From: Arcobacteraceae bacterium
GTDB lineage: Bacteria; Campylobacterota; Campylobacteria; Campylobacterales; Arcobacteraceae
DNA: 64,000 nucleotides
Assembly: GCA_021107755.1 (NCBI GenBank)
Contig: JAIOSF010000026.1
Location: 1 to 64,000 of the forward strand
Direction of reading: 5' to 3'
Shown: piece by piece, positions 1-64,000 of the stretch
Position numbering within the stretch: position 1 is the first letter of the stretch
Layout of the letters: the number at the start of each line of letters is the position of its first letter
The notes under the pieces: model-generated
Told to the model about the DNA's origin: nothing
Seen by the model: the letters and a program-made list of their open reading frames with translations, nothing else
Database searches by the model: none
Program-made: the position numbers and the translations under genes

Positions 1-1
1 A

Positions 2-40
2 AGAATAAGAACAGGTGAAACAGGAAATGAAGCTGTTTAG
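2..40 (+). CDS. C-terminal end of a gene cut by the left edge
   Basis: An open frame runs from the window edge to a TAG at 38-40 and encodes only twelve residues ending in GETGNEAV. A terminator hairpin follows about 50 bases later, which fits the end of a plus-strand gene. Too little is visible to name the product, and chance reading of a short open frame is possible. Confidence 0.35.
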   Translation, partial: RIRTGETGNEAV

Positions 41-87
41 TATTTTTACTAATATTCTATGAATTAAAATAAGTTTTTAATTTACTT

Positions 88-123
88 AAAACTCCTTGAG
101 GTTTTCCCTTGGGGAGTTTTTTT
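88..123. terminator. intrinsic terminator between convergent genes
   Basis: The arms AAAACTCC and GGAGTTTT pair around a G/C-containing loop and are followed by a T-run on the plus strand. The A-run on the other side lets it work for the minus-strand dehydrogenase gene that ends at 127 as well, so it is probably bidirectional. Confidence 0.7.
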
Positions 124-126
124 ATT

Positions 127-1767
127 TTAAAGAATCTTTTTTAAGTAATCAGCAACCCTAAAACTATTTGCATAGATAGTAAAAGTATAAGGGACACTGC
201 CTCCTGTAGGCATAAAGCTTCCATCGGTTACAAAAAGATTATTTATCTCATGAGATTGACAATATTTATTTAAAACAGAAGTTTTAGAATCATTACCAAA
301 TCTACAGCCACCAGCTTGTAGATTTTGTGGAGGATATGGTGAGATGTTTCCATTTATATTTTTTGCTCCCATTGTTTCTAGAAGTTTTACAGCTTTTTTA
401 GCTAGTTTATCTCCTATTATCTCATTTTGTGGATGGGAACCAATTGCAATTTTAGCTACATTAATCCCATATTTATCAACTCTATATTTATCAATAGATA
501 CATTACAATTATCATTTGGAAGCCAATCATTAAAAATCTCAATACTAAGTTTTTTTTGTTTATTAAATGTATAAAAAAGTTTTTTATAAAGTTCTTCTCC
601 CCATACTAGGTTACCATCTTGATCCCATTTTTCTTTGTTTGCTTTTCTTATTGGGTTTGCATGTTCAAAAAGTAATTCAAGTATTCCACCTTTTTGTTTA
701 TCAAAAAAATAAAAGTCTTTTATAACACGATTAACAAAATATCCCTCGGTCATTAAATCTTTTAAAGAGATTTTACTATTTTCATCAAAAGTACCATTAA
801 CAACTCCACCACCACTAAAGAGGAGATTTTTTCCAACTTGCCCAGAATTGTTACTAAGTCCATTTGGAAAATTATTAGTACTTGAGTTTAGTAAAAGGCG
901 ACTAGTTTCGATTGCCTGACCTGCTACAATAAAAGTTTTTGCAAAAATCTCTTTTTTAATATTTTTATTTTTATCTATATATAGAGCACTTACGATTTTC
1001 TTATTTTGTTCCTTGAGCTTTATAACAAAAGCATTTGTAATAAGAGTTACATTTTTGGTTTTTAAAGCTGGATTTATTAAAGCTTCCCTTGCACTTCCTT
1101 TGGCTCCACTACTACACCCATAACTTCCACAATAGTTTGAGTAATAACATTTATCTCTATTTTGTATATCTTGTGACAAAATTGCACGAGGTGTTACAAC
1201 AGAAGTAAAACCAATTTTTTGAGCACTCTTATCAATAAGATGCACAATAGGATGTTCAGTAGTTGCAGGATAAGGAAAATTTTTTGAACTTCTTGGGCTC
1301 TCATATTTGTGTGGTGTTGTATATCCACTTACTCCAACTATTTTTTCAACTTTGTCATAATAAGGTTCTAGCTCCTCGTAATTTATGGGCCAATCTTCAA
1401 TATTAGCACCCTTTATAGTACCAAATTTTGTTTTGAGTTGAAAATCATTAGGGTGAAGTCTGTGGAAAAAACCACTCATAAAGTTAGATGAACCACCAAC
1501 TATAGAACCATTCCAAAAATCCCAATTAGCCTGAGTTGTTGTATACTCGTCATTATTTTCTATAATAGTGTGGTATTCATCATTAAGATTAGGGGTTACA
1601 ATACTTCTTTTTGTATAGGCTATCTCATCTTTAGAAAAATCTTCCCTTTTATAATGTTCCCCTTTCTCTAGAACAATTATTTTTTTACCCGCTTTTGCAA
1701 GTTCATATATAATAGGTCCAGCTCCCGCACCACTCCCTACAACACAAATATCATAGATTGTATTCAT
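127..1767 (-). CDS. GMC-family FAD oxidoreductase (gluconate dehydrogenase large-subunit-like)
   Basis: This is a flavin-dependent dehydrogenase of the glucose-methanol-choline family, about 546 residues. The N-terminus carries the Rossmann FAD-binding motif VVGSGAGAG followed by an acidic strand end (VLEKGEHY). The C-terminal part has the family's NLFVTDGSFMPT segment, where the flavin-contacting residues usually lie. The ORF track starts at 1830, but the Met at 1767 directly precedes the FAD motif and gives an ATGA overlap with the upstream gene, so I prefer 1767. It is co-transcribed with a small subunit resembling gluconate 2-dehydrogenase subunit 3. The pair probably oxidises a sugar acid or alcohol in or facing the periplasm. 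The substrate cannot be read from the sequence, and no cytochrome subunit is adjacent. Confidence 0.8.
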   Translation of the reverse strand: MNTIYDICVVGSGAGAGPIIYELAKAGKKIIVLEKGEHYKREDFSKDEIAYTKRSIVTPNLNDEYHTIIENNDEYTTTQANWDFWNGSIVGGSSNFMSGFFHRLHPNDFQLKTKFGTIKGANIEDWPINYEELEPYYDKVEKIVGVSGYTTPHKYESPRSSKNFPYPATTEHPIVHLIDKSAQKIGFTSVVTPRAILSQDIQNRDKCYYSNYCGSYGCSSGAKGSAREALINPALKTKNVTLITNAFVIKLKEQNKKIVSALYIDKNKNIKKEIFAKTFIVAGQAIETSRLLLNSSTNNFPNGLSNNSGQVGKNLLFSGGGVVNGTFDENSKISLKDLMTEGYFVNRVIKDFYFFDKQKGGILELLFEHANPIRKANKEKWDQDGNLVWGEELYKKLFYTFNKQKKLSIEIFNDWLPNDNCNVSIDKYRVDKYGINVAKIAIGSHPQNEIIGDKLAKKAVKLLETMGAKNINGNISPYPPQNLQAGGCRFGNDSKTSVLNKYCQSHEINNLFVTDGSFMPTGGSVPYTFTIYANSFRVADYLKKIL

Positions 1768-2240
1768 ATTTTTTTCCCAAATGGTTGTGATGCTGTAGGT
1801 ACTGGAATAGTATGATTGATATTCTTCCAACCTAGCATATCTTTGTTCCCCTTATATATAGGATCCCCGAGCATAGCCTCAAGTCCATAATACAGAAGAG
1901 TAGATAACCAGTTTTGTCCGAAGTTTAGTGTCTCAAATTCTCGTAATATTTTCTCTTTTGTCTTTGTATTCAAAAATATAAATTGATTGTTAAATTGATC
2001 AAGTTTATTTGCACCCTCAAGAATAAACTCCAAGTCATCTTTATTAAAGGTAGGATGTTTCATAACAAATAGAAAAAAATCATAACCTTTAAAACTTGAA
2101 GCACCACTATATGTAGGAGTATTAGGAAATAGATGTTCAAGTACAGACTTGATAATTTGTAATTGATTTGTCTTTTTACTTGCATAAAGTTTTGTAAAAA
2201 AACTTAACAATGAAAAAATAAGAAAAGTTCTTCTTCTCAT
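1764..2240 (-). CDS. gluconate 2-dehydrogenase subunit 3-like protein
   Basis: The 158-residue protein starts with MRRRTFLIFSLLSFF, an Arg-rich, hydrophobic segment that looks like a (Tat-like) export signal. The rest resembles the small gamma subunit (subunit 3 family) of membrane-bound gluconate dehydrogenases, which escorts the GMC flavoprotein during export. It overlaps the start of the GMC gene by four bases, so the two are translationally coupled. The family assignment rests on size, partner and the N-terminal signal and is less certain than that of the large subunit. Confidence 0.65.
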   Translation of the reverse strand: MRRRTFLIFSLLSFFTKLYASKKTNQLQIIKSVLEHLFPNTPTYSGASSFKGYDFFLFVMKHPTFNKDDLEFILEGANKLDQFNNQFIFLNTKTKEKILREFETLNFGQNWLSTLLYYGLEAMLGDPIYKGNKDMLGWKNINHTIPVPTASQPFGKKI

Positions 2241-2344
2241 AATAAATACTCCATAAACATAATAATTAGTTAAAAAATTAAGTTTTAATTTAGGTGCCCT
2301 AATAGTATAATAATACCTTTATAAAAATCTTAAAAGGAAGTCGT

Positions 2345-2659
2345 ATGAAAAAATTATTAGCATCACTTGTAGTGATGGCAGCGTTTGTTGGATTTGGAAT
2401 TACTAGTCTAAATGCATCTGTTATAAAAGATGGTATTGTGTTAGCATCAAATGATAAGTGTGGTGGTTCAAAATGTGGTGCATCAACTAAGTGTGGTGGT
2501 GAAAAAGAGGAAAAGAAGTATGGTGAAGGGAAATGTGGAGAAGAGAAAAAAAGCTCTAAATGTGGTAGTTCAAAATGTGGATCATCAGATAAATGTGGTG
2601 GTGAAAAAAAAGATAAGCCTGTAAAAAGTTCTTGCGGAACAGGTAAATGTGGTTCTTAA
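2345..2659 (+). CDS. secreted KCG-repeat peptide with EGKCG motif (bufferin/HvfA-like)
   Basis: The 104-residue product has a clear signal peptide (about residues 1-24) and then a Lys/Glu/Ser-rich tail. The tail holds eight KCG triplets plus one SCG, and no other fold is visible. One copy is EGKCG, the motif modified to oxazolone/thioamide-type copper ligands in HvfA-type bufferins. In those systems a DUF692 enzyme and a DUF2063 partner sit beside the peptide gene, and neither is present here. The ribosome site AAAAGGAAG lies just before the ATG, and a TATAAT at 2306-2311 could be the promoter. The likely role is extracytoplasmic binding of copper or another thiophilic metal. It could also be an unmodified Cys-rich peptide. 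Confidence 0.7.
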   Translation: MKKLLASLVVMAAFVGFGITSLNASVIKDGIVLASNDKCGGSKCGASTKCGGEKEEKKYGEGKCGEEKKSSKCGSSKCGSSDKCGGEKKDKPVKSSCGTGKCGS

Positions 2660-2675
2660 TCACTAAATAAAAATC

Positions 2676-2704
2676 ATAAGCTTCAATATTTTGTTGAAGC
2701 TTAT
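2676..2704. terminator. hairpin after the KCG peptide gene
   Basis: A perfect 11-bp inverted repeat, ATAAGCTTCAA and its complement, encloses a 7-base loop 16 bases after the stop codon. The plus-strand T-run is weak, so this may be an inefficient terminator or a 3' stabilising hairpin. Confidence 0.5.
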
Positions 2705-2854
2705 AGCTACAAAAAACAAAAAACAATTTTTGTATAGTCCAAATACCAAAATTGTTTACTCAAATAACTTCTAAATAAAATATTATTAAATGAGATAAAA
2801 ATACTCCTAAATACTTATATAACCCTTAAATAAGCCAATTAGATTAAAATTTAA

Positions 2855-3853
<999 letters not shown>

Positions 3854-3880
3854 TAATTACTAAAGTTTAGAAAATTAAAT

Positions 3881-3900
3881 CTTGAGGTCAATACCTCAAG
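3881..3900 (+). other. intercistronic hairpin after nifH
   Basis: CTTGAGGT and ACCTCAAG form a perfect 8-bp stem with the loop CAAT, 28 bases after the nifH stop. There is no T-run, so termination is unlikely. Hairpins here often mark the 3' end of stable nifH transcripts, and that role is inferred. Confidence 0.6.
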
Positions 3901-3955
3901 TATAAAACAAAAAATTAATAAACAAAATAAAAAATAAAAACAATAGGAGAAAATT

Positions 3956-4315
3956 ATGTTTGTATGTGGTTATCATTTTCCAGCGAGTGAAGGAAACGAT
4001 GTATCTTTTGATAAAGTTATAGAAAAAGTAAGTGAAGGTATTGATTCAACAGGTAAAACTGTTACATTAACAAGTGAAACAAGAGAAGGTGTTCAATTAG
4101 AAACATTAGAAGTACCAGCAGGTACATTTGCACACACTGCATTTGTAGATTATTACACAAATACAGAAGTTGCTGAAAAAGATGGTTTAAAAATGATTTA
4201 TTATACAAATAAATACCAAATTTCTGAAATTTCTAAATCTGTAGATGGTGCAGTTACAAAAGATTTATGTAAAAAATTAGATGATATGAATCTATACAGA
4301 GTAAAAGTAGCATAA
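3956..4315 (+). CDS. unknown 119-aa protein between nifH and nifD
   Basis: I do not recognise this protein. It is soluble, with no signal peptide or membrane segment, and has only two cysteines (MFVCGYHF at the start and DLCKKL near the end). It appears to be mainly beta strand with a C-terminal helix. A good ribosome site, AATAGGAGAA, precedes the ATG. It sits between nifH and nifD in the same orientation, so it is made with nitrogenase. It is not AnfG/VnfG: NifD is of the Mo type and the sequence is unlike those delta subunits. It also shows no likeness to CowN or to the Shethna FeSII ferredoxin, which has four cysteines. A nitrogenase-associated or protective role is only inferred from position. 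Confidence 0.85.
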   Translation: MFVCGYHFPASEGNDVSFDKVIEKVSEGIDSTGKTVTLTSETREGVQLETLEVPAGTFAHTAFVDYYTNTEVAEKDGLKMIYYTNKYQISEISKSVDGAVTKDLCKKLDDMNLYRVKVA

Positions 4316-4437
4316 AAAGGTTTAGAATAGCAATTCTTTCATACGATTTCGGCGTTGAGGACTCGTCATTTACTCTAAGTAAACTTCCTCATCCTCGCCT
4401 TGAACTCGAATGAAATAATCACCATTCAAAACCTTTT
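4315..4437. repeat. large imperfect inverted repeat between orf119 and nifD
   Basis: The outer arms AAAAGGTTTAGAA and TTCAAAACCTTTT pair at 12 of 13 positions. Inside them, the stretch from TTTCATACGA to TCGAATGAAA folds on itself with interruptions. The apex is TTTACT-CTA-AGTAAA. The whole non-coding gap therefore forms one long hairpin of about 120 bases. It is far more GC-rich and structured than its surroundings, which fits either a dispersed REP-like element or an RNA processing/attenuation site controlling nifDK. Confidence 0.75.
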
Positions 4438-4469
4438 GATTAAATTAAAATAAAAGCAAAAGGAAAGTT

Positions 4470-5936
4470 ATGGCAAACGAAGAATTAGAAGCTTTACAAA
4501 AAGAAGCTATAGAAGAGGTACTGTCTGTTTACCCTGCAAAAGCTGCAAAAAACAGAGCAAAGCATTTAGGTGTTGATACTCCAGAGGGTGTAAAAGGTGC
4601 TTGTGATAAAACTAGATCAAATAAACAAACAGTTCCAGGTGTAATGTCTCAAAGAGGTTGTGCGTACGCAGGTTCTAAGGGTGTTGTATGGGGACCAATT
4701 AAAGATATGATTCATATTTCTCATGGACCAGTAGGTTGTGGACAATATTCAAGAGCGGGTAGAAGAAACTACTATATCGGTACAACAGGTGTTGATACAT
4801 TTGTTACAATGAACTTCACAACAGATTTTTCTGAGAATGACATTGTATTTGGTGGGGATATTAAACTTAAAAAAGCTCTTGGTGAGATTGATGAGTTATT
4901 TCCATTAAATAATGGTATATCTATTCAATCTGAGTGTCCAATTGGTTTAATTGGTGATGATATTCAAGCTGTTGCAAAAGTACATAAAAAAGAATCTGAC
5001 AAACCAACAATTGCTGTTTCATGTGAAGGGTTTAGAGGGGTTTCTCAGTCGTTGGGGCACCACATAGCTAATGATATGATCAGAGATGAAGTTATGCCAG
5101 ATGCAAGTCATAGACAAAACTTTGAATCTACAGATTTTGATGTAGCTATTATTGGGGATTACAACATCGGTGGTGATGCTTGGGCTTCAAGAATATTACT
5201 AGAAGAGATGGGATTAAGAGTTATTGCTCAATGGTCTGGAGATGCTACTTATAAAGAGATGGCAATCGCACCAAAAGCAAAACTTAACTTACTTCACTGT
5301 TATAGATCAATGAACTATATCTCAAGACATATGGAACAAGAGTTCGGTATACCTTGGATGGAATATAACTTCTTTGGACCAAGTAAAACAACAGAGTCTT
5401 TAAGAAAAATTGCTGAGTTCTTTGGACCAGAAGTTCAAGAAAAAACAGAAGCAGTTATAGCTAAATATACAAAAATGACTGACGAAGTTATTGCTAAATA
5501 TAGACCTAAATTAGAGGGTAAAAAAGTAATGCTATATGTTGGTGGATTAAGACCAAGACATGTTATTGGTGCTTATGAAGATTTAGGTATGGAAGTTATC
5601 GGTACTGGATATGAGTTCGGTCACGGTGATGATTATAAAAGAACAAAAGAAGATTTAGGAAGAGCTACATTAATTTATGATGATGTTAATGAGTACGAAC
5701 TAGAAGCTTTCGTTAAAAAATTAAAACCAGATTTAGTTGCATCTGGAGTTAAAGAGAAATATGTATTCCAAAAAATGGGTCTACCATTTAGACAAATGCA
5801 CTCTTGGGATTACTCTGGACCATACCATGGTTATGATGCATTCGCAATTTTTGCAAAAGATATGGACTTAGCTATGAACTCACCAGTTTGGAGTCATACA
5901 AAAGCACCATGGGATAAAGAAGAGGTAGGAGCTTAA
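4470..5936 (+). CDS. nifD: nitrogenase molybdenum-iron protein alpha chain
   Basis: NifD carries the FeMo-cofactor and shares the P-cluster with NifK. The cofactor-ligating cysteine is visible in [10 protein letters not shown], and the ligating histidine in [17 protein letters not shown]. These flanking sequences are typical of Mo-dependent enzymes rather than VnfD or AnfD. P-cluster cysteines appear in [11 protein letters not shown] and [11 protein letters not shown]. The length, 488 residues, is normal. AAAAGGAAAG precedes the start. nifK follows after a single base, so the two are translationally coupled. Confidence 0.98.
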
Positions 5937-5937
5937 T

Positions 5938-7485
5938 ATGCAAGACGTAAATAATATAGTAAACGGACAAAAGCTGTTCTTAAAAGAAGATTACCAAGCT
6001 TCTTTAGCAGCAAAAAAAGAGTTTGAAGGTTCAATGGGTTCAATTAATCCTGCGAAAGTTGAAGAAGTTGCTGAGTGGACTAAATCTTGGGATTATAGAG
6101 AGAAAAACTTAGCAAGAGAAGCTATTACAGTTAACCCTGCTAAAGCTTGTCAACCACTTGGAGCTATTATGGCTGCACTTGGATTTGAAAATACAATGCC
6201 TTATGTACATGGAAGTCACGGATGTGTTGCATACTTTAGATCGTACTTTACAAGACACTTTAAAGAACCAACACCATGTGTATCTGATAGTATGTCAGAA
6301 TCTGCAGCGGTATTTGGTGGATTAGCAAATATGAAAGATGGTTTAAGAAACTGTAACGCAATGTACAAACCAGAAATGATAGCTGTATCTACAACTTGTA
6401 TGGCAGAAGTTATCGGAGATGATTTAGGTGCATTTATCATTGGTGCTAGAGATGAAGCAGAAGGAGAACTAGATGCTTTACCAATAACTTATGCTCATAC
6501 TCCATCATTTGTTGGGTCACATATTACAGGTTATGATAATATGATGAAAGGTATGCTTGAGCAATTAAGTATAGGAAAAGAGAACAGAGTTGTTGAAGAG
6601 GGAAGAATTAATATTATCCCTGGTTTTGAACCTTACCTTGGATCTTTAGCAGAAGTTAAAGAGATTGCTGCATCATTTTCTGACAAAATTGTAATGTTAG
6701 GTGATCATGAAGAGCAATGGAATACAGGTGCTGGTGGATATAGTTTATATGCTGGTGGTACACCATTAGAAGTTGCTAAAACAGCTATAAATGCAGAGAC
6801 TACAATCTCTTTACAAAAATATTCTACAGTGCAAACTGCTAAGACTATTAAAAATAAATGGAAACAAGGTTTTGAAACTTGTAATCCAATAGGACTTGCT
6901 GGTACAGATGAATTCGTAATGAAATTAGCTGAACTTACAGGTAAAGAAGTTCCAGAGTCGTTAAAAACTCAAAGAGCTCAACTTGTTGATGCAATGCAAG
7001 ATTCTTACCCATATATGCATGGTAAAAAGTTTGCAATCTATGGTGATCCAGATTTCTTATTAGGTCTTGTTGCATTTATCGTTGAAATGGGTGGTATCCC
7101 AACTCATGTATTATGTCACAATGCTCCAAGGAAAGGTTGGGAAGCAGATATGCAAGCAATCATAGACAAATCTGATTGGGCAAGTGATTGTCAAATCTGG
7201 GCTGGTAAAGATTTATGGCACTTAAGATCATTATTATTTACAGAGCCAGTAGATTTCTTAATCGGTAATGTTTACGGTAAAGAATTATACAGAGATACAA
7301 AAATACCTTTAATCAGAATTGGTTTCCCAATTTTTGATAGACATCACTTACATAGATACTCTATGAGTGGTTACAAAGGTGCTTTAAATCTATTAACATG
7401 GATTACAAACTCTGTTCTAGACGAACTAGATGAAGAGACAAAAGATATAGCTAAAACAGATTATTTCTTTGATTGTGTGAGATAA
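5938..7485 (+). CDS. nifK: nitrogenase molybdenum-iron protein beta chain
   Basis: NifK pairs with NifD in the alpha2-beta2 MoFe protein and supplies half of the P-cluster ligands. The expected cysteines are in KACQPLGA, GSHGCVAYFR and STTCMAEVIGDD. The length, 515 residues, is typical. The gene starts one base after the nifD stop and ends the operon at a strong intrinsic terminator. nifE, nifN and nifB are not in this window and must lie elsewhere. Confidence 0.98.
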   Translation: MQDVNNIVNGQKLFLKEDYQASLAAKKEFEGSMGSINPAKVEEVAEWTKSWDYREKNLAREAITVNPAKACQPLGAIMAALGFENTMPYVHGSHGCVAYFRSYFTRHFKEPTPCVSDSMSESAAVFGGLANMKDGLRNCNAMYKPEMIAVSTTCMAEVIGDDLGAFIIGARDEAEGELDALPITYAHTPSFVGSHITGYDNMMKGMLEQLSIGKENRVVEEGRINIIPGFEPYLGSLAEVKEIAASFSDKIVMLGDHEEQWNTGAGGYSLYAGGTPLEVAKTAINAETTISLQKYSTVQTAKTIKNKWKQGFETCNPIGLAGTDEFVMKLAELTGKEVPESLKTQRAQLVDAMQDSYPYMHGKKFAIYGDPDFLLGLVAFIVEMGGIPTHVLCHNAPRKGWEADMQAIIDKSDWASDCQIWAGKDLWHLRSLLFTEPVDFLIGNVYGKELYRDTKIPLIRIGFPIFDRHHLHRYSMSGYKGALNLLTWITNSVLDELDEETKDIAKTDYFFDCVR

Positions 7486-7515
7486 TTTAAATAGTAATTT
7501 CGAAATTTACAGATT

Positions 7516-7547
7516 AAAACTAGAAGATTTTTCTTCTGGTTTTTTTT
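7516..7547 (+). terminator. intrinsic terminator of the nifH operon
   Basis: AAAACTAGAAG pairs with CTTCTGGTTTT (one G-T wobble) around an A/T loop. A run of eight T follows, 30 bases after the nifK stop. Confidence 0.85.
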
Positions 7548-7567
7548 AAATATTCATTATGTATTAA

Positions 7568-7577
7568 GTTATATAAC
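7568..7577. promoter_or_regulatory. possible ModE-binding half-site palindrome
   Basis: GTTATATAAC is a perfect 10-bp palindrome resembling the TATATAACG halves of ModE operators. It lies about 70 bases before modE. The assignment is by resemblance only. Confidence 0.4.
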
Positions 7578-7618
7578 GGTATTATTTTTTGTGGAAATAA
7601 CGAATTTTTTTTGAAAAT

Positions 7619-7640
7619 CGTTATATACCATTTTATATAA
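7619..7640. promoter_or_regulatory. probable ModE operator before modE
   Basis: CGTTATATA, a six-base spacer and TTATATAAG-type sequence form an inverted repeat like the known ModE operator (CGTTATAT...ATATAACG). It overlaps the leader just before the modE ribosome site. ModE with molybdate bound would here shut down its own mod operon, and that logic is inferred. Confidence 0.55.
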
Positions 7641-7649
7641 GGACTCAAT

Positions 7650-8432
7650 GTGGAATTTTCATCATCTTTAACAATCTTTAACAGCGATACGCCACTTTTA
7701 TTGGAAAAACGAATTAAGCTTATAGGCTATATAGAGATAGAAGGATCTATAAGTAAAGCAGCCAAAAAAGTACCCATGAGCTATAAAGCTGCATGGGATG
7801 CTATCGATGCCATAAACAACCTTTGCCCAACAACAGTTGTAGAAAAATCTACAGGTGGTGTTGGAGGAGGCGGAGCTGTAGTAACACCTTATGGTAAAAA
7901 CTTAATTAAAACATATTCGACGCTTAAAAAAGAACATGAAAAGTTTTTATCACAATTGACAAAGATGACAGATTTTAACACAGGAGCCCTTAAATCTTTA
8001 GAAAGGTTTTCGATGCAAATAAGTGCAAGAAATCAAGTTCAAGGTATAGTTGAACATATTGAACAAGGAAAAGTAAATTCTTCAGTGTATTTAAAATTAA
8101 AAAGTGGTTACACCTTAGTAAGTGTTATTACAAATGGGGCTATTGATAATTTAAATTTACAAATAGAAGATGAAGTGGTTGCTATATTTAAATCAAGTTC
8201 AGTTCTCCTTACAACAGATTTGAGTTTAAATATTAGTGCTAGAAATAAATTCCAAGGTACTATAACTGATATTAGTTTAGGTGAGATAAATAGTGAAGTT
8301 CTAGTTGATATTGGTAATGGAGATAAAATCGCCTCTGTTATTACGAAAAATGCCACAGGGAGTTTAGATTTGAAAGTTGGTGATAGTGTAAGTGCTATTA
8401 TAAAATCATCTGATGTGATGATAGGAAAATAA
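7650..8432 (+). CDS. modE: molybdate-responsive regulator ModE
   Basis: ModE is a DNA-binding molybdate sensor. Residues 1-110 form the winged helix domain (GSISKAAKKVPMSYKAAWDAI, then the glycine-rich GGVGGGGA wing). They are followed by two molbindin (TOBE) repeats, each beginning with an ISARN motif near residues 128 and 195. The total of 260 residues is the full-length form. The start is GTG at 7650 with AAGGA seven bases before it; the ATG at 7648 is out of frame. The gene heads the mod operon and is followed by modA 10 bases later. It probably also affects nif or nap genes, but no other operator was found. Confidence 0.93.
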   Translation: MEFSSSLTIFNSDTPLLLEKRIKLIGYIEIEGSISKAAKKVPMSYKAAWDAIDAINNLCPTTVVEKSTGGVGGGGAVVTPYGKNLIKTYSTLKKEHEKFLSQLTKMTDFNTGALKSLERFSMQISARNQVQGIVEHIEQGKVNSSVYLKLKSGYTLVSVITNGAIDNLNLQIEDEVVAIFKSSSVLLTTDLSLNISARNKFQGTITDISLGEINSEVLVDIGNGDKIASVITKNATGSLDLKVGDSVSAIIKSSDVMIGK

Positions 8433-8442
8433 AGGGATAAGA

Positions 8443-9192
8443 ATGTTAAAGAAGTTATTGATTGGAAGTTTATTATTTGTTGGATCTTTATATGCTGGAA
8501 CTATTAATATTGCAGTTGCTGCCAATGTAAGTTATGCTATTGATGATTTAAAAAAAGAGTTTAATAAACTCTATCCAAATACAGAGGTTAAAGTTACACT
8601 TGGAAGTAGTGGTAAACTAACTGCTCAAATTAAAAATGGAGCACCATATCAGTTGTTTATGGCTGCAAATATGAAATATCCACAAGCTTTATATGCTGAT
8701 GGGATTGCTACAACTAGACCACTTGTTTATGCTCAAGGAAGTCTTGCATACTTAAGTAGTAAAAAACAAAATTTTTCAAAAGGTATAAAACTTGTTGAAA
8801 ACTCAAAAATATCTAAAATAGCAGTAGCAAATCCAAAAACTGCACCTTATGGAAAAGCTGCAGTTGAAGCTATGAAAAATGGTGGAGTATATGATAAAGT
8901 AGTAGGAAAATATGTCTATGCTGAATCTATCTCTCAAACTGTTTCTTATGCTGTAACTGCTGCTGATATAGGTTTTATTGCTAAATCTTCACTTTATAGT
9001 CCTAAAATGTCTGCTTATAAAAAAGGTATTAATTGGGCTGATGTAGATCCAAAACTTTACACACCAATTAATCAAGGTATTGTAGTACTTAAAAATGGTG
9101 AAGCAAATAGTGAAGTAGCTGCATTTTATACATTTATGTTAAGTGCAAAAGCAAAAAAAATATTAAATGACTTTGGATATTTAGTACCATGA
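8443..9192 (+). CDS. modA: molybdate ABC transporter substrate-binding protein
   Basis: ModA captures molybdate in the periplasm and delivers it to ModB. A signal peptide covers about residues 1-18 (LLIGSLLFVGSLYAG). The mature protein starts with the family's INIAVAANV segment and has LGSSGKLTAQI, which contributes oxyanion-binding serines, and APYGKAAVEAM. The length, 249 residues, is normal. The gene overlaps the next gene by four bases (ATGA). Confidence 0.95.
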   Translation: MLKKLLIGSLLFVGSLYAGTINIAVAANVSYAIDDLKKEFNKLYPNTEVKVTLGSSGKLTAQIKNGAPYQLFMAANMKYPQALYADGIATTRPLVYAQGSLAYLSSKKQNFSKGIKLVENSKISKIAVANPKTAPYGKAAVEAMKNGGVYDKVVGKYVYAESISQTVSYAVTAADIGFIAKSSLYSPKMSAYKKGINWADVDPKLYTPINQGIVVLKNGEANSEVAAFYTFMLSAKAKKILNDFGYLVP

Positions 9193-9587
9193 GTAGTTTA
9201 ATAGCAACTGTAACACAAATAGATTATTGTGATAGTTTGCATATAGTAAAGTTTGATTGTCATAATCAAACTTTATCTATGATGAGTTTAGATTTAACTG
9301 ATGCTATCCAAGTTGGTACAAAAGTAAAACTTGTAATCAAACCATCTCATATAGCAATTGCAAAAGATTTTAGTGGAGAGGTGAGTTATTCAAATCAACT
9401 TAAAACTACTATTAAATCGTGCACAAATGGACAACTCTTAAGTAGTGTGAAATTAGATTTCTTTGATACTACTTTGGAGTCAATTATCACACTAAACTCA
9501 TCGCAAAAAATGGGCTTAAAAGTAGGGGATCAAGTAACTGCCTTTATAAAAGCTAGTGAGATATCAATAGGTGAGGTTTTAGGATGA
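9189..9587 (+). CDS. di-TOBE molbindin-like protein
   Basis: The 132-residue protein consists of two TOBE (Mop) domains in tandem, roughly residues 1-65 and 66-130. Each ends in an [AF]IK-type strand ([10 protein letters not shown] and [11 protein letters not shown]). Such molbindins store or buffer molybdate in the cytoplasm. The ISARN motif is degenerate in both halves, so oxyanion affinity may differ from ModE. It overlaps modA and modB by four bases each, so it is tightly coupled to the transporter. Confidence 0.85.
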
Positions 9588-10276
9588 TTGAAATATTTAC
9601 TAACTTAGAGTTTGAACCTTTTTTGCTCTCTTTTAAATTAGCAGGAATCACTACATTGATACTTTTTGTTTTTAGTGTACCATTAGCTTGGTATTTATCT
9701 CAAACAAAGTCAAAGATGAAACCATTTTGGGAAAGTTTAACAGCATTGCCTATTGTACTGCCACCTTCTGTTTTAGGTTTTTATATCCTTGTAGCATTAT
9801 CTCACAATTCACCTATAGGGGTGTTTTTTGAGGATATGTTTGGGATAAAACTTGTTTTTAACTTCACAGGACTTGTGGTTGCAAGTTGTTTTTATAGTTT
9901 ACCTTTTATGGTACAACCTTTGCAAAGTGGTTTTGAATCTATCAATAAAAATATGTTAGAAGCTAGTTATATAAGTGGGAAAGGGAAATGTGAGACTATA
10001 ATTAAAGTTGCATTACCAAATATAAAACCAGCTTTGATGACAGCAATTATTGTAACTTTTGCCCATACAGTTGGAGAGTTTGGGGTTGTTTTAATGGTAG
10101 GTGGAAGTATCCCTGGGGAGACAAAAGTAGCTTCAGTTGCTATATATGAGTTTGTTGAAGTTATGGACTATACACATGCACACATTTATAGTGCTATTAT
10201 GGTTGTTATTAGTTTTCTTGTATTATTGAGTGTATATATTTTTAATGGTAAACAAAATAAAAAATTTGGAATATAA
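9584..10276 (+). CDS. modB: molybdate ABC transporter permease
   Basis: ModB forms the membrane channel of the molybdate importer. It has about five to six hydrophobic segments and the ABC permease EAA loop ([22 protein letters not shown]), which docks onto ModC. The length, 230 residues, is typical. It overlaps mop and is separated from its ATPase by two genes not usually found in mod operons. Confidence 0.95.
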
Positions 10277-10278
10277 AG

Positions 10279-10821
10279 ATGAAAAAAAAGATTATAGAGA
10301 GATATGATGTAAGTGATAATGGAGAAGTTATTATTAAAATATCAGCAAAAAAAGTTGAAGATTTATATAATGAATATGATAAAAAATCATCTTTTTCAAA
10401 AAAAGATTTAGATCAAGAGCTTGTAGAATATATCATAGAAAGTGTAAATGAAATAGGGAAAGAACCTTTTTCTCTTAAGTTTTATTTAGAAGATCAGATA
10501 CCTAAAGGGCTTCAAGAAAAGGTACGAAATAGTATTAAACTATATTTTTCTTATTTGCAAGATTTAGAGAAAAAAAAGATGAAAGAACAAGTGAAAAATA
10601 GTTTTATATTTATCATTATAGGGTTGTTTTTTACTACTTGTTCACTTCTTAGTGGTGATAGTGAAAGTTTTATTGTCAAAATTTTATCAGAGGGGATGCT
10701 AGTTGCTGGATGGGTTTCTTTGTGGGAAGCATTAGCTACGCTTCTTATAAAATGGTTACCACTAACTAAAAAACTAAAAACTTTTACGAGAGTTTTTAAT
10801 TGTGATGTTGAGTTTGCATAA
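10279..10821 (+). CDS. unknown 180-aa membrane protein in the mod operon
   Basis: I do not recognise this family. The first 110 residues are charged and Lys/Glu-rich, probably cytoplasmic. They are followed by two hydrophobic segments at about 110-128 and 135-158 and a short basic tail. It starts three bases after modB and shares its operon, so it may be linked to molybdate handling, but nothing in the sequence says how. Confidence 0.75.
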   Translation: MKKKIIERYDVSDNGEVIIKISAKKVEDLYNEYDKKSSFSKKDLDQELVEYIIESVNEIGKEPFSLKFYLEDQIPKGLQEKVRNSIKLYFSYLQDLEKKKMKEQVKNSFIFIIIGLFFTTCSLLSGDSESFIVKILSEGMLVAGWVSLWEALATLLIKWLPLTKKLKTFTRVFNCDVEFA

Positions 10822-10845
10822 ATATCTTTATAAAGGGAGAATAAA

Positions 10846-11193
10846 ATGAAAAAAGAAAATTTATTAATAATTGTTTCAACTAATAATGTTGATTCTATAT
10901 TAAAATTTCCACTTTTATATGGTGGAGTATCAATACCTAGGGGATATTGGAAACGAGTACATATTATATTTTGGGGAGCTTCTATTAAAGTGGTTCAAAC
11001 AAATGTAGATATAAGAAAAAAGGTTCAAGAGATGCAAAAAGATGGTGTGGAGTTTAGTTCTTGCATAGTTTGTGCTCAAGAATATAATGCAGTAGAAGAA
11101 CTAGAAAATATAGGGATACCTTGTAATCATACAGGGGAACTTTTAAATGAAGCTTTACAAAATGATAAATTATGGGCAACCTTAACGGTATAA
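10846..11193 (+). CDS. DsrE-like small protein in the mod operon
   Basis: The 115-residue protein resembles DsrE/DsrF-type sulfur-relay folds: an N-terminal LLIIVSTNNVDSILKFPLLY strand-helix, a central VHIIFWGAS segment, and a later VQEMQKDGVEF...CIVCAQEY. The two cysteines of CIVC are where catalytic cysteines lie in related proteins. AAAGGGAG precedes the ATG. A role in sulfur transfer to molybdenum or iron-sulfur centres is possible but inferred. Confidence 0.65.
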   Translation: MKKENLLIIVSTNNVDSILKFPLLYGGVSIPRGYWKRVHIIFWGASIKVVQTNVDIRKKVQEMQKDGVEFSSCIVCAQEYNAVEELENIGIPCNHTGELLNEALQNDKLWATLTV

Positions 11194-11196
11194 AAT

Positions 11197-12054
11197 ATGA
11201 TAAAAATAGATATAAATAAAAAACTACATGGTGCAAATGGGGAGATGGATTTAGTTGTTAATCTTGATATAGCTCAAGGTGATTTTGTAGCACTAGCAGG
11301 GCAAAGTGGTAGTGGAAAAACTACGCTTTTGCGTATTCTAGCAGGTTTAGAAGATGCTAGTGGAACTATACAAGTTGGTGAAGAGATTTGGCTGGAGGGT
11401 AAAAAAGCACTCCCATCTCAAAAAAGAAAGATTGGATTTGTCTTTCAAGATTATGCACTTTTCCCTAATATGAGTGTAGAAGAAAATTTATTATTTGTTC
11501 AAAAAGATAAAGAGTTGGCTTCCAAACTATTAGAGCTAACAGAGCTTAGTGAATTAAGAGATAGATTGCCAAATACTCTTAGTGGTGGACAAAAGCAAAG
11601 GGTAAGTTTATGTCGTGCCATGATGAATAAGCCAAAACTACTTCTTATGGATGAACCACTCTCAGCTCTTGACCCTATTATGAGAACAAAACTGCAACAA
11701 GAGATATTGACACTGCATAAAGAGTTTGGAACTACAACAATTATGGTAAGTCATGACCCAAGTGAGATATATAGATTAGCTTCAAGAGTTATAGTATTAA
11801 ACTTTGGTGAGATTATCAATGACGGAACACCAAAAGATGTATTGCTTAAAACAAGTGGAAGTCAAAAATTTTCTTTTGAGGGGGAGTTATTGGATATTGT
11901 AAAAGTAGATGTGATAAATATTGCAATAGTTTCAATTGGTCAACAATTGGTTGAAGTTGTAGTAAGTGATGATGAAGTAAAGAGTTTAAGCATAGGACAA
12001 AGCGTGAGTGTAAGTACAAAAGCATTTACCCCAATGATTCAAGGGCTACAATAA
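11197..12054 (+). CDS. modC: molybdate ABC transporter ATP-binding protein
   Basis: ModC powers molybdate import. Visible motifs are Walker A GQSGSGKTT, Q-loop FVFQDYALFPN, the signature LSGGQKQR, Walker B LLLMDEPLSALD, and H-loop VSHDPSE. After about residue 215 there is a C-terminal TOBE domain. The length, 285 residues, is short for ModC (about 350), because only one TOBE unit is present. The separate molbindin gene may make up for this. The gene ends the operon at a strong terminator. Confidence 0.93.
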   Translation: MIKIDINKKLHGANGEMDLVVNLDIAQGDFVALAGQSGSGKTTLLRILAGLEDASGTIQVGEEIWLEGKKALPSQKRKIGFVFQDYALFPNMSVEENLLFVQKDKELASKLLELTELSELRDRLPNTLSGGQKQRVSLCRAMMNKPKLLLMDEPLSALDPIMRTKLQQEILTLHKEFGTTTIMVSHDPSEIYRLASRVIVLNFGEIINDGTPKDVLLKTSGSQKFSFEGELLDIVKVDVINIAIVSIGQQLVEVVVSDDEVKSLSIGQSVSVSTKAFTPMIQGLQ

Positions 12055-12092
12055 AACTACTAGAGTGATACTCTAGTAGTTTTATTTTTTCT
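12053..12092. terminator. bidirectional terminator after modC
   Basis: A perfect 14-bp stem, AAAACTACTAGAGT and its complement, encloses the loop GAT. T-runs occur in both directions. It overlaps the modC stop and the end of the minus-strand gene. Confidence 0.9.
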
Positions 12093-12715
12093 TTCTGGTT
12101 TTAGAAACTCTTGCTTTGTTTACTTTATATTTTGTTTTTTCTAACTTTTCTATAAGCTCAACAGCAATTTTATGCATATTTATTACAATATCTTTTTTTT
12201 CCCCCTCTAAATTTTTACCATATAGTTCAAACTTTTCAATTAATGTTGTATAATCAACATCTTTAAGGAAAGGATACAATACAGTTGATCTTTCATTTTC
12301 TAAAATCCAATGACTCAGTGTACATACAACCACAAGCTCTGGTATCCACCATGTTTGGTTTGTTGGGATATCTACCTCTACTTTTTTTGCTAAAACATCA
12401 TAATATGTAATAAGGGGTTCTTCAAACTTTGCTAATGATCTTAGTTCAGGATGTTTTTTAGCACTTTGAACTAGATTGAGTAGATAATCTACATTTTACT
12501 ACGCACTCTTGAAGTTGATCTTTTAACTCTCTTAGTGTATCATAGATATAGATTGTTTCATCATCTGTCCCAACAATTGGTTGCCAATCATTGTTATCAA
12601 CTCGTTCAAAGAACCTCTCCAGTGCAGTTCTTGCAAATACAAGTAATGCTTCTGTTTTTATATCTCTTAAAAGTCGAGGCTTTATCCTTTTTTTTGTGCA
12701 GTTATCTTGAATCAT
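12082..12715 (-). pseudogene. unknown ~210-aa protein broken by one frameshift
   Basis: Two ORFs of the track (12458-12715 and 12082-12333) belong to one gene. After the codons for LQEC-VV at about 12500, the reading continues without stops one frame over as NVDYLLNLVQSAKKHPEL, then through QTWWIPELVV into the second ORF. Removing one base from the A4 run (T4 at 12494-12497 on the plus strand) restores a single frame. The joined product is soluble with a basic C-terminus (KARVSKTRKKK), and I do not recognise it. It may be a true pseudogene or a sequencing error. It does not look like a programmed shift, since a +1 step at a short run would be needed. Confidence 0.7.
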
Positions 12716-12825
12716 TGTTTCCCTTATAATTTTTTGAAGATTATTTCATAAAATTATAAAAGTTATTTTAATTTTTTAGAGTAGTTTAATTATTTTGATT
12801 AGAAATTTTAAGAAGAGGTTAACTG

Positions 12826-13755
12826 TTAGTTTGATACTACAGTTTTATTTCTTCCTATATTTTTGGCTTTATAAAGAGCTTCATCTGCCCTTGAGAGGGT
12901 AAGCTCTATATTGTTGTTATCAACCTCACTAAATTGAGCAACTCCTATACTAACAGTAAATTTTACCTCTGTATCAAGGTGAACACTTATAGATGTTTTT
13001 TCTATATCTTGTCTTACTTTTTCAGCTACCTTATAGGCACCATCGAGATCACAATCTTGAAGTAACATAACAAACTCTTCCCCACCAAATCGTGCAACAA
13101 TATCACTTGTTCTTACCTCTGCTTCAATTATATGGGCAACTTTTATTATAACTTCATCTCCAACAAGATGTCCATAGGTATCATTGATTTTTTTGAATTT
13201 ATCAATATCTAAAGTAATAATACTAAACGGGATATTATTATTTCTTTGTGAGAAAGATTTGATTTTTTTAGATTGTTCTGAGAAGTATCTTCTATTAAAT
13301 ATTTGAGTGAGAGGATCTCTATGGGACATATCTATAAGTTCCTCATTTGCCTTTTCAAGTTTTTGATTAATTTCACACATCAAAGTATTATCATAAATAT
13401 AGATACAAATATATTTTTTTTCTATATCATAAGGAAGTATTGTAATATCTTGTTGCATAGATTCAAATATTGTATTTGTAATATTACTTACAGGTATATT
13501 GATAAGGTATCTATTAGTATTAAGACTTAAAAATGAAGGATTATTTGTTACCAATACTGTTTTTGCTTTTCTTTTGAGTTTTTTTTCATTGATATATGGA
13601 AAATATTTACAAATATTTTTGCTTAAAATATCTTTTTCTTTAATTTTAGTATATATCTCAAGCCATTTATTCCAAGCTAGTACATTCAAATCTTCATCAA
13701 GAATAATAATTCCATTATTAACAGTATTAAAAATTATGTTGTTATTTATTTGCAT
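12826..13755 (-). CDS. PAS-GGDEF diguanylate cyclase
   Basis: The 309-residue protein has an N-terminal PAS-like sensor (GIIILDEDLNVLAWNKW) and a C-terminal GGDEF domain from about residue 145. The active site motif is GGEEF, inside the segment ARFGGEEFVML. It therefore probably makes cyclic di-GMP. There are no membrane segments, so it senses an internal signal. It lies 14 bases after a CheC-like gene and a CheY-like gene, and the three probably form one operon. An inhibitory RxxD site is not evident. Confidence 0.88.
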   Translation of the reverse strand: MQINNNIIFNTVNNGIIILDEDLNVLAWNKWLEIYTKIKEKDILSKNICKYFPYINEKKLKRKAKTVLVTNNPSFLSLNTNRYLINIPVSNITNTIFESMQQDITILPYDIEKKYICIYIYDNTLMCEINQKLEKANEELIDMSHRDPLTQIFNRRYFSEQSKKIKSFSQRNNNIPFSIITLDIDKFKKINDTYGHLVGDEVIIKVAHIIEAEVRTSDIVARFGGEEFVMLLQDCDLDGAYKVAEKVRQDIEKTSISVHLDTEVKFTVSIGVAQFSEVDNNNIELTLSRADEALYKAKNIGRNKTVVSN

Positions 13756-13769
13756 AATAGAGCCTTAAA

Positions 13770-14387
13770 TTAAAGATTTTCTAAAGCATTATCAAGTGCT
13801 TTTTTTAGAAAAATAGATGATTCTTTTTTAGTTAAAATCATCAGCTCACCCTTAATATTCTGCTCTTTAAAATTTAGTTCTGTTGAGATTATAATTACAT
13901 GACTATATTCCCCTTCAAATCTTTTATCAAATTCATCAATAGAGTTTATTTTTGTAATATGAGGGGCACTAAATGAGATACTTGTATCTACTAATGAAGC
14001 TAGTTTCCCTGAAGTAGCAGAAGAAAGAATATTAGTAATCTCTAGTATTATATCTTTTATCTCATTTTCATCAATTTCATCATCACTTAGGTCAAATTCC
14101 CGTGCAAGGTTTATACTTGAAATTTCATCTATGATAAAAATGTTTTCACCTGCAAGGTATCCATTAACTAATTGATTTGATACATAGTATTTATTTTTAC
14201 TTAAAAGTTTTTCATTAAGATGTTTTCTTAAATCACAAGATGAAATAGTATCAATATTTGGTATACTTAATGTTGCAAACTTTCCAATTATTTCAGAAAT
14301 TGCTGCTGTTGCAGCACCATAAGAGATATTCATGAGCTCTTGTAAACAATCTTTTTCATCTTCGTTTAATTCAATTAAATTTTTCAT
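13770..14387 (-). CDS. CheC/CheX-family phosphatase
   Basis: The 205-residue protein contains the two E-x2-N active site helices of CheC phosphatases, LQELMNIS near residue 17 and ILEITNIL near residue 115. These dephosphorylate CheY-type receivers. Two intact copies suggest an active enzyme. It follows a receiver protein directly (stop and start adjacent), which is the likely substrate, and is followed by a diguanylate cyclase. Confidence 0.82.
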   Translation of the reverse strand: MKNLIELNEDEKDCLQELMNISYGAATAAISEIIGKFATLSIPNIDTISSCDLRKHLNEKLLSKNKYYVSNQLVNGYLAGENIFIIDEISSINLAREFDLSDDEIDENEIKDIILEITNILSSATSGKLASLVDTSISFSAPHITKINSIDEFDKRFEGEYSHVIIISTELNFKEQNIKGELMILTKKESSIFLKKALDNALENL

Positions 14388-14750
14388 CTATATTAATCCT
14401 AATGTTGATAACATACTTTTTAAATTATTTTGGTTTATAGGTTTCTTTATAAATCCAATAGCTCCATTATCTTTTGCTTTTTGCATAGAAAGCTCTTGTA
14501 TATCAGCACTTATAACTATAATTTTTGCTTCTGAATCAAATAAACAGATCTCTTTAATAGCCTCAAATCCATCCATTACTGGCATAGTTAAGTCCATAAA
14601 ACATATTGTCGGTTTATTTTCTTTATAAAGATTTACAGCTTCTAGACCATCTTGTGCTTCACTTATCTCTACATTTTCTCCAACTACAAGTTTTAAGTTT
14701 TTAACAGCCATTTTTCGTGCCATTCTTGAGTCGTCCACTACCAAATACAT
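14388..14750 (-). CDS. CheY-like single-domain response regulator
   Basis: This is a 120-residue stand-alone receiver domain. The phosphoacceptor Asp lies in ICFMDLTMP. The acidic pair is represented by VDDSRM at the N-terminus, and the conserved Lys appears in FIKKPINQ. It has no output domain, so it acts by protein contact. It heads the minus-strand operon with the CheC-like phosphatase. Confidence 0.9.
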   Translation of the reverse strand: MYLVVDDSRMARKMAVKNLKLVVGENVEISEAQDGLEAVNLYKENKPTICFMDLTMPVMDGFEAIKEICLFDSEAKIIVISADIQELSMQKAKDNGAIGFIKKPINQNNLKSMLSTLGLI

Positions 14751-15002
14751 AATGACAATCCTTATTTATTTTTTATAGACTATCATAAAAAAGCTGAAAG
14801 AATTAAGAAATTAATTATAATATTATATAACAAAAAATTATTTTTATATAATTATGATACTACAAAAAAGAAAGTTGGTGTTAAATGGTTTCAAAAATGT
14901 AAATAATATTTAGCCATATTATTTAGATAAATAGACACTAGATTACTTTAAAATAGGCTTTTATAGATAGAAGACAAAGATATTAAAATCCTTTTAAATT
15001 TA

Positions 15003-15018
15003 TGGAATAGTACTTGCA
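15003..15018 (+). promoter_or_regulatory. sigma54 promoter of the smORF-AKR-FAD operon
   Basis: TGGAATAGTACTTGCA fits the -24/-12 consensus with GG-N10-GC spacing. It lies 36 bases before the ATG of the 32-aa ORF. The roughly 250 bases upstream, to the CheY-like gene at 14750, hold only AT-rich sequence with no further gene seen. Confidence 0.85.
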
Positions 15019-15053
15019 TAATTGTTACTAATTTATAAAATTTTAAAGGGAAG

Positions 15054-15152
15054 ATGATGGAAACTTATATATTACCAATTATATTAATATCTTATACTAT
15101 TGCCATAGTAATTTATACAAATAAAACTTATGCAAAAATGACAAAAAGGTAA
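15054..15152 (+). CDS. 32-aa single-span membrane peptide
   Basis: This ORF is too short for the supplied track. It starts ATG-ATG at 15054 after AAAGGGAAG, and encodes a short N-terminus, one hydrophobic span (ILPIILISYTIAIVIY) and a basic tail ending KMTKR. It is the first gene after a sigma54 promoter, and the aldo/keto reductase follows three bases later. The ribosome site, the hydrophobic design and the position support a real gene. Its function is unknown; it may anchor or regulate a membrane complex. Confidence 0.65.
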   Translation: MMETYILPIILISYTIAIVIYTNKTYAKMTKR

Positions 15153-15155
15153 TCC

Positions 15156-16262
15156 ATGAAAGTAGCAACACCAGAAAATACATTAGAATTTGCCAAAAAA
15201 TTTTCACACTATAAAGATTTTTATACTCAAAGCAATGGGTTGATATTTTCAAAACTAGGTTTAGGTACATTTAATAAAGAACCATACAAAGAGGAAAACT
15301 ATGTTTTTCATTATATTGCAGGGGTTAAAGAAGCCGTTAAAAATGGAATTAACTTAATAGATACAGCAAGTAACTATAGATATGGACAAAGTGAAAAAGA
15401 GATAGGCGTTGCATTAGAAGAGCTATATGAAGAAGATTCAGTAAAAAGGGAAGATTTAATTATATGTTCAAAAGGTGGTTTTATACAGTTAGATTATCCA
15501 TTTCCAGAGAATCCATATACTTGGATAGATGAAAATATTGTTAGTAAAAAATTAGCAACTAAAGATGAAATCGAGTTAGATCAACACTGTATGACACCAG
15601 ATTATTTAGAATGGTCTTGTAGAAGAAGTTTAGAAAATCTTGGAGTTGAAAGTTTAGATATCTATTATCTTCATAACCCAGAGATGCAGGTTTTAAAATT
15701 AGGTGAGAAAAACTTTTATAAACAAATAGAGAAAATATTCAAAAGGTTTGAAAAGTTAGCTGATGAGGGACTATTTAAATATTATGGTGTGGCTGTTTGG
15801 AATGGTTTTATGTCTGAAATAAATGAAAATATTGAGATAGAAAAATTAGTTGAGTGTGCAAAAAAAGTTGGTGGTGAAAATCATAGATTTAAATATATCC
15901 AAACCCCTTTTAATATGGGAAAAACAACAGCATATACAACACCAACTCAAAAAGTTAATGGTGAAAAATGCACTATTTTACAAGCTGCATATAGATTAGG
16001 TTTAGGTGTTATTGGTAGTTCTAGTTTATTACAAATGAATCTTTTTAAAAAATCATTTACAGCAGAAACAGGGGTGATTTTAGACAATAGTATGACTTTA
16101 AAAAGTGATATTCAATTAGCATTACAATTTGTTCGCTCAACTCCTGGAATTGTAAGTGGACTTTTTGGAAGTAAAGTCCCTGTAAATATAAAACAAAATT
16201 GTGAAATATCAAAAGTAAAAGCAGTACCAAAAAGTAAATATGATTTACTGTATAGGTTGTAG
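15156..16262 (+). CDS. aldo/keto reductase in a nif-type operon
   Basis: The 368-residue protein belongs to the NADPH-dependent aldo/keto reductases. The catalytic tetrad can be traced: Asp in LIDTASNY, Tyr in YRYGQSEKEIG, Lys in ICSKGGF, and His in YYLHNPE. It is somewhat longer than the usual 320-340 residues because of an insertion around residues 105-150. It is co-transcribed with a fumarate reductase-like flavoprotein under a sigma54 promoter, which suggests use during nitrogen fixation. The substrate is unknown. Confidence 0.85.
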   Translation: MKVATPENTLEFAKKFSHYKDFYTQSNGLIFSKLGLGTFNKEPYKEENYVFHYIAGVKEAVKNGINLIDTASNYRYGQSEKEIGVALEELYEEDSVKREDLIICSKGGFIQLDYPFPENPYTWIDENIVSKKLATKDEIELDQHCMTPDYLEWSCRRSLENLGVESLDIYYLHNPEMQVLKLGEKNFYKQIEKIFKRFEKLADEGLFKYYGVAVWNGFMSEINENIEIEKLVECAKKVGGENHRFKYIQTPFNMGKTTAYTTPTQKVNGEKCTILQAAYRLGLGVIGSSSLLQMNLFKKSFTAETGVILDNSMTLKSDIQLALQFVRSTPGIVSGLFGSKVPVNIKQNCEISKVKAVPKSKYDLLYRL

Positions 16263-16265
16263 TGA

Positions 16266-17915
16266 ATGATATTTGATGTAATTGTTGTAGGTGGTGGCGT
16301 TGCTGGTTTGATGGCTGCTATTGAAGCTAAAAGTGATACTACGCTAAAAGTTGCAGTTGTAACAAAAGGGAATCTTTTTAAATCAAATAGTAGTCTAGCT
16401 AGTGGTGGAATAAACGGTGTTTTGGATAAAAATGATAAAGAGGGTATATCAAAACATATTGATGATACTTTAAAAGGTTCCTATGGACTAGCAGATAAAA
16501 AAGCTGTAACTTATATGTGTGAACAAGCTCCACTAATCATCTCAAAACTTGCAGATTATGGGGTGAATTTTGATAAAGATGAAAATGGAAATATAGCTCA
16601 AAGAAGTTTTGGTGGTGGAAGCAGTAAAAGAACTTGTTATGTTGGTGATAAAACAGGTTCAGCTATAACACAAGCACTTATTAAAAAAGCAAAAACTGTA
16701 GGTGTAGAGTTTTTAGTAAACCATTTTGTGATGAATATTACAAAAATAGACAATAAAGTAAGTGGGATAGTAGTTTTAAGAAGACTAGATTCTTCTGTGA
16801 TGGTCTATCCCGCAAAATCAGTTGTATTAGCAGGTGGTGGATATGCTGGTCTTTACAGAGGTTTTAGTACAAATGCTCAAGACTATACAGGTGATATGCT
16901 CTCAATTGCTTTACGAGCTGGATTAGCTTTAAAAGATATGGAGTTTGTACAGTTTCATCCAACTGGATTTATAAAAACAAGTTATCTTGTAAGTGAAGCA
17001 GCACGAGGTGAGGGTGGCTATCTTATAAATAGTGAAGGTGAGCGATTTGTTGATGAACTAGATACAAGAGATGTGGTAAGTCGTGCTATTTCAAAACAGA
17101 TTAATGATGGTAAAGAGGTGTTTATAGATTTAAGACATTTAACCCCTGAACATATAGAATCAAAACTTCCAAGTTTACAAAAAGCTGCTTTGATGCAAGC
17201 TGGTGTTGATATCACATCAGAGCTACTCCCTATAAAACCAGTGGCTCACTATACAATGGGTGGTATAGAGGCAAATATGACAAGAACAACAATTAAAGGT
17301 CTTTTTGTATGTGGTGAGTGTGCTGTAAATGGGGTACATGGAGCAAATAGACTTGGTGGTAACTCTCTTTTAGAGGGTGCTGTTTTTGGAGAACTAGCAG
17401 GCAGAAATGCGTTAAAGTATAGTGAACGAAAAGCATTTTTGCCAATTGATTACAATATTGTAGTAAAAGATCAACAAAAAGTTGACTATATCTTCGATCA
17501 AGATACAACAAAAAACTTTAATTCTATGAGAATATCTGTTGGGAAAACAATGTTTGAATTAGCTGGAATTAGTAGAAGTAAGCAGAAGCTTTTTAAAGCA
17601 TTAGATTATTTAAAATATTTACGAAGAGAATCTGGAACACTCCATTGTATAGATAAGGGGAGAAATAATAATGTAGAGCTTGTCTCTATATTGGAGTTAC
17701 AAAATGCACTAGAGGTGGCACAAACTGTTGTAATTAGTGCACGAAAAAGAAAAGAGAGCCGTGGTGCACACCATAGGGATGATTATCCTGATACAAATGA
17801 TGAATATAAACACAGTATTTTAGTAAATGAACTAAAAAGAGGTTTTTATAAAGTGTGGTTACAAAAAAATAATATACTAGGGTATTTGCGAAGATTGGTT
17901 GCAAATAATAACTAG
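16266..17915 (+). CDS. fumarate reductase/L-aspartate oxidase-type FAD protein
   Basis: The 549-residue flavoprotein starts with the FAD motif VVGGGVAGLMAA. It has the family's VQFHPTGF segment near residue 222, ARGEGGYLIN, and the C-terminal SRGAHHRDDYP, all typical of the succinate dehydrogenase/fumarate reductase/NadB superfamily. No iron-sulfur or membrane subunit is adjacent, which would favour a soluble enzyme such as an L-aspartate oxidase. Its operon (sigma54 promoter, aldo/keto reductase, next to nifT and nifA) suggests a nitrogen fixation-linked redox role instead. Which dicarboxylate it uses cannot be decided here. Confidence 0.8.
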   Translation: MIFDVIVVGGGVAGLMAAIEAKSDTTLKVAVVTKGNLFKSNSSLASGGINGVLDKNDKEGISKHIDDTLKGSYGLADKKAVTYMCEQAPLIISKLADYGVNFDKDENGNIAQRSFGGGSSKRTCYVGDKTGSAITQALIKKAKTVGVEFLVNHFVMNITKIDNKVSGIVVLRRLDSSVMVYPAKSVVLAGGGYAGLYRGFSTNAQDYTGDMLSIALRAGLALKDMEFVQFHPTGFIKTSYLVSEAARGEGGYLINSEGERFVDELDTRDVVSRAISKQINDGKEVFIDLRHLTPEHIESKLPSLQKAALMQAGVDITSELLPIKPVAHYTMGGIEANMTRTTIKGLFVCGECAVNGVHGANRLGGNSLLEGAVFGELAGRNALKYSERKAFLPIDYNIVVKDQQKVDYIFDQDTTKNFNSMRISVGKTMFELAGISRSKQKLFKALDYLKYLRRESGTLHCIDKGRNNNVELVSILELQNALEVAQTVVISARKRKESRGAHHRDDYPDTNDEYKHSILVNELKRGFYKVWLQKNNILGYLRRLVANNN

Positions 17916-17929
17916 GAATGAATAATGCA
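17914..17929 (+). promoter_or_regulatory. sigma54-type promoter before nifT
   Basis: AGGAATGAATAATGCA keeps GG-N10-GC and the TGCA end, but has A for T at the first position. It lies 28 bases before nifT and overlaps the stop codon of the FAD gene. It would allow nifT, and perhaps nifA by read-through, to be activated separately. Confidence 0.65.
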
Positions 17930-17957
17930 TATTATATATAAATATAAAGGATAATTT

Positions 17958-18167
17958 ATGGCAAAAGTGATGTTAAGAGAAGCAAATGGGGAAATATATT
18001 TCTATATAGCAAAAAAAGATATGGAAGAGACTATAGAAACTATTGAATTTAGTGATGATGATAATTGGGGTGGAGAAGTAGAACTAAGTAATGGTGAAAC
18101 TTGGTGGATACAACCAGGTCCAAAAAACCTACCAAAAGAGGAAGTTTGTAAAAAACTAGCCGATTGA
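17958..18167 (+). CDS. nifT: NifT/FixU-family protein
   Basis: This 69-residue protein has the hallmarks of NifT: an N-terminal KVMLREANG strand, FYIAKKDMEE, and the WGGEVELSNGE core. NifT is found in many nif clusters, usually after nifHDK, and its role is not settled; mutants in Klebsiella fix nitrogen nearly normally. Here it is displaced from nifHDK and precedes nifA. AAAGGA lies before the ATG. Confidence 0.9.
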   Translation: MAKVMLREANGEIYFYIAKKDMEETIETIEFSDDDNWGGEVELSNGETWWIQPGPKNLPKEEVCKKLAD

Positions 18168-18249
18168 TTAAAATGTATACATAAGAGGTGTTTATATTAT
18201 TTATAAACAAGAGTATAATATAAGAAATATTATATAGATTGGATGAATT

Positions 18250-19770
18250 ATGAATAGTGAAGATAGTTTGATACAAATAGAACTTAATGTTTTACAAGAT
18301 ATAGCTACAATAATAGCCGATTCAAGAGGACAAATAGTAGAGTCTTTAGAGAAGTGTCTAAAAATACTCAAAAAAAATCTTGATTTAGAAAATTGTGTTA
18401 TATATAAATTAGAAGATGATATGTTAAACATATTTGCTTCTATAGATTTTAATAAGCACCAAAAAATTATATCAGAATATAGACTAGGTGAGGGTGCTAC
18501 AGGTTTAGCTGCAAAGAGTATGGAACCTGTTGTTATTGAAAATGTACATAATGATATATTATTTTTAAATAAATCTGGAAATAGAAGTAGTGATACTATT
18601 TCATATATCGCAGTTCCTATGATTGTAGAACATGAAACAATTGGTGTGTTAGCAACTAATCTTACAAAATCTACAAAAATAGACTTTGATGATACTGTGA
18701 GAATACTATCAATTATTAGTTCTTTATTTGCTCAAAGTATGTATTCACATTTTGTCTTAGAAGATGAGAAAGAGAAGTTAAAAGATCTTAAACAGTATTA
18801 TAAAATGGAGTGGGATTCAAAAGTGCATAATTTTGGTGACATAATTGGCGAGAGTAAGAAGATGAAGGATGTCTATAGAGTTATTGAGCGAATTGCGCAA
18901 AGTGATGTGACTATTCTTGTGAGAGGTGAAACTGGAACTGGTAAAGAACTAGTAGCAGCTGCAATACATAAAAGAAGTCGCAGAGCAGAAGAGCCATTTG
19001 TAAAATTAAACTGTGCAGCTATAACTGATAGTTTACTAGAAAGTGAGCTATTTGGACATGAAAAAGGTGCATTTACAGATGCTAAAGAGACTAGAAAAGG
19101 GCGATTTGAGCTTGCAGATAAGGGGACTTTATTTTTAGATGAGATAGGGGATATTAGTGCGAGTGCTCAAGTAAAATTACTAAGAGTTTTACAAGAAAGA
19201 GAGTTTGAACGAGTTGGTGGAAGCAAAACTATCAAAGTCAATGTAAGACTAGTGGCTGCAACAAATCGAAATCTTGAACAGATGGTAAAAGATGGAGAGT
19301 TTAGAGAAGATTTATATTATAGATTAAATGTTATACCAATAGATTTACCTCCATTGAGAAAAAGGGGTGAAGATATAAAACTTCTTGTAAACTTTTTTCT
19401 TGAAAGAGCTGTGAAAAACCATAAGAAGATGGTAACTATTACAGATGAGGCGATGGATAAACTTATGGGTTATCCTTGGCCTGGAAATGTAAGAGAGATG
19501 GAAAATACTATTGAGAGAATTGTATTGATGGGTGATGAAAAAGGTATAAATGCAGCAGATATGCTTCTACTCCTTCCAGCTTTAAAAAATGAAAAGTTAA
19601 TTGAAGAGTATAAAACAATTTCAATGGAAAATAGAACATTGGATGAGCTAGAGAAAGAAGCGATAGCAAAAGCACTCAAAGATTGTAGTAACAATCAATC
19701 AAAAGCAGCTGAGATGTTAGGGATAACAGTCAGACAAATAGGATATAAAGTGAAAAAATATGGAATCTGA
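18250..19770 (+). CDS. nifA: sigma54-dependent nif activator NifA
   Basis: The 506-residue protein has a GAF domain (about residues 20-175), an AAA+ domain (about 200-430; Walker A GETGTGKE, Walker B LFLDEIGD) and a C-terminal helix-turn-helix (NNQSKAAEMLGITVRQIGYK). It activates sigma54 RNA polymerase. The loop contacting sigma54 reads GAFTDA instead of the usual GAFTGA. The cysteine cluster that makes alpha-proteobacterial NifA oxygen-sensitive is absent from the linker, and no nifL is present. A TATAAT at 18214-18219 may be a housekeeping promoter. The neighbours nifT and seven sigma54 sites in the window support the NifA call over a generic activator. Confidence 0.9.
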   Translation: MNSEDSLIQIELNVLQDIATIIADSRGQIVESLEKCLKILKKNLDLENCVIYKLEDDMLNIFASIDFNKHQKIISEYRLGEGATGLAAKSMEPVVIENVHNDILFLNKSGNRSSDTISYIAVPMIVEHETIGVLATNLTKSTKIDFDDTVRILSIISSLFAQSMYSHFVLEDEKEKLKDLKQYYKMEWDSKVHNFGDIIGESKKMKDVYRVIERIAQSDVTILVRGETGTGKELVAAAIHKRSRRAEEPFVKLNCAAITDSLLESELFGHEKGAFTDAKETRKGRFELADKGTLFLDEIGDISASAQVKLLRVLQEREFERVGGSKTIKVNVRLVAATNRNLEQMVKDGEFREDLYYRLNVIPIDLPPLRKRGEDIKLLVNFFLERAVKNHKKMVTITDEAMDKLMGYPWPGNVREMENTIERIVLMGDEKGINAADMLLLLPALKNEKLIEEYKTISMENRTLDELEKEAIAKALKDCSNNQSKAAEMLGITVRQIGYKVKKYGI

Positions 19771-20299
19771 TATTATATATAAAAATGAACAGTTTGATTT
19801 GTGTGATGACTTTATCGATATAGGTTATATGGCTGAAAACTTTGAAGTGGTTGATACAAATGGTGAAAAGCAAGAGATAAAAAGAAGTCATAGTGATGGT
19901 TCTATGAGTTTATTTATCTCATTTCCTGATACTAGTGATGATTTTAGTAAAGAGATTTTAAAAATCGATCAGTTTATGAGTAAGATTCAAGTTCCTATTA
20001 AATGTTATTTTATATTTAATGAAGAGTTAGAAGATACAACAGTTTTTAAAAATAGACTAAAAAAATTTGAGATGGTTTTTGATAGTGAAGATGAATTTGG
20101 AAATATGTATGGAACAAAAATAGTAAGTGGTAGTTTAGAAAACAAACTTACAAAAGCATTGTTTCTTATCTCAAAAGATGGGGCGGTATTTTTTTTGGAT
20201 ATGCCAAAAGATTTAGAAAAAGAGTTTGATTTAGAGAGATTGCAAGTGGAACTAAACAAAGCATATGTAACATATACTGGCACAGGATGTCATGGATAA
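19760..20299 (+). CDS. peroxiredoxin-like protein without catalytic cysteine
   Basis: The 179-residue protein has the layout of an atypical (Tpx-like) peroxiredoxin: an entry segment GYMAENFEVVDTNGE, then a SLFISFPDT strand-loop where the peroxidatic Cys would be expected. The loop has no cysteine, and the only Cys residues are near the two ends (FDLCDD and GTGCHG). It overlaps nifA by 11 bases, so it is translationally coupled. A second protein of the same type occurs at 60108-60602, also linked to a sigma54 promoter. It may be a non-enzymatic thioredoxin-fold protein serving nitrogenase. Function is unknown. Confidence 0.75.
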   Translation: MESDIIYKNEQFDLCDDFIDIGYMAENFEVVDTNGEKQEIKRSHSDGSMSLFISFPDTSDDFSKEILKIDQFMSKIQVPIKCYFIFNEELEDTTVFKNRLKKFEMVFDSEDEFGNMYGTKIVSGSLENKLTKALFLISKDGAVFFLDMPKDLEKEFDLERLQVELNKAYVTYTGTGCHG

Positions 20300-20360
20300 A
20301 CCTTAAGTATCTCATAAATAGAAAAGTTACTTTTTTTATTTTAGAAGGGTAATTCTTAAG

Positions 20361-20376
20361 TGGAATGGCTTATGCA
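20361..20376 (+). promoter_or_regulatory. sigma54 promoter of the SIR2-like gene
   Basis: TGGAATGGCTTATGCA has correct GG-N10-GC spacing and lies 38 bases before the preferred ATG at 20414. Confidence 0.82.
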
Positions 20377-20413
20377 ATATGTTTATCATATAAAGTAATA
20401 AATGGGAAGTATA

Positions 20414-21235
20414 ATGGAAAACATAAAAGAAAAGATAATAAGTGGTGAACTAGTTCCATTTTTAGGTATGGGTGTATTTGAGGGCGTAAAATCTACTGAT
20501 GGTGTACAGTTACCATTTGATAGTGATAGTATGGTACTAGCCCTTAACAATGGTCGAGCTATGAGTGCAAGACTTATGTATGAGTACACAAGAGCTGCTA
20601 TGAGTTTAGAGCAACGAAAAGGTAGAGAGTTTATCATTCAAATGACAAATCATATTTATAGTTCAAAAGAGTATGAACTTCCTTATGTGTACCAATTTTT
20701 AAAAGAGATTAAACCAAAATATATGATAGATACAAACCTTGATGATAGTGGTTGTAAAATCTATGAAGATGTAGAACACTTTATGGTAACTGGCGTTTCA
20801 AGAGTTATGGGTGGATATGATAGATTTATTGTATATAAATATGACTTGCCAACAAAAACATACAACAAAATAGAAAAAGATGAACTAAACGATAGTATCC
20901 CAATTCTTTTTAAACCTATGGGTTCAACTATTCCAGATATGGACTTTATAGTAAGTGATGCTGACTTTGTTGATTGGTTAACAGAAGCTATGGGTGGATA
21001 TGCGATACCTCCATTTTTAAAAGGGTACAAACAAGGGAAATCATACCTATTTTTAGGGATAGATTTTAGTCGTGATACCTATAGAATGGTTGCAAATGAG
21101 ATAACACTAGGACTTGATACAGGAATAGTTGTATCAAACAAAGAGGAACATAGTAAAAAAGAGAATAAGTTTATCTCTACACATAACTTAGAGTTAGTAC
21201 AAGAGGATACAAATAGTTTTTTAAAGGCTTTATAA
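20414..21235 (+). CDS. SIR2-like domain protein under sigma54 control
   Basis: The 273-residue protein opens with KIISGELVPFLGMGVFEG, which resembles the nucleotide-binding LxxFLGAGxS start of SIR2-type (NAD-binding) domains. A later PKYMIDTNLDD resembles the second SIR2 core strand, and YLFLGIDFSRD resembles the C-terminal one. The track starts at 20402, but GGGAAG sits just before the ATG at 20414 and a sigma54 start would leave almost no leader for 20402. SIR2-type proteins in phage defence degrade NAD, yet this one is a single gene with its own nif-type promoter and terminator. An NAD-linked or regulatory role in nitrogen fixation is inferred from context. Confidence 0.7.
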   Translation: MENIKEKIISGELVPFLGMGVFEGVKSTDGVQLPFDSDSMVLALNNGRAMSARLMYEYTRAAMSLEQRKGREFIIQMTNHIYSSKEYELPYVYQFLKEIKPKYMIDTNLDDSGCKIYEDVEHFMVTGVSRVMGGYDRFIVYKYDLPTKTYNKIEKDELNDSIPILFKPMGSTIPDMDFIVSDADFVDWLTEAMGGYAIPPFLKGYKQGKSYLFLGIDFSRDTYRMVANEITLGLDTGIVVSNKEEHSKKENKFISTHNLELVQEDTNSFLKAL

Positions 21236-21260
21236 AAACTTCTTAAATCTTTTCATATAA

Positions 21261-21290
21261 AAAGCAGGCAAATATTGCCTGCTTTTTTTT
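21261..21290 (+). terminator. intrinsic terminator after the SIR2-like gene
   Basis: AAAGCAGGCA and TGCCTGCTTT form a perfect 10-bp stem with the loop AATAT and a run of eight T. It marks the end of the nif-type block and the start of the inserted island. Confidence 0.95.
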
Positions 21291-21342
21291 AATCTTTCTC
21301 ATCTATAATATTGTTGTGATATTGATATGGTAAAATATTGAT

Positions 21343-21392
21343 ATAACAAAATGCAATATTTTTTAATAAATCTAAAATTTGATGCTATGATA
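21343..21392 (+). repeat. 50-bp direct repeat, left copy
   Basis: This stretch matches 24983-25032 at 41 of 50 positions, including ATAACAAAATGCAATA and an identically spaced GCTATGATA, which looks like an extended -10 box. One copy precedes rhuM and the other the DUF1016 gene, so it may be a shared promoter module or a trace of recombination bounding the cassette. Confidence 0.7.
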
Positions 21393-21425
21393 CATAATAT
21401 AAAACTCAAAAGAGGCAGAGCAATT

Positions 21426-22421
21426 ATGAATGAGATACTACTATACAAAACAGCAAATCAAGATATAAAACTTGAAGTTTTAATACAAGATGAAACAATA
21501 TGGTTAAATCAAAAACAAATATCAGAACTTTTTGATGTAAAAGTTCCTGCTATTTCTAAACACTTAAAAAATATATTTACTAGTGGTGAACTTAATGAAA
21601 AAGTGGTTGTTTCCAAAATGGAAATAACCACTCAACATGGTGCAATACTAGATAAAAAACAATCAAAATTAGTAAATATTTATAACCTTGATGCAATTAT
21701 ATCTATAGGATACAGAGTAAATAGCCAAAAAGCTACACAGTTTCGTATCTGGGCTACAAATGTTTTAAAAGAGTATATCATCAAAGGTTTTGCTATGGAT
21801 GATGAGAGACTGAAAAATCCATCTCAACCTTTTGGAAAAGATTATTTTGATGAACAACTGATGCGAATACGAGATATACGAACTAGTGAAAGAAGATTTT
21901 ATCAAAAAATCACAGATATATATTCTCAATGCAGTGCTGACTATGATCCCAACAGTGAAGAAACTAAAAACTTTTATGCAACAGTTCAAAACAAACTTCA
22001 CTATGCGATGGTTGGACATACGGCTTCTGAAATTATATATGATAGAGCCGATAGTCAAAAGGAGAATATGGGATTAACCTCATGGAAAAACGGATCAAAA
22101 GGAAAGATTAGAAAAACCGATGTAACTATTGCCAAAAATTATCTTAAAGTAGGTGAGTTAGATTTATATAATAGAATTGTAACTATGTATCTTGATTTTG
22201 CAGAACTTCAAGCAAAAAGTAAAAAGATAATGTATCAAAAAGATTGGATAGAAAGGTTAGATAAGTTTTTGATGTTAAATGACAGAGAGATACTTCAAAA
22301 TAATGGAAAGGTAACTATGAAATTAGCAAAAGAGTTAGCTTTAAATGAATTTGATAAATACAATAAAATACAAGACAAATTATATATAAGTGATTTTGAT
22401 AAGCTTTTAGAAGAAATTTAG
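21426..22421 (+). CDS. RhuM-family (Fic-associated virulence RhuM-like) protein
   Basis: The 331-residue protein is of the RhuM family, marked by EVLIQDETIWLNQKQIS near the N-terminus, YRVNSQKATQFRIWATNVL in the middle and a helical C-terminal half. The N-terminal part looks like a phage antirepressor/Bro-type DNA-binding region. The track starts at 21351, but the Met at 21426 follows GAGGCAG and begins the conserved part. RhuM genes are frequent in defence and mobile islands, and their molecular role is not established. The next gene starts two bases after the stop. Confidence 0.82.
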   Translation: MNEILLYKTANQDIKLEVLIQDETIWLNQKQISELFDVKVPAISKHLKNIFTSGELNEKVVVSKMEITTQHGAILDKKQSKLVNIYNLDAIISIGYRVNSQKATQFRIWATNVLKEYIIKGFAMDDERLKNPSQPFGKDYFDEQLMRIRDIRTSERRFYQKITDIYSQCSADYDPNSEETKNFYATVQNKLHYAMVGHTASEIIYDRADSQKENMGLTSWKNGSKGKIRKTDVTIAKNYLKVGELDLYNRIVTMYLDFAELQAKSKKIMYQKDWIERLDKFLMLNDREILQNNGKVTMKLAKELALNEFDKYNKIQDKLYISDFDKLLEEI

Positions 22422-22423
22422 GT

Positions 22424-24079
22424 ATGGAGTTAGTTTATTTATGGGTTGAGGATTATAAAAATATTAAGAATCAGGGATTTAATTTTTCTCCTAGGTTTGA
22501 GTGTAAATATGATGAAGATAGGAATGAACTTACTATTGATAAAAATGATGATTATGTAAGTATTTTTCCTGATAATATTAATGTTACTGCTATTGTTGGG
22601 GAGAATGGAAGTGGGAAGAGCACTATTCATGAAATAATAAATAATGCAATTTTTGAGATTTTTGATAAATTTGATAAAAAAACAGAAGAAATGTTTTATG
22701 ATAAATGTTTATATGAATATAAAAATATAATTTTATTTTTAAAAGAAGGTAAAAAAATATACTCTATAGTCGCAGGTAAAACAAAAAATAGTTATCATAT
22801 TAGAACATCATTGAAACATTTAGAATTAAAAACAAAGTCTCCTTTTATATATAATAAAAAAGAATTTGATACTAGAAAGTTAAAACTTTTATTTTTTAAT
22901 AATACTAATTTTTTAGATTTTACTGAAAATCATAATTCTTATATTCATCACTATTATATTGCTGGAAAACAAGGATATAGAACAGAATATGATAATTTAA
23001 TTTTACAGAGTAATACAACTATAGGAAAGAATTTGAGACTAAGTCTTTTAGTTAAAATATTATTTCTACTAAAAATAAAGAAAAAATATTTTAGTTTTTT
23101 AAAGTCAGATTTTTTATTTGATAGTATTTTTTTCAAATTAGATGAAAGACAGAAAAAGAATATCATTAAAAACTATGATGAAATAATAAAGGAAATAGAT
23201 TTTAGGTTTATAAATTTGAATAAAGAATATTATAAAAATAATAAAGAAAAAATCATATATTTAGTAGAACATAGCAAGGATATTATTAATTTTGATAATT
23301 TAGATGATGATATTTATTATTTTATAATGTTAGGATTTCAATATTTAAATGATGAAAAAGAATGTGATTTATTAACTGTTGAGATACTTTCAAGTAGTAA
23401 TAACCTTTCCTTAAATCATCTAAGCTCGGGTGAACAAACTATTATAAAGTCATTTGTGGAATTGTTTTATACATTAGAAATAGCTAAGATTAATGATGAA
23501 AATGTAATATTAATGATTGATGAAGTAGAATTAACACTACATCCTAATGTACAAAAAAAATTTATTTATGATTTGAATAAAGGCTTAGAACAATTAAGTT
23601 TTCATAACTCATTACAAATAATAATTAATTCTCACTCTCCCTTTATTCTTTCAGATTTACCAAAAGAAAATGTAATGTTTTTAAAACAAGGCAAACAAAA
23701 ATATCCATTTAAAGATAAACAAACATTTGGAGCAAATATTCATACTCTTTTATCTCATGGTTTTTTTATGAAAGATGGGCTTATGGGTGAGTTTGCGAAA
23801 GATAAAATTCAATCAATTATAAAATATCAAGAGGAACTCTTAGAAAAAAAATTAATGAACGAAGAAAACAAAATTCAAAGAGAAAAAGAAAAAGAAATTT
23901 ATGAAAAAGAGTATAAAACAAAATTTTGGCAAATTCAATCAATTATTGGAGATGATTATTTAAAACAAATAATAAAAAATCATTTGATAGAAATAGAGAA
24001 GATAGTTTTAGGAAATGATGAAGCAAAAAAAGAAGAAGTTAAGAGATTAAAAGCTCAAATAGAGTTATTGGAAAAATAA
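22424..24079 (+). CDS. Septu-like AAA ATPase (PtuA-type)
   Basis: The 551-residue ATPase is of the ABC/SMC-like class: Walker A IVGENGSGKST near residue 50, signature LSSGEQT near 345, Walker B ILMIDEVELTLHP near 365 and the switch INSHSPFI near 400. A charged coiled coil forms the C-terminus. Directly downstream is an HNH nuclease, and this ATPase-HNH pair is the layout of Septu (PtuAB) phage defence, also seen as the effector of some retrons. No reverse transcriptase is present. The gene is even more AT-rich than its neighbours, which suggests transfer. Confidence 0.8.
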   Translation: MELVYLWVEDYKNIKNQGFNFSPRFECKYDEDRNELTIDKNDDYVSIFPDNINVTAIVGENGSGKSTIHEIINNAIFEIFDKFDKKTEEMFYDKCLYEYKNIILFLKEGKKIYSIVAGKTKNSYHIRTSLKHLELKTKSPFIYNKKEFDTRKLKLLFFNNTNFLDFTENHNSYIHHYYIAGKQGYRTEYDNLILQSNTTIGKNLRLSLLVKILFLLKIKKKYFSFLKSDFLFDSIFFKLDERQKKNIIKNYDEIIKEIDFRFINLNKEYYKNNKEKIIYLVEHSKDIINFDNLDDDIYYFIMLGFQYLNDEKECDLLTVEILSSSNNLSLNHLSSGEQTIIKSFVELFYTLEIAKINDENVILMIDEVELTLHPNVQKKFIYDLNKGLEQLSFHNSLQIIINSHSPFILSDLPKENVMFLKQGKQKYPFKDKQTFGANIHTLLSHGFFMKDGLMGEFAKDKIQSIIKYQEELLEKKLMNEENKIQREKEKEIYEKEYKTKFWQIQSIIGDDYLKQIIKNHLIEIEKIVLGNDEAKKEEVKRLKAQIELLEK

Positions 24080-24080
24080 A

Positions 24081-24986
24081 ATGTTAAAAATAAAATATTC
24101 ATTAAATTTAGAAAATAGCTACTATGAAATAATTGCAAAAAGTAAAGCCGATAAATTTAAAGGTTTAACTTTTGAAGAGTATTACAACAAGCATTATAAA
24201 AAAACTTTGATTTATGAATTAAAAGAGATTCTTTGCGGAGATTTTGACAAGATAGTAGAAATAAAAGATTTTCATAAAACTAAATATAAAAATGATAATA
24301 CAGTAAAGAAAATTTTTAATTATGATAAGGCAAAAACAACAAAATTTATTCCCTTGATTTCAAAGCTACAACCAAAAATATCAAAATTTTTTGAAGAAAA
24401 TGTGGAAGTTCATACTTGTTATTATTGTAATACTGATTTTATAAATAAATTCACAAAGGGTAAAGAAACAAAAAATGCCTTTACATTAGACCATGTTTTA
24501 GAAAAAGCAGATTATCCTTTTTTAGCATTGAGTTTATACAATTTAGTACCAAGTTGTTATGTATGTAATAGTAAAGTAAAAGATTCAAAGATACCATTTG
24601 ATAAGTTTTCTCCAACAAATAAAGATTTTGATTTTGATGAAAAAGTAAAGTTTAAATCATTTATTTCAAATCCAAATCTTCAAATAGAAAAAGAAGAAGA
24701 TTTTTATATAAAACTGATAGAACATTATGCAAATAAATATGATAAATATATAGAAAGTTTAAATTTAAACAATAGATATGATTACCATAAATATAAAGTT
24801 GTAGAGATGATCCAAAAAAGAAGAGAATATCCAGATAGTAGAATCAAAGAGTTGTCGGATTTGACTCAAAAAACACAAGAAGAGATAAAACAAGATTTAT
24901 TTGGAATATATTTGAATGAAGACCTACACAAACGCCCACTTAGTAAACTTATTAAAGATATAAGTGAAGAATTAGGTCTAACATAA
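24081..24986 (+). CDS. Septu-like HNH endonuclease (PtuB-type)
   Basis: The 301-residue protein has an HNH nuclease core: CYYC, then LDHVLEKADYP with the catalytic His, then NLVPSCYVCN with the second zinc CxxC. The rest is helical and charged. It begins one base after the ATPase gene, so the two are translated together. In Septu the ATPase is thought to restrain or target the nuclease until infection. The pairing and motifs support the call, but the exact Septu subtype is not determined. Confidence 0.78.
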   Translation: MLKIKYSLNLENSYYEIIAKSKADKFKGLTFEEYYNKHYKKTLIYELKEILCGDFDKIVEIKDFHKTKYKNDNTVKKIFNYDKAKTTKFIPLISKLQPKISKFFEENVEVHTCYYCNTDFINKFTKGKETKNAFTLDHVLEKADYPFLALSLYNLVPSCYVCNSKVKDSKIPFDKFSPTNKDFDFDEKVKFKSFISNPNLQIEKEEDFYIKLIEHYANKYDKYIESLNLNNRYDYHKYKVVEMIQKRREYPDSRIKELSDLTQKTQEEIKQDLFGIYLNEDLHKRPLSKLIKDISEELGLT

Positions 24987-25032
24987 CAAAATGCAATACT
25001 TTTAAATAAAACCATTTTTTCTTGCTATGATA
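24983..25032 (+). repeat. 50-bp direct repeat, right copy
   Basis: This is the second copy of the 21343-21392 element (41 of 50 identical). It begins at the stop codon of the HNH gene and ends with GCTATGATA, 25 bases before the DUF1016 start. It probably supplies the promoter of that gene. Confidence 0.7.
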
Positions 25033-25057
25033 ATAAAAAATATCAAGGTGACATAAG

Positions 25058-26104
25058 ATGAATAGTATTATCAAATCAAGTGAATATAACACTTGGTTAA
25101 AAGAGTTGAAATCTAAACTAAAACAAGCTCAAATAAAAGCTTCTATAAAAGTAAATACAGTATTGCTAGAGTTTTACTGGGAACTTGGCAATGAGATAGT
25201 TGAAAAACAAAAAAACAGCACTTGGGGAAGTGGATTTTTACAACAACTAAGTGATGATTTGATGAGTGAGTTTCCTGATATGAAGGGATTTTCAGAAGCA
25301 AATTTACAGTATATCCGTCGTTGGGTATTATTTTATTCTAAAAGTGGAACAAGTTATTCTACAATTGTGGCACAACTTGTGCCACAATTAATAATAATAC
25401 CATGGGGACATAATAGAACCATAATCTCAAAATGTAAAGATACCCAAGAAGCACTTTTTTATGTAAACAAAACCATAGAAAATGGTTTGGAGTAGAAGTG
25501 TCTTAGTACATCAAATAGAGAGTGATCTATATACAAGAAGTGGAAAAGCTATATCAAACTTTGAAGTAACTTTGCCAAAAGAACAATCAGACTTAGCCTA
25601 TGAACTTATAAAAGACCCATATAACTTTGATTTTTTAACTCTAAGTGAAAATTTCAAAGAGAAAGAACTCGAATCAGGCTTATTGGAACATATCACAAGT
25701 TTTTTATTAGAACTTGGAAGTGGATTTGCTTTTGTTGGAAAACAAAAAATCTTAAAGTCGGTCAAAAAGATTTTTACATTGACTTGCTTTTCTATCATAT
25801 AAGAATGCACTGCTATGTTGTAGTTGAGTTAAAAACTGCTGATTTTGAACCAGAGTTTGCAGGGAAACTAAACTTTTATATTAAAGCCGTTGATGAACAG
25901 ATAAAAACAAAAGAGGATAAACCTACTATTGGTATATTATTATGTAAGAGTAAAGATAAGGTTGTAGTAGAATATAGTTTAAGTGATATACATAAACCAA
26001 TGGGAATATCACAATATCAATTAACTCATATAGTACCAGAAGAGTTAAAGGGAAGTTTGCCAGCTATTGAAGATATTGCAGCTGAGTTAAACAGAAAAGG
26101 ATAG
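25058..26104 (+). pseudogene. DUF1016/YhcG PDDEXK nuclease gene with two frameshifts
   Basis: Three ORFs of the track are pieces of one gene of about 348 codons. The first (25058-25495) is the DUF1016 N-terminal domain, with EFYWELGNEIV and WVLFY. One base too many in the TTT at 25486-25488 shifts the frame; dropping it gives ENGWSRSVLVHQIESDLY. One base too few in the A6 run at 25744-25749 shifts it back; adding one gives KVGQKDFYIDLLFYH. The C-terminal part carries the PDDEXK-type VVVELKTADF. Both changes are in homopolymers, so sequencing error must be excluded before calling the gene dead. Confidence 0.85.
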
Positions 26105-26122
26105 TTGACTTATAAAACCTAG

Positions 26123-26138
26123 CGGAATGATATTTGCA
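26123..26138 (+). promoter_or_regulatory. sigma54 promoter of the clpX operon
   Basis: CGGAATGATATTTGCA keeps GG-N10-GC and TGCA, with C for T at the first position. It lies 35 bases before the clpX ATG and just after the defence island. Confidence 0.8.
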
Positions 26139-26172
26139 TTGAAATACCAAATACCTTCTAAAAGGCTTTATA

Positions 26173-27411
26173 ATGAAACAAGAAGAATTGATCTGTGACT
26201 TTTGTGGTAAAACAGTCAAAGAAGTAAATAAAATATTTAGTGCAGAAAATGCACATATCTGTAATGAATGTGTAGAAACCTGCTCAATGGTTATGCACAA
26301 AAGTGAACTCAAAAAAGCAAAAGAAGATTTTCAAAAAGGTCTTTCTGTTCCTACAAAAATCAAAGAACACCTTGACAACTATGTAATAGGTCAAAGTGAT
26401 GCGAAAAAAGTACTTTCAGTTGCTTTATACTCACACTACAAAAGAATCGATAAACCAATTTTCAAAAATGTAGAGATAGAAAAATCAAATATTATGCTTA
26501 TTGGTCCAACAGGAAGCGGTAAAACACTACTGGCAAAATCATTGGCTAAGATTATGGATGTACCATTTGCAGTTGCAGATGCTACAGCTTTAACAGAAGC
26601 TGGGTATGTGGGTGAAGATGTTGAGTCTATACTTTCACGACTTTTAGCATCAGCTGATTTTGATGTGGAGCGAGCTCAAAAAGGGATTATCTATATAGAT
26701 GAGATAGATAAAGTTGCAAACAAAAGTGAAAGTGCAACAAGTGGTAGAGATGTAAGTGGAGAGGGTGTTCAGCAAGGACTCTTGAAAATACTTGAAGGTG
26801 GAGAGGTGTATGTTCCTGTAAAAGGGAGTCGTAAAAGCTCAACTACTGAAACAGTTTTATTTGATACTACACATGTACTTTTTATCTGTGGTGGTGCTTT
26901 TGTTGGTCTTGTTGGTGATGATGAACAAAAGAAAAAACATAGAAAAAAAGTGATGGGATTTATGACTGAAAGCTTTGCAGATATAACTGATGAAGTTGAA
27001 TCAAAAGACCTTATCTCGTATGGATTAATACCTGAGTTTATAGGAAGAATTCCTGTAATTGCAACACTTAATGAACTTACAACAGAAGATTTAATACGAG
27101 TTTTACAAGAGCCAAAAAATGCTATTATTAAACAATACCAAGCACTATTTGAACTTGATGGTATGGATTTAGAGTTTAATGATGAAGCATTAGCAACAAT
27201 AGCAGAACTAGCACAGAAAAAAGGTGTAGGGGCAAGAGGACTTAGAGGTATTATAGAAAAAATCATGCTTCCACTTCAATATGAACTTCCAGCATCAAAT
27301 GATATTGAAAAATGTATTATTACAAAAGAGTTTATTGAGGGTGTTGCCGATGTAATTTTAGAATATGTAAAAGAGAGTAAACCTGCTAAAAAAGAGAAAG
27401 AAAATGGATGA
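26173..27411 (+). CDS. clpX: nif-associated ClpX unfoldase
   Basis: ClpX unfolds proteins for the ClpP protease. This 412-residue copy is complete: C4 zinc finger (CDFCGK...CNEC), Walker A GPTGSGKT, pore loop GYVGEDVES, Walker B IIYIDEIDK, sensor IPEFIGRIPV and the ARG of GARGLRG. The loop that binds ClpP reads MGF where Escherichia coli has IGF. The RKH substrate loop reads RKS. The sigma54 promoter and the absence of clpP beside it suggest a second, nitrogen-fixation copy like ClpX2 of Azotobacter vinelandii, which turns over NifB and NifEN. A housekeeping clpX is expected elsewhere. Confidence 0.88.
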   Translation: MKQEELICDFCGKTVKEVNKIFSAENAHICNECVETCSMVMHKSELKKAKEDFQKGLSVPTKIKEHLDNYVIGQSDAKKVLSVALYSHYKRIDKPIFKNVEIEKSNIMLIGPTGSGKTLLAKSLAKIMDVPFAVADATALTEAGYVGEDVESILSRLLASADFDVERAQKGIIYIDEIDKVANKSESATSGRDVSGEGVQQGLLKILEGGEVYVPVKGSRKSSTTETVLFDTTHVLFICGGAFVGLVGDDEQKKKHRKKVMGFMTESFADITDEVESKDLISYGLIPEFIGRIPVIATLNELTTEDLIRVLQEPKNAIIKQYQALFELDGMDLEFNDEALATIAELAQKKGVGARGLRGIIEKIMLPLQYELPASNDIEKCIITKEFIEGVADVILEYVKESKPAKKEKENG

Positions 27412-27754
27412 TCTCTCCACTGTATATGAGTGGGCAAGAACAGAAAAATTTAACGAGGTAGATTTACATTACTGTACACTTTTAGCTTTGAAAATTCTTG
27501 ATGATTCATGTAAAATGGACTATGATAATTATAATTTATTTATCTCTGTATATGATGGTATTGTAGATAAAAACCCAACCCCATTTGATAAAAAGGTGCA
27601 TCAAATCATAGCTATGTCTAGAACTGATAATCCTATTAAACCCAAAAAAGAGTATGAAGAGGTTATCCATAACTTACGGGTAGCAATGATGAAAAATATG
27701 GATAAACCATCTATGAAAGCTTTTAAACAACTTGTTTGGGACAATCAAAACTAA
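27404..27754 (+). CDS. unknown 116-aa protein coupled to clpX
   Basis: I do not recognise this family. The protein is soluble and mostly helical, with a Trp/Tyr-rich start (VYEWARTEKF) and two cysteines that are not in a metal motif. It overlaps clpX by eight bases, so it is translated together with it under the sigma54 promoter. This makes an adaptor or delivery factor for the nif ClpX a reasonable but untested guess. Confidence 0.78.
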   Translation: MDDLSTVYEWARTEKFNEVDLHYCTLLALKILDDSCKMDYDNYNLFISVYDGIVDKNPTPFDKKVHQIIAMSRTDNPIKPKKEYEEVIHNLRVAMMKNMDKPSMKAFKQLVWDNQN

Positions 27755-27782
27755 CTCTCTTTATAAACGATAATAACACTTA

Positions 27783-27796
27783 TTGACATAAGTCAA
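27783..27796. promoter_or_regulatory. Fnr/Dnr-type box before moaA
   Basis: TTGAC-ATAA-GTCAA is a perfect palindrome of the Crp/Fnr type. It lies 50 bases before the moaA start. Confidence 0.7.
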
Positions 27797-27845
27797 AGAA
27801 ATACTTTTTTATTTACTCTACAATTTTAATACTAGGAGTATTATT

Positions 27846-28826
27846 ATGTTAGTAGATAGTTATAATAGAGAAGTAGATTATTTAAGAGTTTCTGTAACAC
27901 AAAGATGCAATTTTCGATGTCAGTATTGTATGCCAGAGAAACCATTTGAGTGGACTCCCAAAGAACAGCTTCTCTCATATGAAGAGATGTTTAAATTTAT
28001 TAAAGTATCTATTGACAATGGGGTTAAAAAGATACGGATAACTGGTGGAGAACCACTTGTTAGAGATGATTTAGATAAGTTTATTAAAATGATTTATGAT
28101 TATAAAAGTGATATTGATTTAGCACTTACTACGAATGGATTTTTATTAAAAGCACAGGTTAAAAAATTAAAAAATGCAGGTCTTAAACGGATTAATATAT
28201 CTCTAGATTCACTTGAAAAAGAAACCTTCTGGTATCTTACAAAAAAAGATGCTTTAGAGACAGTTTTAAGTGGAATTGAAGCAGCACTTAGTGAGGGATT
28301 ATTTGTAAAAATCAATACAGTTATGATGAAAGATATTAATGAACACGAAATAATTTCATTGTATGAGTATGCAAAACAAAGAGGTATTCAAATACGATTT
28401 ATAGAATATATGGAAAATGAAAATGCTACATCATATTTAAAAACTTTACCAAGTAAATATGTTTTAGAAGAAATATCAAAAAAACATCTCATAGACGAGA
28501 TAGAAAAAAAAGAAAGTTCTGCTGCAAAACTATACAAAGATGAGAGTGGTTTTGTGTTTGGTATCATTGAACCTTATGATGATAGTTTTTGTAAAAGTTG
28601 TAATAGAATACGCCTTAGTGCTGAGGGAGATTTAATCCCTTGTTTGTATTTTGAAGATTCGTTAAATATAAAAAGTGCTATAAAATCTGATGAAAGATTA
28701 GAAGAAGTTTTAAAAACAGTTGTAAAAAATAAACCAGAAAAAAATAAGTGGTCATACAATACAAATAATAATATAGATACAACTTCTGAAGTCTCCAGTA
28801 GAGCTTTTTATTTTACGGGAGGGTGA
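27846..28826 (+). CDS. moaA: GTP 3',8-cyclase (molybdopterin synthesis)
   Basis: MoaA catalyses the first step of molybdenum cofactor synthesis together with MoaC. The N-terminal radical SAM motif CNFRCQYC binds one [4Fe-4S] cluster. The C-terminal CKSCNRIRL and a following Cys (IPCLYF) bind the second. ITGGEPL is the SAM-binding motif. The length, 326 residues, is typical, but the usual C-terminal GG is present in the form FTGG. The Fnr box upstream fits the need for cofactor when nitrate reductase Nap is made. Confidence 0.96.
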
Positions 28827-28876
28827 TTCTATAAAAGTTTAATTGTTTAGAAATATGTAAATAAAGGATTTAATCA

Positions 28877-30283
28877 ATGGATATAAAATCATTATATAAA
28901 TTAAATGTGGTAGCTGTTGATGATGAGGAGATGATACTTAAACATTTGGATAATCATATCTCAAGGTATTGTAATAAGTTTGAAAAATTTACAAGTGCAA
29001 TTGAAGCATATGAATATATATCTACTTCTACAGTTGATATTGTTATAAGTGATATAAGAATGCCATTAATGAATGGAATAGAATTCTCAAAAAAAGTCAA
29101 AGATTATAAGAAAGATATAATTGTTATTTTGCTTTCGGCTTCTAATGATGCTGACTACTTAATGGAAGCTATTAATGTTGGAGTTGATAGGTTTTTGCCA
29201 AAACCCTATAGCATAAAAGAACTCATAGAGATTTTAGAAAATTATGCAACTCAAATTGAGAGTATAAAAGAAGTTAAATTATACAATGAGTTTATAGTCA
29301 ATAAACTCAAGATAAAAGAAAATAATTTCAAGGATATATTATATTATCTTGAACAATACAATGATGCAATTAATCAAACAAATCTAGTTAGAAAATTTGA
29401 TTCAAATGGAAAAATAATAACTACAAATAATAAGTTTACAAAAACTTTAGGAATGTATTCTTTAGCAAACCAATTAAAAGAGATAAATTCTTTTGATGTT
29501 ATAAAAAATACAACATCTTCAAGTGATAATTTTTTTAACAATTTAATTATTTATGAAAATCAAAACCAAAAAAGCTATATTGAATCTACATATATACCTA
29601 TATATAAGTATGATCAAACACTATTAGAAGTATTAGAAATAAGTTATGATGTTTCTGAAGTCTATAAACTCAATGAAGAGATACAAAAAACACAAGAAAC
29701 GGTTATATATATGTTAGGAACATTGATAGAGAGTCGTTCAAAAGAGACCTCAAATCATCTAAAAAGAGTAGCTTTATATGGGGAAATAATAGGGAAAGCT
29801 TATGGGCTTGATGACAAACAAATGGAGCTTATGAAAATCTCTTCACCTTTACATGATATAGGTAAAATTGGTATTCCTGATCATATTTTAAATAAACCAT
29901 CATCACTAAGTGATGAAGAATATAGAGTTGTAAAAGAGCATTCTAAAATAGGCTATGAGATACTTAAAAACTCAAATAGAGATATTTTACAAATAGCAGC
30001 AGTTATTGCTTATTCACATCATGAGAATTGGGATGGAACAGGTTATCCTCAAAATTTAAAAGGGGAAGAGATAGATATATACAGTAGAATAATAGCTGTT
30101 GCCGATGTATTTGATGCTTTAACTCATGATAGATGTTATAAAAAAGCTTGGTCTATAGAAGAAGCTATTGATTTTATTAAAAAGGAAAAAGGAAAAAAGT
30201 TTGAACCTAAAATAGTTGATATGTTTTTAGAATCAATAGAAGATATTTTAAAAATTTATCGAAAGTATACTGAAAATGACTAG
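28877..30283 (+). CDS. receiver-HD-GYP response regulator
   Basis: The 468-residue protein has a receiver domain (about 1-125; phosphoacceptor Asp in IVISDIRMP), a PAS-like middle region (about 165-270) and an HD-GYP domain (about 275-460; HDIGKIGIPDHIL and HHENWDGTGYP). HD-GYP enzymes hydrolyse cyclic di-GMP, and the intact motifs suggest activity. It overlaps the following histidine kinase gene by eight bases, so the two form a two-component pair. Confidence 0.9.
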   Translation: MDIKSLYKLNVVAVDDEEMILKHLDNHISRYCNKFEKFTSAIEAYEYISTSTVDIVISDIRMPLMNGIEFSKKVKDYKKDIIVILLSASNDADYLMEAINVGVDRFLPKPYSIKELIEILENYATQIESIKEVKLYNEFIVNKLKIKENNFKDILYYLEQYNDAINQTNLVRKFDSNGKIITTNNKFTKTLGMYSLANQLKEINSFDVIKNTTSSSDNFFNNLIIYENQNQKSYIESTYIPIYKYDQTLLEVLEISYDVSEVYKLNEEIQKTQETVIYMLGTLIESRSKETSNHLKRVALYGEIIGKAYGLDDKQMELMKISSPLHDIGKIGIPDHILNKPSSLSDEEYRVVKEHSKIGYEILKNSNRDILQIAAVIAYSHHENWDGTGYPQNLKGEEIDIYSRIIAVADVFDALTHDRCYKKAWSIEEAIDFIKKEKGKKFEPKIVDMFLESIEDILKIYRKYTEND

Positions 30284-31727
30284 TCTCAATTTTTTGGATA
30301 TTTTTAAAAATGGAGATAAATTAGAAAAAAAACTACTATTAAACCATATAATTGCACTATTTTTACTATTAAGTATGGTAAGTATCTCTTATGTGATTTT
30401 AACATCTATAATTAGTATGCAAAGTGATAGCTCTTTATTAGTTAACAGCTGTGGAAAACAAAGAATGTATACACAAAAAGTACTTTATTTAGTTAATAAT
30501 TTTTCAGCAAAAAAAGAAAATGATTATTTAAAAAAATTGATAAGTGAAGAGTTAGGATTACTCCAGCTAAATAACAACTATTTAGTTGCAAAATTAAGTG
30601 ATAAAAAATCAGTTAGTTTTCAGAATCAAGAGGTAATAAATTTATTTCAAAATGAAAAGGGTATTAATAGTAAATATCTTCAATTTAAAAATAGTATACA
30701 AATATATATTGATAATAGAGAAGAAAAAAACTTATTAAAGATAGAAGAGTATGGAAGAGAGCTTTTAAATCTTTATGATGATACCACTCAGACTTATCAA
30801 GATATGTCGAAGTTAAAAATTAAAAAATTATTATTTTATGAAAAAATAATATTTATAATATCACTCATTACAATAATTCTTGAGGGATTATTTATCTTTA
30901 GACCCGCTATATTTGAAGTTTATAAAAAACATTCAAAGCTTAAAAAATTAAATAAAAAATTAAATATAGAGGTGAAACTTCAAGTTGAAGCATTAAGAGA
31001 ACAAGAGCAAATGATGATACAACAAGCAAAATTAGCAGAGATGGGTGATATGCTTAGTGATATTTCGCATCAATGGAAACAACCTCTTACAATTTTATCA
31101 ATGCAGTTAGAAAATATGCAGTTGGATATGGAAGATATGGGGATTAATAATAAACTTATAAACGAATATTTCACAGAAAGTTTTACTCTTATAAAACATA
31201 TGTCCACTACAGTAGAAGATTTTAAAAACTTTTATAGACAAGATACTGAAAAAAGAACATTTAATATATACAAAGCAATAGAAGATGTTGTAAATATTGA
31301 AAAAAGTGTATTCTATAAATATACCATAAAAAATGAGATTATTAGTGATACAATAGATATAGATTTTTTTGGATTTTATGGACAATTTAAACAAGTTGTT
31401 CTAAGCTTAACAAATAATGCAATTGATCAAATTGTTGAAAAATATGAAGAGGGGTCTTTACAAAAAGGTGAAGGTAAAATAAGTTTTACAATAATCAAAG
31501 ATGCAAATACAATAAGTATTACAATAAGTGATAACGCAGGAGGGATAGAAAAAAGTATTCTTAACAAAATATTTATACCTTATTTTACAACTAAAGAAAC
31601 AAAAGGTGGTTCTGGAATTGGTTTATACATGGCTAAAACAATTATAGAAAAAAATTTCAATGGAATACTAAGTGTAAAAAACAATCAGTTTGGTGCTGAT
31701 TTTAGTATAAATTTAGATACGAAGTAA
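30276..31727 (+). CDS. histidine kinase with NarX/PilJ-type sensor
   Basis: The 483-residue kinase has a membrane span near residue 25, a periplasmic PilJ/NIT-like domain with SCGKQRMYTQK, a second span near 195, a coiled coil and a kinase core. The phospho-His lies in DISHQWKQPL. ATP-binding boxes are NNAIDQIVE, ISDNAGGIE and GGSGIGLYMAK. The GKQRM helix resembles the P-box of nitrate sensors NarX/NarQ. It is paired with the upstream HD-GYP regulator, so it could link nitrate or a related anion to cyclic di-GMP. The ligand is inferred. Confidence 0.87.
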   Translation: MTSLNFLDIFKNGDKLEKKLLLNHIIALFLLLSMVSISYVILTSIISMQSDSSLLVNSCGKQRMYTQKVLYLVNNFSAKKENDYLKKLISEELGLLQLNNNYLVAKLSDKKSVSFQNQEVINLFQNEKGINSKYLQFKNSIQIYIDNREEKNLLKIEEYGRELLNLYDDTTQTYQDMSKLKIKKLLFYEKIIFIISLITIILEGLFIFRPAIFEVYKKHSKLKKLNKKLNIEVKLQVEALREQEQMMIQQAKLAEMGDMLSDISHQWKQPLTILSMQLENMQLDMEDMGINNKLINEYFTESFTLIKHMSTTVEDFKNFYRQDTEKRTFNIYKAIEDVVNIEKSVFYKYTIKNEIISDTIDIDFFGFYGQFKQVVLSLTNNAIDQIVEKYEEGSLQKGEGKISFTIIKDANTISITISDNAGGIEKSILNKIFIPYFTTKETKGGSGIGLYMAKTIIEKNFNGILSVKNNQFGADFSINLDTK

Positions 31728-31762
31728 GATTGAAACTTAACTTATAAATACACCTTTTAAAA

Positions 31763-31776
31763 TTGATATATATCAA
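31763..31776. promoter_or_regulatory. Fnr/Dnr-type box before the DUF2249 operon
   Basis: TTGAT-ATAT-ATCAA is a perfect Fnr-type palindrome, 55 bases before the ATG at 31831. Confidence 0.75.
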
Positions 31777-31830
31777 TGTCAAGTATAGTCAAAATAGATA
31801 TGATTATATAAATTAAAAGAAGGATAAAAA

Positions 31831-32169
31831 ATGATTCCAAATGATGCTTTAACTATTGAACAAGTAGGTGCAACTGTACCTTTTTATGAGTTTGTACAAG
31901 ATGGTATAAAATTTTATGGTTTTGATACAAGTAAAACGCCACCACCAGAACCTATGGTAAATGCAATGATAGGACTTAAACTTTTAAAAGAAGGTGAAAA
32001 ACTTATGATGATAAATCACAAATCACCAGGGGGACTTTTCCCTAAGGTTGAAGGTGAATTTGATTTTGAAGAGACTACTTTAGAAGATGGGCGAGCTTGT
32101 GTTATTTTTAGTAAAAAAAGTGAGATAAATCAAGCTACTGATTTTTCTCAAAATAGTTGTAATGGTTAA
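31831..32169 (+). CDS. DUF2249-like protein
   Basis: The 112-residue protein resembles DUF2249/TusA-like small proteins: PPPEPMVNAMIGLKLLKEGE followed by a short strand and GGLFPKVEG. Such proteins often sit beside nitric oxide and denitrification genes. It heads a plus-strand operon that converges on norQ. Function is unknown. Confidence 0.65.
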   Translation: MIPNDALTIEQVGATVPFYEFVQDGIKFYGFDTSKTPPPEPMVNAMIGLKLLKEGEKLMMINHKSPGGLFPKVEGEFDFEETTLEDGRACVIFSKKSEINQATDFSQNSCNG

Positions 32170-32186
32170 AAGTGTAGCGTTTAATC

Positions 32187-33422
32187 ATGGCAATTTCACA
32201 ACAATTTGCTCCACCATTTAAGCTAATAGCACCTTTTTTTATCATCTCTTTGGTGATATTTATAGCTGCTATTATTTTTTTATTTGGTTATGATGTAACA
32301 AATATGACAATTACTGATAATTTTGTATTGTCTTTTGTTCATCTTTTCTTATTAGGCTTTGTGATGATGGGGATATTTGGTGCAATGGCACAGCTTGTCC
32401 CTGTTGTTTTAGAAGTAGAGCATTTTGCAGTTGAGTTATATTATGTGATATATCCCTTGCTTTTTATAGCTACTATTATGATGGTGTTTGGATTTTATAA
32501 CTATCCTTTGCTTTTGTCATTTGGAGGAGTTATTGCTTTTATATCTTTTGCTATATTTTTATTTGAAACATTTATGACTCTTTTAAAAGTAAAAAAACAA
32601 AGTTTTATCTCTTTGAGTGTGATTATCTCTAATTTGTTTTTACTTTTTGGACTTATTGCTGGGCTATTGATGGCATTTGGTTTTAGTGGATTTATTAGTG
32701 TAGATTTTCAAAGTTTGTTAAGAATACATATTTTTCTTGTATTTTTTGGATATGTTGGAGTTACTATTATGGGAATGAGTTACATACTTATCCCTATGTT
32801 TTGGCTTTCACACTCTTTTGATGTACGATTTTTACATTATGGTATAGGGATATTGTCTAGTGCTGTAGTTGTTGTGGTATTGGGGGAGTTATTTCATTTT
32901 ACATCACTGTTTGCAGTAGGGTTTATTTTGACTATCGTGGCTTTTAGTTTATATCTTTATGAAATATATTTGATATATGCTACAAGAGTTAGAATGCAAA
33001 AAGATATTTATTTTTATTATATAGTTTATTTTATGGTTAGTTTTTTTGCATCTATAGCTTTAGCAATTAGTTATTATTTTATAGACAATGAAACTATCCT
33101 GAAGCTTTTTAGTTTTGTAGTATTATTTGGTGTTGTAAGTTCTTTAATTGTAGGACACTTGTACAAAATAGTTCCTTTTTTGATTTGGTTTGAGAGATTT
33201 TCTCCACTTGTAGGAAAACAAAAAGTTCCAATGTTAGCAGATATGGTGCCAGAACGAAGTGCAAATTTTACATTTTATTTTCATCTTGTAGGATTTCTTT
33301 TGGTGTGTGTTAGTTTGATTTTTGGTTTACAAGATATTTTTAAAGCGGGATGTAGTTTTATGGTTATTGGGGCAATATTTTTACTAAAAGATATTGTATA
33401 TATGATAAATTTTAAGGGGTAA
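32187..33422 (+). CDS. polytopic membrane protein, about 12 spans (NnrS/NorB-like)
   Basis: The 411-residue protein is almost entirely membrane spans (about twelve). Histidines lie within hydrophobic segments (FVHLFLLGFVMMG, VEHFAVEL, VGHLYKIVPFLIW), a pattern seen in haem-binding membrane proteins such as NnrS and haem-copper oxidase subunit I relatives. I cannot assign it more precisely. The neighbours (DUF2249, an iron-sulfur assembly factor, nor genes) suggest a role in nitric oxide or haem/copper metabolism. Confidence 0.75.
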   Translation: MAISQQFAPPFKLIAPFFIISLVIFIAAIIFLFGYDVTNMTITDNFVLSFVHLFLLGFVMMGIFGAMAQLVPVVLEVEHFAVELYYVIYPLLFIATIMMVFGFYNYPLLLSFGGVIAFISFAIFLFETFMTLLKVKKQSFISLSVIISNLFLLFGLIAGLLMAFGFSGFISVDFQSLLRIHIFLVFFGYVGVTIMGMSYILIPMFWLSHSFDVRFLHYGIGILSSAVVVVVLGELFHFTSLFAVGFILTIVAFSLYLYEIYLIYATRVRMQKDIYFYYIVYFMVSFFASIALAISYYFIDNETILKLFSFVVLFGVVSSLIVGHLYKIVPFLIWFERFSPLVGKQKVPMLADMVPERSANFTFYFHLVGFLLVCVSLIFGLQDIFKAGCSFMVIGAIFLLKDIVYMINFKG

Positions 33423-33425
33423 ATA

Positions 33426-33728
33426 ATGTACACTAAAGAAGAAATTTTTAAAGCAGTATCAACTGTAAATGATCCAGAAGTAGGATTTAATCTTGTGGAG
33501 ATGGGACTTATTTATGATGCAACTTGTGATGAAAAAGGTGACGCAAAAGTAGTTATGACACTGAGTACAAAAGCTTGTCCTTTGCATCAGATGATAGTTC
33601 AATGGGTAGAAGAAGCAGTTTTACGAGAGTTACCAAAGGTTGAAAATATAGAAGTTGAAGTGGTTTGGGAACCTGTTTGGAATATCTCTATGGCTACAGA
33701 AGAAGTGAAACAAAAACTTATAGGATAG
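33426..33728 (+). CDS. MIP18/PaaD-type iron-sulfur assembly factor
   Basis: The 100-residue protein is a DUF59 (MIP18) domain: IFKAVSTVNDPEVGFNLVEMGLIYD at the start and TKACPLHQMI with the conserved Cys in the middle. Relatives (SufT, PaaD) help deliver iron-sulfur clusters. It starts three bases after the membrane protein gene and probably matures a metalloprotein of this cluster. Confidence 0.85.
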   Translation: MYTKEEIFKAVSTVNDPEVGFNLVEMGLIYDATCDEKGDAKVVMTLSTKACPLHQMIVQWVEEAVLRELPKVENIEVEVVWEPVWNISMATEEVKQKLIG

Positions 33729-33729
33729 G

Positions 33730-33915
33730 TTGTTGAAAAAACTTTATGGAAGTTTGATATTTTTCTTCTATTTTGTAAAATATCCAATAGTAATATTTTT
33801 ACCAGTTGCTTATTGGGTATTAGATTATCCAAATAGTGTAGTGATGGATATTTTGTTTATTATATCTTTTATTTTGATATTAAAAGATATTGTTTATCCA
33901 TATAAAAAAGAGTAA
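33730..33915 (+). CDS. 61-aa membrane protein
   Basis: This small protein has two hydrophobic spans and a basic start. It begins with TTG at 33730 (or the next TTG at 33733), right after the stop of the DUF59 gene. No ATG is available near the N-terminus. The family is not recognised. Confidence 0.6.
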   Translation: MLKKLYGSLIFFFYFVKYPIVIFLPVAYWVLDYPNSVVMDILFIISFILILKDIVYPYKKE

Positions 33916-33930
33916 AAAGGGGAAAGTAGT

Positions 33931-34350
33931 ATGATATATCTTACTATAAAATTAGTACATATATTTTCAGTGTTTATTTATGGAGGTTTCTTATTTACAG
34001 ATAATCTTTTTTTAGCAAAAATGAAAAGAGATTTAAGTGATGATGAACATTCAAAAATACGAGAGTATTTTATGCAATATGTGCGAAAAGTTGTGCCAAA
34101 AGCTTTGGTTGTTGCTGTTGTTTCAGGAGTTTATTTATTGTATGTAAACTTTGGAGTTATTGAAGAAACTGGTTTGTCAAATTTTCAAATAGTATTAGGT
34201 ATCAAAGCTTTTTTAGGTCTATGGCTTGGAGTTCGTGGAATTCTACAAGTATTTTTTGGAATACAACCTTTGGTTTTCAAAAGTCATTTAGTACCTTTTA
34301 TACTTGTAATTATCATCATCTTTTTATCGCAACTTATGTTTAGTGTTTGA
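33931..34350 (+). CDS. four-span membrane protein (CopD/DUF2269-like)
   Basis: The 139-residue protein has four membrane spans and an N-terminal KLVHIFSVFIYGGFLFTDN, resembling the His-containing first span of CopD-like or DUF2269 membrane proteins that can bind haem or copper. AAAGGGGAAAG precedes the ATG. It is the last plus-strand gene and overlaps the end of norQ by 11 bases. Confidence 0.65.
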   Translation: MIYLTIKLVHIFSVFIYGGFLFTDNLFLAKMKRDLSDDEHSKIREYFMQYVRKVVPKALVVAVVSGVYLLYVNFGVIEETGLSNFQIVLGIKAFLGLWLGVRGILQVFFGIQPLVFKSHLVPFILVIIIIFLSQLMFSV

Positions 34351-35122
34351 CAAAATGTAAAGAGATGAGTTTTTCTAATACTTTTAAAACATCATCTTCA
34401 TCACTTAAAGATTGTACTATAGAGTGAATACAAGCTTCATAAGGATCAAATCCTTGTACTATAAGTTTTGCTGCGTACACTAGAAGTCTAGTTGATACAG
34501 CTTCTTGAATATCTGTATCATCAAGTTTTCTTATTTCGTGTGCTATTGAAACAAGTTTTATTGCAGTTTGTTCATCTATACCACTTTCTTTGATGATAAT
34601 CTCTTTTTCAATATCTTCATTTGGATAAGTAAATTCCAAAGAGATAAATCTTTGTTTTGTGCTTGGTTTCATACCTTTTAAAACATTTTGATAACCAGGG
34701 TTATAAGAAACTACTAACATGAAATCAGGATGTGCCTCTATAACTTCCCCTGTTCTATCAATTGGTAAAACTCTTCTATAATCTGCTAGTGAATGCAATA
34801 CAACAGTTGTGTCTTTTCTCGCTTCAATTATCTCATCAAGATAACAAATTCCACCTTCTCTTACAGCTTTTGTAAGTGGTCCATCTTGCCAAAAAGTACC
34901 ATTTTCATCTATTAAGTGTCGACCAACCAAATCAGCAGCACTTAAATCATCGTGACAAACAACTGTATATACTTTTCGATTGAGTTTTTGACCCATATAC
35001 TCTATAAATCTAGTTTTCCCGCATCCTGTTGGACCTTTTATAAGCACTGGTAAATTCATCTTAGCTGTTGCTTCAAAAAGTTCTATTTCATTTCCTTGTG
35101 CTACATAAAATATATCTGACAT
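34340..35122 (-). CDS. norQ: nitric oxide reductase activation ATPase
   Basis: NorQ is a MoxR/CbbQ-type AAA+ ATPase that works with NorD to insert the non-haem iron into NorB. Walker A is GPTGCGKTR and Walker B is ICYLDEIIE. The length, 260 residues, is typical. It follows norD after nine bases in the order norC-B-D-Q. Confidence 0.95.
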   Translation of the reverse strand: MSDIFYVAQGNEIELFEATAKMNLPVLIKGPTGCGKTRFIEYMGQKLNRKVYTVVCHDDLSAADLVGRHLIDENGTFWQDGPLTKAVREGGICYLDEIIEARKDTTVVLHSLADYRRVLPIDRTGEVIEAHPDFMLVVSYNPGYQNVLKGMKPSTKQRFISLEFTYPNEDIEKEIIIKESGIDEQTAIKLVSIAHEIRKLDDTDIQEAVSTRLLVYAAKLIVQGFDPYEACIHSIVQSLSDEDDVLKVLEKLISLHFVKH

Positions 35123-35131
35123 ATTTTTCCT

Positions 35132-36928
35132 TTATTTTGTTAAGTTTATATATACTTCTGGTATAACTTTTGGCAAGTTTTGACCATCTTTTACTATGGC
35201 AAAACCGTTTCTACCAAAGAGATAACTAAGGTATTCTTTTGCTTCTAAATCGATAGTGATACAAAAAGGGGTAATCCCTTTTTTTTTCACCTCTTCAATA
35301 GCTTTTTTTGTATCTTCTATCCCATATCGTCCATCATATCTATCTTCATCATTTGGTTTCCCATCACTAATAATTAACAATAATTTATTTTGTGATTGTT
35401 GTTTATCTAAGATTTTCGTAGACTCTCGTATGGCAGCCCCTAATCTTGTATAATAAAATGGTTGCATACTATCAATTCTTCCACGAATAAGATTATCATA
35501 TTTATCTCTAAAATTTTTGATAATATTAAAATACACTTTTTTATTTTGTAGTGATGAAAAAGAATAAATAGCAAACTTATCATTTAATTTTTCCAGTGCT
35601 TCACTAAAAACCATAAGGCCATCTTTAATAACATCTATTATTCGCATATCTTGAGTTATCCCACCTTCTGTAGAGAGGGAAACATCAGCTAAAATAAGTG
35701 TAGCCATATCTCTTGTTTTTCTCTCATATGTTGTATAAAAATTTTGATGATGTGTGGATTTATTTTGATGCCCTTTATAATCTATCCATGTATTTATATT
35801 GATCTCATCACCATAAGGCAACCTATCATTTTTGATTCTATCAAGTTCTAGTAAATCAAGTTCTGATTGGATTTTTTTTACAGTCTTTTTCAATCGTTTT
35901 GGTAACTCTGTTGGTATAACATTTATCGTAACTTGTGGTTTTATACGAACATAATTTATCAAATAATTATTTATTCTATAATCCCATTCATCAATCAAAT
36001 GTCCTTTACCTAAAGGATATATTTCTCTCATATCAGGTTGTAAATCCAAATCCATCTTAATTCTAGAAGCTAAGTTGGCTTGTTTTTTCCCTAAAGTTAT
36101 CTCATCTAAATCTTCAGCATGATACAAAGCATTGTCATCAAAACTATCATCTTCCATTCTATCAACATTTACTTGTTCAAAAATACTCATCAAAGATTCT
36201 GGTAAAAAAGCCAAAAAGCCATTTGTCTCTTTTGTGTCATCTATTTGATTTGTTTGTTTTTTCATCTCTAAAGTATCTGTTCTTTCTTTCTCTTTAGCTC
36301 TTTGTAACTCCTCCTCTTCGCTCTCTTGAGTGTTTTTTTTATTTTTAGAAGAGAGGGGAGGGTATATCCATAAAGGATTTGGATAGTTATTTATTAAATC
36401 TTCATTATATTCTTTATCAAAAGACTTAATAAATTCTAATTGTTCAAATTGTGTACTTAAGTATTGTGTTGCATAGAGATAAAACTTATTAAAACCACTG
36501 TATCTATTTTTTAAATAGAAAGTTGCTTGACTATTTTGTTCTATTATATTTGTATCATTTAAAGTAACTTTTGACATCATAGCTACTAGCCAATAATATA
36601 ATAGTTCATTGTATTCTTTATTTGGAAAATATGCAAAAGATGCAGGTAAATAGAGAGATTTTTCATCTTGCCAAGCAAGATAAAAATCACGTCCAAGAAA
36701 AGATATTTTTTCTAAAAATGTTCTTGAGGTATCTATAAATTGTTTATCAGTTGTTTGTATCTCTTTGGCTTTTTCACCACCCATTAGGTGATGAAAAATA
36801 GTAAGAGATTTTGAAATATCGGTTAAATAAACTCTATGCTCTTCATGGAATTTATTTACTTTTTTATTTAAGAATTTATCCCAAACTTTACCAATACTCT
36901 CTTCAAACTCTAAAAAATAGCTAAGCAT
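35132..36928 (-). CDS. norD: nitric oxide reductase activation protein NorD
   Basis: The 598-residue protein has a C-terminal von Willebrand factor A domain with a metal-ion-dependent adhesion site (LADVSLSTEG, later SDGKPND). NorD forms a complex with NorQ to mature the reductase. The acidic, Lys/Glu-rich middle part is normal for the family. It starts three bases after norB. Confidence 0.94.
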   Translation of the reverse strand: MLSYFLEFEESIGKVWDKFLNKKVNKFHEEHRVYLTDISKSLTIFHHLMGGEKAKEIQTTDKQFIDTSRTFLEKISFLGRDFYLAWQDEKSLYLPASFAYFPNKEYNELLYYWLVAMMSKVTLNDTNIIEQNSQATFYLKNRYSGFNKFYLYATQYLSTQFEQLEFIKSFDKEYNEDLINNYPNPLWIYPPLSSKNKKNTQESEEEELQRAKEKERTDTLEMKKQTNQIDDTKETNGFLAFLPESLMSIFEQVNVDRMEDDSFDDNALYHAEDLDEITLGKKQANLASRIKMDLDLQPDMREIYPLGKGHLIDEWDYRINNYLINYVRIKPQVTINVIPTELPKRLKKTVKKIQSELDLLELDRIKNDRLPYGDEININTWIDYKGHQNKSTHHQNFYTTYERKTRDMATLILADVSLSTEGGITQDMRIIDVIKDGLMVFSEALEKLNDKFAIYSFSSLQNKKVYFNIIKNFRDKYDNLIRGRIDSMQPFYYTRLGAAIRESTKILDKQQSQNKLLLIISDGKPNDEDRYDGRYGIEDTKKAIEEVKKKGITPFCITIDLEAKEYLSYLFGRNGFAIVKDGQNLPKVIPEVYINLTK

Positions 36929-36931
36929 AAT

Positions 36932-38311
<1,380 letters not shown>

Positions 38312-38758
38312 TTATCCTTCAATAGTTGGTGGCCATTCATTGGCATTTACTTTTGATGTCCAGATTAAAAAGTCAGATAGACTATCAACTTCTTCAGTAC
38401 TTAGATTAAACTGTGGCATTTTTCTTCTATGTGGAGTATCAAGTGGCTGTGCTGCCATCCACCCTTGCATATAGCCTTTAAAAGTTGCTTCATCACTAGC
38501 ACCTCGTCTATTAAATACATTCATAAGTTCTGGTGCATAATATGCCCCTTCACCTATAAGTGTATGACACCCAACACAGTTGTTTTTCTCCCATAGTGCT
38601 TTTCCTGCAACTACTGATTCTGTCATATTCACTTCGTTTGAGCGTTCTGGTATTTGTTGTACCGTATCAAAAGATAAACCCAAAAATATTAATAATGCGA
38701 ATAATCCACCACCATAATAGATATTTTTAGCCATACTTTTCGTAATTCGTTCAGTCAT
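38312..38758 (-). CDS. norC: nitric oxide reductase cytochrome c subunit
   Basis: NorC passes electrons to NorB. The 148-residue protein has one N-terminal membrane anchor (about residues 15-30) and a periplasmic haem c site, CVGCHTLIGEG. The axial Met is in RKMPQFN. It heads the minus-strand nor operon behind two operator-like repeats. Confidence 0.96.
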   Translation of the reverse strand: MTERITKSMAKNIYYGGGLFALLIFLGLSFDTVQQIPERSNEVNMTESVVAGKALWEKNNCVGCHTLIGEGAYYAPELMNVFNRRGASDEATFKGYMQGWMAAQPLDTPHRRKMPQFNLSTEEVDSLSDFLIWTSKVNANEWPPTIEG

Positions 38759-38776
38759 AAATAACCCCTTTTTTAA

Positions 38777-38796
38777 ATTCTACTTTAAAGTAGTAT
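38777..38796. promoter_or_regulatory. Rrf2/NsrR-like operator, copy 1
   Basis: ATTCTACTTTAAAGTAGTAT contains the perfect palindrome TACTTTAAAGTA. It lies 20 bases before the norC start and repeats at 38823 with 17 of 20 identical positions. The Rrf2 regulator gene at 39717 is the obvious candidate to bind it. Confidence 0.65.
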
Positions 38797-38822
38797 ATGA
38801 AATAGTAGCGAAAGTATTTTTA

Positions 38823-38842
38823 ATTCTATATTAAGGTAGTAT
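38823..38842. promoter_or_regulatory. Rrf2/NsrR-like operator, copy 2
   Basis: ATTCTATATTAAGGTAGTAT is the second, less symmetric copy, 46 bases from the first. It lies just before norE. The two copies could control both divergent operons. Confidence 0.6.
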
Positions 38843-38868
38843 TTAAATAAACTATATTATCATACACT

Positions 38869-39450
38869 ATGAATAAAGAAAAATTTTTATATCCACCTGG
38901 AGATTTTTCCATATGGATTATCATATATATAGAGTTAATTACTTTTGGGTTATTTTTTATTGGATTTGCCTTTTCTAGAAAAGGGCAAGTAGAAGTTTTT
39001 AATGCATCACAACTTCTTTTAGATCAAAGGTTTGGCTTGGTAAATACTATTTTACTTATTACAAGTAGTTATTTTGTCGTTAAAGCAGTTACTATTATCA
39101 AAACTATAAATACAGAAGAAAGTTTTCAAAAAGCTTCTGTTTATTTACTAGGAGCTATTGGACTTGGTGGAGTATTTTTAATTATAAAAATCATTGAATT
39201 TAGTGATAAATATTCACAAGGGATAAATTTAAGTACAAATAGTTTTTTTATGTTCTATTTTATCTTAACAATATTTCATTTTATGCATGTGGTTTTAGGA
39301 ATGATAATCCTATATAACCTTTATCTAAATACAAAAGTAGGGTTATATACAAAAAAAGAACATAGAGGATTAGAAACAGGAGCTTCTTATTGGCATATGG
39401 TTGATTTACTTTGGATTGTTTTATTTCCATTAGTATATATAATAAGGTAA
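38869..39450 (+). CDS. norE: NorE-like cytochrome oxidase subunit III family protein
   Basis: The 193-residue protein has five membrane spans and belongs to the haem-copper oxidase subunit III family (FHFMHVVLGMIIL, and SYWHMVDLLWIVLFPLVY at the end). The version beside nor genes is called NorE and is thought to help NO reductase function or assembly. It is divergent from norC and followed by norF. Confidence 0.88.
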   Translation: MNKEKFLYPPGDFSIWIIIYIELITFGLFFIGFAFSRKGQVEVFNASQLLLDQRFGLVNTILLITSSYFVVKAVTIIKTINTEESFQKASVYLLGAIGLGGVFLIIKIIEFSDKYSQGINLSTNSFFMFYFILTIFHFMHVVLGMIILYNLYLNTKVGLYTKKEHRGLETGASYWHMVDLLWIVLFPLVYIIR

Positions 39451-39453
39451 AAT

Positions 39454-39696
39454 ATGGCAAATATTACAAAAGTATGGATAGGGTTACTACTGTTTACATT
39501 GTTTGCATTTTTATTAGGATGGTTACAAATAATTGGTAGTTTTTTAGTTTGTGTATTATTAATCACAACTTTTTTTAAAGGTTATTTAGTGATTGAATAT
39601 TTTATGGGCTTAAGTGAAGTTCGGTTAAAATATAGACTTATTCCTACAGTTTGGTTAGGAACTATTCTATTTTTTATAGCAATAGCATACTACTAA
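39454..39696 (+). CDS. norF: NorF-like small membrane protein
   Basis: The 80-residue protein has three hydrophobic segments and resembles cytochrome oxidase subunit IV/NorF (caa3_CtaG-type) proteins that follow norE. It starts three bases after norE. The name rests largely on position and size. Confidence 0.72.
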   Translation: MANITKVWIGLLLFTLFAFLLGWLQIIGSFLVCVLLITTFFKGYLVIEYFMGLSEVRLKYRLIPTVWLGTILFFIAIAYY

Positions 39697-39716
39697 AATT
39701 TTGAAAAAGGACTACC

Positions 39717-40115
39717 ATGAAACTTAATAATACTTCTCAATATGCAATTAGAATAGTGACATTTATAGTACAAAATGGTTCAAAAAACAAATATAATGCA
39801 AAAGATATATCAGAAAAACTTTCAATTCCATATAAATATCTTACAAAAATTATGACTCAACTAGTTGAGGCAAATATTATTATTTCTACAAGAGGTAGAG
39901 AAGGGGGCTATAGTATTGAAAAAGAGTTATCTCAAATCACAATAGGTGATATACTTGAAGCAGTAAAAGAAAGTTTACATCAAAAAGAGTGTTTACTTGG
40001 AAATGGACCATGTGATGAAAGAAAAAAGTGTGTCCTACATGATAAGTGGACATCTCCTAAAAGAGCTATTTCAGATATGTTTAGAAATACAACTTTAGAA
40101 GATGTAATAAGCTAA
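39717..40115 (+). CDS. Rrf2-family regulator (NsrR-like)
   Basis: The 132-residue protein is an Rrf2 winged helix regulator: LNNTSQYAIRIVTFI at the start, recognition region SIPYKYLTKIMTQL, and REGGYSI in the wing. Three cysteines in ECLLGNGPCDERKKC sit where NsrR and IscR bind an iron-sulfur cluster. The location after norEF and the tandem palindromes upstream suggest nitric oxide-responsive control of nor. Confidence 0.88.
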   Translation: MKLNNTSQYAIRIVTFIVQNGSKNKYNAKDISEKLSIPYKYLTKIMTQLVEANIIISTRGREGGYSIEKELSQITIGDILEAVKESLHQKECLLGNGPCDERKKCVLHDKWTSPKRAISDMFRNTTLEDVIS

Positions 40116-40118
40116 GGA

Positions 40119-40412
40119 TTATTTTCCTATAAGATTAGCAATATCTTTGATATCAGAGGCACTTAATGTTTTAACTTGCCCAGCCATAAGACCTTTCATC
40201 GCTCCACCATAAGTTCCATTTTGGTATCCTAAAAGTGAGCTTTCAACTTCTGCTTTTGTCATATCTTTGATAATTTTACTTTTCCCTAAAGCAACTTTTT
40301 CTCCATTTGCACCATGACATGCAACACATTTTTTATATGCTGTTGCTCCATCTGCTAACGCTATAGTAGATACTAATCCTACTAATAATCCAATTGAAAT
40401 AATGTTTTTCAT
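40119..40412 (-). CDS. monohaem c-type cytochrome (c553-like)
   Basis: The 97-residue protein has a signal peptide (about 1-20), one haem c site CVACH, and a likely axial Met in the MKGLMAG region. Such small periplasmic cytochromes carry electrons to enzymes such as NorC. It has an Fnr-type box 54 bases before its start. Confidence 0.9.
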   Translation of the reverse strand: MKNIISIGLLVGLVSTIALADGATAYKKCVACHGANGEKVALGKSKIIKDMTKAEVESSLLGYQNGTYGGAMKGLMAGQVKTLSASDIKDIANLIGK

Positions 40413-40465
40413 TCTAAATCCTTTTTTTGTTTATAAAATTCTATTAAAAAATCTCTCATTTATCT

Positions 40466-40479
40466 TTGACTTTGGTCAA
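40466..40479. promoter_or_regulatory. Fnr/Dnr-type box before the cytochrome c gene
   Basis: TTGAC-TTTG-GTCAA has the exact half-sites found before moaA and napA. It faces the minus-strand cytochrome gene. Confidence 0.7.
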
Positions 40480-40493
40480 TTTTGACACATTAT

Positions 40494-40982
40494 TTAGATA
40501 AATCTATTATCAGATCGTTTTATCTCTACGTCATCTTTGGTTGCTTTCATCCATCCAGATTTTGTTGTGTCATCAATCTTATCAAAGTTTTCAATATATG
40601 GTTTGATATCTAAAAGTGGAGTACCATCAAGTATATCTATCCCTTTAATTGTTACAATATTCTCTTCTACGCTAATAAGCTCTACTACACTTAACCCTAT
40701 TTGATTTGGATGTAATGGAGTTCTTGTAGAAAAAACTCCTCTTGGTGTATTTGTATCATCATTAAAAGGGATGACGGTTAGTTCATGATTGAAAACTTTA
40801 TGAAAATAATAGATTAAGTAGATATGACTAAATCCCTCTAGATCTTTTAATCCCTCTTGATACTCTTTTTTAAACTCTATAGTTGCATAAGTGTCTTTTG
40901 CCCCTCTTGGTTGTATAGGCATATCTTCTAGACTACAAAAAGGAGAGTGTATTGTTGCTATTTGCATTAAATTAATATTCAT
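40494..40982 (-). CDS. trmO: tRNA (adenine-N6) methyltransferase TrmO-like
   Basis: The 162-residue protein is of the TsaA/TrmO family: IATIHSPF at the start, then RTPLHPNQIGLSVVEL and DILDGTPLLDIKPY, which form the S-adenosylmethionine pocket. TrmO methylates t6A37 in some tRNAs. It shares the intergenic region with a cytochrome gene, including an Fnr-type box. Confidence 0.87.
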   Translation of the reverse strand: MNINLMQIATIHSPFCSLEDMPIQPRGAKDTYATIEFKKEYQEGLKDLEGFSHIYLIYYFHKVFNHELTVIPFNDDTNTPRGVFSTRTPLHPNQIGLSVVELISVEENIVTIKGIDILDGTPLLDIKPYIENFDKIDDTTKSGWMKATKDDVEIKRSDNRFI

Positions 40983-41033
40983 AATTACCTTTTTTGATTT
41001 TTGTTATTTTATAAAAAAAAAATACATTTTGTT

Positions 41034-41047
41034 TTGATATGGGTCAA
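41034..41047. promoter_or_regulatory. Fnr/Dnr-type box between trmO and cytochrome
   Basis: TTGAT-ATGG-GTCAA lies 62 bases before the cytochrome start and 52 bases before the trmO start on the other strand. The same 14 bases occur again at 41460. Confidence 0.65.
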
Positions 41048-41108
41048 ATACAAACTATTTTTTTTAAGATAGTATTATAGATATTAAATTTAATAGTAAA
41101 AGATAAAT

Positions 41109-41447
41109 ATGATAAAAGTAATGCACTTGATTTTAATAGCAACATTAATAACTTCAACATATGCAGATAAGTATGGAAGATTACTTTTGTATGGAAACTG
41201 TATCACTTGTCATCATGAAACAAAAAGTATCTCAGCTCCATCTTTACAAATAATACAACAGAGATACCATGAAGCTTTTGAAGATAAAAAAGAGTTTGTG
41301 AACTATATGGTAGATTGGGTTTATAAACCATCACATGAAGGTTCAATTATGCACGATATGATAGAAAAATATGAGCTTATGCCAGAGCTTGGATATGACA
41401 AAGATACTTTAGAAAAAATAGCAACATATCTTTATGAATTACAATAA
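41109..41447 (+). CDS. small c-type cytochrome
   Basis: The 112-residue protein has a signal peptide (about 1-19) and one haem c site, CITCH, preceded by LLLYGN. A candidate axial Met lies in ELMPELGY. It resembles small monohaem cytochromes of the nitrate and NO pathways and is preceded by an Fnr-type box. Confidence 0.85.
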   Translation: MIKVMHLILIATLITSTYADKYGRLLLYGNCITCHHETKSISAPSLQIIQQRYHEAFEDKKEFVNYMVDWVYKPSHEGSIMHDMIEKYELMPELGYDKDTLEKIATYLYELQ

Positions 41448-41459
41448 ATAGCAAAATTT

Positions 41460-41473
41460 TTGATATGGGTCAA
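41460..41473. promoter_or_regulatory. Fnr/Dnr-type box before orf110-moaC
   Basis: TTGAT-ATGG-GTCAA lies 58 bases before the ORF at 41531 and so before the moaC operon. Confidence 0.65.
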
Positions 41474-41530
41474 TCTAAAATCACACAAAAAAAGATAGAA
41501 TTGTTCAAAATTAACAAAAAAGGATAAAAG

Positions 41531-41863
41531 ATGGAAGGTTGTGGAACAGGAGCTTGTCTATGCAGTGGTGGTACAGTAGAAGATACAAATAAATCTGTAC
41601 TACTTGAATCAACAGTAGATTTTTATAAAGTAAAACAAGAGGAGGGTACACATTATTGTTTTGAAGGGATATATCTTCAAAAAGAGGAGATATTGCACAA
41701 TATTCAAATAGGGCAAACTTTATTGCAAAGTAATGATTGTTTAGTAGTCTCCTCAAATAAGACTTTAAAGCCATTTTTAGAATTAAAAGATGGATATATG
41801 GCAAAAGAGTGCTTTTTAGAAGATAAAGTTTTTTATACAGTTATTATGAATTCACAAGAATAA
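41531..41863 (+). CDS. unknown 110-aa cysteine-rich-start protein
   Basis: The protein begins MEGCGTGACLCSGG, with three cysteines in nine residues, a likely metal or iron-sulfur site. Two more cysteines follow (THYCFEG and AKECFLE). It has no signal peptide. It is ten bases upstream of moaC behind an Fnr-type box, so it may belong to molybdenum cofactor or nitrate metabolism. I do not recognise the family. Confidence 0.75.
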   Translation: MEGCGTGACLCSGGTVEDTNKSVLLESTVDFYKVKQEEGTHYCFEGIYLQKEEILHNIQIGQTLLQSNDCLVVSSNKTLKPFLELKDGYMAKECFLEDKVFYTVIMNSQE

Positions 41864-41872
41864 GAAAGAAAC

Positions 41873-42370
41873 ATGATTGATAACCTAACACACTTAGACC
41901 AAAACCATAGACCAAAGATGGTCGATGTTTCTTCTAAAGAAGATACTACAAGAGTAGCCGTTGCTAGTGGAATTATCTCTATGAGTAACGAAGCATTTGC
42001 TAATGTAGTATCAAATCAAAATAAAAAAGGTCCTGTAATACAAACAGCAGTAGTAGCAGCTATCATGGGAACTAAAAAAACACCAGAACTTATCCCTATG
42101 TGTCATCCACTGCTTTTAAGTGGAATTAATTGTGATGTAGAACAACTAGATGACCTTCCAGGATTTAAACTTACTGTTACTACAAAGCTTAAAGGGCAAA
42201 CAGGGGTAGAGATGGAAGCACTCACAGGAGTTTCTATTGGACTCCTTACAATTTATGATATGGTAAAAGCAATTGATAAGGGTATGGTTATCTCAAATGT
42301 ACAGCTAGAACATAAAAGTGGTGGGAAAACTGGAGATTTTAAGAGAGAAGAAAATAATATATCTCAATGA
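41873..42370 (+). CDS. moaC: cyclic pyranopterin monophosphate synthase
   Basis: MoaC converts the MoaA product to cPMP in molybdenum cofactor synthesis. Family motifs are [27 protein letters not shown] and [20 protein letters not shown]; the length, 165 residues, is normal. MoaA is encoded 14 kb upstream, with other genes between. Confidence 0.96.
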
Positions 42371-42456
42371 TAATAGAATTTTAAGGACAAATAAATAAAA
42401 AGTAATACAAGTTGATATCTAAAAAATTGATTAAAAAAAGATTGGAAACATAAAAA

Positions 42457-44154
42457 ATGAATTTATCAATATTAAAATCATATTCTATTATATTTATAAT
42501 ATTAGTATTTTGTACTTCTATTGCTTATTACACCATGAATGCACTTATAGACTCGCAAAGTTATTATGCAAAGTTGATTAATATGAGTGGTAAACAAAGA
42601 ATGTTTTCTCAAAAAAGTGCTTTTCTTACATCTAAATTTATTCAAGACAATCAATTAAATTATATTAAAGAACTCAAAAAAATCATTAAAGTTTTTGAAA
42701 AAAATCATAAATATATAGTTAAAAATTTATCATCAGATGCAAAAAAGTTATATTTTGGAAAAAATGATAGTATTGATAAGAATGTAATGAATTATATAGA
42801 TTTAATTAATTCTTTTTTAGAAAATCCTACTGAACAACAATCAAATATAATTTATGAAAAATCACAAATAATTTTAATACAACTTGATACAGCTGTTAAT
42901 CTTTTTCAAAAAGAAAGCGAAGATAAAACAAAAGAATTACACAGAAGAGAATTATTTATTTTAATTGGAACCATCTTAACTATACTTTTTGTAGCACATT
43001 TTTTTGCAAAACCGGTAATTGAAATGATTAGGTTAAAATTTCAAGATTTTTCTGAAATGCTGAATAAAAAAGATAATTTAATAGATTTACAATCTAAATT
43101 TTTTATAAATGCACATGAAGGCATTGTTATTACTGACAAAGAGAATAAAATAATAGATCTTAATCCTGCATTTGAAAAAGTAACAGGATATAAAAAAAGT
43201 GAGCTTTTGGGAAAAGACCCCTCTTTATTAAAATCAGGTGAACACAATATCGCTTTTTATAAAGAAATATGGAACCAACTTCTTCAAAAAAGTTTTTATA
43301 AGGGTGAAATTATTAATAAAAAAAAGGATGGAAAAAGATATATTCAAAATGTATCTATTTTTGTTATAAAAAATGAATTGAAAGAAGTAACAAATTATTG
43401 TGCTCTTATATGGGATATAACAAATGAAAAAAAACGGGACAAAATAATTGAAGAACAAATAAAAATGTCGTCCATGGGTGAAATGATAGGTAATATAGCC
43501 CACCAATGGAGACAACCCTTAAGTGCTATTACAACATCATCTACTGGATTAAAAGTAATGAAAGAACATGGAGTATTAGATGATCAAAGTTTTTTTAAAA
43601 ATTTAAATCACATAGAACATACTGCTCAATATCTCTCTGAAACTATAGATATATTTAAAAACTTCCTAAAAGATAAAAAAGAATACAAAGAGGATATCTT
43701 GCAAAATAGAGTAAATAATGCTTTATGTATTGTAAATGCAACTTTAACAAATAATTATATACAACTTAAAAATAACATTGAGAAAGTAGAACCTTTAAAA
43801 GTAAAAATAATAACAGGTGAACTAGAACAAGTTATTATAAACATTATAAATAATGCTAAAGATGCAATTTTAGAAAAAAAAGTAAAAGATCCTTGGATTG
43901 AAATTAATTTAAAAAAATGTAATGGTTTCGCAATTTTGACAATAGAAGATAATGGGCTTGGAATTCCAGAAGATGTTTTACCCAAAATATTTGAATCTTA
44001 TTTCACAACAAAAAATGAAGACAAAGGTACAGGGCTTGGTCTTCATATGAGTTTTAAAATTATCAAAGAAAGTTTGAATGGTAATATTTATGCTAAAAAC
44101 AGTAATAAGGGTGCAATTTTTTATATTGAATTACCATTATCTGAATCTAGCTAA
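42457..44154 (+). CDS. PAS histidine kinase with NarX/PilJ-type sensor
   Basis: The 565-residue kinase has spans near residues 10 and 170. Between them lies a PilJ/NIT-type domain with SGKQRMFSQKSAFL. A PAS domain (about 205-330; ITDKENKIIDLNPAFEK) and a kinase core follow. The phospho-His lies in IAHQWRQPL, and ATP-binding motifs are NNAKDAIL and GTGLGLHMS. There is no partner response regulator next to it. The sensor resembles that of the kinase at 30276. Confidence 0.87.
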   Translation: MNLSILKSYSIIFIILVFCTSIAYYTMNALIDSQSYYAKLINMSGKQRMFSQKSAFLTSKFIQDNQLNYIKELKKIIKVFEKNHKYIVKNLSSDAKKLYFGKNDSIDKNVMNYIDLINSFLENPTEQQSNIIYEKSQIILIQLDTAVNLFQKESEDKTKELHRRELFILIGTILTILFVAHFFAKPVIEMIRLKFQDFSEMLNKKDNLIDLQSKFFINAHEGIVITDKENKIIDLNPAFEKVTGYKKSELLGKDPSLLKSGEHNIAFYKEIWNQLLQKSFYKGEIINKKKDGKRYIQNVSIFVIKNELKEVTNYCALIWDITNEKKRDKIIEEQIKMSSMGEMIGNIAHQWRQPLSAITTSSTGLKVMKEHGVLDDQSFFKNLNHIEHTAQYLSETIDIFKNFLKDKKEYKEDILQNRVNNALCIVNATLTNNYIQLKNNIEKVEPLKVKIITGELEQVIINIINNAKDAILEKKVKDPWIEINLKKCNGFAILTIEDNGLGIPEDVLPKIFESYFTTKNEDKGTGLGLHMSFKIIKESLNGNIYAKNSNKGAIFYIELPLSESS

Positions 44155-44164
44155 GTAAGTATAA

Positions 44165-45328
44165 TTAATTGAACCTAAGTAGTATTTTTCCATAGCGTAA
44201 AGTCCAAATTATAAATAAGACTATCCATATAAATGAACTAAAGTATAATATATTCATAAAAATATCACTTTCTAAAACAAAAAACAATGAAGCTAAGACT
44301 CGACTTAGAACAAGTATTTGTGTTAAAAGAAATAAAAATATTGTAATCTTATCGGCAAATATCTTTTGTGCAGGTACTGCATGCCCCATAACTACACGAC
44401 TTCCAAAACCTATTAAAAGATTGGTTACAAAACCTATAGCAAAAATATGAAGTGATAATTTTAAAGAATAAACTTCAAAAATAGATTCTATAAATAAGAA
44501 GACAAACCCAATCTCAAGCCAAATAAATGATAAAACTAAAATTGCCAAAATAGGGGGTGTTTTTTTATAGATATTGAGATTGAGTACAATATATCCAAAA
44601 TATATCATTGATAAAAAAGCACTTAGTTTAAAAAATAAAATCATCTCAAATTGCACAGCAATACCTAATGAAAAGAGTAATAAAATTGCAACTTCTAATA
44701 AATACTTTGGTTTCTTCCAAAGTGGCATACTCATTTGACCACTGTAAAAAGCAGGTATCATTTTTTGTGCAACAGTAAAAACAAGTGCTAAAAGATATGC
44801 AAAAAATATAAGTTGTGAGAGATTTTGAACAAATAAAATTTCACATAGCAATAATACTGCACCAATAAAAAGGAGAAAGTTTAAAACAATAGATTCTTTT
44901 TTTGCTATTGATGTTCCCTTTTTTATAGTTTGATAAAAGATAAAATTTATATAAAAGAGTGTAAGCGATAAAGTTATTTTTCCTATAGTTTCAAATCCAA
45001 TAAGAGTTGTTATCATACTAATTTGTAATATAATCCACGGTAGTAAATAGTGTTTTTTATCTATTATTTTAGAGTGCGTATATTTTGGAATTACAGTTAT
45101 TAAAAAACCTATAAAAGCATTGGTAAATACAGCATAAATCAAGCCAAAACTATGAATAGTAGTAAATTCTGATGTTATAGTTCCATTTAAAGATAATATT
45201 GTTAATACCATTACCATTATGGCAAATAATACACTTGATGTAAAAAATAACTGATGTGGTTGAGAAGTAAATTTTTCTATCCAAGGTTGTTTAATTGGAA
45301 TGTGGTTTTTCTGAGTATGAAAAGTCAT
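44165..45328 (-). CDS. nnrS: NnrS family haem-copper membrane protein
   Basis: The 387-residue protein has about twelve spans and the NnrS signature region QPHQLFFTSS near residue 24, plus IHSFGLIYAV and LHIFAIGFV with conserved His. NnrS proteins protect against nitrosative stress and accompany denitrification genes. It stands alone between a kinase and nap, with a degenerate Fnr-type half-site in its upstream region. Confidence 0.88.
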   Translation of the reverse strand: MTFHTQKNHIPIKQPWIEKFTSQPHQLFFTSSVLFAIMVMVLTILSLNGTITSEFTTIHSFGLIYAVFTNAFIGFLITVIPKYTHSKIIDKKHYLLPWIILQISMITTLIGFETIGKITLSLTLFYINFIFYQTIKKGTSIAKKESIVLNFLLFIGAVLLLCEILFVQNLSQLIFFAYLLALVFTVAQKMIPAFYSGQMSMPLWKKPKYLLEVAILLLFSLGIAVQFEMILFFKLSAFLSMIYFGYIVLNLNIYKKTPPILAILVLSFIWLEIGFVFLFIESIFEVYSLKLSLHIFAIGFVTNLLIGFGSRVVMGHAVPAQKIFADKITIFLFLLTQILVLSRVLASLFFVLESDIFMNILYFSSFIWIVLFIIWTLRYGKILLRFN

Positions 45329-45554
45329 GATTAGCCTTTAAAGTCAATATTTATATATCAAATTAAAAACCAAAATGTGTTTTATTATATGTTTAGGAGA
45401 CCTATTTAAAAGTGTTTGGTTTTTAATTTGTAGAATTGTATAGTTATTTAGAATAAAAAAACATGACTTATATCAATTGCATATAATTACTTATTAGTAT
45501 GAAAAATAGTTAATAAAACATAAAGTATAAATATAAGGTTAGAATTAAATATTT

Positions 45555-45570
45555 GTTACTCAATTGTAAC
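45555..45570. promoter_or_regulatory. palindrome GTTAC-N6-GTAAC before the 31-aa ORF
   Basis: GTTAC-TCAATT-GTAAC is an exact inverted repeat in the otherwise plain 470-base gap between nnrS and napA. The binding protein is unknown. Confidence 0.35.
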
Positions 45571-45593
45571 TATTAAACTAAAAGGAAATATTT

Positions 45594-45689
45594 TTGTTGA
45601 AAATAGTTCTAAATGTGCTTTATTTACGCTTGTTCTTCCTTTTAGTACATAATATTTTTAAAATCTCTTTTAAAGTTATACATAAGTGA
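45594..45689 (+). CDS. possible 31-aa hydrophobic peptide
   Basis: A TTG at 45594 follows AAAAGGAAA at a good distance and opens a frame with a hydrophobic span (VLYLRLFFLLVHNIF) and basic ends. It is too short for the track. It could be a leader peptide or small membrane protein, or a chance frame, since there is no homology evidence. Confidence 0.35.
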   Translation: MLKIVLNVLYLRLFFLLVHNIFKISFKVIHK

Positions 45690-45719
45690 ATCTAGTATAA
45701 AGTTTAATAATTACTAAAC

Positions 45720-45733
45720 TTGACTAAGGTCAA
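45720..45733. promoter_or_regulatory. Fnr/Dnr-type box of the nap operon
   Basis: TTGAC-TAAG-GTCAA lies 68 bases before napA, in the place expected for an Fnr-type activator of napA. Confidence 0.78.
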
Positions 45734-45800
45734 GATAATTAATTATTTATAGTGATAAAATTTGGATGTTTAAGAACAAACATATATAAAAGGAGAAAAT

Positions 45801-48620
45801 ATGGCACTTTCAAGAAGAGATTTTCTAAAAAGTTCAGCTGCTGCTTCAGCTGCTGCTGCTGTTGGAATGAGTGTACCAACCGAGTTAACTGCTGCTGCAA
45901 ATACAGCAGAAACTGATTGGCGTTGGGATAAGGCTGCTTGTAGATTTTGTGGTACTGGTTGTGGTATTATGATGGCTACAAAAAATGGTAAAATAGTTGC
46001 TGTTAAGGGTGACCCTGCAGCACCTGTAAATAGAGGATTGAACTGTATCAAAGGATACTTCAATGCAAAAATCATGTATGGTGCAGATAGATTAAAAACA
46101 CCATTATTAAGAGTTGATTCAAATGGTAAATTTGATAAAAATGGTAAATTTGCACCAGTTTCTTGGGAAAGAGCTTTTGATGAGATGGAAGTGCATATTA
46201 AAAAAGCTCTTAAAGCTAGTGGTCCTGAAGGGGTAGGTATATTTGCTTCTGGACAATATACAGTTATGGAAGGGTATGCAGCTCAAAAAATGATGAAAGG
46301 TGGATTTAGATCAAATGCTATTGATCCAAATGCACGACATTGTATGGCATCTGCTGTTGTTGGTTTCTATCAAACTTTTGGTATAGATGAACCAAGTGGT
46401 TGTTATGATGATATAGAACTTACAGATACAGTTGTATCATGGGGTTCAAATATGGCAGAGATGCATCCTATTTTATGGTCAAGGGTAACTGATAGAAAAT
46501 TATCAGATCCAGAGAGAGTAAAAGTTGTAAATATTTCAACTTATAGACATAGAACTTCAGATTTAGCTGATATGGAGATTATCTTCACACCTAATACTGA
46601 TTTGGCACTTTGGAACTACATAGCAAGAGAGATTGTATATAATTATCCTGAGTCTATTGATTGGGATTTTGTAAACAAACATATGATTTTCTGTTCACAA
46701 CCTGTAAATACAGGATATGGGATGAGAAGAAGTGATGAAAAATCTATTAAAGATGGTAAATATACAGACCTTGAAATGGAAACTATCTCAAAAGAGATGA
46801 GAAAAGTTGTTTCAGAAGCTGAAGCACCAGCATTAGAACCTTTTGGTTATAAAGAGGGTGATATGATGGAGAATAAACCAGCTGGATTAAAACACTGGGA
46901 GATATCTTTTGAAGAGTATAAAAAATTCTTAGATCCATATACAGTTGATTATGTTGCAAAGATATCTAAAGGAAATCCTGATGAAGATATTGAAGAGTTC
47001 AAGAAAAAACTTCAAGCTTTAGCAAAACTATATGTTGAAAAGAATAGAAAGGTAGTAAGTTTCTGGACTATGGGTATGAATCAACATACAAGAGGTACTT
47101 GGGTAAATACACTTGCATACAATGTTCACTTTTTACTAAACAAACAAGCAAAACCAGGAAGTGGAGCATTCTCACTTACAGGGCAACCAAGTGCATGTGG
47201 AACAGCAAGAGAAGTTGGAACATTTTGTCATAGATTACCTGCTGATATGATGGTAGCAAATCCAAAACATAGAGAGATAGTCGAAAATGTATGGAAAGTT
47301 CCAAAAGGTACACTAAATCCAAAAGGGCATCAAGATATTATGAGAATTCATAGAGATATCGAAGATGGTACTATAAAATTTGCTTGGGTAAATGTATGTA
47401 ATCCATACCAAGATACAGCATCTGCAAAACATTGGATTAAAGCAGCTCGAGAGATGGATAACTTTATCGTAACTTCTGATGGATATCCTGGTATTTCTGC
47501 AAAAGTGTCAGATTTGATTTTACCATCTGCTATGATCTATGAAAAATGGGGAGCGTATGGAAATGCTGAAAGACGAACACAACATTGGAGACAGCAAGTA
47601 CTTCCTGTAGGAGATGCTATGTCTGATACTTGGCAATGGGTTGAGTTATCAAAAAGATTTACAGTAAAAGACTTATGGGGTGAACAACCAATCCTAAGTT
47701 CAGGTGGAAAACAAAAACTTCCAGATGTAATATCAGAAGCTAAAAAAATGGGATATACAGAAGATACTACTATGTATGATATTCTTTTTGCAAATGATAG
47801 AGCAAGAAGTTATGAATTAGATCACAATGATCCAATTCAAAAAGGATATGATAACTCTGAGTGTTTTGGAGATAGTAGAAAAGTGATAGGTTCAGATGGT
47901 AAAGAGTTTACAGGATATGGTTTCTTTATTCATAAATATCTATTTGAAGAGTATGCAGATTTTGGTAGAGGTCATGCACATGATTTAGCTGATTTTGATA
48001 CATATCATAGAGTTAGAGGGCTTAAATGGCCAGTTGTAGATGGTAAAGAAACTCAATGGAGATTTAATACTAAATATGATCCTTATGCTAAAAAATATGG
48101 AAAAGAAACTGGGCATACTGATTTTGCATTTTATGGAAAACTAGCAAAAGCATTACCATTTGGAGATTTAAATGGAATTAAAGATAAAAATAAAAAAGCT
48201 TTAACAAATAAAGCAAAAATCTTTGCAAGACCATATATGGATCCACCAGAAACTCCAGATACAGAGTATGACACATGGTTATGTACAGGTAGGGTACTTG
48301 AACACTGGCATAGTGGTACTATGACTATGAGAGTTCCAGAACTTTATAGAGCAGTTCCTGAAGCTTTATGTTATATGCATCCTGAAGATGCAAAAACAAA
48401 GGGACTTAAACAAGGTGGACTTTGTTGGGTTGAATCAAGAAGAGGTAGAGTAAAAGCAAGAGTTGAAACAAGAGGTAGAAATCGACCTAGTCGTGGTTTA
48501 GTATTTGTTCCTTGGTTTGATGAAAAAGTATTTATAAATAAAGTTTGTCTTGATGCAACTTGTCCACAATCAAAACAAACAGACTTTAAAAAGTGTGCAG
48601 TAAAAATTTACCAAGCATAA
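45801..48620 (+). CDS. napA: periplasmic nitrate reductase catalytic subunit
   Basis: NapA reduces nitrate to nitrite using a bis-MGD molybdenum cofactor. The 939-residue protein begins with a twin-arginine signal ([11 protein letters not shown]), and the [4Fe-4S] site is [12 protein letters not shown] with the later NCIKGYF. The Mo-ligating Cys is in RHCMASAVV. The total length is typical for the campylobacterial form. AAAAGGAGAAA precedes the ATG. It heads the operon napA-G-H-B-F-(orf)-L-D. Confidence 0.98.
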
Positions 48621-48677
48621 ATTTGAAGTAACTTCTCTTAATTGAGAGGTGCTTTCTAAAAAACAAAAAGTAAAGAT

Positions 48678-49472
48678 ATGAAAGAAATTATGAGTGAACG
48701 AAGAAAATTCTTTTTAACAATTGCGAGAGCTACTGGCGTAGCAGCTTTAGGTGGGTTAGTTTGGAGTGCTTATGTAGATGAAGTAACTGCTAACTCATTG
48801 ATGTTGAGACCTCCTGGTGCATTGGAAGAGGAGGATTTTTTAAAAACTTGTATCAAATGTGGTATGTGTGTAGAAACGTGTCCATTTGATACATTAAAGT
48901 TAGCAGCACCTGGTGATAATAAGCCAATGGGAACACCATACTTTACACCAAGGGAAGTTCCTTGTTATATGTGTACAGATATCCCTTGTGTACCTGTATG
49001 TCCAACGGATGCATTGGATATTAAAAAGGTAAGTAATACAAGTGGAGATTTGGATATCAATATGGCACAGATGGGAACAGCAGTTATTGATACAAAAAAC
49101 TGTATTGCATATTGGGGTATTCAGTGTGATGCTTGTTATCGAGCGTGTCCTTTATTAGATGTTGCTATTAAAGTTGAATATGAACAAAATGCAAGAACAG
49201 GTAAACATGCTTTTTTAAAGCCTGTAGTTGATAGTGATTTTTGTACAGGATGTGGACTTTGTGAGAGAGCTTGTGTAACTGATAAAGCTTCTATTTTTGT
49301 ACTTCCTAGAGAGGTAGCTTTAGGGAAAGCAGGAGACTATTATATTAAAGGTTGGGATAAAAATGATGAAAAGCGACTTGAAAATGCTACAAGTCAAATA
49401 ACAAAAACAGAGTTAAGTAGTGAGAAAGCAATAGATTCATTAAATGATATGGGGGGACTTTTAGATGATTAA
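48678..49472 (+). CDS. napG: NapG iron-sulfur protein
   Basis: NapG passes electrons from menaquinol via NapH to NapB/NapA. It has a twin-arginine signal (SERRKFFLTIAR) and four [4Fe-4S] sites, the first CIKCGMCVETCP and the last CTGCGLCERAC. The length is 264 residues. The start could also be the Met at 48690, directly before SERRKF. It overlaps napH by eight bases. Confidence 0.95.
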   Translation: MKEIMSERRKFFLTIARATGVAALGGLVWSAYVDEVTANSLMLRPPGALEEEDFLKTCIKCGMCVETCPFDTLKLAAPGDNKPMGTPYFTPREVPCYMCTDIPCVPVCPTDALDIKKVSNTSGDLDINMAQMGTAVIDTKNCIAYWGIQCDACYRACPLLDVAIKVEYEQNARTGKHAFLKPVVDSDFCTGCGLCERACVTDKASIFVLPREVALGKAGDYYIKGWDKNDEKRLENATSQITKTELSSEKAIDSLNDMGGLLDD

Positions 49473-50304
49473 AAATAAATATTTAATTTTAAGAAGAATT
49501 ACCCAAATAAGTTTAATGACATTGTATTTTGGAGCAAATGCTTGGGGATGGACTTTTATTACAGGGAACTTGAGCTCTTCACTGATTTTAGGGACGATTC
49601 CTATGAGTGATCCTTATGCTGTATTACAAATGTTTGCAGCTGGGGCTTTGATTGCTTCAAATGTATTTTTAGGAGCTTTAGTTGCAGTTTTATTGTATGG
49701 ACTTGTTGGTGGTCGTGCATTTTGTTCATGGATTTGTCCTGTAAATATTATTACCGATAGTGCAAATTATTTACGAAGAAAATTAGGATTTAATGAAATA
49801 CAAAAGAAACAACCTGCTACTAGGAATATGAGATATTGGGTTATTGCACTTAGTCTTATTATCTCTGTTGGATTTGGAGTAACTGCTTTTGAGTTTATCT
49901 CTCCTATATCGATGGTACATAGAGGTATTATTTTTGGTATGGGATTTGGATGGGCTGCTATTGTAGTGATATTTTTATTTGATCTTTTTGTTTTAAAAAA
50001 TGGTTGGTGTGGGCATATCTGTCCATTAGGTGGATTTTATTCTATCATTGGAAGTTTTAGCCTTATTCGAGTTAAGCACCAAGAGGAAAAGTGTACGCTG
50101 TGTATGAAGTGTAAAGAGGTTTGCCCTGAAAATCAAGTGTTGTTTATGGTTGGAAAATCAAGTGAACAGGTTTTAAGTGGCGAGTGTACAAATTGTGCAA
50201 GATGTATAGAAGTTTGTGACGATGATGCTTTAAATTTCTCAATAAGAGATTTAATAAATCAAAAAACTAAGGAGATGAGTTATGAAAACAATAGTAAAAA
50301 TTAG
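49465..50304 (+). CDS. napH: NapH quinol dehydrogenase membrane subunit
   Basis: The 279-residue protein has four spans, two CX3CP motifs (CSWICP, CGHICP) facing the cytoplasm, and two C-terminal [4Fe-4S] sites (CTLCMKCKEVCP, CTNCARCIEVC). It oxidises menaquinol and hands electrons to NapG. In these bacteria NapGH replaces NapC. Confidence 0.96.
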   Translation: MIKNKYLILRRITQISLMTLYFGANAWGWTFITGNLSSSLILGTIPMSDPYAVLQMFAAGALIASNVFLGALVAVLLYGLVGGRAFCSWICPVNIITDSANYLRRKLGFNEIQKKQPATRNMRYWVIALSLIISVGFGVTAFEFISPISMVHRGIIFGMGFGWAAIVVIFLFDLFVLKNGWCGHICPLGGFYSIIGSFSLIRVKHQEEKCTLCMKCKEVCPENQVLFMVGKSSEQVLSGECTNCARCIEVCDDDALNFSIRDLINQKTKEMSYENNSKN

Positions 50305-50917
50305 TCTAAGTGTTGTTGCTGGATCTGTTTTATTTTTGACTGGATGTAATAATACACCACAAAAAGCGACAGAGGTAAAGCCTGCTAAAATGGTAAGTGA
50401 GGAATCATTGGGTTTAAGAAAAGTTGATCTATATAGTGAAAATGTAGTAACACCTGATGAAACAAAATATAGTACAGAGTATGCAGGGAGTGGTAAAGTT
50501 ATAGAAAGAGCATTTCAAGATGCACCACCTATGATACCACATGATACAGAAGGAATGTTACCAATTCAAATTGATAATAATCAATGTGTAGGGTGTCATA
50601 TGCCAGAGGTTGCTGTTGGGATGAATGCAACACCAATTCCAAAATCTCACTTTACAAATTTTAGGCCACATCATAAGTTTGATGGAAATAAGTTTGAAAA
50701 AAGTATAGATAATATGAAAAATGAGATTGCTATTAAAGAAGAATCAACTTTAGTAAATGCAAGATTTAACTGTAGTCAATGTCATGCACCACAGAGTGTT
50801 GGGCAACTAGTAGAAAATACATTTAGTCCTGATTTTACAAGTAAAGATGGAGCTTCAAAATCAAGCTGGAGTGGTTCTAAACTAACAGAAGGTTTAGATA
50901 CAATACTTGGTGAATAA
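50282..50917 (+). CDS. napB: NapB dihaem cytochrome c subunit
   Basis: NapB carries electrons to NapA in the periplasm. The two haem sites are CVGCH and CSQCH, with HH pairs (FRPHHKF) that supply axial ligands. The signal ends in a lipobox-like LTGC, so the protein may be lipid-anchored. It overlaps napH by 23 bases and is preceded by AAGGAGATGAG. Confidence 0.94.
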   Translation: MKTIVKISLSVVAGSVLFLTGCNNTPQKATEVKPAKMVSEESLGLRKVDLYSENVVTPDETKYSTEYAGSGKVIERAFQDAPPMIPHDTEGMLPIQIDNNQCVGCHMPEVAVGMNATPIPKSHFTNFRPHHKFDGNKFEKSIDNMKNEIAIKEESTLVNARFNCSQCHAPQSVGQLVENTFSPDFTSKDGASKSSWSGSKLTEGLDTILGE

Positions 50918-50919
50918 AG

Positions 50920-51399
50920 ATGGATAGAAGAGAACTTTTTAGTTCTCTTTTTTCTTCAAAATCTAAAGAGAAAAAAGAGATAGTGGTACGACCACCATAT
51001 TATATAGACAATGATTCTTTTCTTAAAGAGTGTGTAGAATGCGATGGTATTTGTAGCACTTTTTGTGAAGAGAAAATTATTGTAATACAAGAAGATAAAA
51101 CACCTAAAATAGATTTTACTCTTGGTGGATGTACTTATTGTGATGCATGTGCGGTAAATTGCCCACATGAAGTTTTAAAAGTTGAATATAAAAAAAACAT
51201 AGAACAAACAATAGAGATAGATATATTGAAGTGTATGAGTTGGCATGGTACAATGTGTTTTAGTTGTAAAGATCCTTGCTTGGATGATGCAATTGAATTT
51301 TTAGGAATATTTAAACCAAGTATCATCGAAGACAAGTGTACCTCATGTGGTTTTTGTATCAGTGTGTGTCCAGCACAAGCTATAGTTATAAAGGATTAA
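50920..51399 (+). CDS. napF: NapF ferredoxin-type protein
   Basis: The 159-residue protein has four [4Fe-4S] motifs, including CTYCDACAVNCP and CTSCGFCISVCP. The N-terminus (MDRRELFSSLFS) is typical of NapF. NapF is cytoplasmic and helps mature NapA. It lies two bases after napB. Confidence 0.93.
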   Translation: MDRRELFSSLFSSKSKEKKEIVVRPPYYIDNDSFLKECVECDGICSTFCEEKIIVIQEDKTPKIDFTLGGCTYCDACAVNCPHEVLKVEYKKNIEQTIEIDILKCMSWHGTMCFSCKDPCLDDAIEFLGIFKPSIIEDKCTSCGFCISVCPAQAIVIKD

Positions 51400-51401
51400 A
51401 A

Positions 51402-51713
51402 ATGGCAGTTAAATTTATATCATATGTAGATGAAGATAGTTTCGGGAATTGGTTTATTGAACTCACAGATACTCTAGAAGAGACAACAGTAGTATGTAAA
51501 AATCTTGATGAGTATAAAAAAAATATAGAAGAACTTGGAAGTAAATATGCCGCTGATATAGAAGTAGTTTGGAGTAAATCTAAAACATTATCTCCAAAAA
51601 GCTATCAAGATTTAAATGACAAAATGGCAGAGCTTCAAAAAGAGTATCAAGATGAAATAGATAAAATAAATGAAGAAAAACAAGATGTAAGTGGGTTTAA
51701 TCCAAATGGCTAA
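51402..51713 (+). CDS. unknown 103-aa protein between napF and napL
   Basis: The ORF track starts at 51336 inside napF; the proper start is the ATG at 51402 after AAAGGATTAA. The product is soluble and acidic, with a strand-rich N-terminal half (VKFISYVDEDSFGNWF) and a helical C-terminus rich in Lys and Glu. I do not recognise it. It is co-transcribed with nap and overlaps napL by eight bases, so a role in Nap maturation is likely but not shown. Confidence 0.75.
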   Translation: MAVKFISYVDEDSFGNWFIELTDTLEETTVVCKNLDEYKKNIEELGSKYAADIEVVWSKSKTLSPKSYQDLNDKMAELQKEYQDEIDKINEEKQDVSGFNPNG

Positions 51714-52650
51714 AAAACTATTTATACTCTTATTTGCAATAAATCTTTTTGCTTTACAAAATTTAACTCCTGCAAAAGTATTAAAAGCAACAGGTACAGT
51801 TCAAAGTATGGTTTTTCAAGATGGAAAACTTTATGCAGGAACAGATAATGGAACTGTTGAGATTTTTGATATAGGTTCAAATCATAAAGTACAAACTATA
51901 AAACTGCCTAATATAAAAGATTTTATGGGAGATGTAATACCTGCAAAGATATATTCAATAGACCTAATAGATGATAAAATATTGATAGTATCTCAAGGGA
52001 TGAAAGGGTATAGAAATATTTTTATTTATGAAAATGAAAAGCTAGAAAAAATTATTGGCATTGATAACAAGATGTTTATACAACAAGCAAGTTTTATCTC
52101 ATCTGATTTAGTTTTATTTGGTTTATTAAGTAACCAAGTGGGACTATATGATACAAAAAAGAAAAAAGAAAATTACCTTATTCAAGTGAGTCATTCATCA
52201 TTTTCACACTTTATGGTTAGCGAAGATAAAAAAAGATTTGCTACAACAGATGAAAGTGGAATAGTAAGAGTTTTACAAGTAAAAAACGGTCAGATTATAA
52301 ATCAACCAAAAGCATTAAATCTTGATAGAGTGTATCAAGTTGATTTTAAAAAAGGGATTATATTAACAGCGGGACAAGATAGAAAAGCTGTAGTATATAT
52401 GAAAAATAGTGCATATAGTTTAGATTTTGATTTTTTATTGTATGCCTGTGCTTTAAGTCCAAATGCAAAACTTGGAGCAGTAGCATACAATGAAAAAAAT
52501 GAGGTTTTAGTATTTGATATTAAGACACAAAAATACCTATACAATTTAAGTGCTCAAGAAGCAACACTTACTCAAATACTGTTTATAAATGAACAAGAGA
52601 TATTTGTAAGCAGTGATAGTCAAACAATAAATTATTATAAATTAAACTAA
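51706..52650 (+). CDS. napL: NapL beta-propeller protein
   Basis: The 314-residue protein has a signal peptide (KKLFILLFAINLFAL) and WD40-like repeats, for example TGTVQSMVFQDGKLYAGTD. NapL occurs in the nap operon of Campylobacter relatives; its exact role is unclear. The track starts at 51691, but the Met at 51706 begins the signal peptide. Confidence 0.88.
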   Translation: MAKKLFILLFAINLFALQNLTPAKVLKATGTVQSMVFQDGKLYAGTDNGTVEIFDIGSNHKVQTIKLPNIKDFMGDVIPAKIYSIDLIDDKILIVSQGMKGYRNIFIYENEKLEKIIGIDNKMFIQQASFISSDLVLFGLLSNQVGLYDTKKKKENYLIQVSHSSFSHFMVSEDKKRFATTDESGIVRVLQVKNGQIINQPKALNLDRVYQVDFKKGIILTAGQDRKAVVYMKNSAYSLDFDFLLYACALSPNAKLGAVAYNEKNEVLVFDIKTQKYLYNLSAQEATLTQILFINEQEIFVSSDSQTINYYKLN

Positions 52651-52660
52651 GGGGTTAATA

Positions 52661-53044
52661 ATGAATATTTCAAGTATAGTAGTACAAACAGTACCAAAGT
52701 ATCTAGATGAAGTTGTGGCAAGTTTAAAAGCTTGTGAAGTGTGTGATTATCATATGCACGATGAAAAAGGACGAATTATCATCACTATTGAAGGTGAGGG
52801 TGTAAAAGAGGAGCTAGAAAAACTAAGAGTTATAGAAGCTATACCACATGTTGTGGCAGCTGATATGCAAATGGCTTATAGTGAAGATGAACTCAATGAA
52901 CATATGGAAGTATTAGACAATGCAGATGCAGTACCAAAAATGTTAAATGATGATAATATAGATTTAGATAATATTATCTATAGAGGTGACTTGAAGAAAA
53001 AAGATTTAGAAGGTTTTGCTGCAGAATTTGACAAAATAGATTAG
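52661..53044 (+). CDS. napD: NapD chaperone
   Basis: NapD binds the twin-arginine signal of NapA and keeps it from early export. The 127-residue protein begins with the family motif ISSIVVQTVP and has KGRIIITIEG. It has an acidic C-terminal extension of about 40 residues beyond the usual 85-90. It is the last gene of the operon. Confidence 0.92.
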   Translation: MNISSIVVQTVPKYLDEVVASLKACEVCDYHMHDEKGRIIITIEGEGVKEELEKLRVIEAIPHVVAADMQMAYSEDELNEHMEVLDNADAVPKMLNDDNIDLDNIIYRGDLKKKDLEGFAAEFDKID

Positions 53045-53061
53045 CAATAAAAGGAAAAACT

Positions 53062-53505
53062 ATGGAATATAATCAAAGTGAATTTCTTATTGAAACAATT
53101 GTACCACAAGATGAGCTAATAATCTCACGAACAGACTTGAAGGGTGTGATTACATATGCAAACGAAACATTTGCAAATATATCTGGGTATAGTGTAGAGG
53201 AATTAGTAGGACAAACACACAATATAGTAAGACATCCAGATATGCCAAAGCGAGTTTTTAAAGATATGTGGAATAAACTTCAAAATCAACAACAGTGGAC
53301 AGGTGTAGTAAAAAACTTGCGTAAAGACACTGGATATTATTGGGTTCATGCTACAATTAGTGGAGTATATAAGGAAGATAAACTTGTAGAGTATAAATCT
53401 ATAAGAGTACCTATTTCTTATGAAGATAGATTAAAATATCAAAAAATTTATGATCAGTATAGAAATATTGATAAAGAAAATATTAGAAGAGTAATATATA
53501 GCTAG
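53062..53505 (+). CDS. PAS-domain protein (Aer-like sensor)
   Basis: The 147-residue protein is a single PAS domain of the Aer type: TDLKGVITYANETFANISGYS near residue 24, RHPDMPKRVFKDMW, and RKDTGYYWV. Such domains bind FAD or haem and sense redox state. There is no output domain, so it must signal to a partner. Confidence 0.85.
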   Translation: MEYNQSEFLIETIVPQDELIISRTDLKGVITYANETFANISGYSVEELVGQTHNIVRHPDMPKRVFKDMWNKLQNQQQWTGVVKNLRKDTGYYWVHATISGVYKEDKLVEYKSIRVPISYEDRLKYQKIYDQYRNIDKENIRRVIYS

Positions 53506-53512
53506 AATGTAG

Positions 53513-54502
53513 CTATATATTTGATTTACAACTTGTTAATAGTTTATCAAGTTCATCTTTTAAATTTTGTAATTTTTTTGTAGATTTTATCAAGTCTTCA
53601 GTTGATTCTATAACAATATCTTCACTTTTATCTAACTGTTTTGCAATCTCTGGTCTATTTTGAAGTTCATTTATTATATTACTAAATTCATCAGTCAAAC
53701 TTTCAAGTTTTTGTGATGCTAATTTTGATTGCTCTAATGCTGTTTGTGAGTAATCCATAGCACTTGAAACTTTATGTATAAAACAGTTAAAATTATCAGC
53801 CATCTCTACAAATTCAGTTTCACCATTCATATCTAAAAGTTCAATGTTTTCTAAATCATTAGAACTTATTTTTTTAGATTTGGCGATAAATTCTCTAGCA
53901 TGAGCTTCTATCTGTCTTAATTGTATCAAAGCATATAAGGCAAAAATAAATAGTAAAGAGAATGATACATATTGAAAATTCTTTATAAAATTTGTTTTTT
54001 GTTCTATATGTTTTGTGTAAAGAGTAACAATGGTATCCACTTCTGCTAATAATTTATTGTTTGTTTTGTATATATATTTCAAAATGGAGTTCAACTGATT
54101 TATGTCATTTTGCATTAAAGAAGTTTTAAAATTATTAGTATTTTTTTCAAAACTATCCCAAAGAATAATTACTTTTGATATTTGATTGTTGATATCTTGG
54201 GTTGGAGCTGCTGAGATACCTAAAAGTTTATTTCCATCTTTTAAAGTTTTCAGTCCATGATTAAATTCAGATAGAGCATTATCAAGTTCTGAAAAGTCAT
54301 CAGTTTTATATTGGTAAAGATAAAAAATATTTTTTGTGATTTTTTGTGTTAACATTCTTTGTTTACCAGCTATATTTACTATTGTTGCATCTTTTATATT
54401 CTTTTGATTTAGATATATAGTGATACTTATAACTGTAAAAATAGTTAAGATTAAAAGGGATGCAAGTACTTTTATTTTTTGACTTACACTGATATTTTTC
54501 AT
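53513..54502 (-). CDS. membrane protein with NarX/PilJ-type sensor domain
   Basis: The 329-residue protein has spans near residues 13 and 185. The periplasmic part contains AGKQRMLTQKITKN, like nitrate-sensor and PilJ domains. A HAMP-like linker and a long C-terminal coiled coil follow. There is no kinase or GGDEF domain, so it may act through the adjacent Crp/Fnr regulator, whose gene ends two bases upstream. Confidence 0.8.
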   Translation of the reverse strand: MKNISVSQKIKVLASLLILTIFTVISITIYLNQKNIKDATIVNIAGKQRMLTQKITKNIFYLYQYKTDDFSELDNALSEFNHGLKTLKDGNKLLGISAAPTQDINNQISKVIILWDSFEKNTNNFKTSLMQNDINQLNSILKYIYKTNNKLLAEVDTIVTLYTKHIEQKTNFIKNFQYVSFSLLFIFALYALIQLRQIEAHAREFIAKSKKISSNDLENIELLDMNGETEFVEMADNFNCFIHKVSSAMDYSQTALEQSKLASQKLESLTDEFSNIINELQNRPEIAKQLDKSEDIVIESTEDLIKSTKKLQNLKDELDKLLTSCKSNI

Positions 54503-54504
54503 GG

Positions 54505-55167
54505 TTATACTCCTAAGTAGATACTTTGTAATTCTTCAAGATTTTCAATCATGACAATTCCTTTATCTACATTTATAGTTTTATTTCTCACAAGTCTTTT
54601 TAAAACTCGTGAGAGAGTTTCTGGTTGTATATGTAACATTAAAGCAACCTGATTTCTTTTGAGTTGATTGAACATCTCTAAATCATTAGAAAGCATAAAA
54701 GCAACTTTTGAAGTAGCATCAAATACTAATTCTCGATTGACAATACACTGTAATTGTTGATTTTTATAAATAATCTCTTCAATAAATTTTACAATGAGTT
54801 CATTCCCAAGTAAAAATTCATCTTTAAATTTTTTAAAATCTATTGCAAGCATTAGACTATCTTCTATAAACTCTGTATTTGAAAAACATCTAATTTGATT
54901 GTGGTTTATATTAGATAACTCTGATATCATACTGTTTGGGTAAACATAATATAAAAATATCTCATTATCATATTTGTCAATTTTATATACTTTTATAAGA
55001 CCAGTAATTAAAAAAAGTATTTTATCTACAGAATCTGATTCATAATATAAAATAGAATTTTTCTCAAATTTTGATAAATATGATATTGAAGCCAATTTCT
55101 CTAAAGAACCATCATCTAAATGTGCAAATAGGTTAATTTTTTTAATAGTTTCTGTTATACTAATCAT
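54505..55167 (-). CDS. Crp/Fnr-family regulator (no iron-sulfur Cys motif)
   Basis: The 220-residue protein has a cyclic-nucleotide-type sensor domain (about 1-140) and a helix-turn-helix (about 165-210). The recognition helix QPETLSRVLKRL has the E..SR pattern that reads TTGA[TC] half-sites. The N-terminal cysteine set of Fnr is absent, so it is more like Dnr/Nnr. It lies 35 bases from a TTGATTTAGGTCAA box and is coupled to the sensor gene. Confidence 0.87.
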   Translation of the reverse strand: MISITETIKKINLFAHLDDGSLEKLASISYLSKFEKNSILYYESDSVDKILFLITGLIKVYKIDKYDNEIFLYYVYPNSMISELSNINHNQIRCFSNTEFIEDSLMLAIDFKKFKDEFLLGNELIVKFIEEIIYKNQQLQCIVNRELVFDATSKVAFMLSNDLEMFNQLKRNQVALMLHIQPETLSRVLKRLVRNKTINVDKGIVMIENLEELQSIYLGV

Positions 55168-55201
55168 AGTTACATCCTATCTTATAATTAATTTTTTTAC
55201 C

Positions 55202-55215
55202 TTGATTTAGGTCAA
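55202..55215. promoter_or_regulatory. Fnr/Dnr-type box between the regulator and fmdE-like genes
   Basis: TTGAT-TTAG-GTCAA lies 60 bases before the FmdE-like start and 35 bases before the Crp/Fnr start, so it could act on both. Confidence 0.75.
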
Positions 55216-55274
55216 TGATATAGTCTATATTTTAATGTAAAATGGACACAATATGATATTATAAGGGAATTTTG

Positions 55275-55868
55275 ATGAATTATCCAACTTTTTTTGAAGA
55301 AATTGAAAACATTACAGTAAAAGATGACCTTTCACAATTTTTAGGTATCTCTGAAAATGGCGTGATGGAGTTTAGTTATTTAGATATAGTAAAAAGTGCA
55401 GGGCATAGTTGTCCTACAGTTGCTGGGGCATATTTGATGGCACAAGCTGGATTAAAAGCACTCTATAAAGATGAGCTACCTAAAAGAGGTGAGATTTTTG
55501 TAGCTTTTAAAGAAGATTGTAAAGATGGTGTTGCTGGTGTGATTGCAAATGTATTTACTCAAATTACAGGAGCAACTGAGCAGTTTGGTTTTAAAGGTAT
55601 TGGTGGAAATTATGTTCGACATGATTTGATGCAATTTAATGCAGAGATAACTTCAGATGTAAAACTACAAAGGCTAGACACAGGTAAAACTGTAGAGGTA
55701 GTTTATAATCCAAGTAGTATTGGTATCAATCCTCTCCAACCACAACTTATGGAAAAAATTCTAAAACAAACTGCAACACAAGATGATAAGATACTATTTG
55801 GTAAAATTTGGCAACAAAGAGTTGAAGAGATTTTTAAAAATAAAGAGAAGGTTATTACAATACAATGA
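55275..55868 (+). CDS. FmdE-domain protein
   Basis: The 197-residue protein carries the FmdE motif AGHSCPTVAGAYLMA, named from formylmethanofuran dehydrogenase subunit E but widely found in molybdenum- and tungsten-linked gene sets. The track begins at a TTG at 55272, and the ATG at 55275 is preferred because of the ribosome site AAGGGA. It overlaps the MOSC gene by four bases. The His/Cys of the motif may bind metal. Confidence 0.83.
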   Translation: MNYPTFFEEIENITVKDDLSQFLGISENGVMEFSYLDIVKSAGHSCPTVAGAYLMAQAGLKALYKDELPKRGEIFVAFKEDCKDGVAGVIANVFTQITGATEQFGFKGIGGNYVRHDLMQFNAEITSDVKLQRLDTGKTVEVVYNPSSIGINPLQPQLMEKILKQTATQDDKILFGKIWQQRVEEIFKNKEKVITIQ

Positions 55869-56503
55869 AAAATGTAGAAGTACAATATATTTTTAGTGGT
55901 AAAAAACAATCTTACAAAATAAAAAGCAAAGAGTTTCAAAGTGGATATATAAAGCGTGAAGCTTATACAACTGCATATATCTCAAAAGAGGGTATAAAAG
56001 AAGATGAACAAGCCGATAGTAGATATCATGGAGGAGTTGATAAAGCACTTTTAATAGCTTCAACAAATCATTGTCAAGCTTATGAAAAAGAGTTCGATGA
56101 GCCTATAGATATTGCTATCTTTTCTGCAAATATTTTACTCAATGAGTTAGACGAGAGTAGTGTTTGTGTTGGGGATATTTATAGTATAGGAGAGGTTCAG
56201 CTCCAAGTAACCCAACCAAGGCAACCATGTTGGAAAATTGGGGCTGTCTTTTCACCTAGTGCTTCACAGTTTATTAAACAACACAGTGCAACTGGCTGGT
56301 ATGTAAGAGTCCTGCAGGAGGGAAATATATCTTTAAATGATAGTGTTAAACTCATAGAGAGAAAGAGTGCTATATTAATAAAAGATATGACACAATATTT
56401 AGATTCAAAAACAATTGAGAAAAATATTTTAGATATGATTTTAGCAGCTAATTTTGTAGCTCAAAGTTATAAAAATGACATATCGAAAGTTACTGTCATA
56501 TGA
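55865..56503 (+). CDS. MOSC-domain protein (YiiM-like)
   Basis: The 212-residue protein has MOSC features: KEGIKEDEQADSRYHGGVDKAL, the conserved Cys in QPRQPCWKIG and TGWYVRVLQEG. MOSC domains bind or transfer sulfur and molybdenum cofactor and act in N-hydroxyl reductions. It is coupled to fmdE and to the YgbA-like gene by four-base overlaps. Confidence 0.88.
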   Translation: MKNVEVQYIFSGKKQSYKIKSKEFQSGYIKREAYTTAYISKEGIKEDEQADSRYHGGVDKALLIASTNHCQAYEKEFDEPIDIAIFSANILLNELDESSVCVGDIYSIGEVQLQVTQPRQPCWKIGAVFSPSASQFIKQHSATGWYVRVLQEGNISLNDSVKLIERKSAILIKDMTQYLDSKTIEKNILDMILAANFVAQSYKNDISKVTVI

Positions 56504-56838
56504 CAGTAGAGAAGTTTGCAAACGAAACTGAAACATTAAAAACTTTTCTACAAACTTATTGCAAAGATAAACATCATAACCAACAACAAATAGAGCAACC
56601 TATCATTTATAAAAATCAAACTTTTATTATTTCTACATATCTATGTGAAGAGTGTCAACTGCAATATGATTATTCTTTACAAAAGTTAGTTGAATGTCCT
56701 CATGAAGAGAAACCTCGATGTAGAAAATGCCCAAATCCTTGTTATGAAAAACCGTATTGGAAAAAACTAGCAAAGATAATGAGATATAGTGGATTTAAAT
56801 TAGGATTATTAAAATTAAAAAATAGACTTTTTTCTTGA
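56500..56838 (+). CDS. YgbA-like nitrosative-stress protein
   Basis: The 112-residue protein has seven cysteines arranged in CEEC, CPHEEKPRCRKCPNPCY, the pattern of the YgbA/nitrous oxide-stimulated promoter family. In enterobacteria ygbA is controlled by NsrR and supports growth under nitrosative stress. A bound metal or iron-sulfur centre is likely. It ends the fmdE-MOSC operon. Confidence 0.8.
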   Translation: MTVEKFANETETLKTFLQTYCKDKHHNQQQIEQPIIYKNQTFIISTYLCEECQLQYDYSLQKLVECPHEEKPRCRKCPNPCYEKPYWKKLAKIMRYSGFKLGLLKLKNRLFS

Positions 56839-56869
56839 CCTAAAAAGAGATATCAGCTACTATTACACT

Positions 56870-57505
56870 ATGATACAACAACTACAAAAATTAGATTTAT
56901 TTAACACGCTGAATAATAATGAATTAGAACAAATAGTAAAGATTTCAACTATAAAAAATTTTCAAAAAGACAATATTGTATTTTATGAGGGGGATACCCC
57001 AGAGTATTTTTATCTTTTAATTGATGGTTTTGCAAAAGTTTATAAAGTTGATCCAAAAGGGACTGAGATAGTTTTGCATAACTTTGTAGGAACTACACTT
57101 ATTGCAGAGATGGCAAGTATTGAGGGGTTTAATTTTCCAGCTACTTGTATCTGTGTAGAAGACTCAACTTTTGCTTTGATAAAAAAAGATGAGTTTTTAA
57201 AAATACTTCAAACAAATGCAAAAATATCTTTTAAAGTAACAAAGTCCTTGACAAAAAAAATAAAAGGGATGGATGGACTTTTAAATAGAAGTCTTATCTT
57301 TGATGCCACAACTAAAGTAGCTTCTTATATCCATGATAATCCAGAAGTATTTAAAAATAAAAAAAATAAAATCATAGCAACAGAGCTACATATGACACCA
57401 GAAACACTCTCTCGAATACTTAAAAAGCTTAAAGATTTGAAAATCATAGATAAAGAGCATAATCTTTTAAACAAAGATAAACTAGAGATGTTTATTAATT
57501 TTTAG
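56870..57505 (+). CDS. Crp/Fnr-family regulator (second copy)
   Basis: The 211-residue protein is a second Crp/Fnr-type regulator. The sensor domain covers about residues 1-135, and the HTH contains MTPETLSRILKKL, with the same ETLSR pattern as the 54505 regulator. It lacks the Fnr cysteine cluster. The two may compete for the same boxes. A half-site TTGAC occurs 35 bases upstream. Confidence 0.87.
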   Translation: MIQQLQKLDLFNTLNNNELEQIVKISTIKNFQKDNIVFYEGDTPEYFYLLIDGFAKVYKVDPKGTEIVLHNFVGTTLIAEMASIEGFNFPATCICVEDSTFALIKKDEFLKILQTNAKISFKVTKSLTKKIKGMDGLLNRSLIFDATTKVASYIHDNPEVFKNKKNKIIATELHMTPETLSRILKKLKDLKIIDKEHNLLNKDKLEMFINF

Positions 57506-57821
57506 TAATAAAGATAGCTAACCAAATTGTAGGATTTGAAGTATATGTAACTTGATGTTTTTGGTTTGCTTTTATATAGAGACTATCACCTTTTTTAAGA
57601 TGATATATACTTTTATCATCGTAACTTATCTTTGCTTCACCCTCTAAAACTAAAACAAATTCATCTTCACTTTGGTCATACCAATACTCTTTTGGTGTAG
57701 TTTGTCCATAAGAGATGATTCTCTCTATTTTTATGTTTTCATTTTGTGTAATAGTTTGAAATATCTCCTCTTTTGATGAGGTAGGAATATTGTCTAAAAA
57801 GTTAACTATAGTACTATTCAT
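57495..57821 (-). CDS. small cupin protein
   Basis: The product (108 residues) is a single cupin barrel with the PKEYWYDQSEDEFVLVLEG motif, in which Gln/Asp/Glu replace some histidines, and KGDSLYIKANQKHQVTYTS at the second motif. The track starts at 57860; the Met at 57821 follows GGAG and begins the conserved part. It overlaps the end of the Crp/Fnr gene by 11 bases. Confidence 0.78.
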   Translation of the reverse strand: MNSTIVNFLDNIPTSSKEEIFQTITQNENIKIERIISYGQTTPKEYWYDQSEDEFVLVLEGEAKISYDDKSIYHLKKGDSLYIKANQKHQVTYTSNPTIWLAIFITKN

Positions 57822-57888
57822 ACAAACTCCAATTTTATTATAAGTTAGGTAGTATATCATAGAAAATTAAAGGATAATTTGAAGCATA

Positions 57889-58191
57889 ATGGTACATATA
57901 GATTTTACACTTACATATATAGAACTTTATTTGATAGTTATTAATATATTTTCATTTACTCTTTACTCTTTTGATAAACTTCAAGCTATAAGAGAAGATA
58001 AAAATATCTCAAGAGTACCTGAGTTAAAATTATTACTTTCAACACTTATTGGTGGTACTATAGGTTCTATTTTAGCTATGCTGTTTTTTAGACATAAGAT
58101 AAAAAAGTTTTCATTTCTATGGAAATTTGTTGTTGTGATTCTTTTACAAATAGTTTTGATTGCAATATGCAATGAAATGAATCTTCTCTAA
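57889..58191 (+). CDS. DUF1294 membrane protein
   Basis: The 100-residue protein has three hydrophobic segments and the DUF1294 core, SFDKLQAIRED and RVPELKLLLSTLIGG. Function is unknown. Confidence 0.82.
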   Translation: MVHIDFTLTYIELYLIVINIFSFTLYSFDKLQAIREDKNISRVPELKLLLSTLIGGTIGSILAMLFFRHKIKKFSFLWKFVVVILLQIVLIAICNEMNLL

Positions 58192-58235
58192 AAATATAAG
58201 TTACAATACAACATAAAATCATAAGAGGGAAAAAT

Positions 58236-58625
58236 ATGAAAATATGTGGAATAGAGATAAAATCAAATTATGCGATACTAAGTGTAGTAGAGGAGGGGAG
58301 TTATTTTGATTTAAAAATAAAAAAACTCATATTAGAAGATGATGAACTACAAAATAATATAGTACTTTTCAAGGAGAGTTTAGAATCCTTTCTCAATGAG
58401 AATCAAATAGAAAAAATCACTATCAAGAAGCGTTCAAAAAAAGGAAACTTTGCAGGTGGTGCTGTTACATTTAAAATAGAAACAATTATCCAGTTAAATA
58501 GTATGTGTGAAGTTGGGTTTATATCTGGTCAAGTTTTGAGTAAATTTGAGAAGAAAAATGAAATCATCTATCCAAAAAGTTTAAATAAATACCAAGAACA
58601 AAGTTATCTTTGTTGTTTGGTATAG
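58236..58625 (+). CDS. DUF3010 family protein
   Basis: The 129-residue protein matches DUF3010: MKICGIEIKSNYAI at the start, KKRSKKGNFAGGAVTFK in the middle. The fold resembles an RNase H/ruvC-like start, but function is unknown. Confidence 0.8.
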   Translation: MKICGIEIKSNYAILSVVEEGSYFDLKIKKLILEDDELQNNIVLFKESLESFLNENQIEKITIKKRSKKGNFAGGAVTFKIETIIQLNSMCEVGFISGQVLSKFEKKNEIIYPKSLNKYQEQSYLCCLV

Positions 58626-58640
58626 AAAGCTTACTGAAAA

Positions 58641-58985
58641 TTAGTAAGCGTCTCGACAGCGGTGATTGAGACCTTTTTTGTAGGATTGATAAACATCTTC
58701 AACAGTTACATGAGTTTCAAACATCATTAAAATTTGTTTTAAAAAATTAATTGGATATTCCACATAGTGTCCCTCATCTTGTCTGTAATATTCTTCAAGT
58801 GTTTCATACATACCTTCGTAGATTTTTGGGTATTCTTTTTTTAGTCTTTCTAGTTTTTGTGCAGCAAGTCGTATTTTATCATCATTAAACTCACCTCTTT
58901 CATTAATATCTTTTCTTTTTTCGATATATTCAATAAGGTCTTTTTTGTTTCTAATGTAATCTGAAAATAAATCAATAAGTCTCAT
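58641..58985 (-). CDS. unknown 114-aa helical protein
   Basis: The product is soluble, helical and charged, with a Tyr-rich segment (EEYYRQDEGHYVEYP) and a C-terminal RCRDAY. I do not recognise it. It lies on the same strand as, but is separated by a terminator from, the two ferredoxin genes. A short hairpin GCTTACT-N7-AGTAAGC lies at its 3' end (58629-58649). Confidence 0.65.
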   Translation of the reverse strand: MRLIDLFSDYIRNKKDLIEYIEKRKDINERGEFNDDKIRLAAQKLERLKKEYPKIYEGMYETLEEYYRQDEGHYVEYPINFLKQILMMFETHVTVEDVYQSYKKGLNHRCRDAY

Positions 58986-59045
58986 ATTTATACTATCCTA
59001 TATATTTTTTACTTATAAAAGTATATCGTAATTCACTTGAATAAA

Positions 59046-59073
59046 AAAAGCCCAACACTTTAGCTGGGCTTTT
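59046..59073 (-). terminator. terminator of the ferredoxin operon
   Basis: AAAAGCCCA and TGGGCTTTT pair with a ten-base loop. On the minus strand the stem is followed by a T-run. It lies 25 bases after the last ferredoxin gene. Confidence 0.85.
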
Positions 59074-59098
59074 AGATAGTATTTGTAAAGAGATTTTA

Positions 59099-59479
59099 CT
59101 AAATCTCTACAGCCATTTTAGATTCTCTATCCTCTATAGAGATAGATTCTCTAAAAGGTCTAGGTTGATTTGCAGGGCTTAGTATCCCTTTTTTCTTATG
59201 AACTCTAATACTATAGATGCCATTTTCTTGTCCATCTAAATAGTATGAGTCATATTCTTCTGTGTAAGGCATATCCCATACGATACATCCCTCTGTAGGA
59301 CAGACATCGGCACATTTTGGTACAGTTGTATCTACACATTCGATACATTTTTCTGGTTTTACATAAGTGAATTCTGCATCTTCTAGTGGAGACTCATCAG
59401 CACTTACTATTGCAGTTGCAGGACACTCCTCAATACAGGCATCACAGTTTATACAAGTATCAGTGATATAAACAGACAT
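59099..59479 (-). CDS. 2[4Fe-4S] ferredoxin with C-terminal extension (copy 2)
   Basis: The 126-residue protein is a dicluster ferredoxin: CINCDACIEECP, then CIECVDTTVPKCADVCP with the eight-residue insertion typical of the Alvin/FdxN type. A tail of about 50 residues follows (IYSIRVHKKKG). It is a tandem paralogue of the next gene, one base apart. Position near nif-regulated genes suggests a nitrogenase electron donor. No sigma54 site was found before the pair. Confidence 0.88.
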   Translation of the reverse strand: MSVYITDTCINCDACIEECPATAIVSADESPLEDAEFTYVKPEKCIECVDTTVPKCADVCPTEGCIVWDMPYTEEYDSYYLDGQENGIYSIRVHKKKGILSPANQPRPFRESISIEDRESKMAVEI

Positions 59480-59480
59480 C

Positions 59481-59867
59481 TTACCATTGACCTATATTTG
59501 CATGAGATTCTCTATCTCTCATAGCTATCTCTTCAATAAATGGTTGTGCTTTTATTTCAGGAAGCATAAGACCTTTTTTCTTGTGTTCTCTAATTTTGTA
59601 AACACCCTCTTCATTTTTTTCTTTGTAATATTCATTAAATTCAGCAGTATATGGCATATCCCATACAATTGCACCCTCTGTTGGACAGGCTTCTACACAT
59701 CTTGGTTCATCAGCATGACCAACACACTCAACACAAGATTCAGGTTTTACATAAAATTTATCATCACTTGGATTTTTTTCGTTTGTATCCTCTAATATTG
59801 CTGCAACTGGACACTCACCTGCACATGCCTCACAATTTATACATTCATCAGTTATATATACTGCCAT
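59481..59867 (-). CDS. 2[4Fe-4S] ferredoxin with C-terminal extension (copy 1)
   Basis: The 128-residue protein has the same design as its downstream paralogue: CINCEACAGECP and CVECVGHADEPRCVEACP, then a long tail with IREHKKKGLM. It is the first gene of the pair, preceded by GGAGAAA and by a long inverted repeat in its leader. Both copies may differ in potential or partner. Confidence 0.88.
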   Translation of the reverse strand: MAVYITDECINCEACAGECPVAAILEDTNEKNPSDDKFYVKPESCVECVGHADEPRCVEACPTEGAIVWDMPYTAEFNEYYKEKNEEGVYKIREHKKKGLMLPEIKAQPFIEEIAMRDRESHANIGQW

Positions 59868-59891
59868 AATTTTCTCCTAGTTTTAGTTTTT

Positions 59892-59939
59892 AGATAAATC
59901 TTAAAACCAATATAGTCATATCAATTTTAAGATTTATCT
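59892..59939. repeat. 15-bp perfect inverted repeat in the ferredoxin leader
   Basis: AGATAAATCTTAAAA and its exact complement are separated by 18 bases, 25 bases before the start codon of the first ferredoxin gene. In RNA it would form a leader hairpin; as DNA it could be an operator. Confidence 0.7.
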
Positions 59940-59953
59940 TTTAAGTTGGTATA

Positions 59954-60020
59954 AAATGAGTATATTGAGTTTAGTTTTAGTATATGGTAACTGCGGATTT
60001 GTTTTACAATATACTCATTT
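59954..60020. repeat. 14-bp perfect inverted repeat upstream of the sigma54 promoter
   Basis: AAATGAGTATATTG and CAATATACTCATTT are exact complements separated by 39 bases. They lie 32 bases before the sigma54 promoter at 60052 and could be an activator-binding site, although they do not match TGT-N10-ACA. Confidence 0.65.
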
Positions 60021-60051
60021 ATGTTTTTAATATATACAAAAACTATTCCAT

Positions 60052-60067
60052 TGGTACATATATTGCA
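60052..60067 (+). promoter_or_regulatory. sigma54 promoter of the peroxiredoxin-like/hemerythrin operon
   Basis: TGGTACATATATTGCA has correct GG-N10-GC spacing, 41 bases before the TTG start at 60108. Confidence 0.82.
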
Positions 60068-60107
60068 TAATGAACTATTAATATAAATCATCAAAAAGGA
60101 TATTACT

Positions 60108-60602
60108 TTGGAAATAGAGATAGATAATAATAAAGTTGTTTTACAAAAAAAAGATAGAGCCATAGGAACTGAAGCACCAGCAATAAGAGTAAAAATGGAT
60201 GATGGAGAAACAAAAGTTATAGGAATGATGGCAGATAAAATACAAGTATTTATCACAATGCCAAATGAAGAAAGCCTAACAAGTGAGTTAGAATCAATTC
60301 TTACAAAACATACTAAATCATTAATCTACATTATTAGTGCTAATCCTATTACAAAATCGTTGAATAATATTGATACATCAAGTGATTTTAAAGATTTTAG
60401 TTTAAAAATGGGTGTAAATGTAGATGATACACTTTGTGCAAAATCAATATTTATCATCAATAAAGATGGAGAGATAGAGTATAAAGAGATTGTTCCTAAC
60501 TTGACTGATGAGTTTAATCTAACACAATTTGATGAGAGTTTAGACAAAGCAATCAAGTTTAAGAAAAAAGGACACACACATGAAAATTGGATGGGTGTGT
60601 AA
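60108..60602 (+). CDS. peroxiredoxin-like protein without catalytic cysteine (second copy)
   Basis: The 164-residue protein has the Tpx-like layout: RAIGTEAPAIRVKMDDGE, then QVFITMPNEESLTSE where the peroxidatic Cys should be. Only one Cys is present (DDTLCAKSIFI). It starts with TTG, supported by AAGGA eight bases before. The C-terminal half of the fold is retained (IFIINKDGEIEY). It resembles the nifA-linked protein at 19760 in design and in sigma54 linkage, and the function is unknown. Confidence 0.78.
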   Translation: MEIEIDNNKVVLQKKDRAIGTEAPAIRVKMDDGETKVIGMMADKIQVFITMPNEESLTSELESILTKHTKSLIYIISANPITKSLNNIDTSSDFKDFSLKMGVNVDDTLCAKSIFIINKDGEIEYKEIVPNLTDEFNLTQFDESLDKAIKFKKKGHTHENWMGV

Positions 60603-60608
60603 CTGTTT

Positions 60609-61019
60609 ATGAAACACTTTGAAGATGAAAAACATCTCTTAAACAATGAAGATATTGACACACTCCATAAAGAATTTTTAGATATCTTTAATAGTGTAGA
60701 TCCAAGTGATGATAGTAGCTATAGAGATAAATTAATCAAACTTTATGAACATTCAAAAACGCATTTTCGCATTGAAGAAACCCTTATGGATGAAAGTGGT
60801 TATAGAACTTCAAAAGAGCATAAAGATGAACATTGTAAAGTATTAGCAGAGATGAATTATTTTATTAATCTCTCTCAAAATAGATTTGGTATCAATATGT
60901 TAAAAGCATATTATAAAGAGAAAGTACCACACTGGTTTGACTTACATCTTATTAGTATGGATAGTGATCTTGCTCATCATCTCAAGAATCATACAACATT
61001 AAAGGAACAAAATGTTTAG
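60609..61019 (+). CDS. bacteriohemerythrin
   Basis: The 136-residue protein has a four-helix hemerythrin design: LHKEF, HFRIEE, HKDEH and HLISMDSDL supply His, Glu and Asp ligands for a di-iron site that binds oxygen. In this operon it could scavenge oxygen near nitrogenase. It overlaps the ankyrin gene by eight bases. Confidence 0.87.
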   Translation: MKHFEDEKHLLNNEDIDTLHKEFLDIFNSVDPSDDSSYRDKLIKLYEHSKTHFRIEETLMDESGYRTSKEHKDEHCKVLAEMNYFINLSQNRFGINMLKAYYKEKVPHWFDLHLISMDSDLAHHLKNHTTLKEQNV

Positions 61020-61443
61020 TACAACAACACTCCAATGGCTAGAAGAAAACGATTACGATAAAAATGACATTAACAAAGTTGGAAAGCATGGAAATAGTGC
61101 TTTAATGAAAGCAGTTCGAGAAGCTAGAAGTGATATAGCAAAAGAGATACTTGATACAAAACCAGAATTAGAGATTTCAAATGTAGATGGAAATACAGCA
61201 CTTTGGAATGCTTGTTTTGGACAAAATTACAAATGTGTAGAACTGCTTGTAAAGGCTGGAATAAACCTAGATAAAATGAATGACAATGGTGTTACTGCTT
61301 TAATGTATAGTGCAAGTGCTGGAAAAGAGGATATGGTAAAACTTCTCCTTGAAGCTGGAGCAAATAAAGAGTTAAAAAATCTTGATGATTTTAAAGCTAT
61401 CGATTTAGCAGTAACTCCTACAATATTTAAACTACTGAAATAA
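61012..61443 (+). CDS. ankyrin-repeat protein
   Basis: The 143-residue protein has about three ankyrin repeats (GNSALMKAVREARSD, GNTALWNACFGQN, GVTALMYSASAGKED). Ankyrin repeats bind other proteins. It is coupled to the hemerythrin gene and in the same sigma54 operon. The partner is unknown. Confidence 0.9.
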   Translation: MFSTTTLQWLEENDYDKNDINKVGKHGNSALMKAVREARSDIAKEILDTKPELEISNVDGNTALWNACFGQNYKCVELLVKAGINLDKMNDNGVTALMYSASAGKEDMVKLLLEAGANKELKNLDDFKAIDLAVTPTIFKLLK

Positions 61444-61446
61444 TTT

Positions 61447-61896
61447 ATGACAATAAGAAAAGCTATACAAGAGGATATAGAAGATATTACAAAACTTTTA
61501 TATCATCTTTTTAACCAAGAGGTAGAGTTTAACTTTAATAAAAAACTCCATAAAAAAGCTTTACGAAAAATTATCAACGATAAAAATATCGGTGAAATTT
61601 TTGTTATAGTGAAAAAAGGGAAAATAATTGGTTGTGTCAATATACTTTATACTGTAAGTACTGCACTTGGTGGCACAGTTGCATTTTTAGAGGATATGAT
61701 TGTCTCTCCCAAACATAGAAGAAAATCACTAGGTACAAAACTTTTAAAATATACAATTAACTATTTAACTAAAAAAGGTGTTCAAAGAATTACTCTTTTA
61801 ACTGATAAAGATAACTATAAAGCACATAAATTTTATGAAAATCTTTCTTTTAAATTTTCAGATATGATTGTTTATAGGCAAATTCTTAAAAATTAA
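61447..61896 (+). CDS. GNAT-family acetyltransferase
   Basis: The 149-residue protein is a GNAT N-acetyltransferase: MTIRKAIQEDIEDITKLLY at the start, FLEDMIVSPKHRRKSLGTKLL with the acetyl-CoA loop, and NYKAHKFYENLSF at the end. It lies three bases after the ankyrin gene. The substrate is unknown. Confidence 0.85.
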   Translation: MTIRKAIQEDIEDITKLLYHLFNQEVEFNFNKKLHKKALRKIINDKNIGEIFVIVKKGKIIGCVNILYTVSTALGGTVAFLEDMIVSPKHRRKSLGTKLLKYTINYLTKKGVQRITLLTDKDNYKAHKFYENLSFKFSDMIVYRQILKN

Positions 61897-61992
61897 ATCT
61901 TCAAACTAATAAATTTAGATTAAATAGGATAATTTATATCTTATTTAGAAATTCTTGCGTATCTTTGGGATAAATATTATAAAGGAGATAGC

Positions 61993-62874
61993 ATGAGAGA
62001 AGTTATAAACATCTATAAAAAACATAAAATAAATGTTGACAATTTTATATCAATTGTTATAAAAACATTACCTAAAGATTATATCAAAAACTCGAAATAT
62101 ATTTTGGATAATAATAGATATATTCAGTTACTGTATAGTGTAGATGATAACTATAAACAAAGTAGTCCAGTGATTTGTAGAAAAGATACAGATGATATGA
62201 ATATTAATAGTGATAAAAGTCATTATTTTATGAAATTAGACTTAGATGAAGATAATTTATATATATCTAATCCTTACATTCATTACAAAACAGGGAAAGC
62301 TAGCTTATCAGTTGTCAAAAAACAAGGTGATCATTACTTTATCTTTGATTTTGATTTGATATTTTTACTTGAAGAGTTAAAACTTATTGACTATAATACT
62401 ACCTATGACAGATTAAAAAGAATGGTTTATATCCTTGGTTCTGTGATGTTAGGTATCATAGCTATAGTACTTATTGGTCATGGTGGATATACTTTTTTAA
62501 CTATGTCAATAGGTACAAATGAGTTTGATTTTTTTGAAGCAACATTTAAGGCTATTATATCAGTTACACTTGGTATTGCTATTTTTGATTTGGCAAAACA
62601 GATATTTGAACATGAAGTTATCTTTCACTCATTTAGCCATGGAAACGATAGACAATATAAAGTTTTAGGAAAATTCTTAATCTCAATTATTATTGCATTA
62701 TCAATTGAGACTTTAATGGTTGTTTTTAAAATTACTTTAGACGATTATAAAAATATGGATTCTGCATTCTATTTATTATTTGGTACAACAATTATGTTTA
62801 TAGGATTGGCGTATTTTTATAAAAGTATTACTCAAAGTGCAATTTTAGACGAGAAACAATCACATAAACTATAA
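61993..62874 (+). CDS. unknown four-span membrane protein
   Basis: The 293-residue protein has a charged N-terminal half (about 1-145, no recognised motif) and then four spans (about 150-175, 190-210, 230-250, 260-280). AAAGGAG precedes the ATG. I do not recognise the family. Confidence 0.75.
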   Translation: MREVINIYKKHKINVDNFISIVIKTLPKDYIKNSKYILDNNRYIQLLYSVDDNYKQSSPVICRKDTDDMNINSDKSHYFMKLDLDEDNLYISNPYIHYKTGKASLSVVKKQGDHYFIFDFDLIFLLEELKLIDYNTTYDRLKRMVYILGSVMLGIIAIVLIGHGGYTFLTMSIGTNEFDFFEATFKAIISVTLGIAIFDLAKQIFEHEVIFHSFSHGNDRQYKVLGKFLISIIIALSIETLMVVFKITLDDYKNMDSAFYLLFGTTIMFIGLAYFYKSITQSAILDEKQSHKL

Positions 62875-62880
62875 ACTAGA

Positions 62881-62910
62881 TGTAGCTTATCAAATTTTGG
62901 ATAAGCTACA
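62881..62910. terminator. hairpin between membrane-protein and patatin genes
   Basis: TGTAGCTTATC and its exact complement form an 11-bp stem with an eight-base loop, six bases after the stop codon. The plus-strand T-run is weak, so termination may be partial. Confidence 0.5.
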
Positions 62911-62996
62911 TTATGGTTACAACATAATTCTTGATTGATATAAAATCTTATGATAAAATAAAGCCACAAATAAAATACTTTAAAAGGCTTAAAAGC

Positions 62997-63896
62997 ATGA
63001 AAAAATTCTTTCTTTTTCTTCTTATCATTATTGCAGTGCTTTTTGTAGTTAATAATTATGCCTCAAAAAATCAATATGATGATTTAAATGCTATTACATT
63101 AGAAAATATTGAAAAATTAGAGATATCAAACAATAAAACTTTAGGAATTGCTTTTGGTGGTGGTGGTGTGAGAGGTTTTATGCATCTGGGTGTTATAAAA
63201 GCTTTAGAGGATGCTGGTATAAAACCTGATATTGTTACTGGAAGTTCAGCTGGCTCTATAGCTGCTTCATTGTACGCAACTGGTATGAGCTATAAAGAGA
63301 TTGAAAGAATCGTAACATCACTTCAGGAGAAAGATTTAGCAGATATAAATATATTTTCATATGGTGGACTTATAGGTGGTAAAAAACTCTCAACTTGGAT
63401 ACAAAATAATACAAATAATATAGCTATAGAAAACACCCCTATAAAACTAGGTATTGCAGTTACAGATTTAACTCATGGAAAACCTTTACTGATAACAAGG
63501 GGTGATATGGGGAAAGCTGTACAGACCTCTTCAACTGTACCCGTGGCTTTTGTACCAATAAATTCAAATGGGAATATCTATATAGATGGTGGAATCTTAT
63601 CTCTGATCCCTATACGATTTACAAGAGCTATGGGGGCAGATATAGTAATAGGTGTTGATATCTATTGTGGTAAAAAGAACAAACCAAAAGAGGAGATGCT
63701 CAATATTGCCATGGCAACCCTTCGTTTACAAAGTTGTGAAATAAGTAAAGAGGAACAAAATGAAGCTGACTTTATTATAAGACCTGATTTTGAACCAAAA
63801 AGTTTTAGTAGTTTTGATTCAAAAGAGGAGTCTATAAAAGCTGGTTATAAAGCTACAAAATCGATGATTGAAGAGTTAAAAAAGAAATTATTATAA
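62997..63896 (+). CDS. patatin-like phospholipase (RssA-like)
   Basis: The 299-residue protein has the patatin serine hydrolase motifs: oxyanion loop AFGGGGVRGF, nucleophile elbow GSSAGS, and catalytic Asp in YIDGGIL. An N-terminal span (FFLFLLIIIAVLFVV) anchors it to the membrane or exports it. The track starts at 62931, but the Met at 62997 directly precedes the hydrophobic segment. Confidence 0.87.
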   Translation: MKKFFLFLLIIIAVLFVVNNYASKNQYDDLNAITLENIEKLEISNNKTLGIAFGGGGVRGFMHLGVIKALEDAGIKPDIVTGSSAGSIAASLYATGMSYKEIERIVTSLQEKDLADINIFSYGGLIGGKKLSTWIQNNTNNIAIENTPIKLGIAVTDLTHGKPLLITRGDMGKAVQTSSTVPVAFVPINSNGNIYIDGGILSLIPIRFTRAMGADIVIGVDIYCGKKNKPKEEMLNIAMATLRLQSCEISKEEQNEADFIIRPDFEPKSFSSFDSKEESIKAGYKATKSMIEELKKKLL

Positions 63897-63907
63897 CTTC
63901 ATACTTA

Positions 63908-63923
63908 AGGTATACATATTGCA
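63908..63923 (+). promoter_or_regulatory. sigma54-type promoter before the right-edge gene
   Basis: AGGTATACATATTGCA keeps GG-N10-GC and TGCA, with A for T at the first position. It lies 37 bases before the ATG at 63960. Confidence 0.65.
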
Positions 63924-63959
63924 TAATAACTCCTATATAATTATATAGGAAAATACACC

Positions 63960-64000
63960 ATGGGAAAAATTGAAGATAAAATCAAACAAGATTTAATGAG
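63960..64000 (+). CDS. start of a gene cut by the right edge
   Basis: An ATG after TATAGGAAA opens a frame reading MGKIEDKIKQDLM to the window end. It follows a sigma54-type promoter, so it is probably another nitrogen fixation gene, but the visible part is too short to name. Confidence 0.55.
   Translation, partial: MGKIEDKIKQDLM

Follow-up and report, generated by a model that had tools for sequence, protein, structure and literature searches.

The nif locus and the X gene

The window, by which we mean the whole 64-kb stretch of Arcobacteraceae DNA that was analyzed, carries a nitrogenase operon in which a gene for a protein of 119 aa lies between nifH and nifD. We refer to this protein by the working name X. 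The features of the locus are as follows:

2881..2896, + strand: sigma-54 (-24/-12) promoter-like site, TGGAAC-N5-GTGCA, just upstream of nifH (consensus match only)
2939..3853, + strand: nifH, Fe protein (Pfam Fer4_NifH, 2.3e-118)
3881..3900, + strand: small hairpin between nifH and X, CTTGAGGT..ACCTCAAG
3945..3949, + strand: strong ribosome binding site of X, AGGAG, 6 bases 5' of the ATG
3956..4315, + strand: X ORF, 119 aa, ATG 3956, TAA 4315
3956..3997, + strand: X residues 1-14, N-terminal motif M-F-x-x-G-x-x-F-P-A-x-x-G-N (F2, G5, F8, P9 and G13 invariant in both clades)
4202..4300, + strand: X residues 83-115, conserved C-terminal region YxNxYQ..E.SK..D....T..LCkk.D.M (S93, D97 and M111 invariant)
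4312..4440, + strand: strong hairpin between X and nifD, 39-nt arms, 79% complementary
4470..5936, + strand: nifD, MoFe protein alpha chain (TIGR01282, 1.2e-247, over cut-off)
5938..7485, + strand: nifK, MoFe protein beta chain (Pfam Oxidored_nitro, 9e-125, and DUF3364)
18250..19770, + strand: NifA-type sigma-54 activator (GAF, AAA+ and Fis HTH domains, Pfam)

The first-pass annotation had described an ORF of this length and position with a strong ribosome site, and both the coordinates and the AGGAG were confirmed. X starts 102 nt after the nifH stop and ends 154 nt before the nifD start. The sigma-54 consensus was matched a single time in the window, as compared to 0.10 matches expected by chance, and the NifA-type protein is likely to be the activator of the nifH promoter. 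Because the small hairpin in the nifH-X gap has no T run, it is no obvious terminator. Folding of the region around the hairpin between X and nifD (4316-4455) gave -33.6 kcal/mol with a z of -4.7, and this hairpin may set the ratio of NifH and X to NifDK. A repeated mobile element was ruled out, as the hairpin occurs in a single copy in the genome. The gaps in nifH-X-nifD of other loci also hold hairpin-like or repetitive sequence. On the two outer sides of the operon we noted a 104-aa Cys-rich protein just upstream of nifH (window 2345-2659), with a signal-like N terminus, CGxxKCG-type repeats and no Pfam match, and genes for molybdate regulation and transport (TOBE proteins, ABC transporter) directly 3' of nifK (window 7650-12054).

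X is a small, mostly acidic protein of predicted alpha/beta fold, soluble by sequence and with no apparent signal peptide or membrane segment. In an alignment of 44 sequences the residues F2, G5, F8, P9, G13, V21, S93, D97 and M111 were invariant, and Y83, N85, Y87, Q88, E91, K94, C105 and D109 were retained in at least 90%. Each member has 1-3 Cys, only one of which is largely conserved over both clades of the family: C105 belongs to the retained residues, and C4 is lost in the divergent clade. Pairwise dN/dS was 0.02-0.16 (12 pairs) and substitutions fell mostly at third codon positions, thus X is under purifying selection. The ORF is a real gene; chance is excluded by homologues of 55-89% and of about 34-43% identity, by the third-position substitutions and by the conserved position.

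Distribution of X and its linkage to NifD

A scan of species genomes with strict peptide patterns returned 40 X loci with 55-89% identity. All were campylobacterotal by title except one titled only 'bacterium', and the nif genes of that locus are of the same type as those of the campylobacterotal loci. The patterns were narrow enough to miss even a divergent campylobacterotal clade of X, which was recovered by a profile search of 397 Campylobacterota genomes. Rather than being present in one genome only, X was found in 73 of these. A broader profile (A2) returned the identical 73 genomes and otherwise chance-level matches; the weak ones, with E of about 1e-3 to 1e-2, lie inside long unrelated frames and were taken as chance. 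The gene order was nifH-X-nifD at every locus whose contig retains both flanks, which bears out conservation of the position in other Campylobacterota. At one locus (L039) only the end of X is on the contig and the nifH side is absent.

In the same sample 76 genomes had a NifD match above 1e-50. One of these matches (G368), with 298 bits only and about 29% identity to NifD, was taken to be NifE; with this genome set aside, X was present in 73 of 75 NifD genomes. No genome among the 397 had X without NifD, and in all 73 X genomes NifD was encoded on the same contig and strand, just downstream of X. The association with nitrogenase that the first-pass annotation had proposed is thereby upheld (Fisher p about 3e-78 for co-occurrence, a value that ignores relatedness). 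As for the two NifD genomes in which X was not found, the contig of one (G390) ends about 90 nt past the nifD match, so that its X status is not assessable. The other (G007) has two PII genes, nifI1 and nifI2, where X would be, and its NifD is divergent, with 645 bits, below cut-off. Its locus (L077 6240-9463) reads nifH-nifI1-nifI2-nifD, with no X and a NifD of 544 aa that has an insertion, and the family of this genome also includes X-bearing genomes with standard nif genes.

X forms two deep clades that are spread over about 25 genera, are about 34-43% identical to each other and track NifH and NifD. Members of the divergent clade come from several families, are 34-43% identical to the X of the window and are also flanked by nifH and nifD; their NifD and NifH are 73-79% and 78-84% identical to those of the window. 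NifD of the first clade is 84-96% identical to the window's NifD. One genus (g22) holds both types of X (L050 and L051 versus L063-L067 and L075), each with its own type of NifD, which suggests that the nif operon, X included, moves as one piece. Across 69 loci, with several duplicates among them, X distances correlated with those of NifD (r 0.92) and NifH (r 0.91), a correlation that is expected within any operon and is not proof of contact. X evolves faster, as its mean distance was 0.42 versus 0.17 for NifD. In one genome (G224, L071 4232-7741) each of nifH, X, nifD and nifK is affected by small deletions or frameshifts, so that either the nif operon is decaying or the assembly is at fault. 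NifH and X are fused in frame in this genome, but this is unusable as evidence for a fusion since nifH, X and nifD all carry such lesions.

Outside the phylum, no X homologue was found in 72,556 plasmids, 247 of which carry NifD, in most cases 60-80% identical, and none was found in viral contigs. Methylococcus sp. EFPC2 has a NifD of 69% identity, and its nifH and nifD stand side by side with no annotated gene in between. X is likely confined to Campylobacterota. The open-access papers that were found are silent on any conserved campylobacterotal protein encoded between nifH and nifD; subscription literature lay outside the search and an earlier mention is possible. For a relative, the 'Zeitz' bacterium (L015), the published genome description lists the nif genes without X (PMC4674564). 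Taken together, X is probably a partner of campylobacterotal nitrogenase that nobody has studied.

Comparison with known families and folds

Searches of Pfam, NCBIfam, PHROG and PDB sequences gave nothing above chance for X, and hence no match to a family unrelated to nitrogenase. AlphaFold2 models, one for each clade, had mean pLDDT of 87.6 and 89.2 and predicted an alpha/beta domain that starts with short N-terminal strands and a helix, continues through a beta hairpin, a second helix and a short strand, and closes with a long (or split) helix and a final strand; the order is similar in the two models. For both models the best PDB fold match was the N-terminal domain of Pseudomonas DapD (PDB 3r5a-3r5d), with a best E of about 0.02-0.03, a probability of 0.95-0.99 and a TM-score of 0.38-0.46, which is weak, as E lies above 0.001 and TM below 0.5. 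DapD is a lysine-pathway enzyme of 340-400 aa, whereas X has 119 aa and no sequence similarity to it. Derivation of X from a DapD domain had no sequence support, as hhalign gave a probability of 0.4% with a DapD sequence that was checked against the PDB chain. We treat the resemblance as a weak fold lead without functional meaning. A BFVD match to an uncharacterised phage protein (E 3.7e-3) was uninformative, and the predicted fold of X gives no hint of function.

The lack of likeness to AnfG, CowN and FeSII that the first-pass annotation had noted was borne out by family profiles, hhalign and Cys counts. Both X and the AnfG/VnfG delta subunit have about 115-120 aa, are encoded among nitrogenase structural genes and are likely co-made with them. 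The predicted alpha/beta protein X has, however, no similarity to AnfG/VnfG, no Pfam or NCBIfam match to it, and a negative hhalign comparison with the protein in the AnfG position of Sulfurospirillum cavolei. This species (G209; L085 2845-6209) has an anfDGK-like stretch without X, in which a separate 117-aa G protein lies between anfD and anfK, and its single X is in the Mo operon. Sulfurospirillum genomes in which additional NifD-like matches were read as an Fe-type nitrogenase likewise carry a single X, confined to the Mo operon. X is obligately linked to Mo-nif and is absent from the anf operon that was examined.

CowN is another small protein associated with nitrogenase (PMC8047169). X had no match to PF20543, and CowN matches sit elsewhere in the genomes: CowN is encoded in 26 of 42 genomes, a patchy distribution, and the window's genome has two CowN genes outside the nif operon (G000:C24:74952-75251 and G000:C29:13289-13582). 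FeSII, the Shethna protein, needs four Cys ligands for its 2Fe-2S cluster, and X was rejected as an FeSII on its 1-3 Cys and the loss of C4 in one clade. Among the 44 members no match to the FeMo-co-binding domain of NifX/NafY was found at E <= 1 in Pfam or NCBIfam, and X had no NCBIfam match to NifM (TIGR02933).

NifI1 and NifI2 of the PII family are similar in size to X and occupy the same place in the operon, but they are two proteins where X is one, and there is no sequence similarity. None of the 44 members matched PF00543, hhalign with the NifI1-type protein of G007 was negative, and no PII structure was among the listed fold matches. Many X genomes encode another nif-linked PII paralogue elsewhere. 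A divergent PII paralogue of 133 aa (L080 1499-1900; L081 2056-2457, - strand) is nif-linked in several genomes, in a conserved cluster with NifX-like, flavodoxin-like and 2Fe-2S-ferredoxin-like proteins.

Possible roles of X

That X is a protective, assembly or regulatory partner, as the first-pass annotation had put forward, is still a proposal. As the second gene of the operon, X lies behind a sigma-54-type promoter and has its own strong ribosome site, so that protein levels on a par with those of NifH and NifDK would be expected. Such levels favor a partner that binds over a maturase that acts catalytically, and the best reading is that X may be a core, roughly stoichiometric partner of Mo nitrogenase. 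We suggest, as the reading we favor but hold only tentatively, that X could be a core accessory protein of campylobacterotal Mo nitrogenase. Made from one transcript with NifH and NifDK, X would bind nitrogenase component proteins, NifDK being favored, through its conserved N-terminal segment and C-terminal region, and would, wherever the MoFe protein is expressed, help to assemble, stabilize or gate it. High-level co-expression, physical binding, the preference for NifDK over NifH and the role in assembly or stability are what we infer here. In favor of a core role are the position of X, its obligate linkage, its restriction to the Mo operon where examined, its near-universal presence and the way in which nifH, X and nifD decay together in G224.

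In clostridia and methanogens the genes that separate nifH from nifDK are nifI1-nifI2, which are regulatory and non-essential and not assembly factors (PMC4246453), and this speaks against a core role in assembly. They would instead be in line with X as a post-translational on/off switch that, like NifI1-NifI2, binds NifDK or NifH upon a change in fixed nitrogen or energy and blocks docking. The sole assessable NifD genome without X has nifI1-nifI2 exactly in its place, which leaves room for a gating role, and DraT was not found in 42 genomes, although no control genome gave a DraT match either. Since X is not a PII protein by profile, profile comparison or listed fold, and many X genomes have their other nif-linked PII paralogue, we regard a switch as an unlikely alternative. 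To the same low degree we would credit the idea that X is a true extra subunit (NifDKX), an independently evolved Mo counterpart of the V/Fe delta subunit.

Protection of nitrogenase from oxygen or another inhibitor, as by FeSII or CowN elsewhere, appears somewhat less probable still. Campylobacterota hosts of X are mostly microaerophilic and live at oxic-anoxic interfaces, and the operon position and likely co-expression of X would suit such a role. Its few Cys, only one of them largely conserved, speak against an FeSII-like Fe-S cluster, CowN is separately encoded, twice in this genome, and X is found in nearly all Mo-nif genomes regardless of lifestyle; the near-universal presence of X in Mo operons, set against the patchy one of CowN, makes a purely conditional protective role less likely. 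We give slightly less weight again to X as a maturation or stabilizing factor of the Fe protein in the stead of NifM. X lies directly behind nifH, and none of 31 genomes had a NifM above the curated cut-off; sub-threshold matches, which look like general peptidyl-prolyl isomerases, also occurred in control genomes. NifM is, however, dispensable for many diazotrophs, and X has no isomerase-like sequence match and is equally close to nifD. It is highly improbable that X plays no part in nitrogenase function and owes its place in the operon to historical accident, given its purifying selection and an obligate linkage that spans both deep clades and about 25 genera, with no case of X without NifD.

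The genes of Mo nitrogenase are considered well mapped, and still the X family is absent from Pfam and NCBIfam. X is found almost as regularly as nifH and nifD across a phylum that matters at vents, in animal guts and in sulfidic sediments. If X is required, a heterologous campylobacterotal nitrogenase would need it, and if the favored core accessory protein stabilizes or gates NifDK, it would open a new way to study or control how nitrogenase is assembled or regulated.
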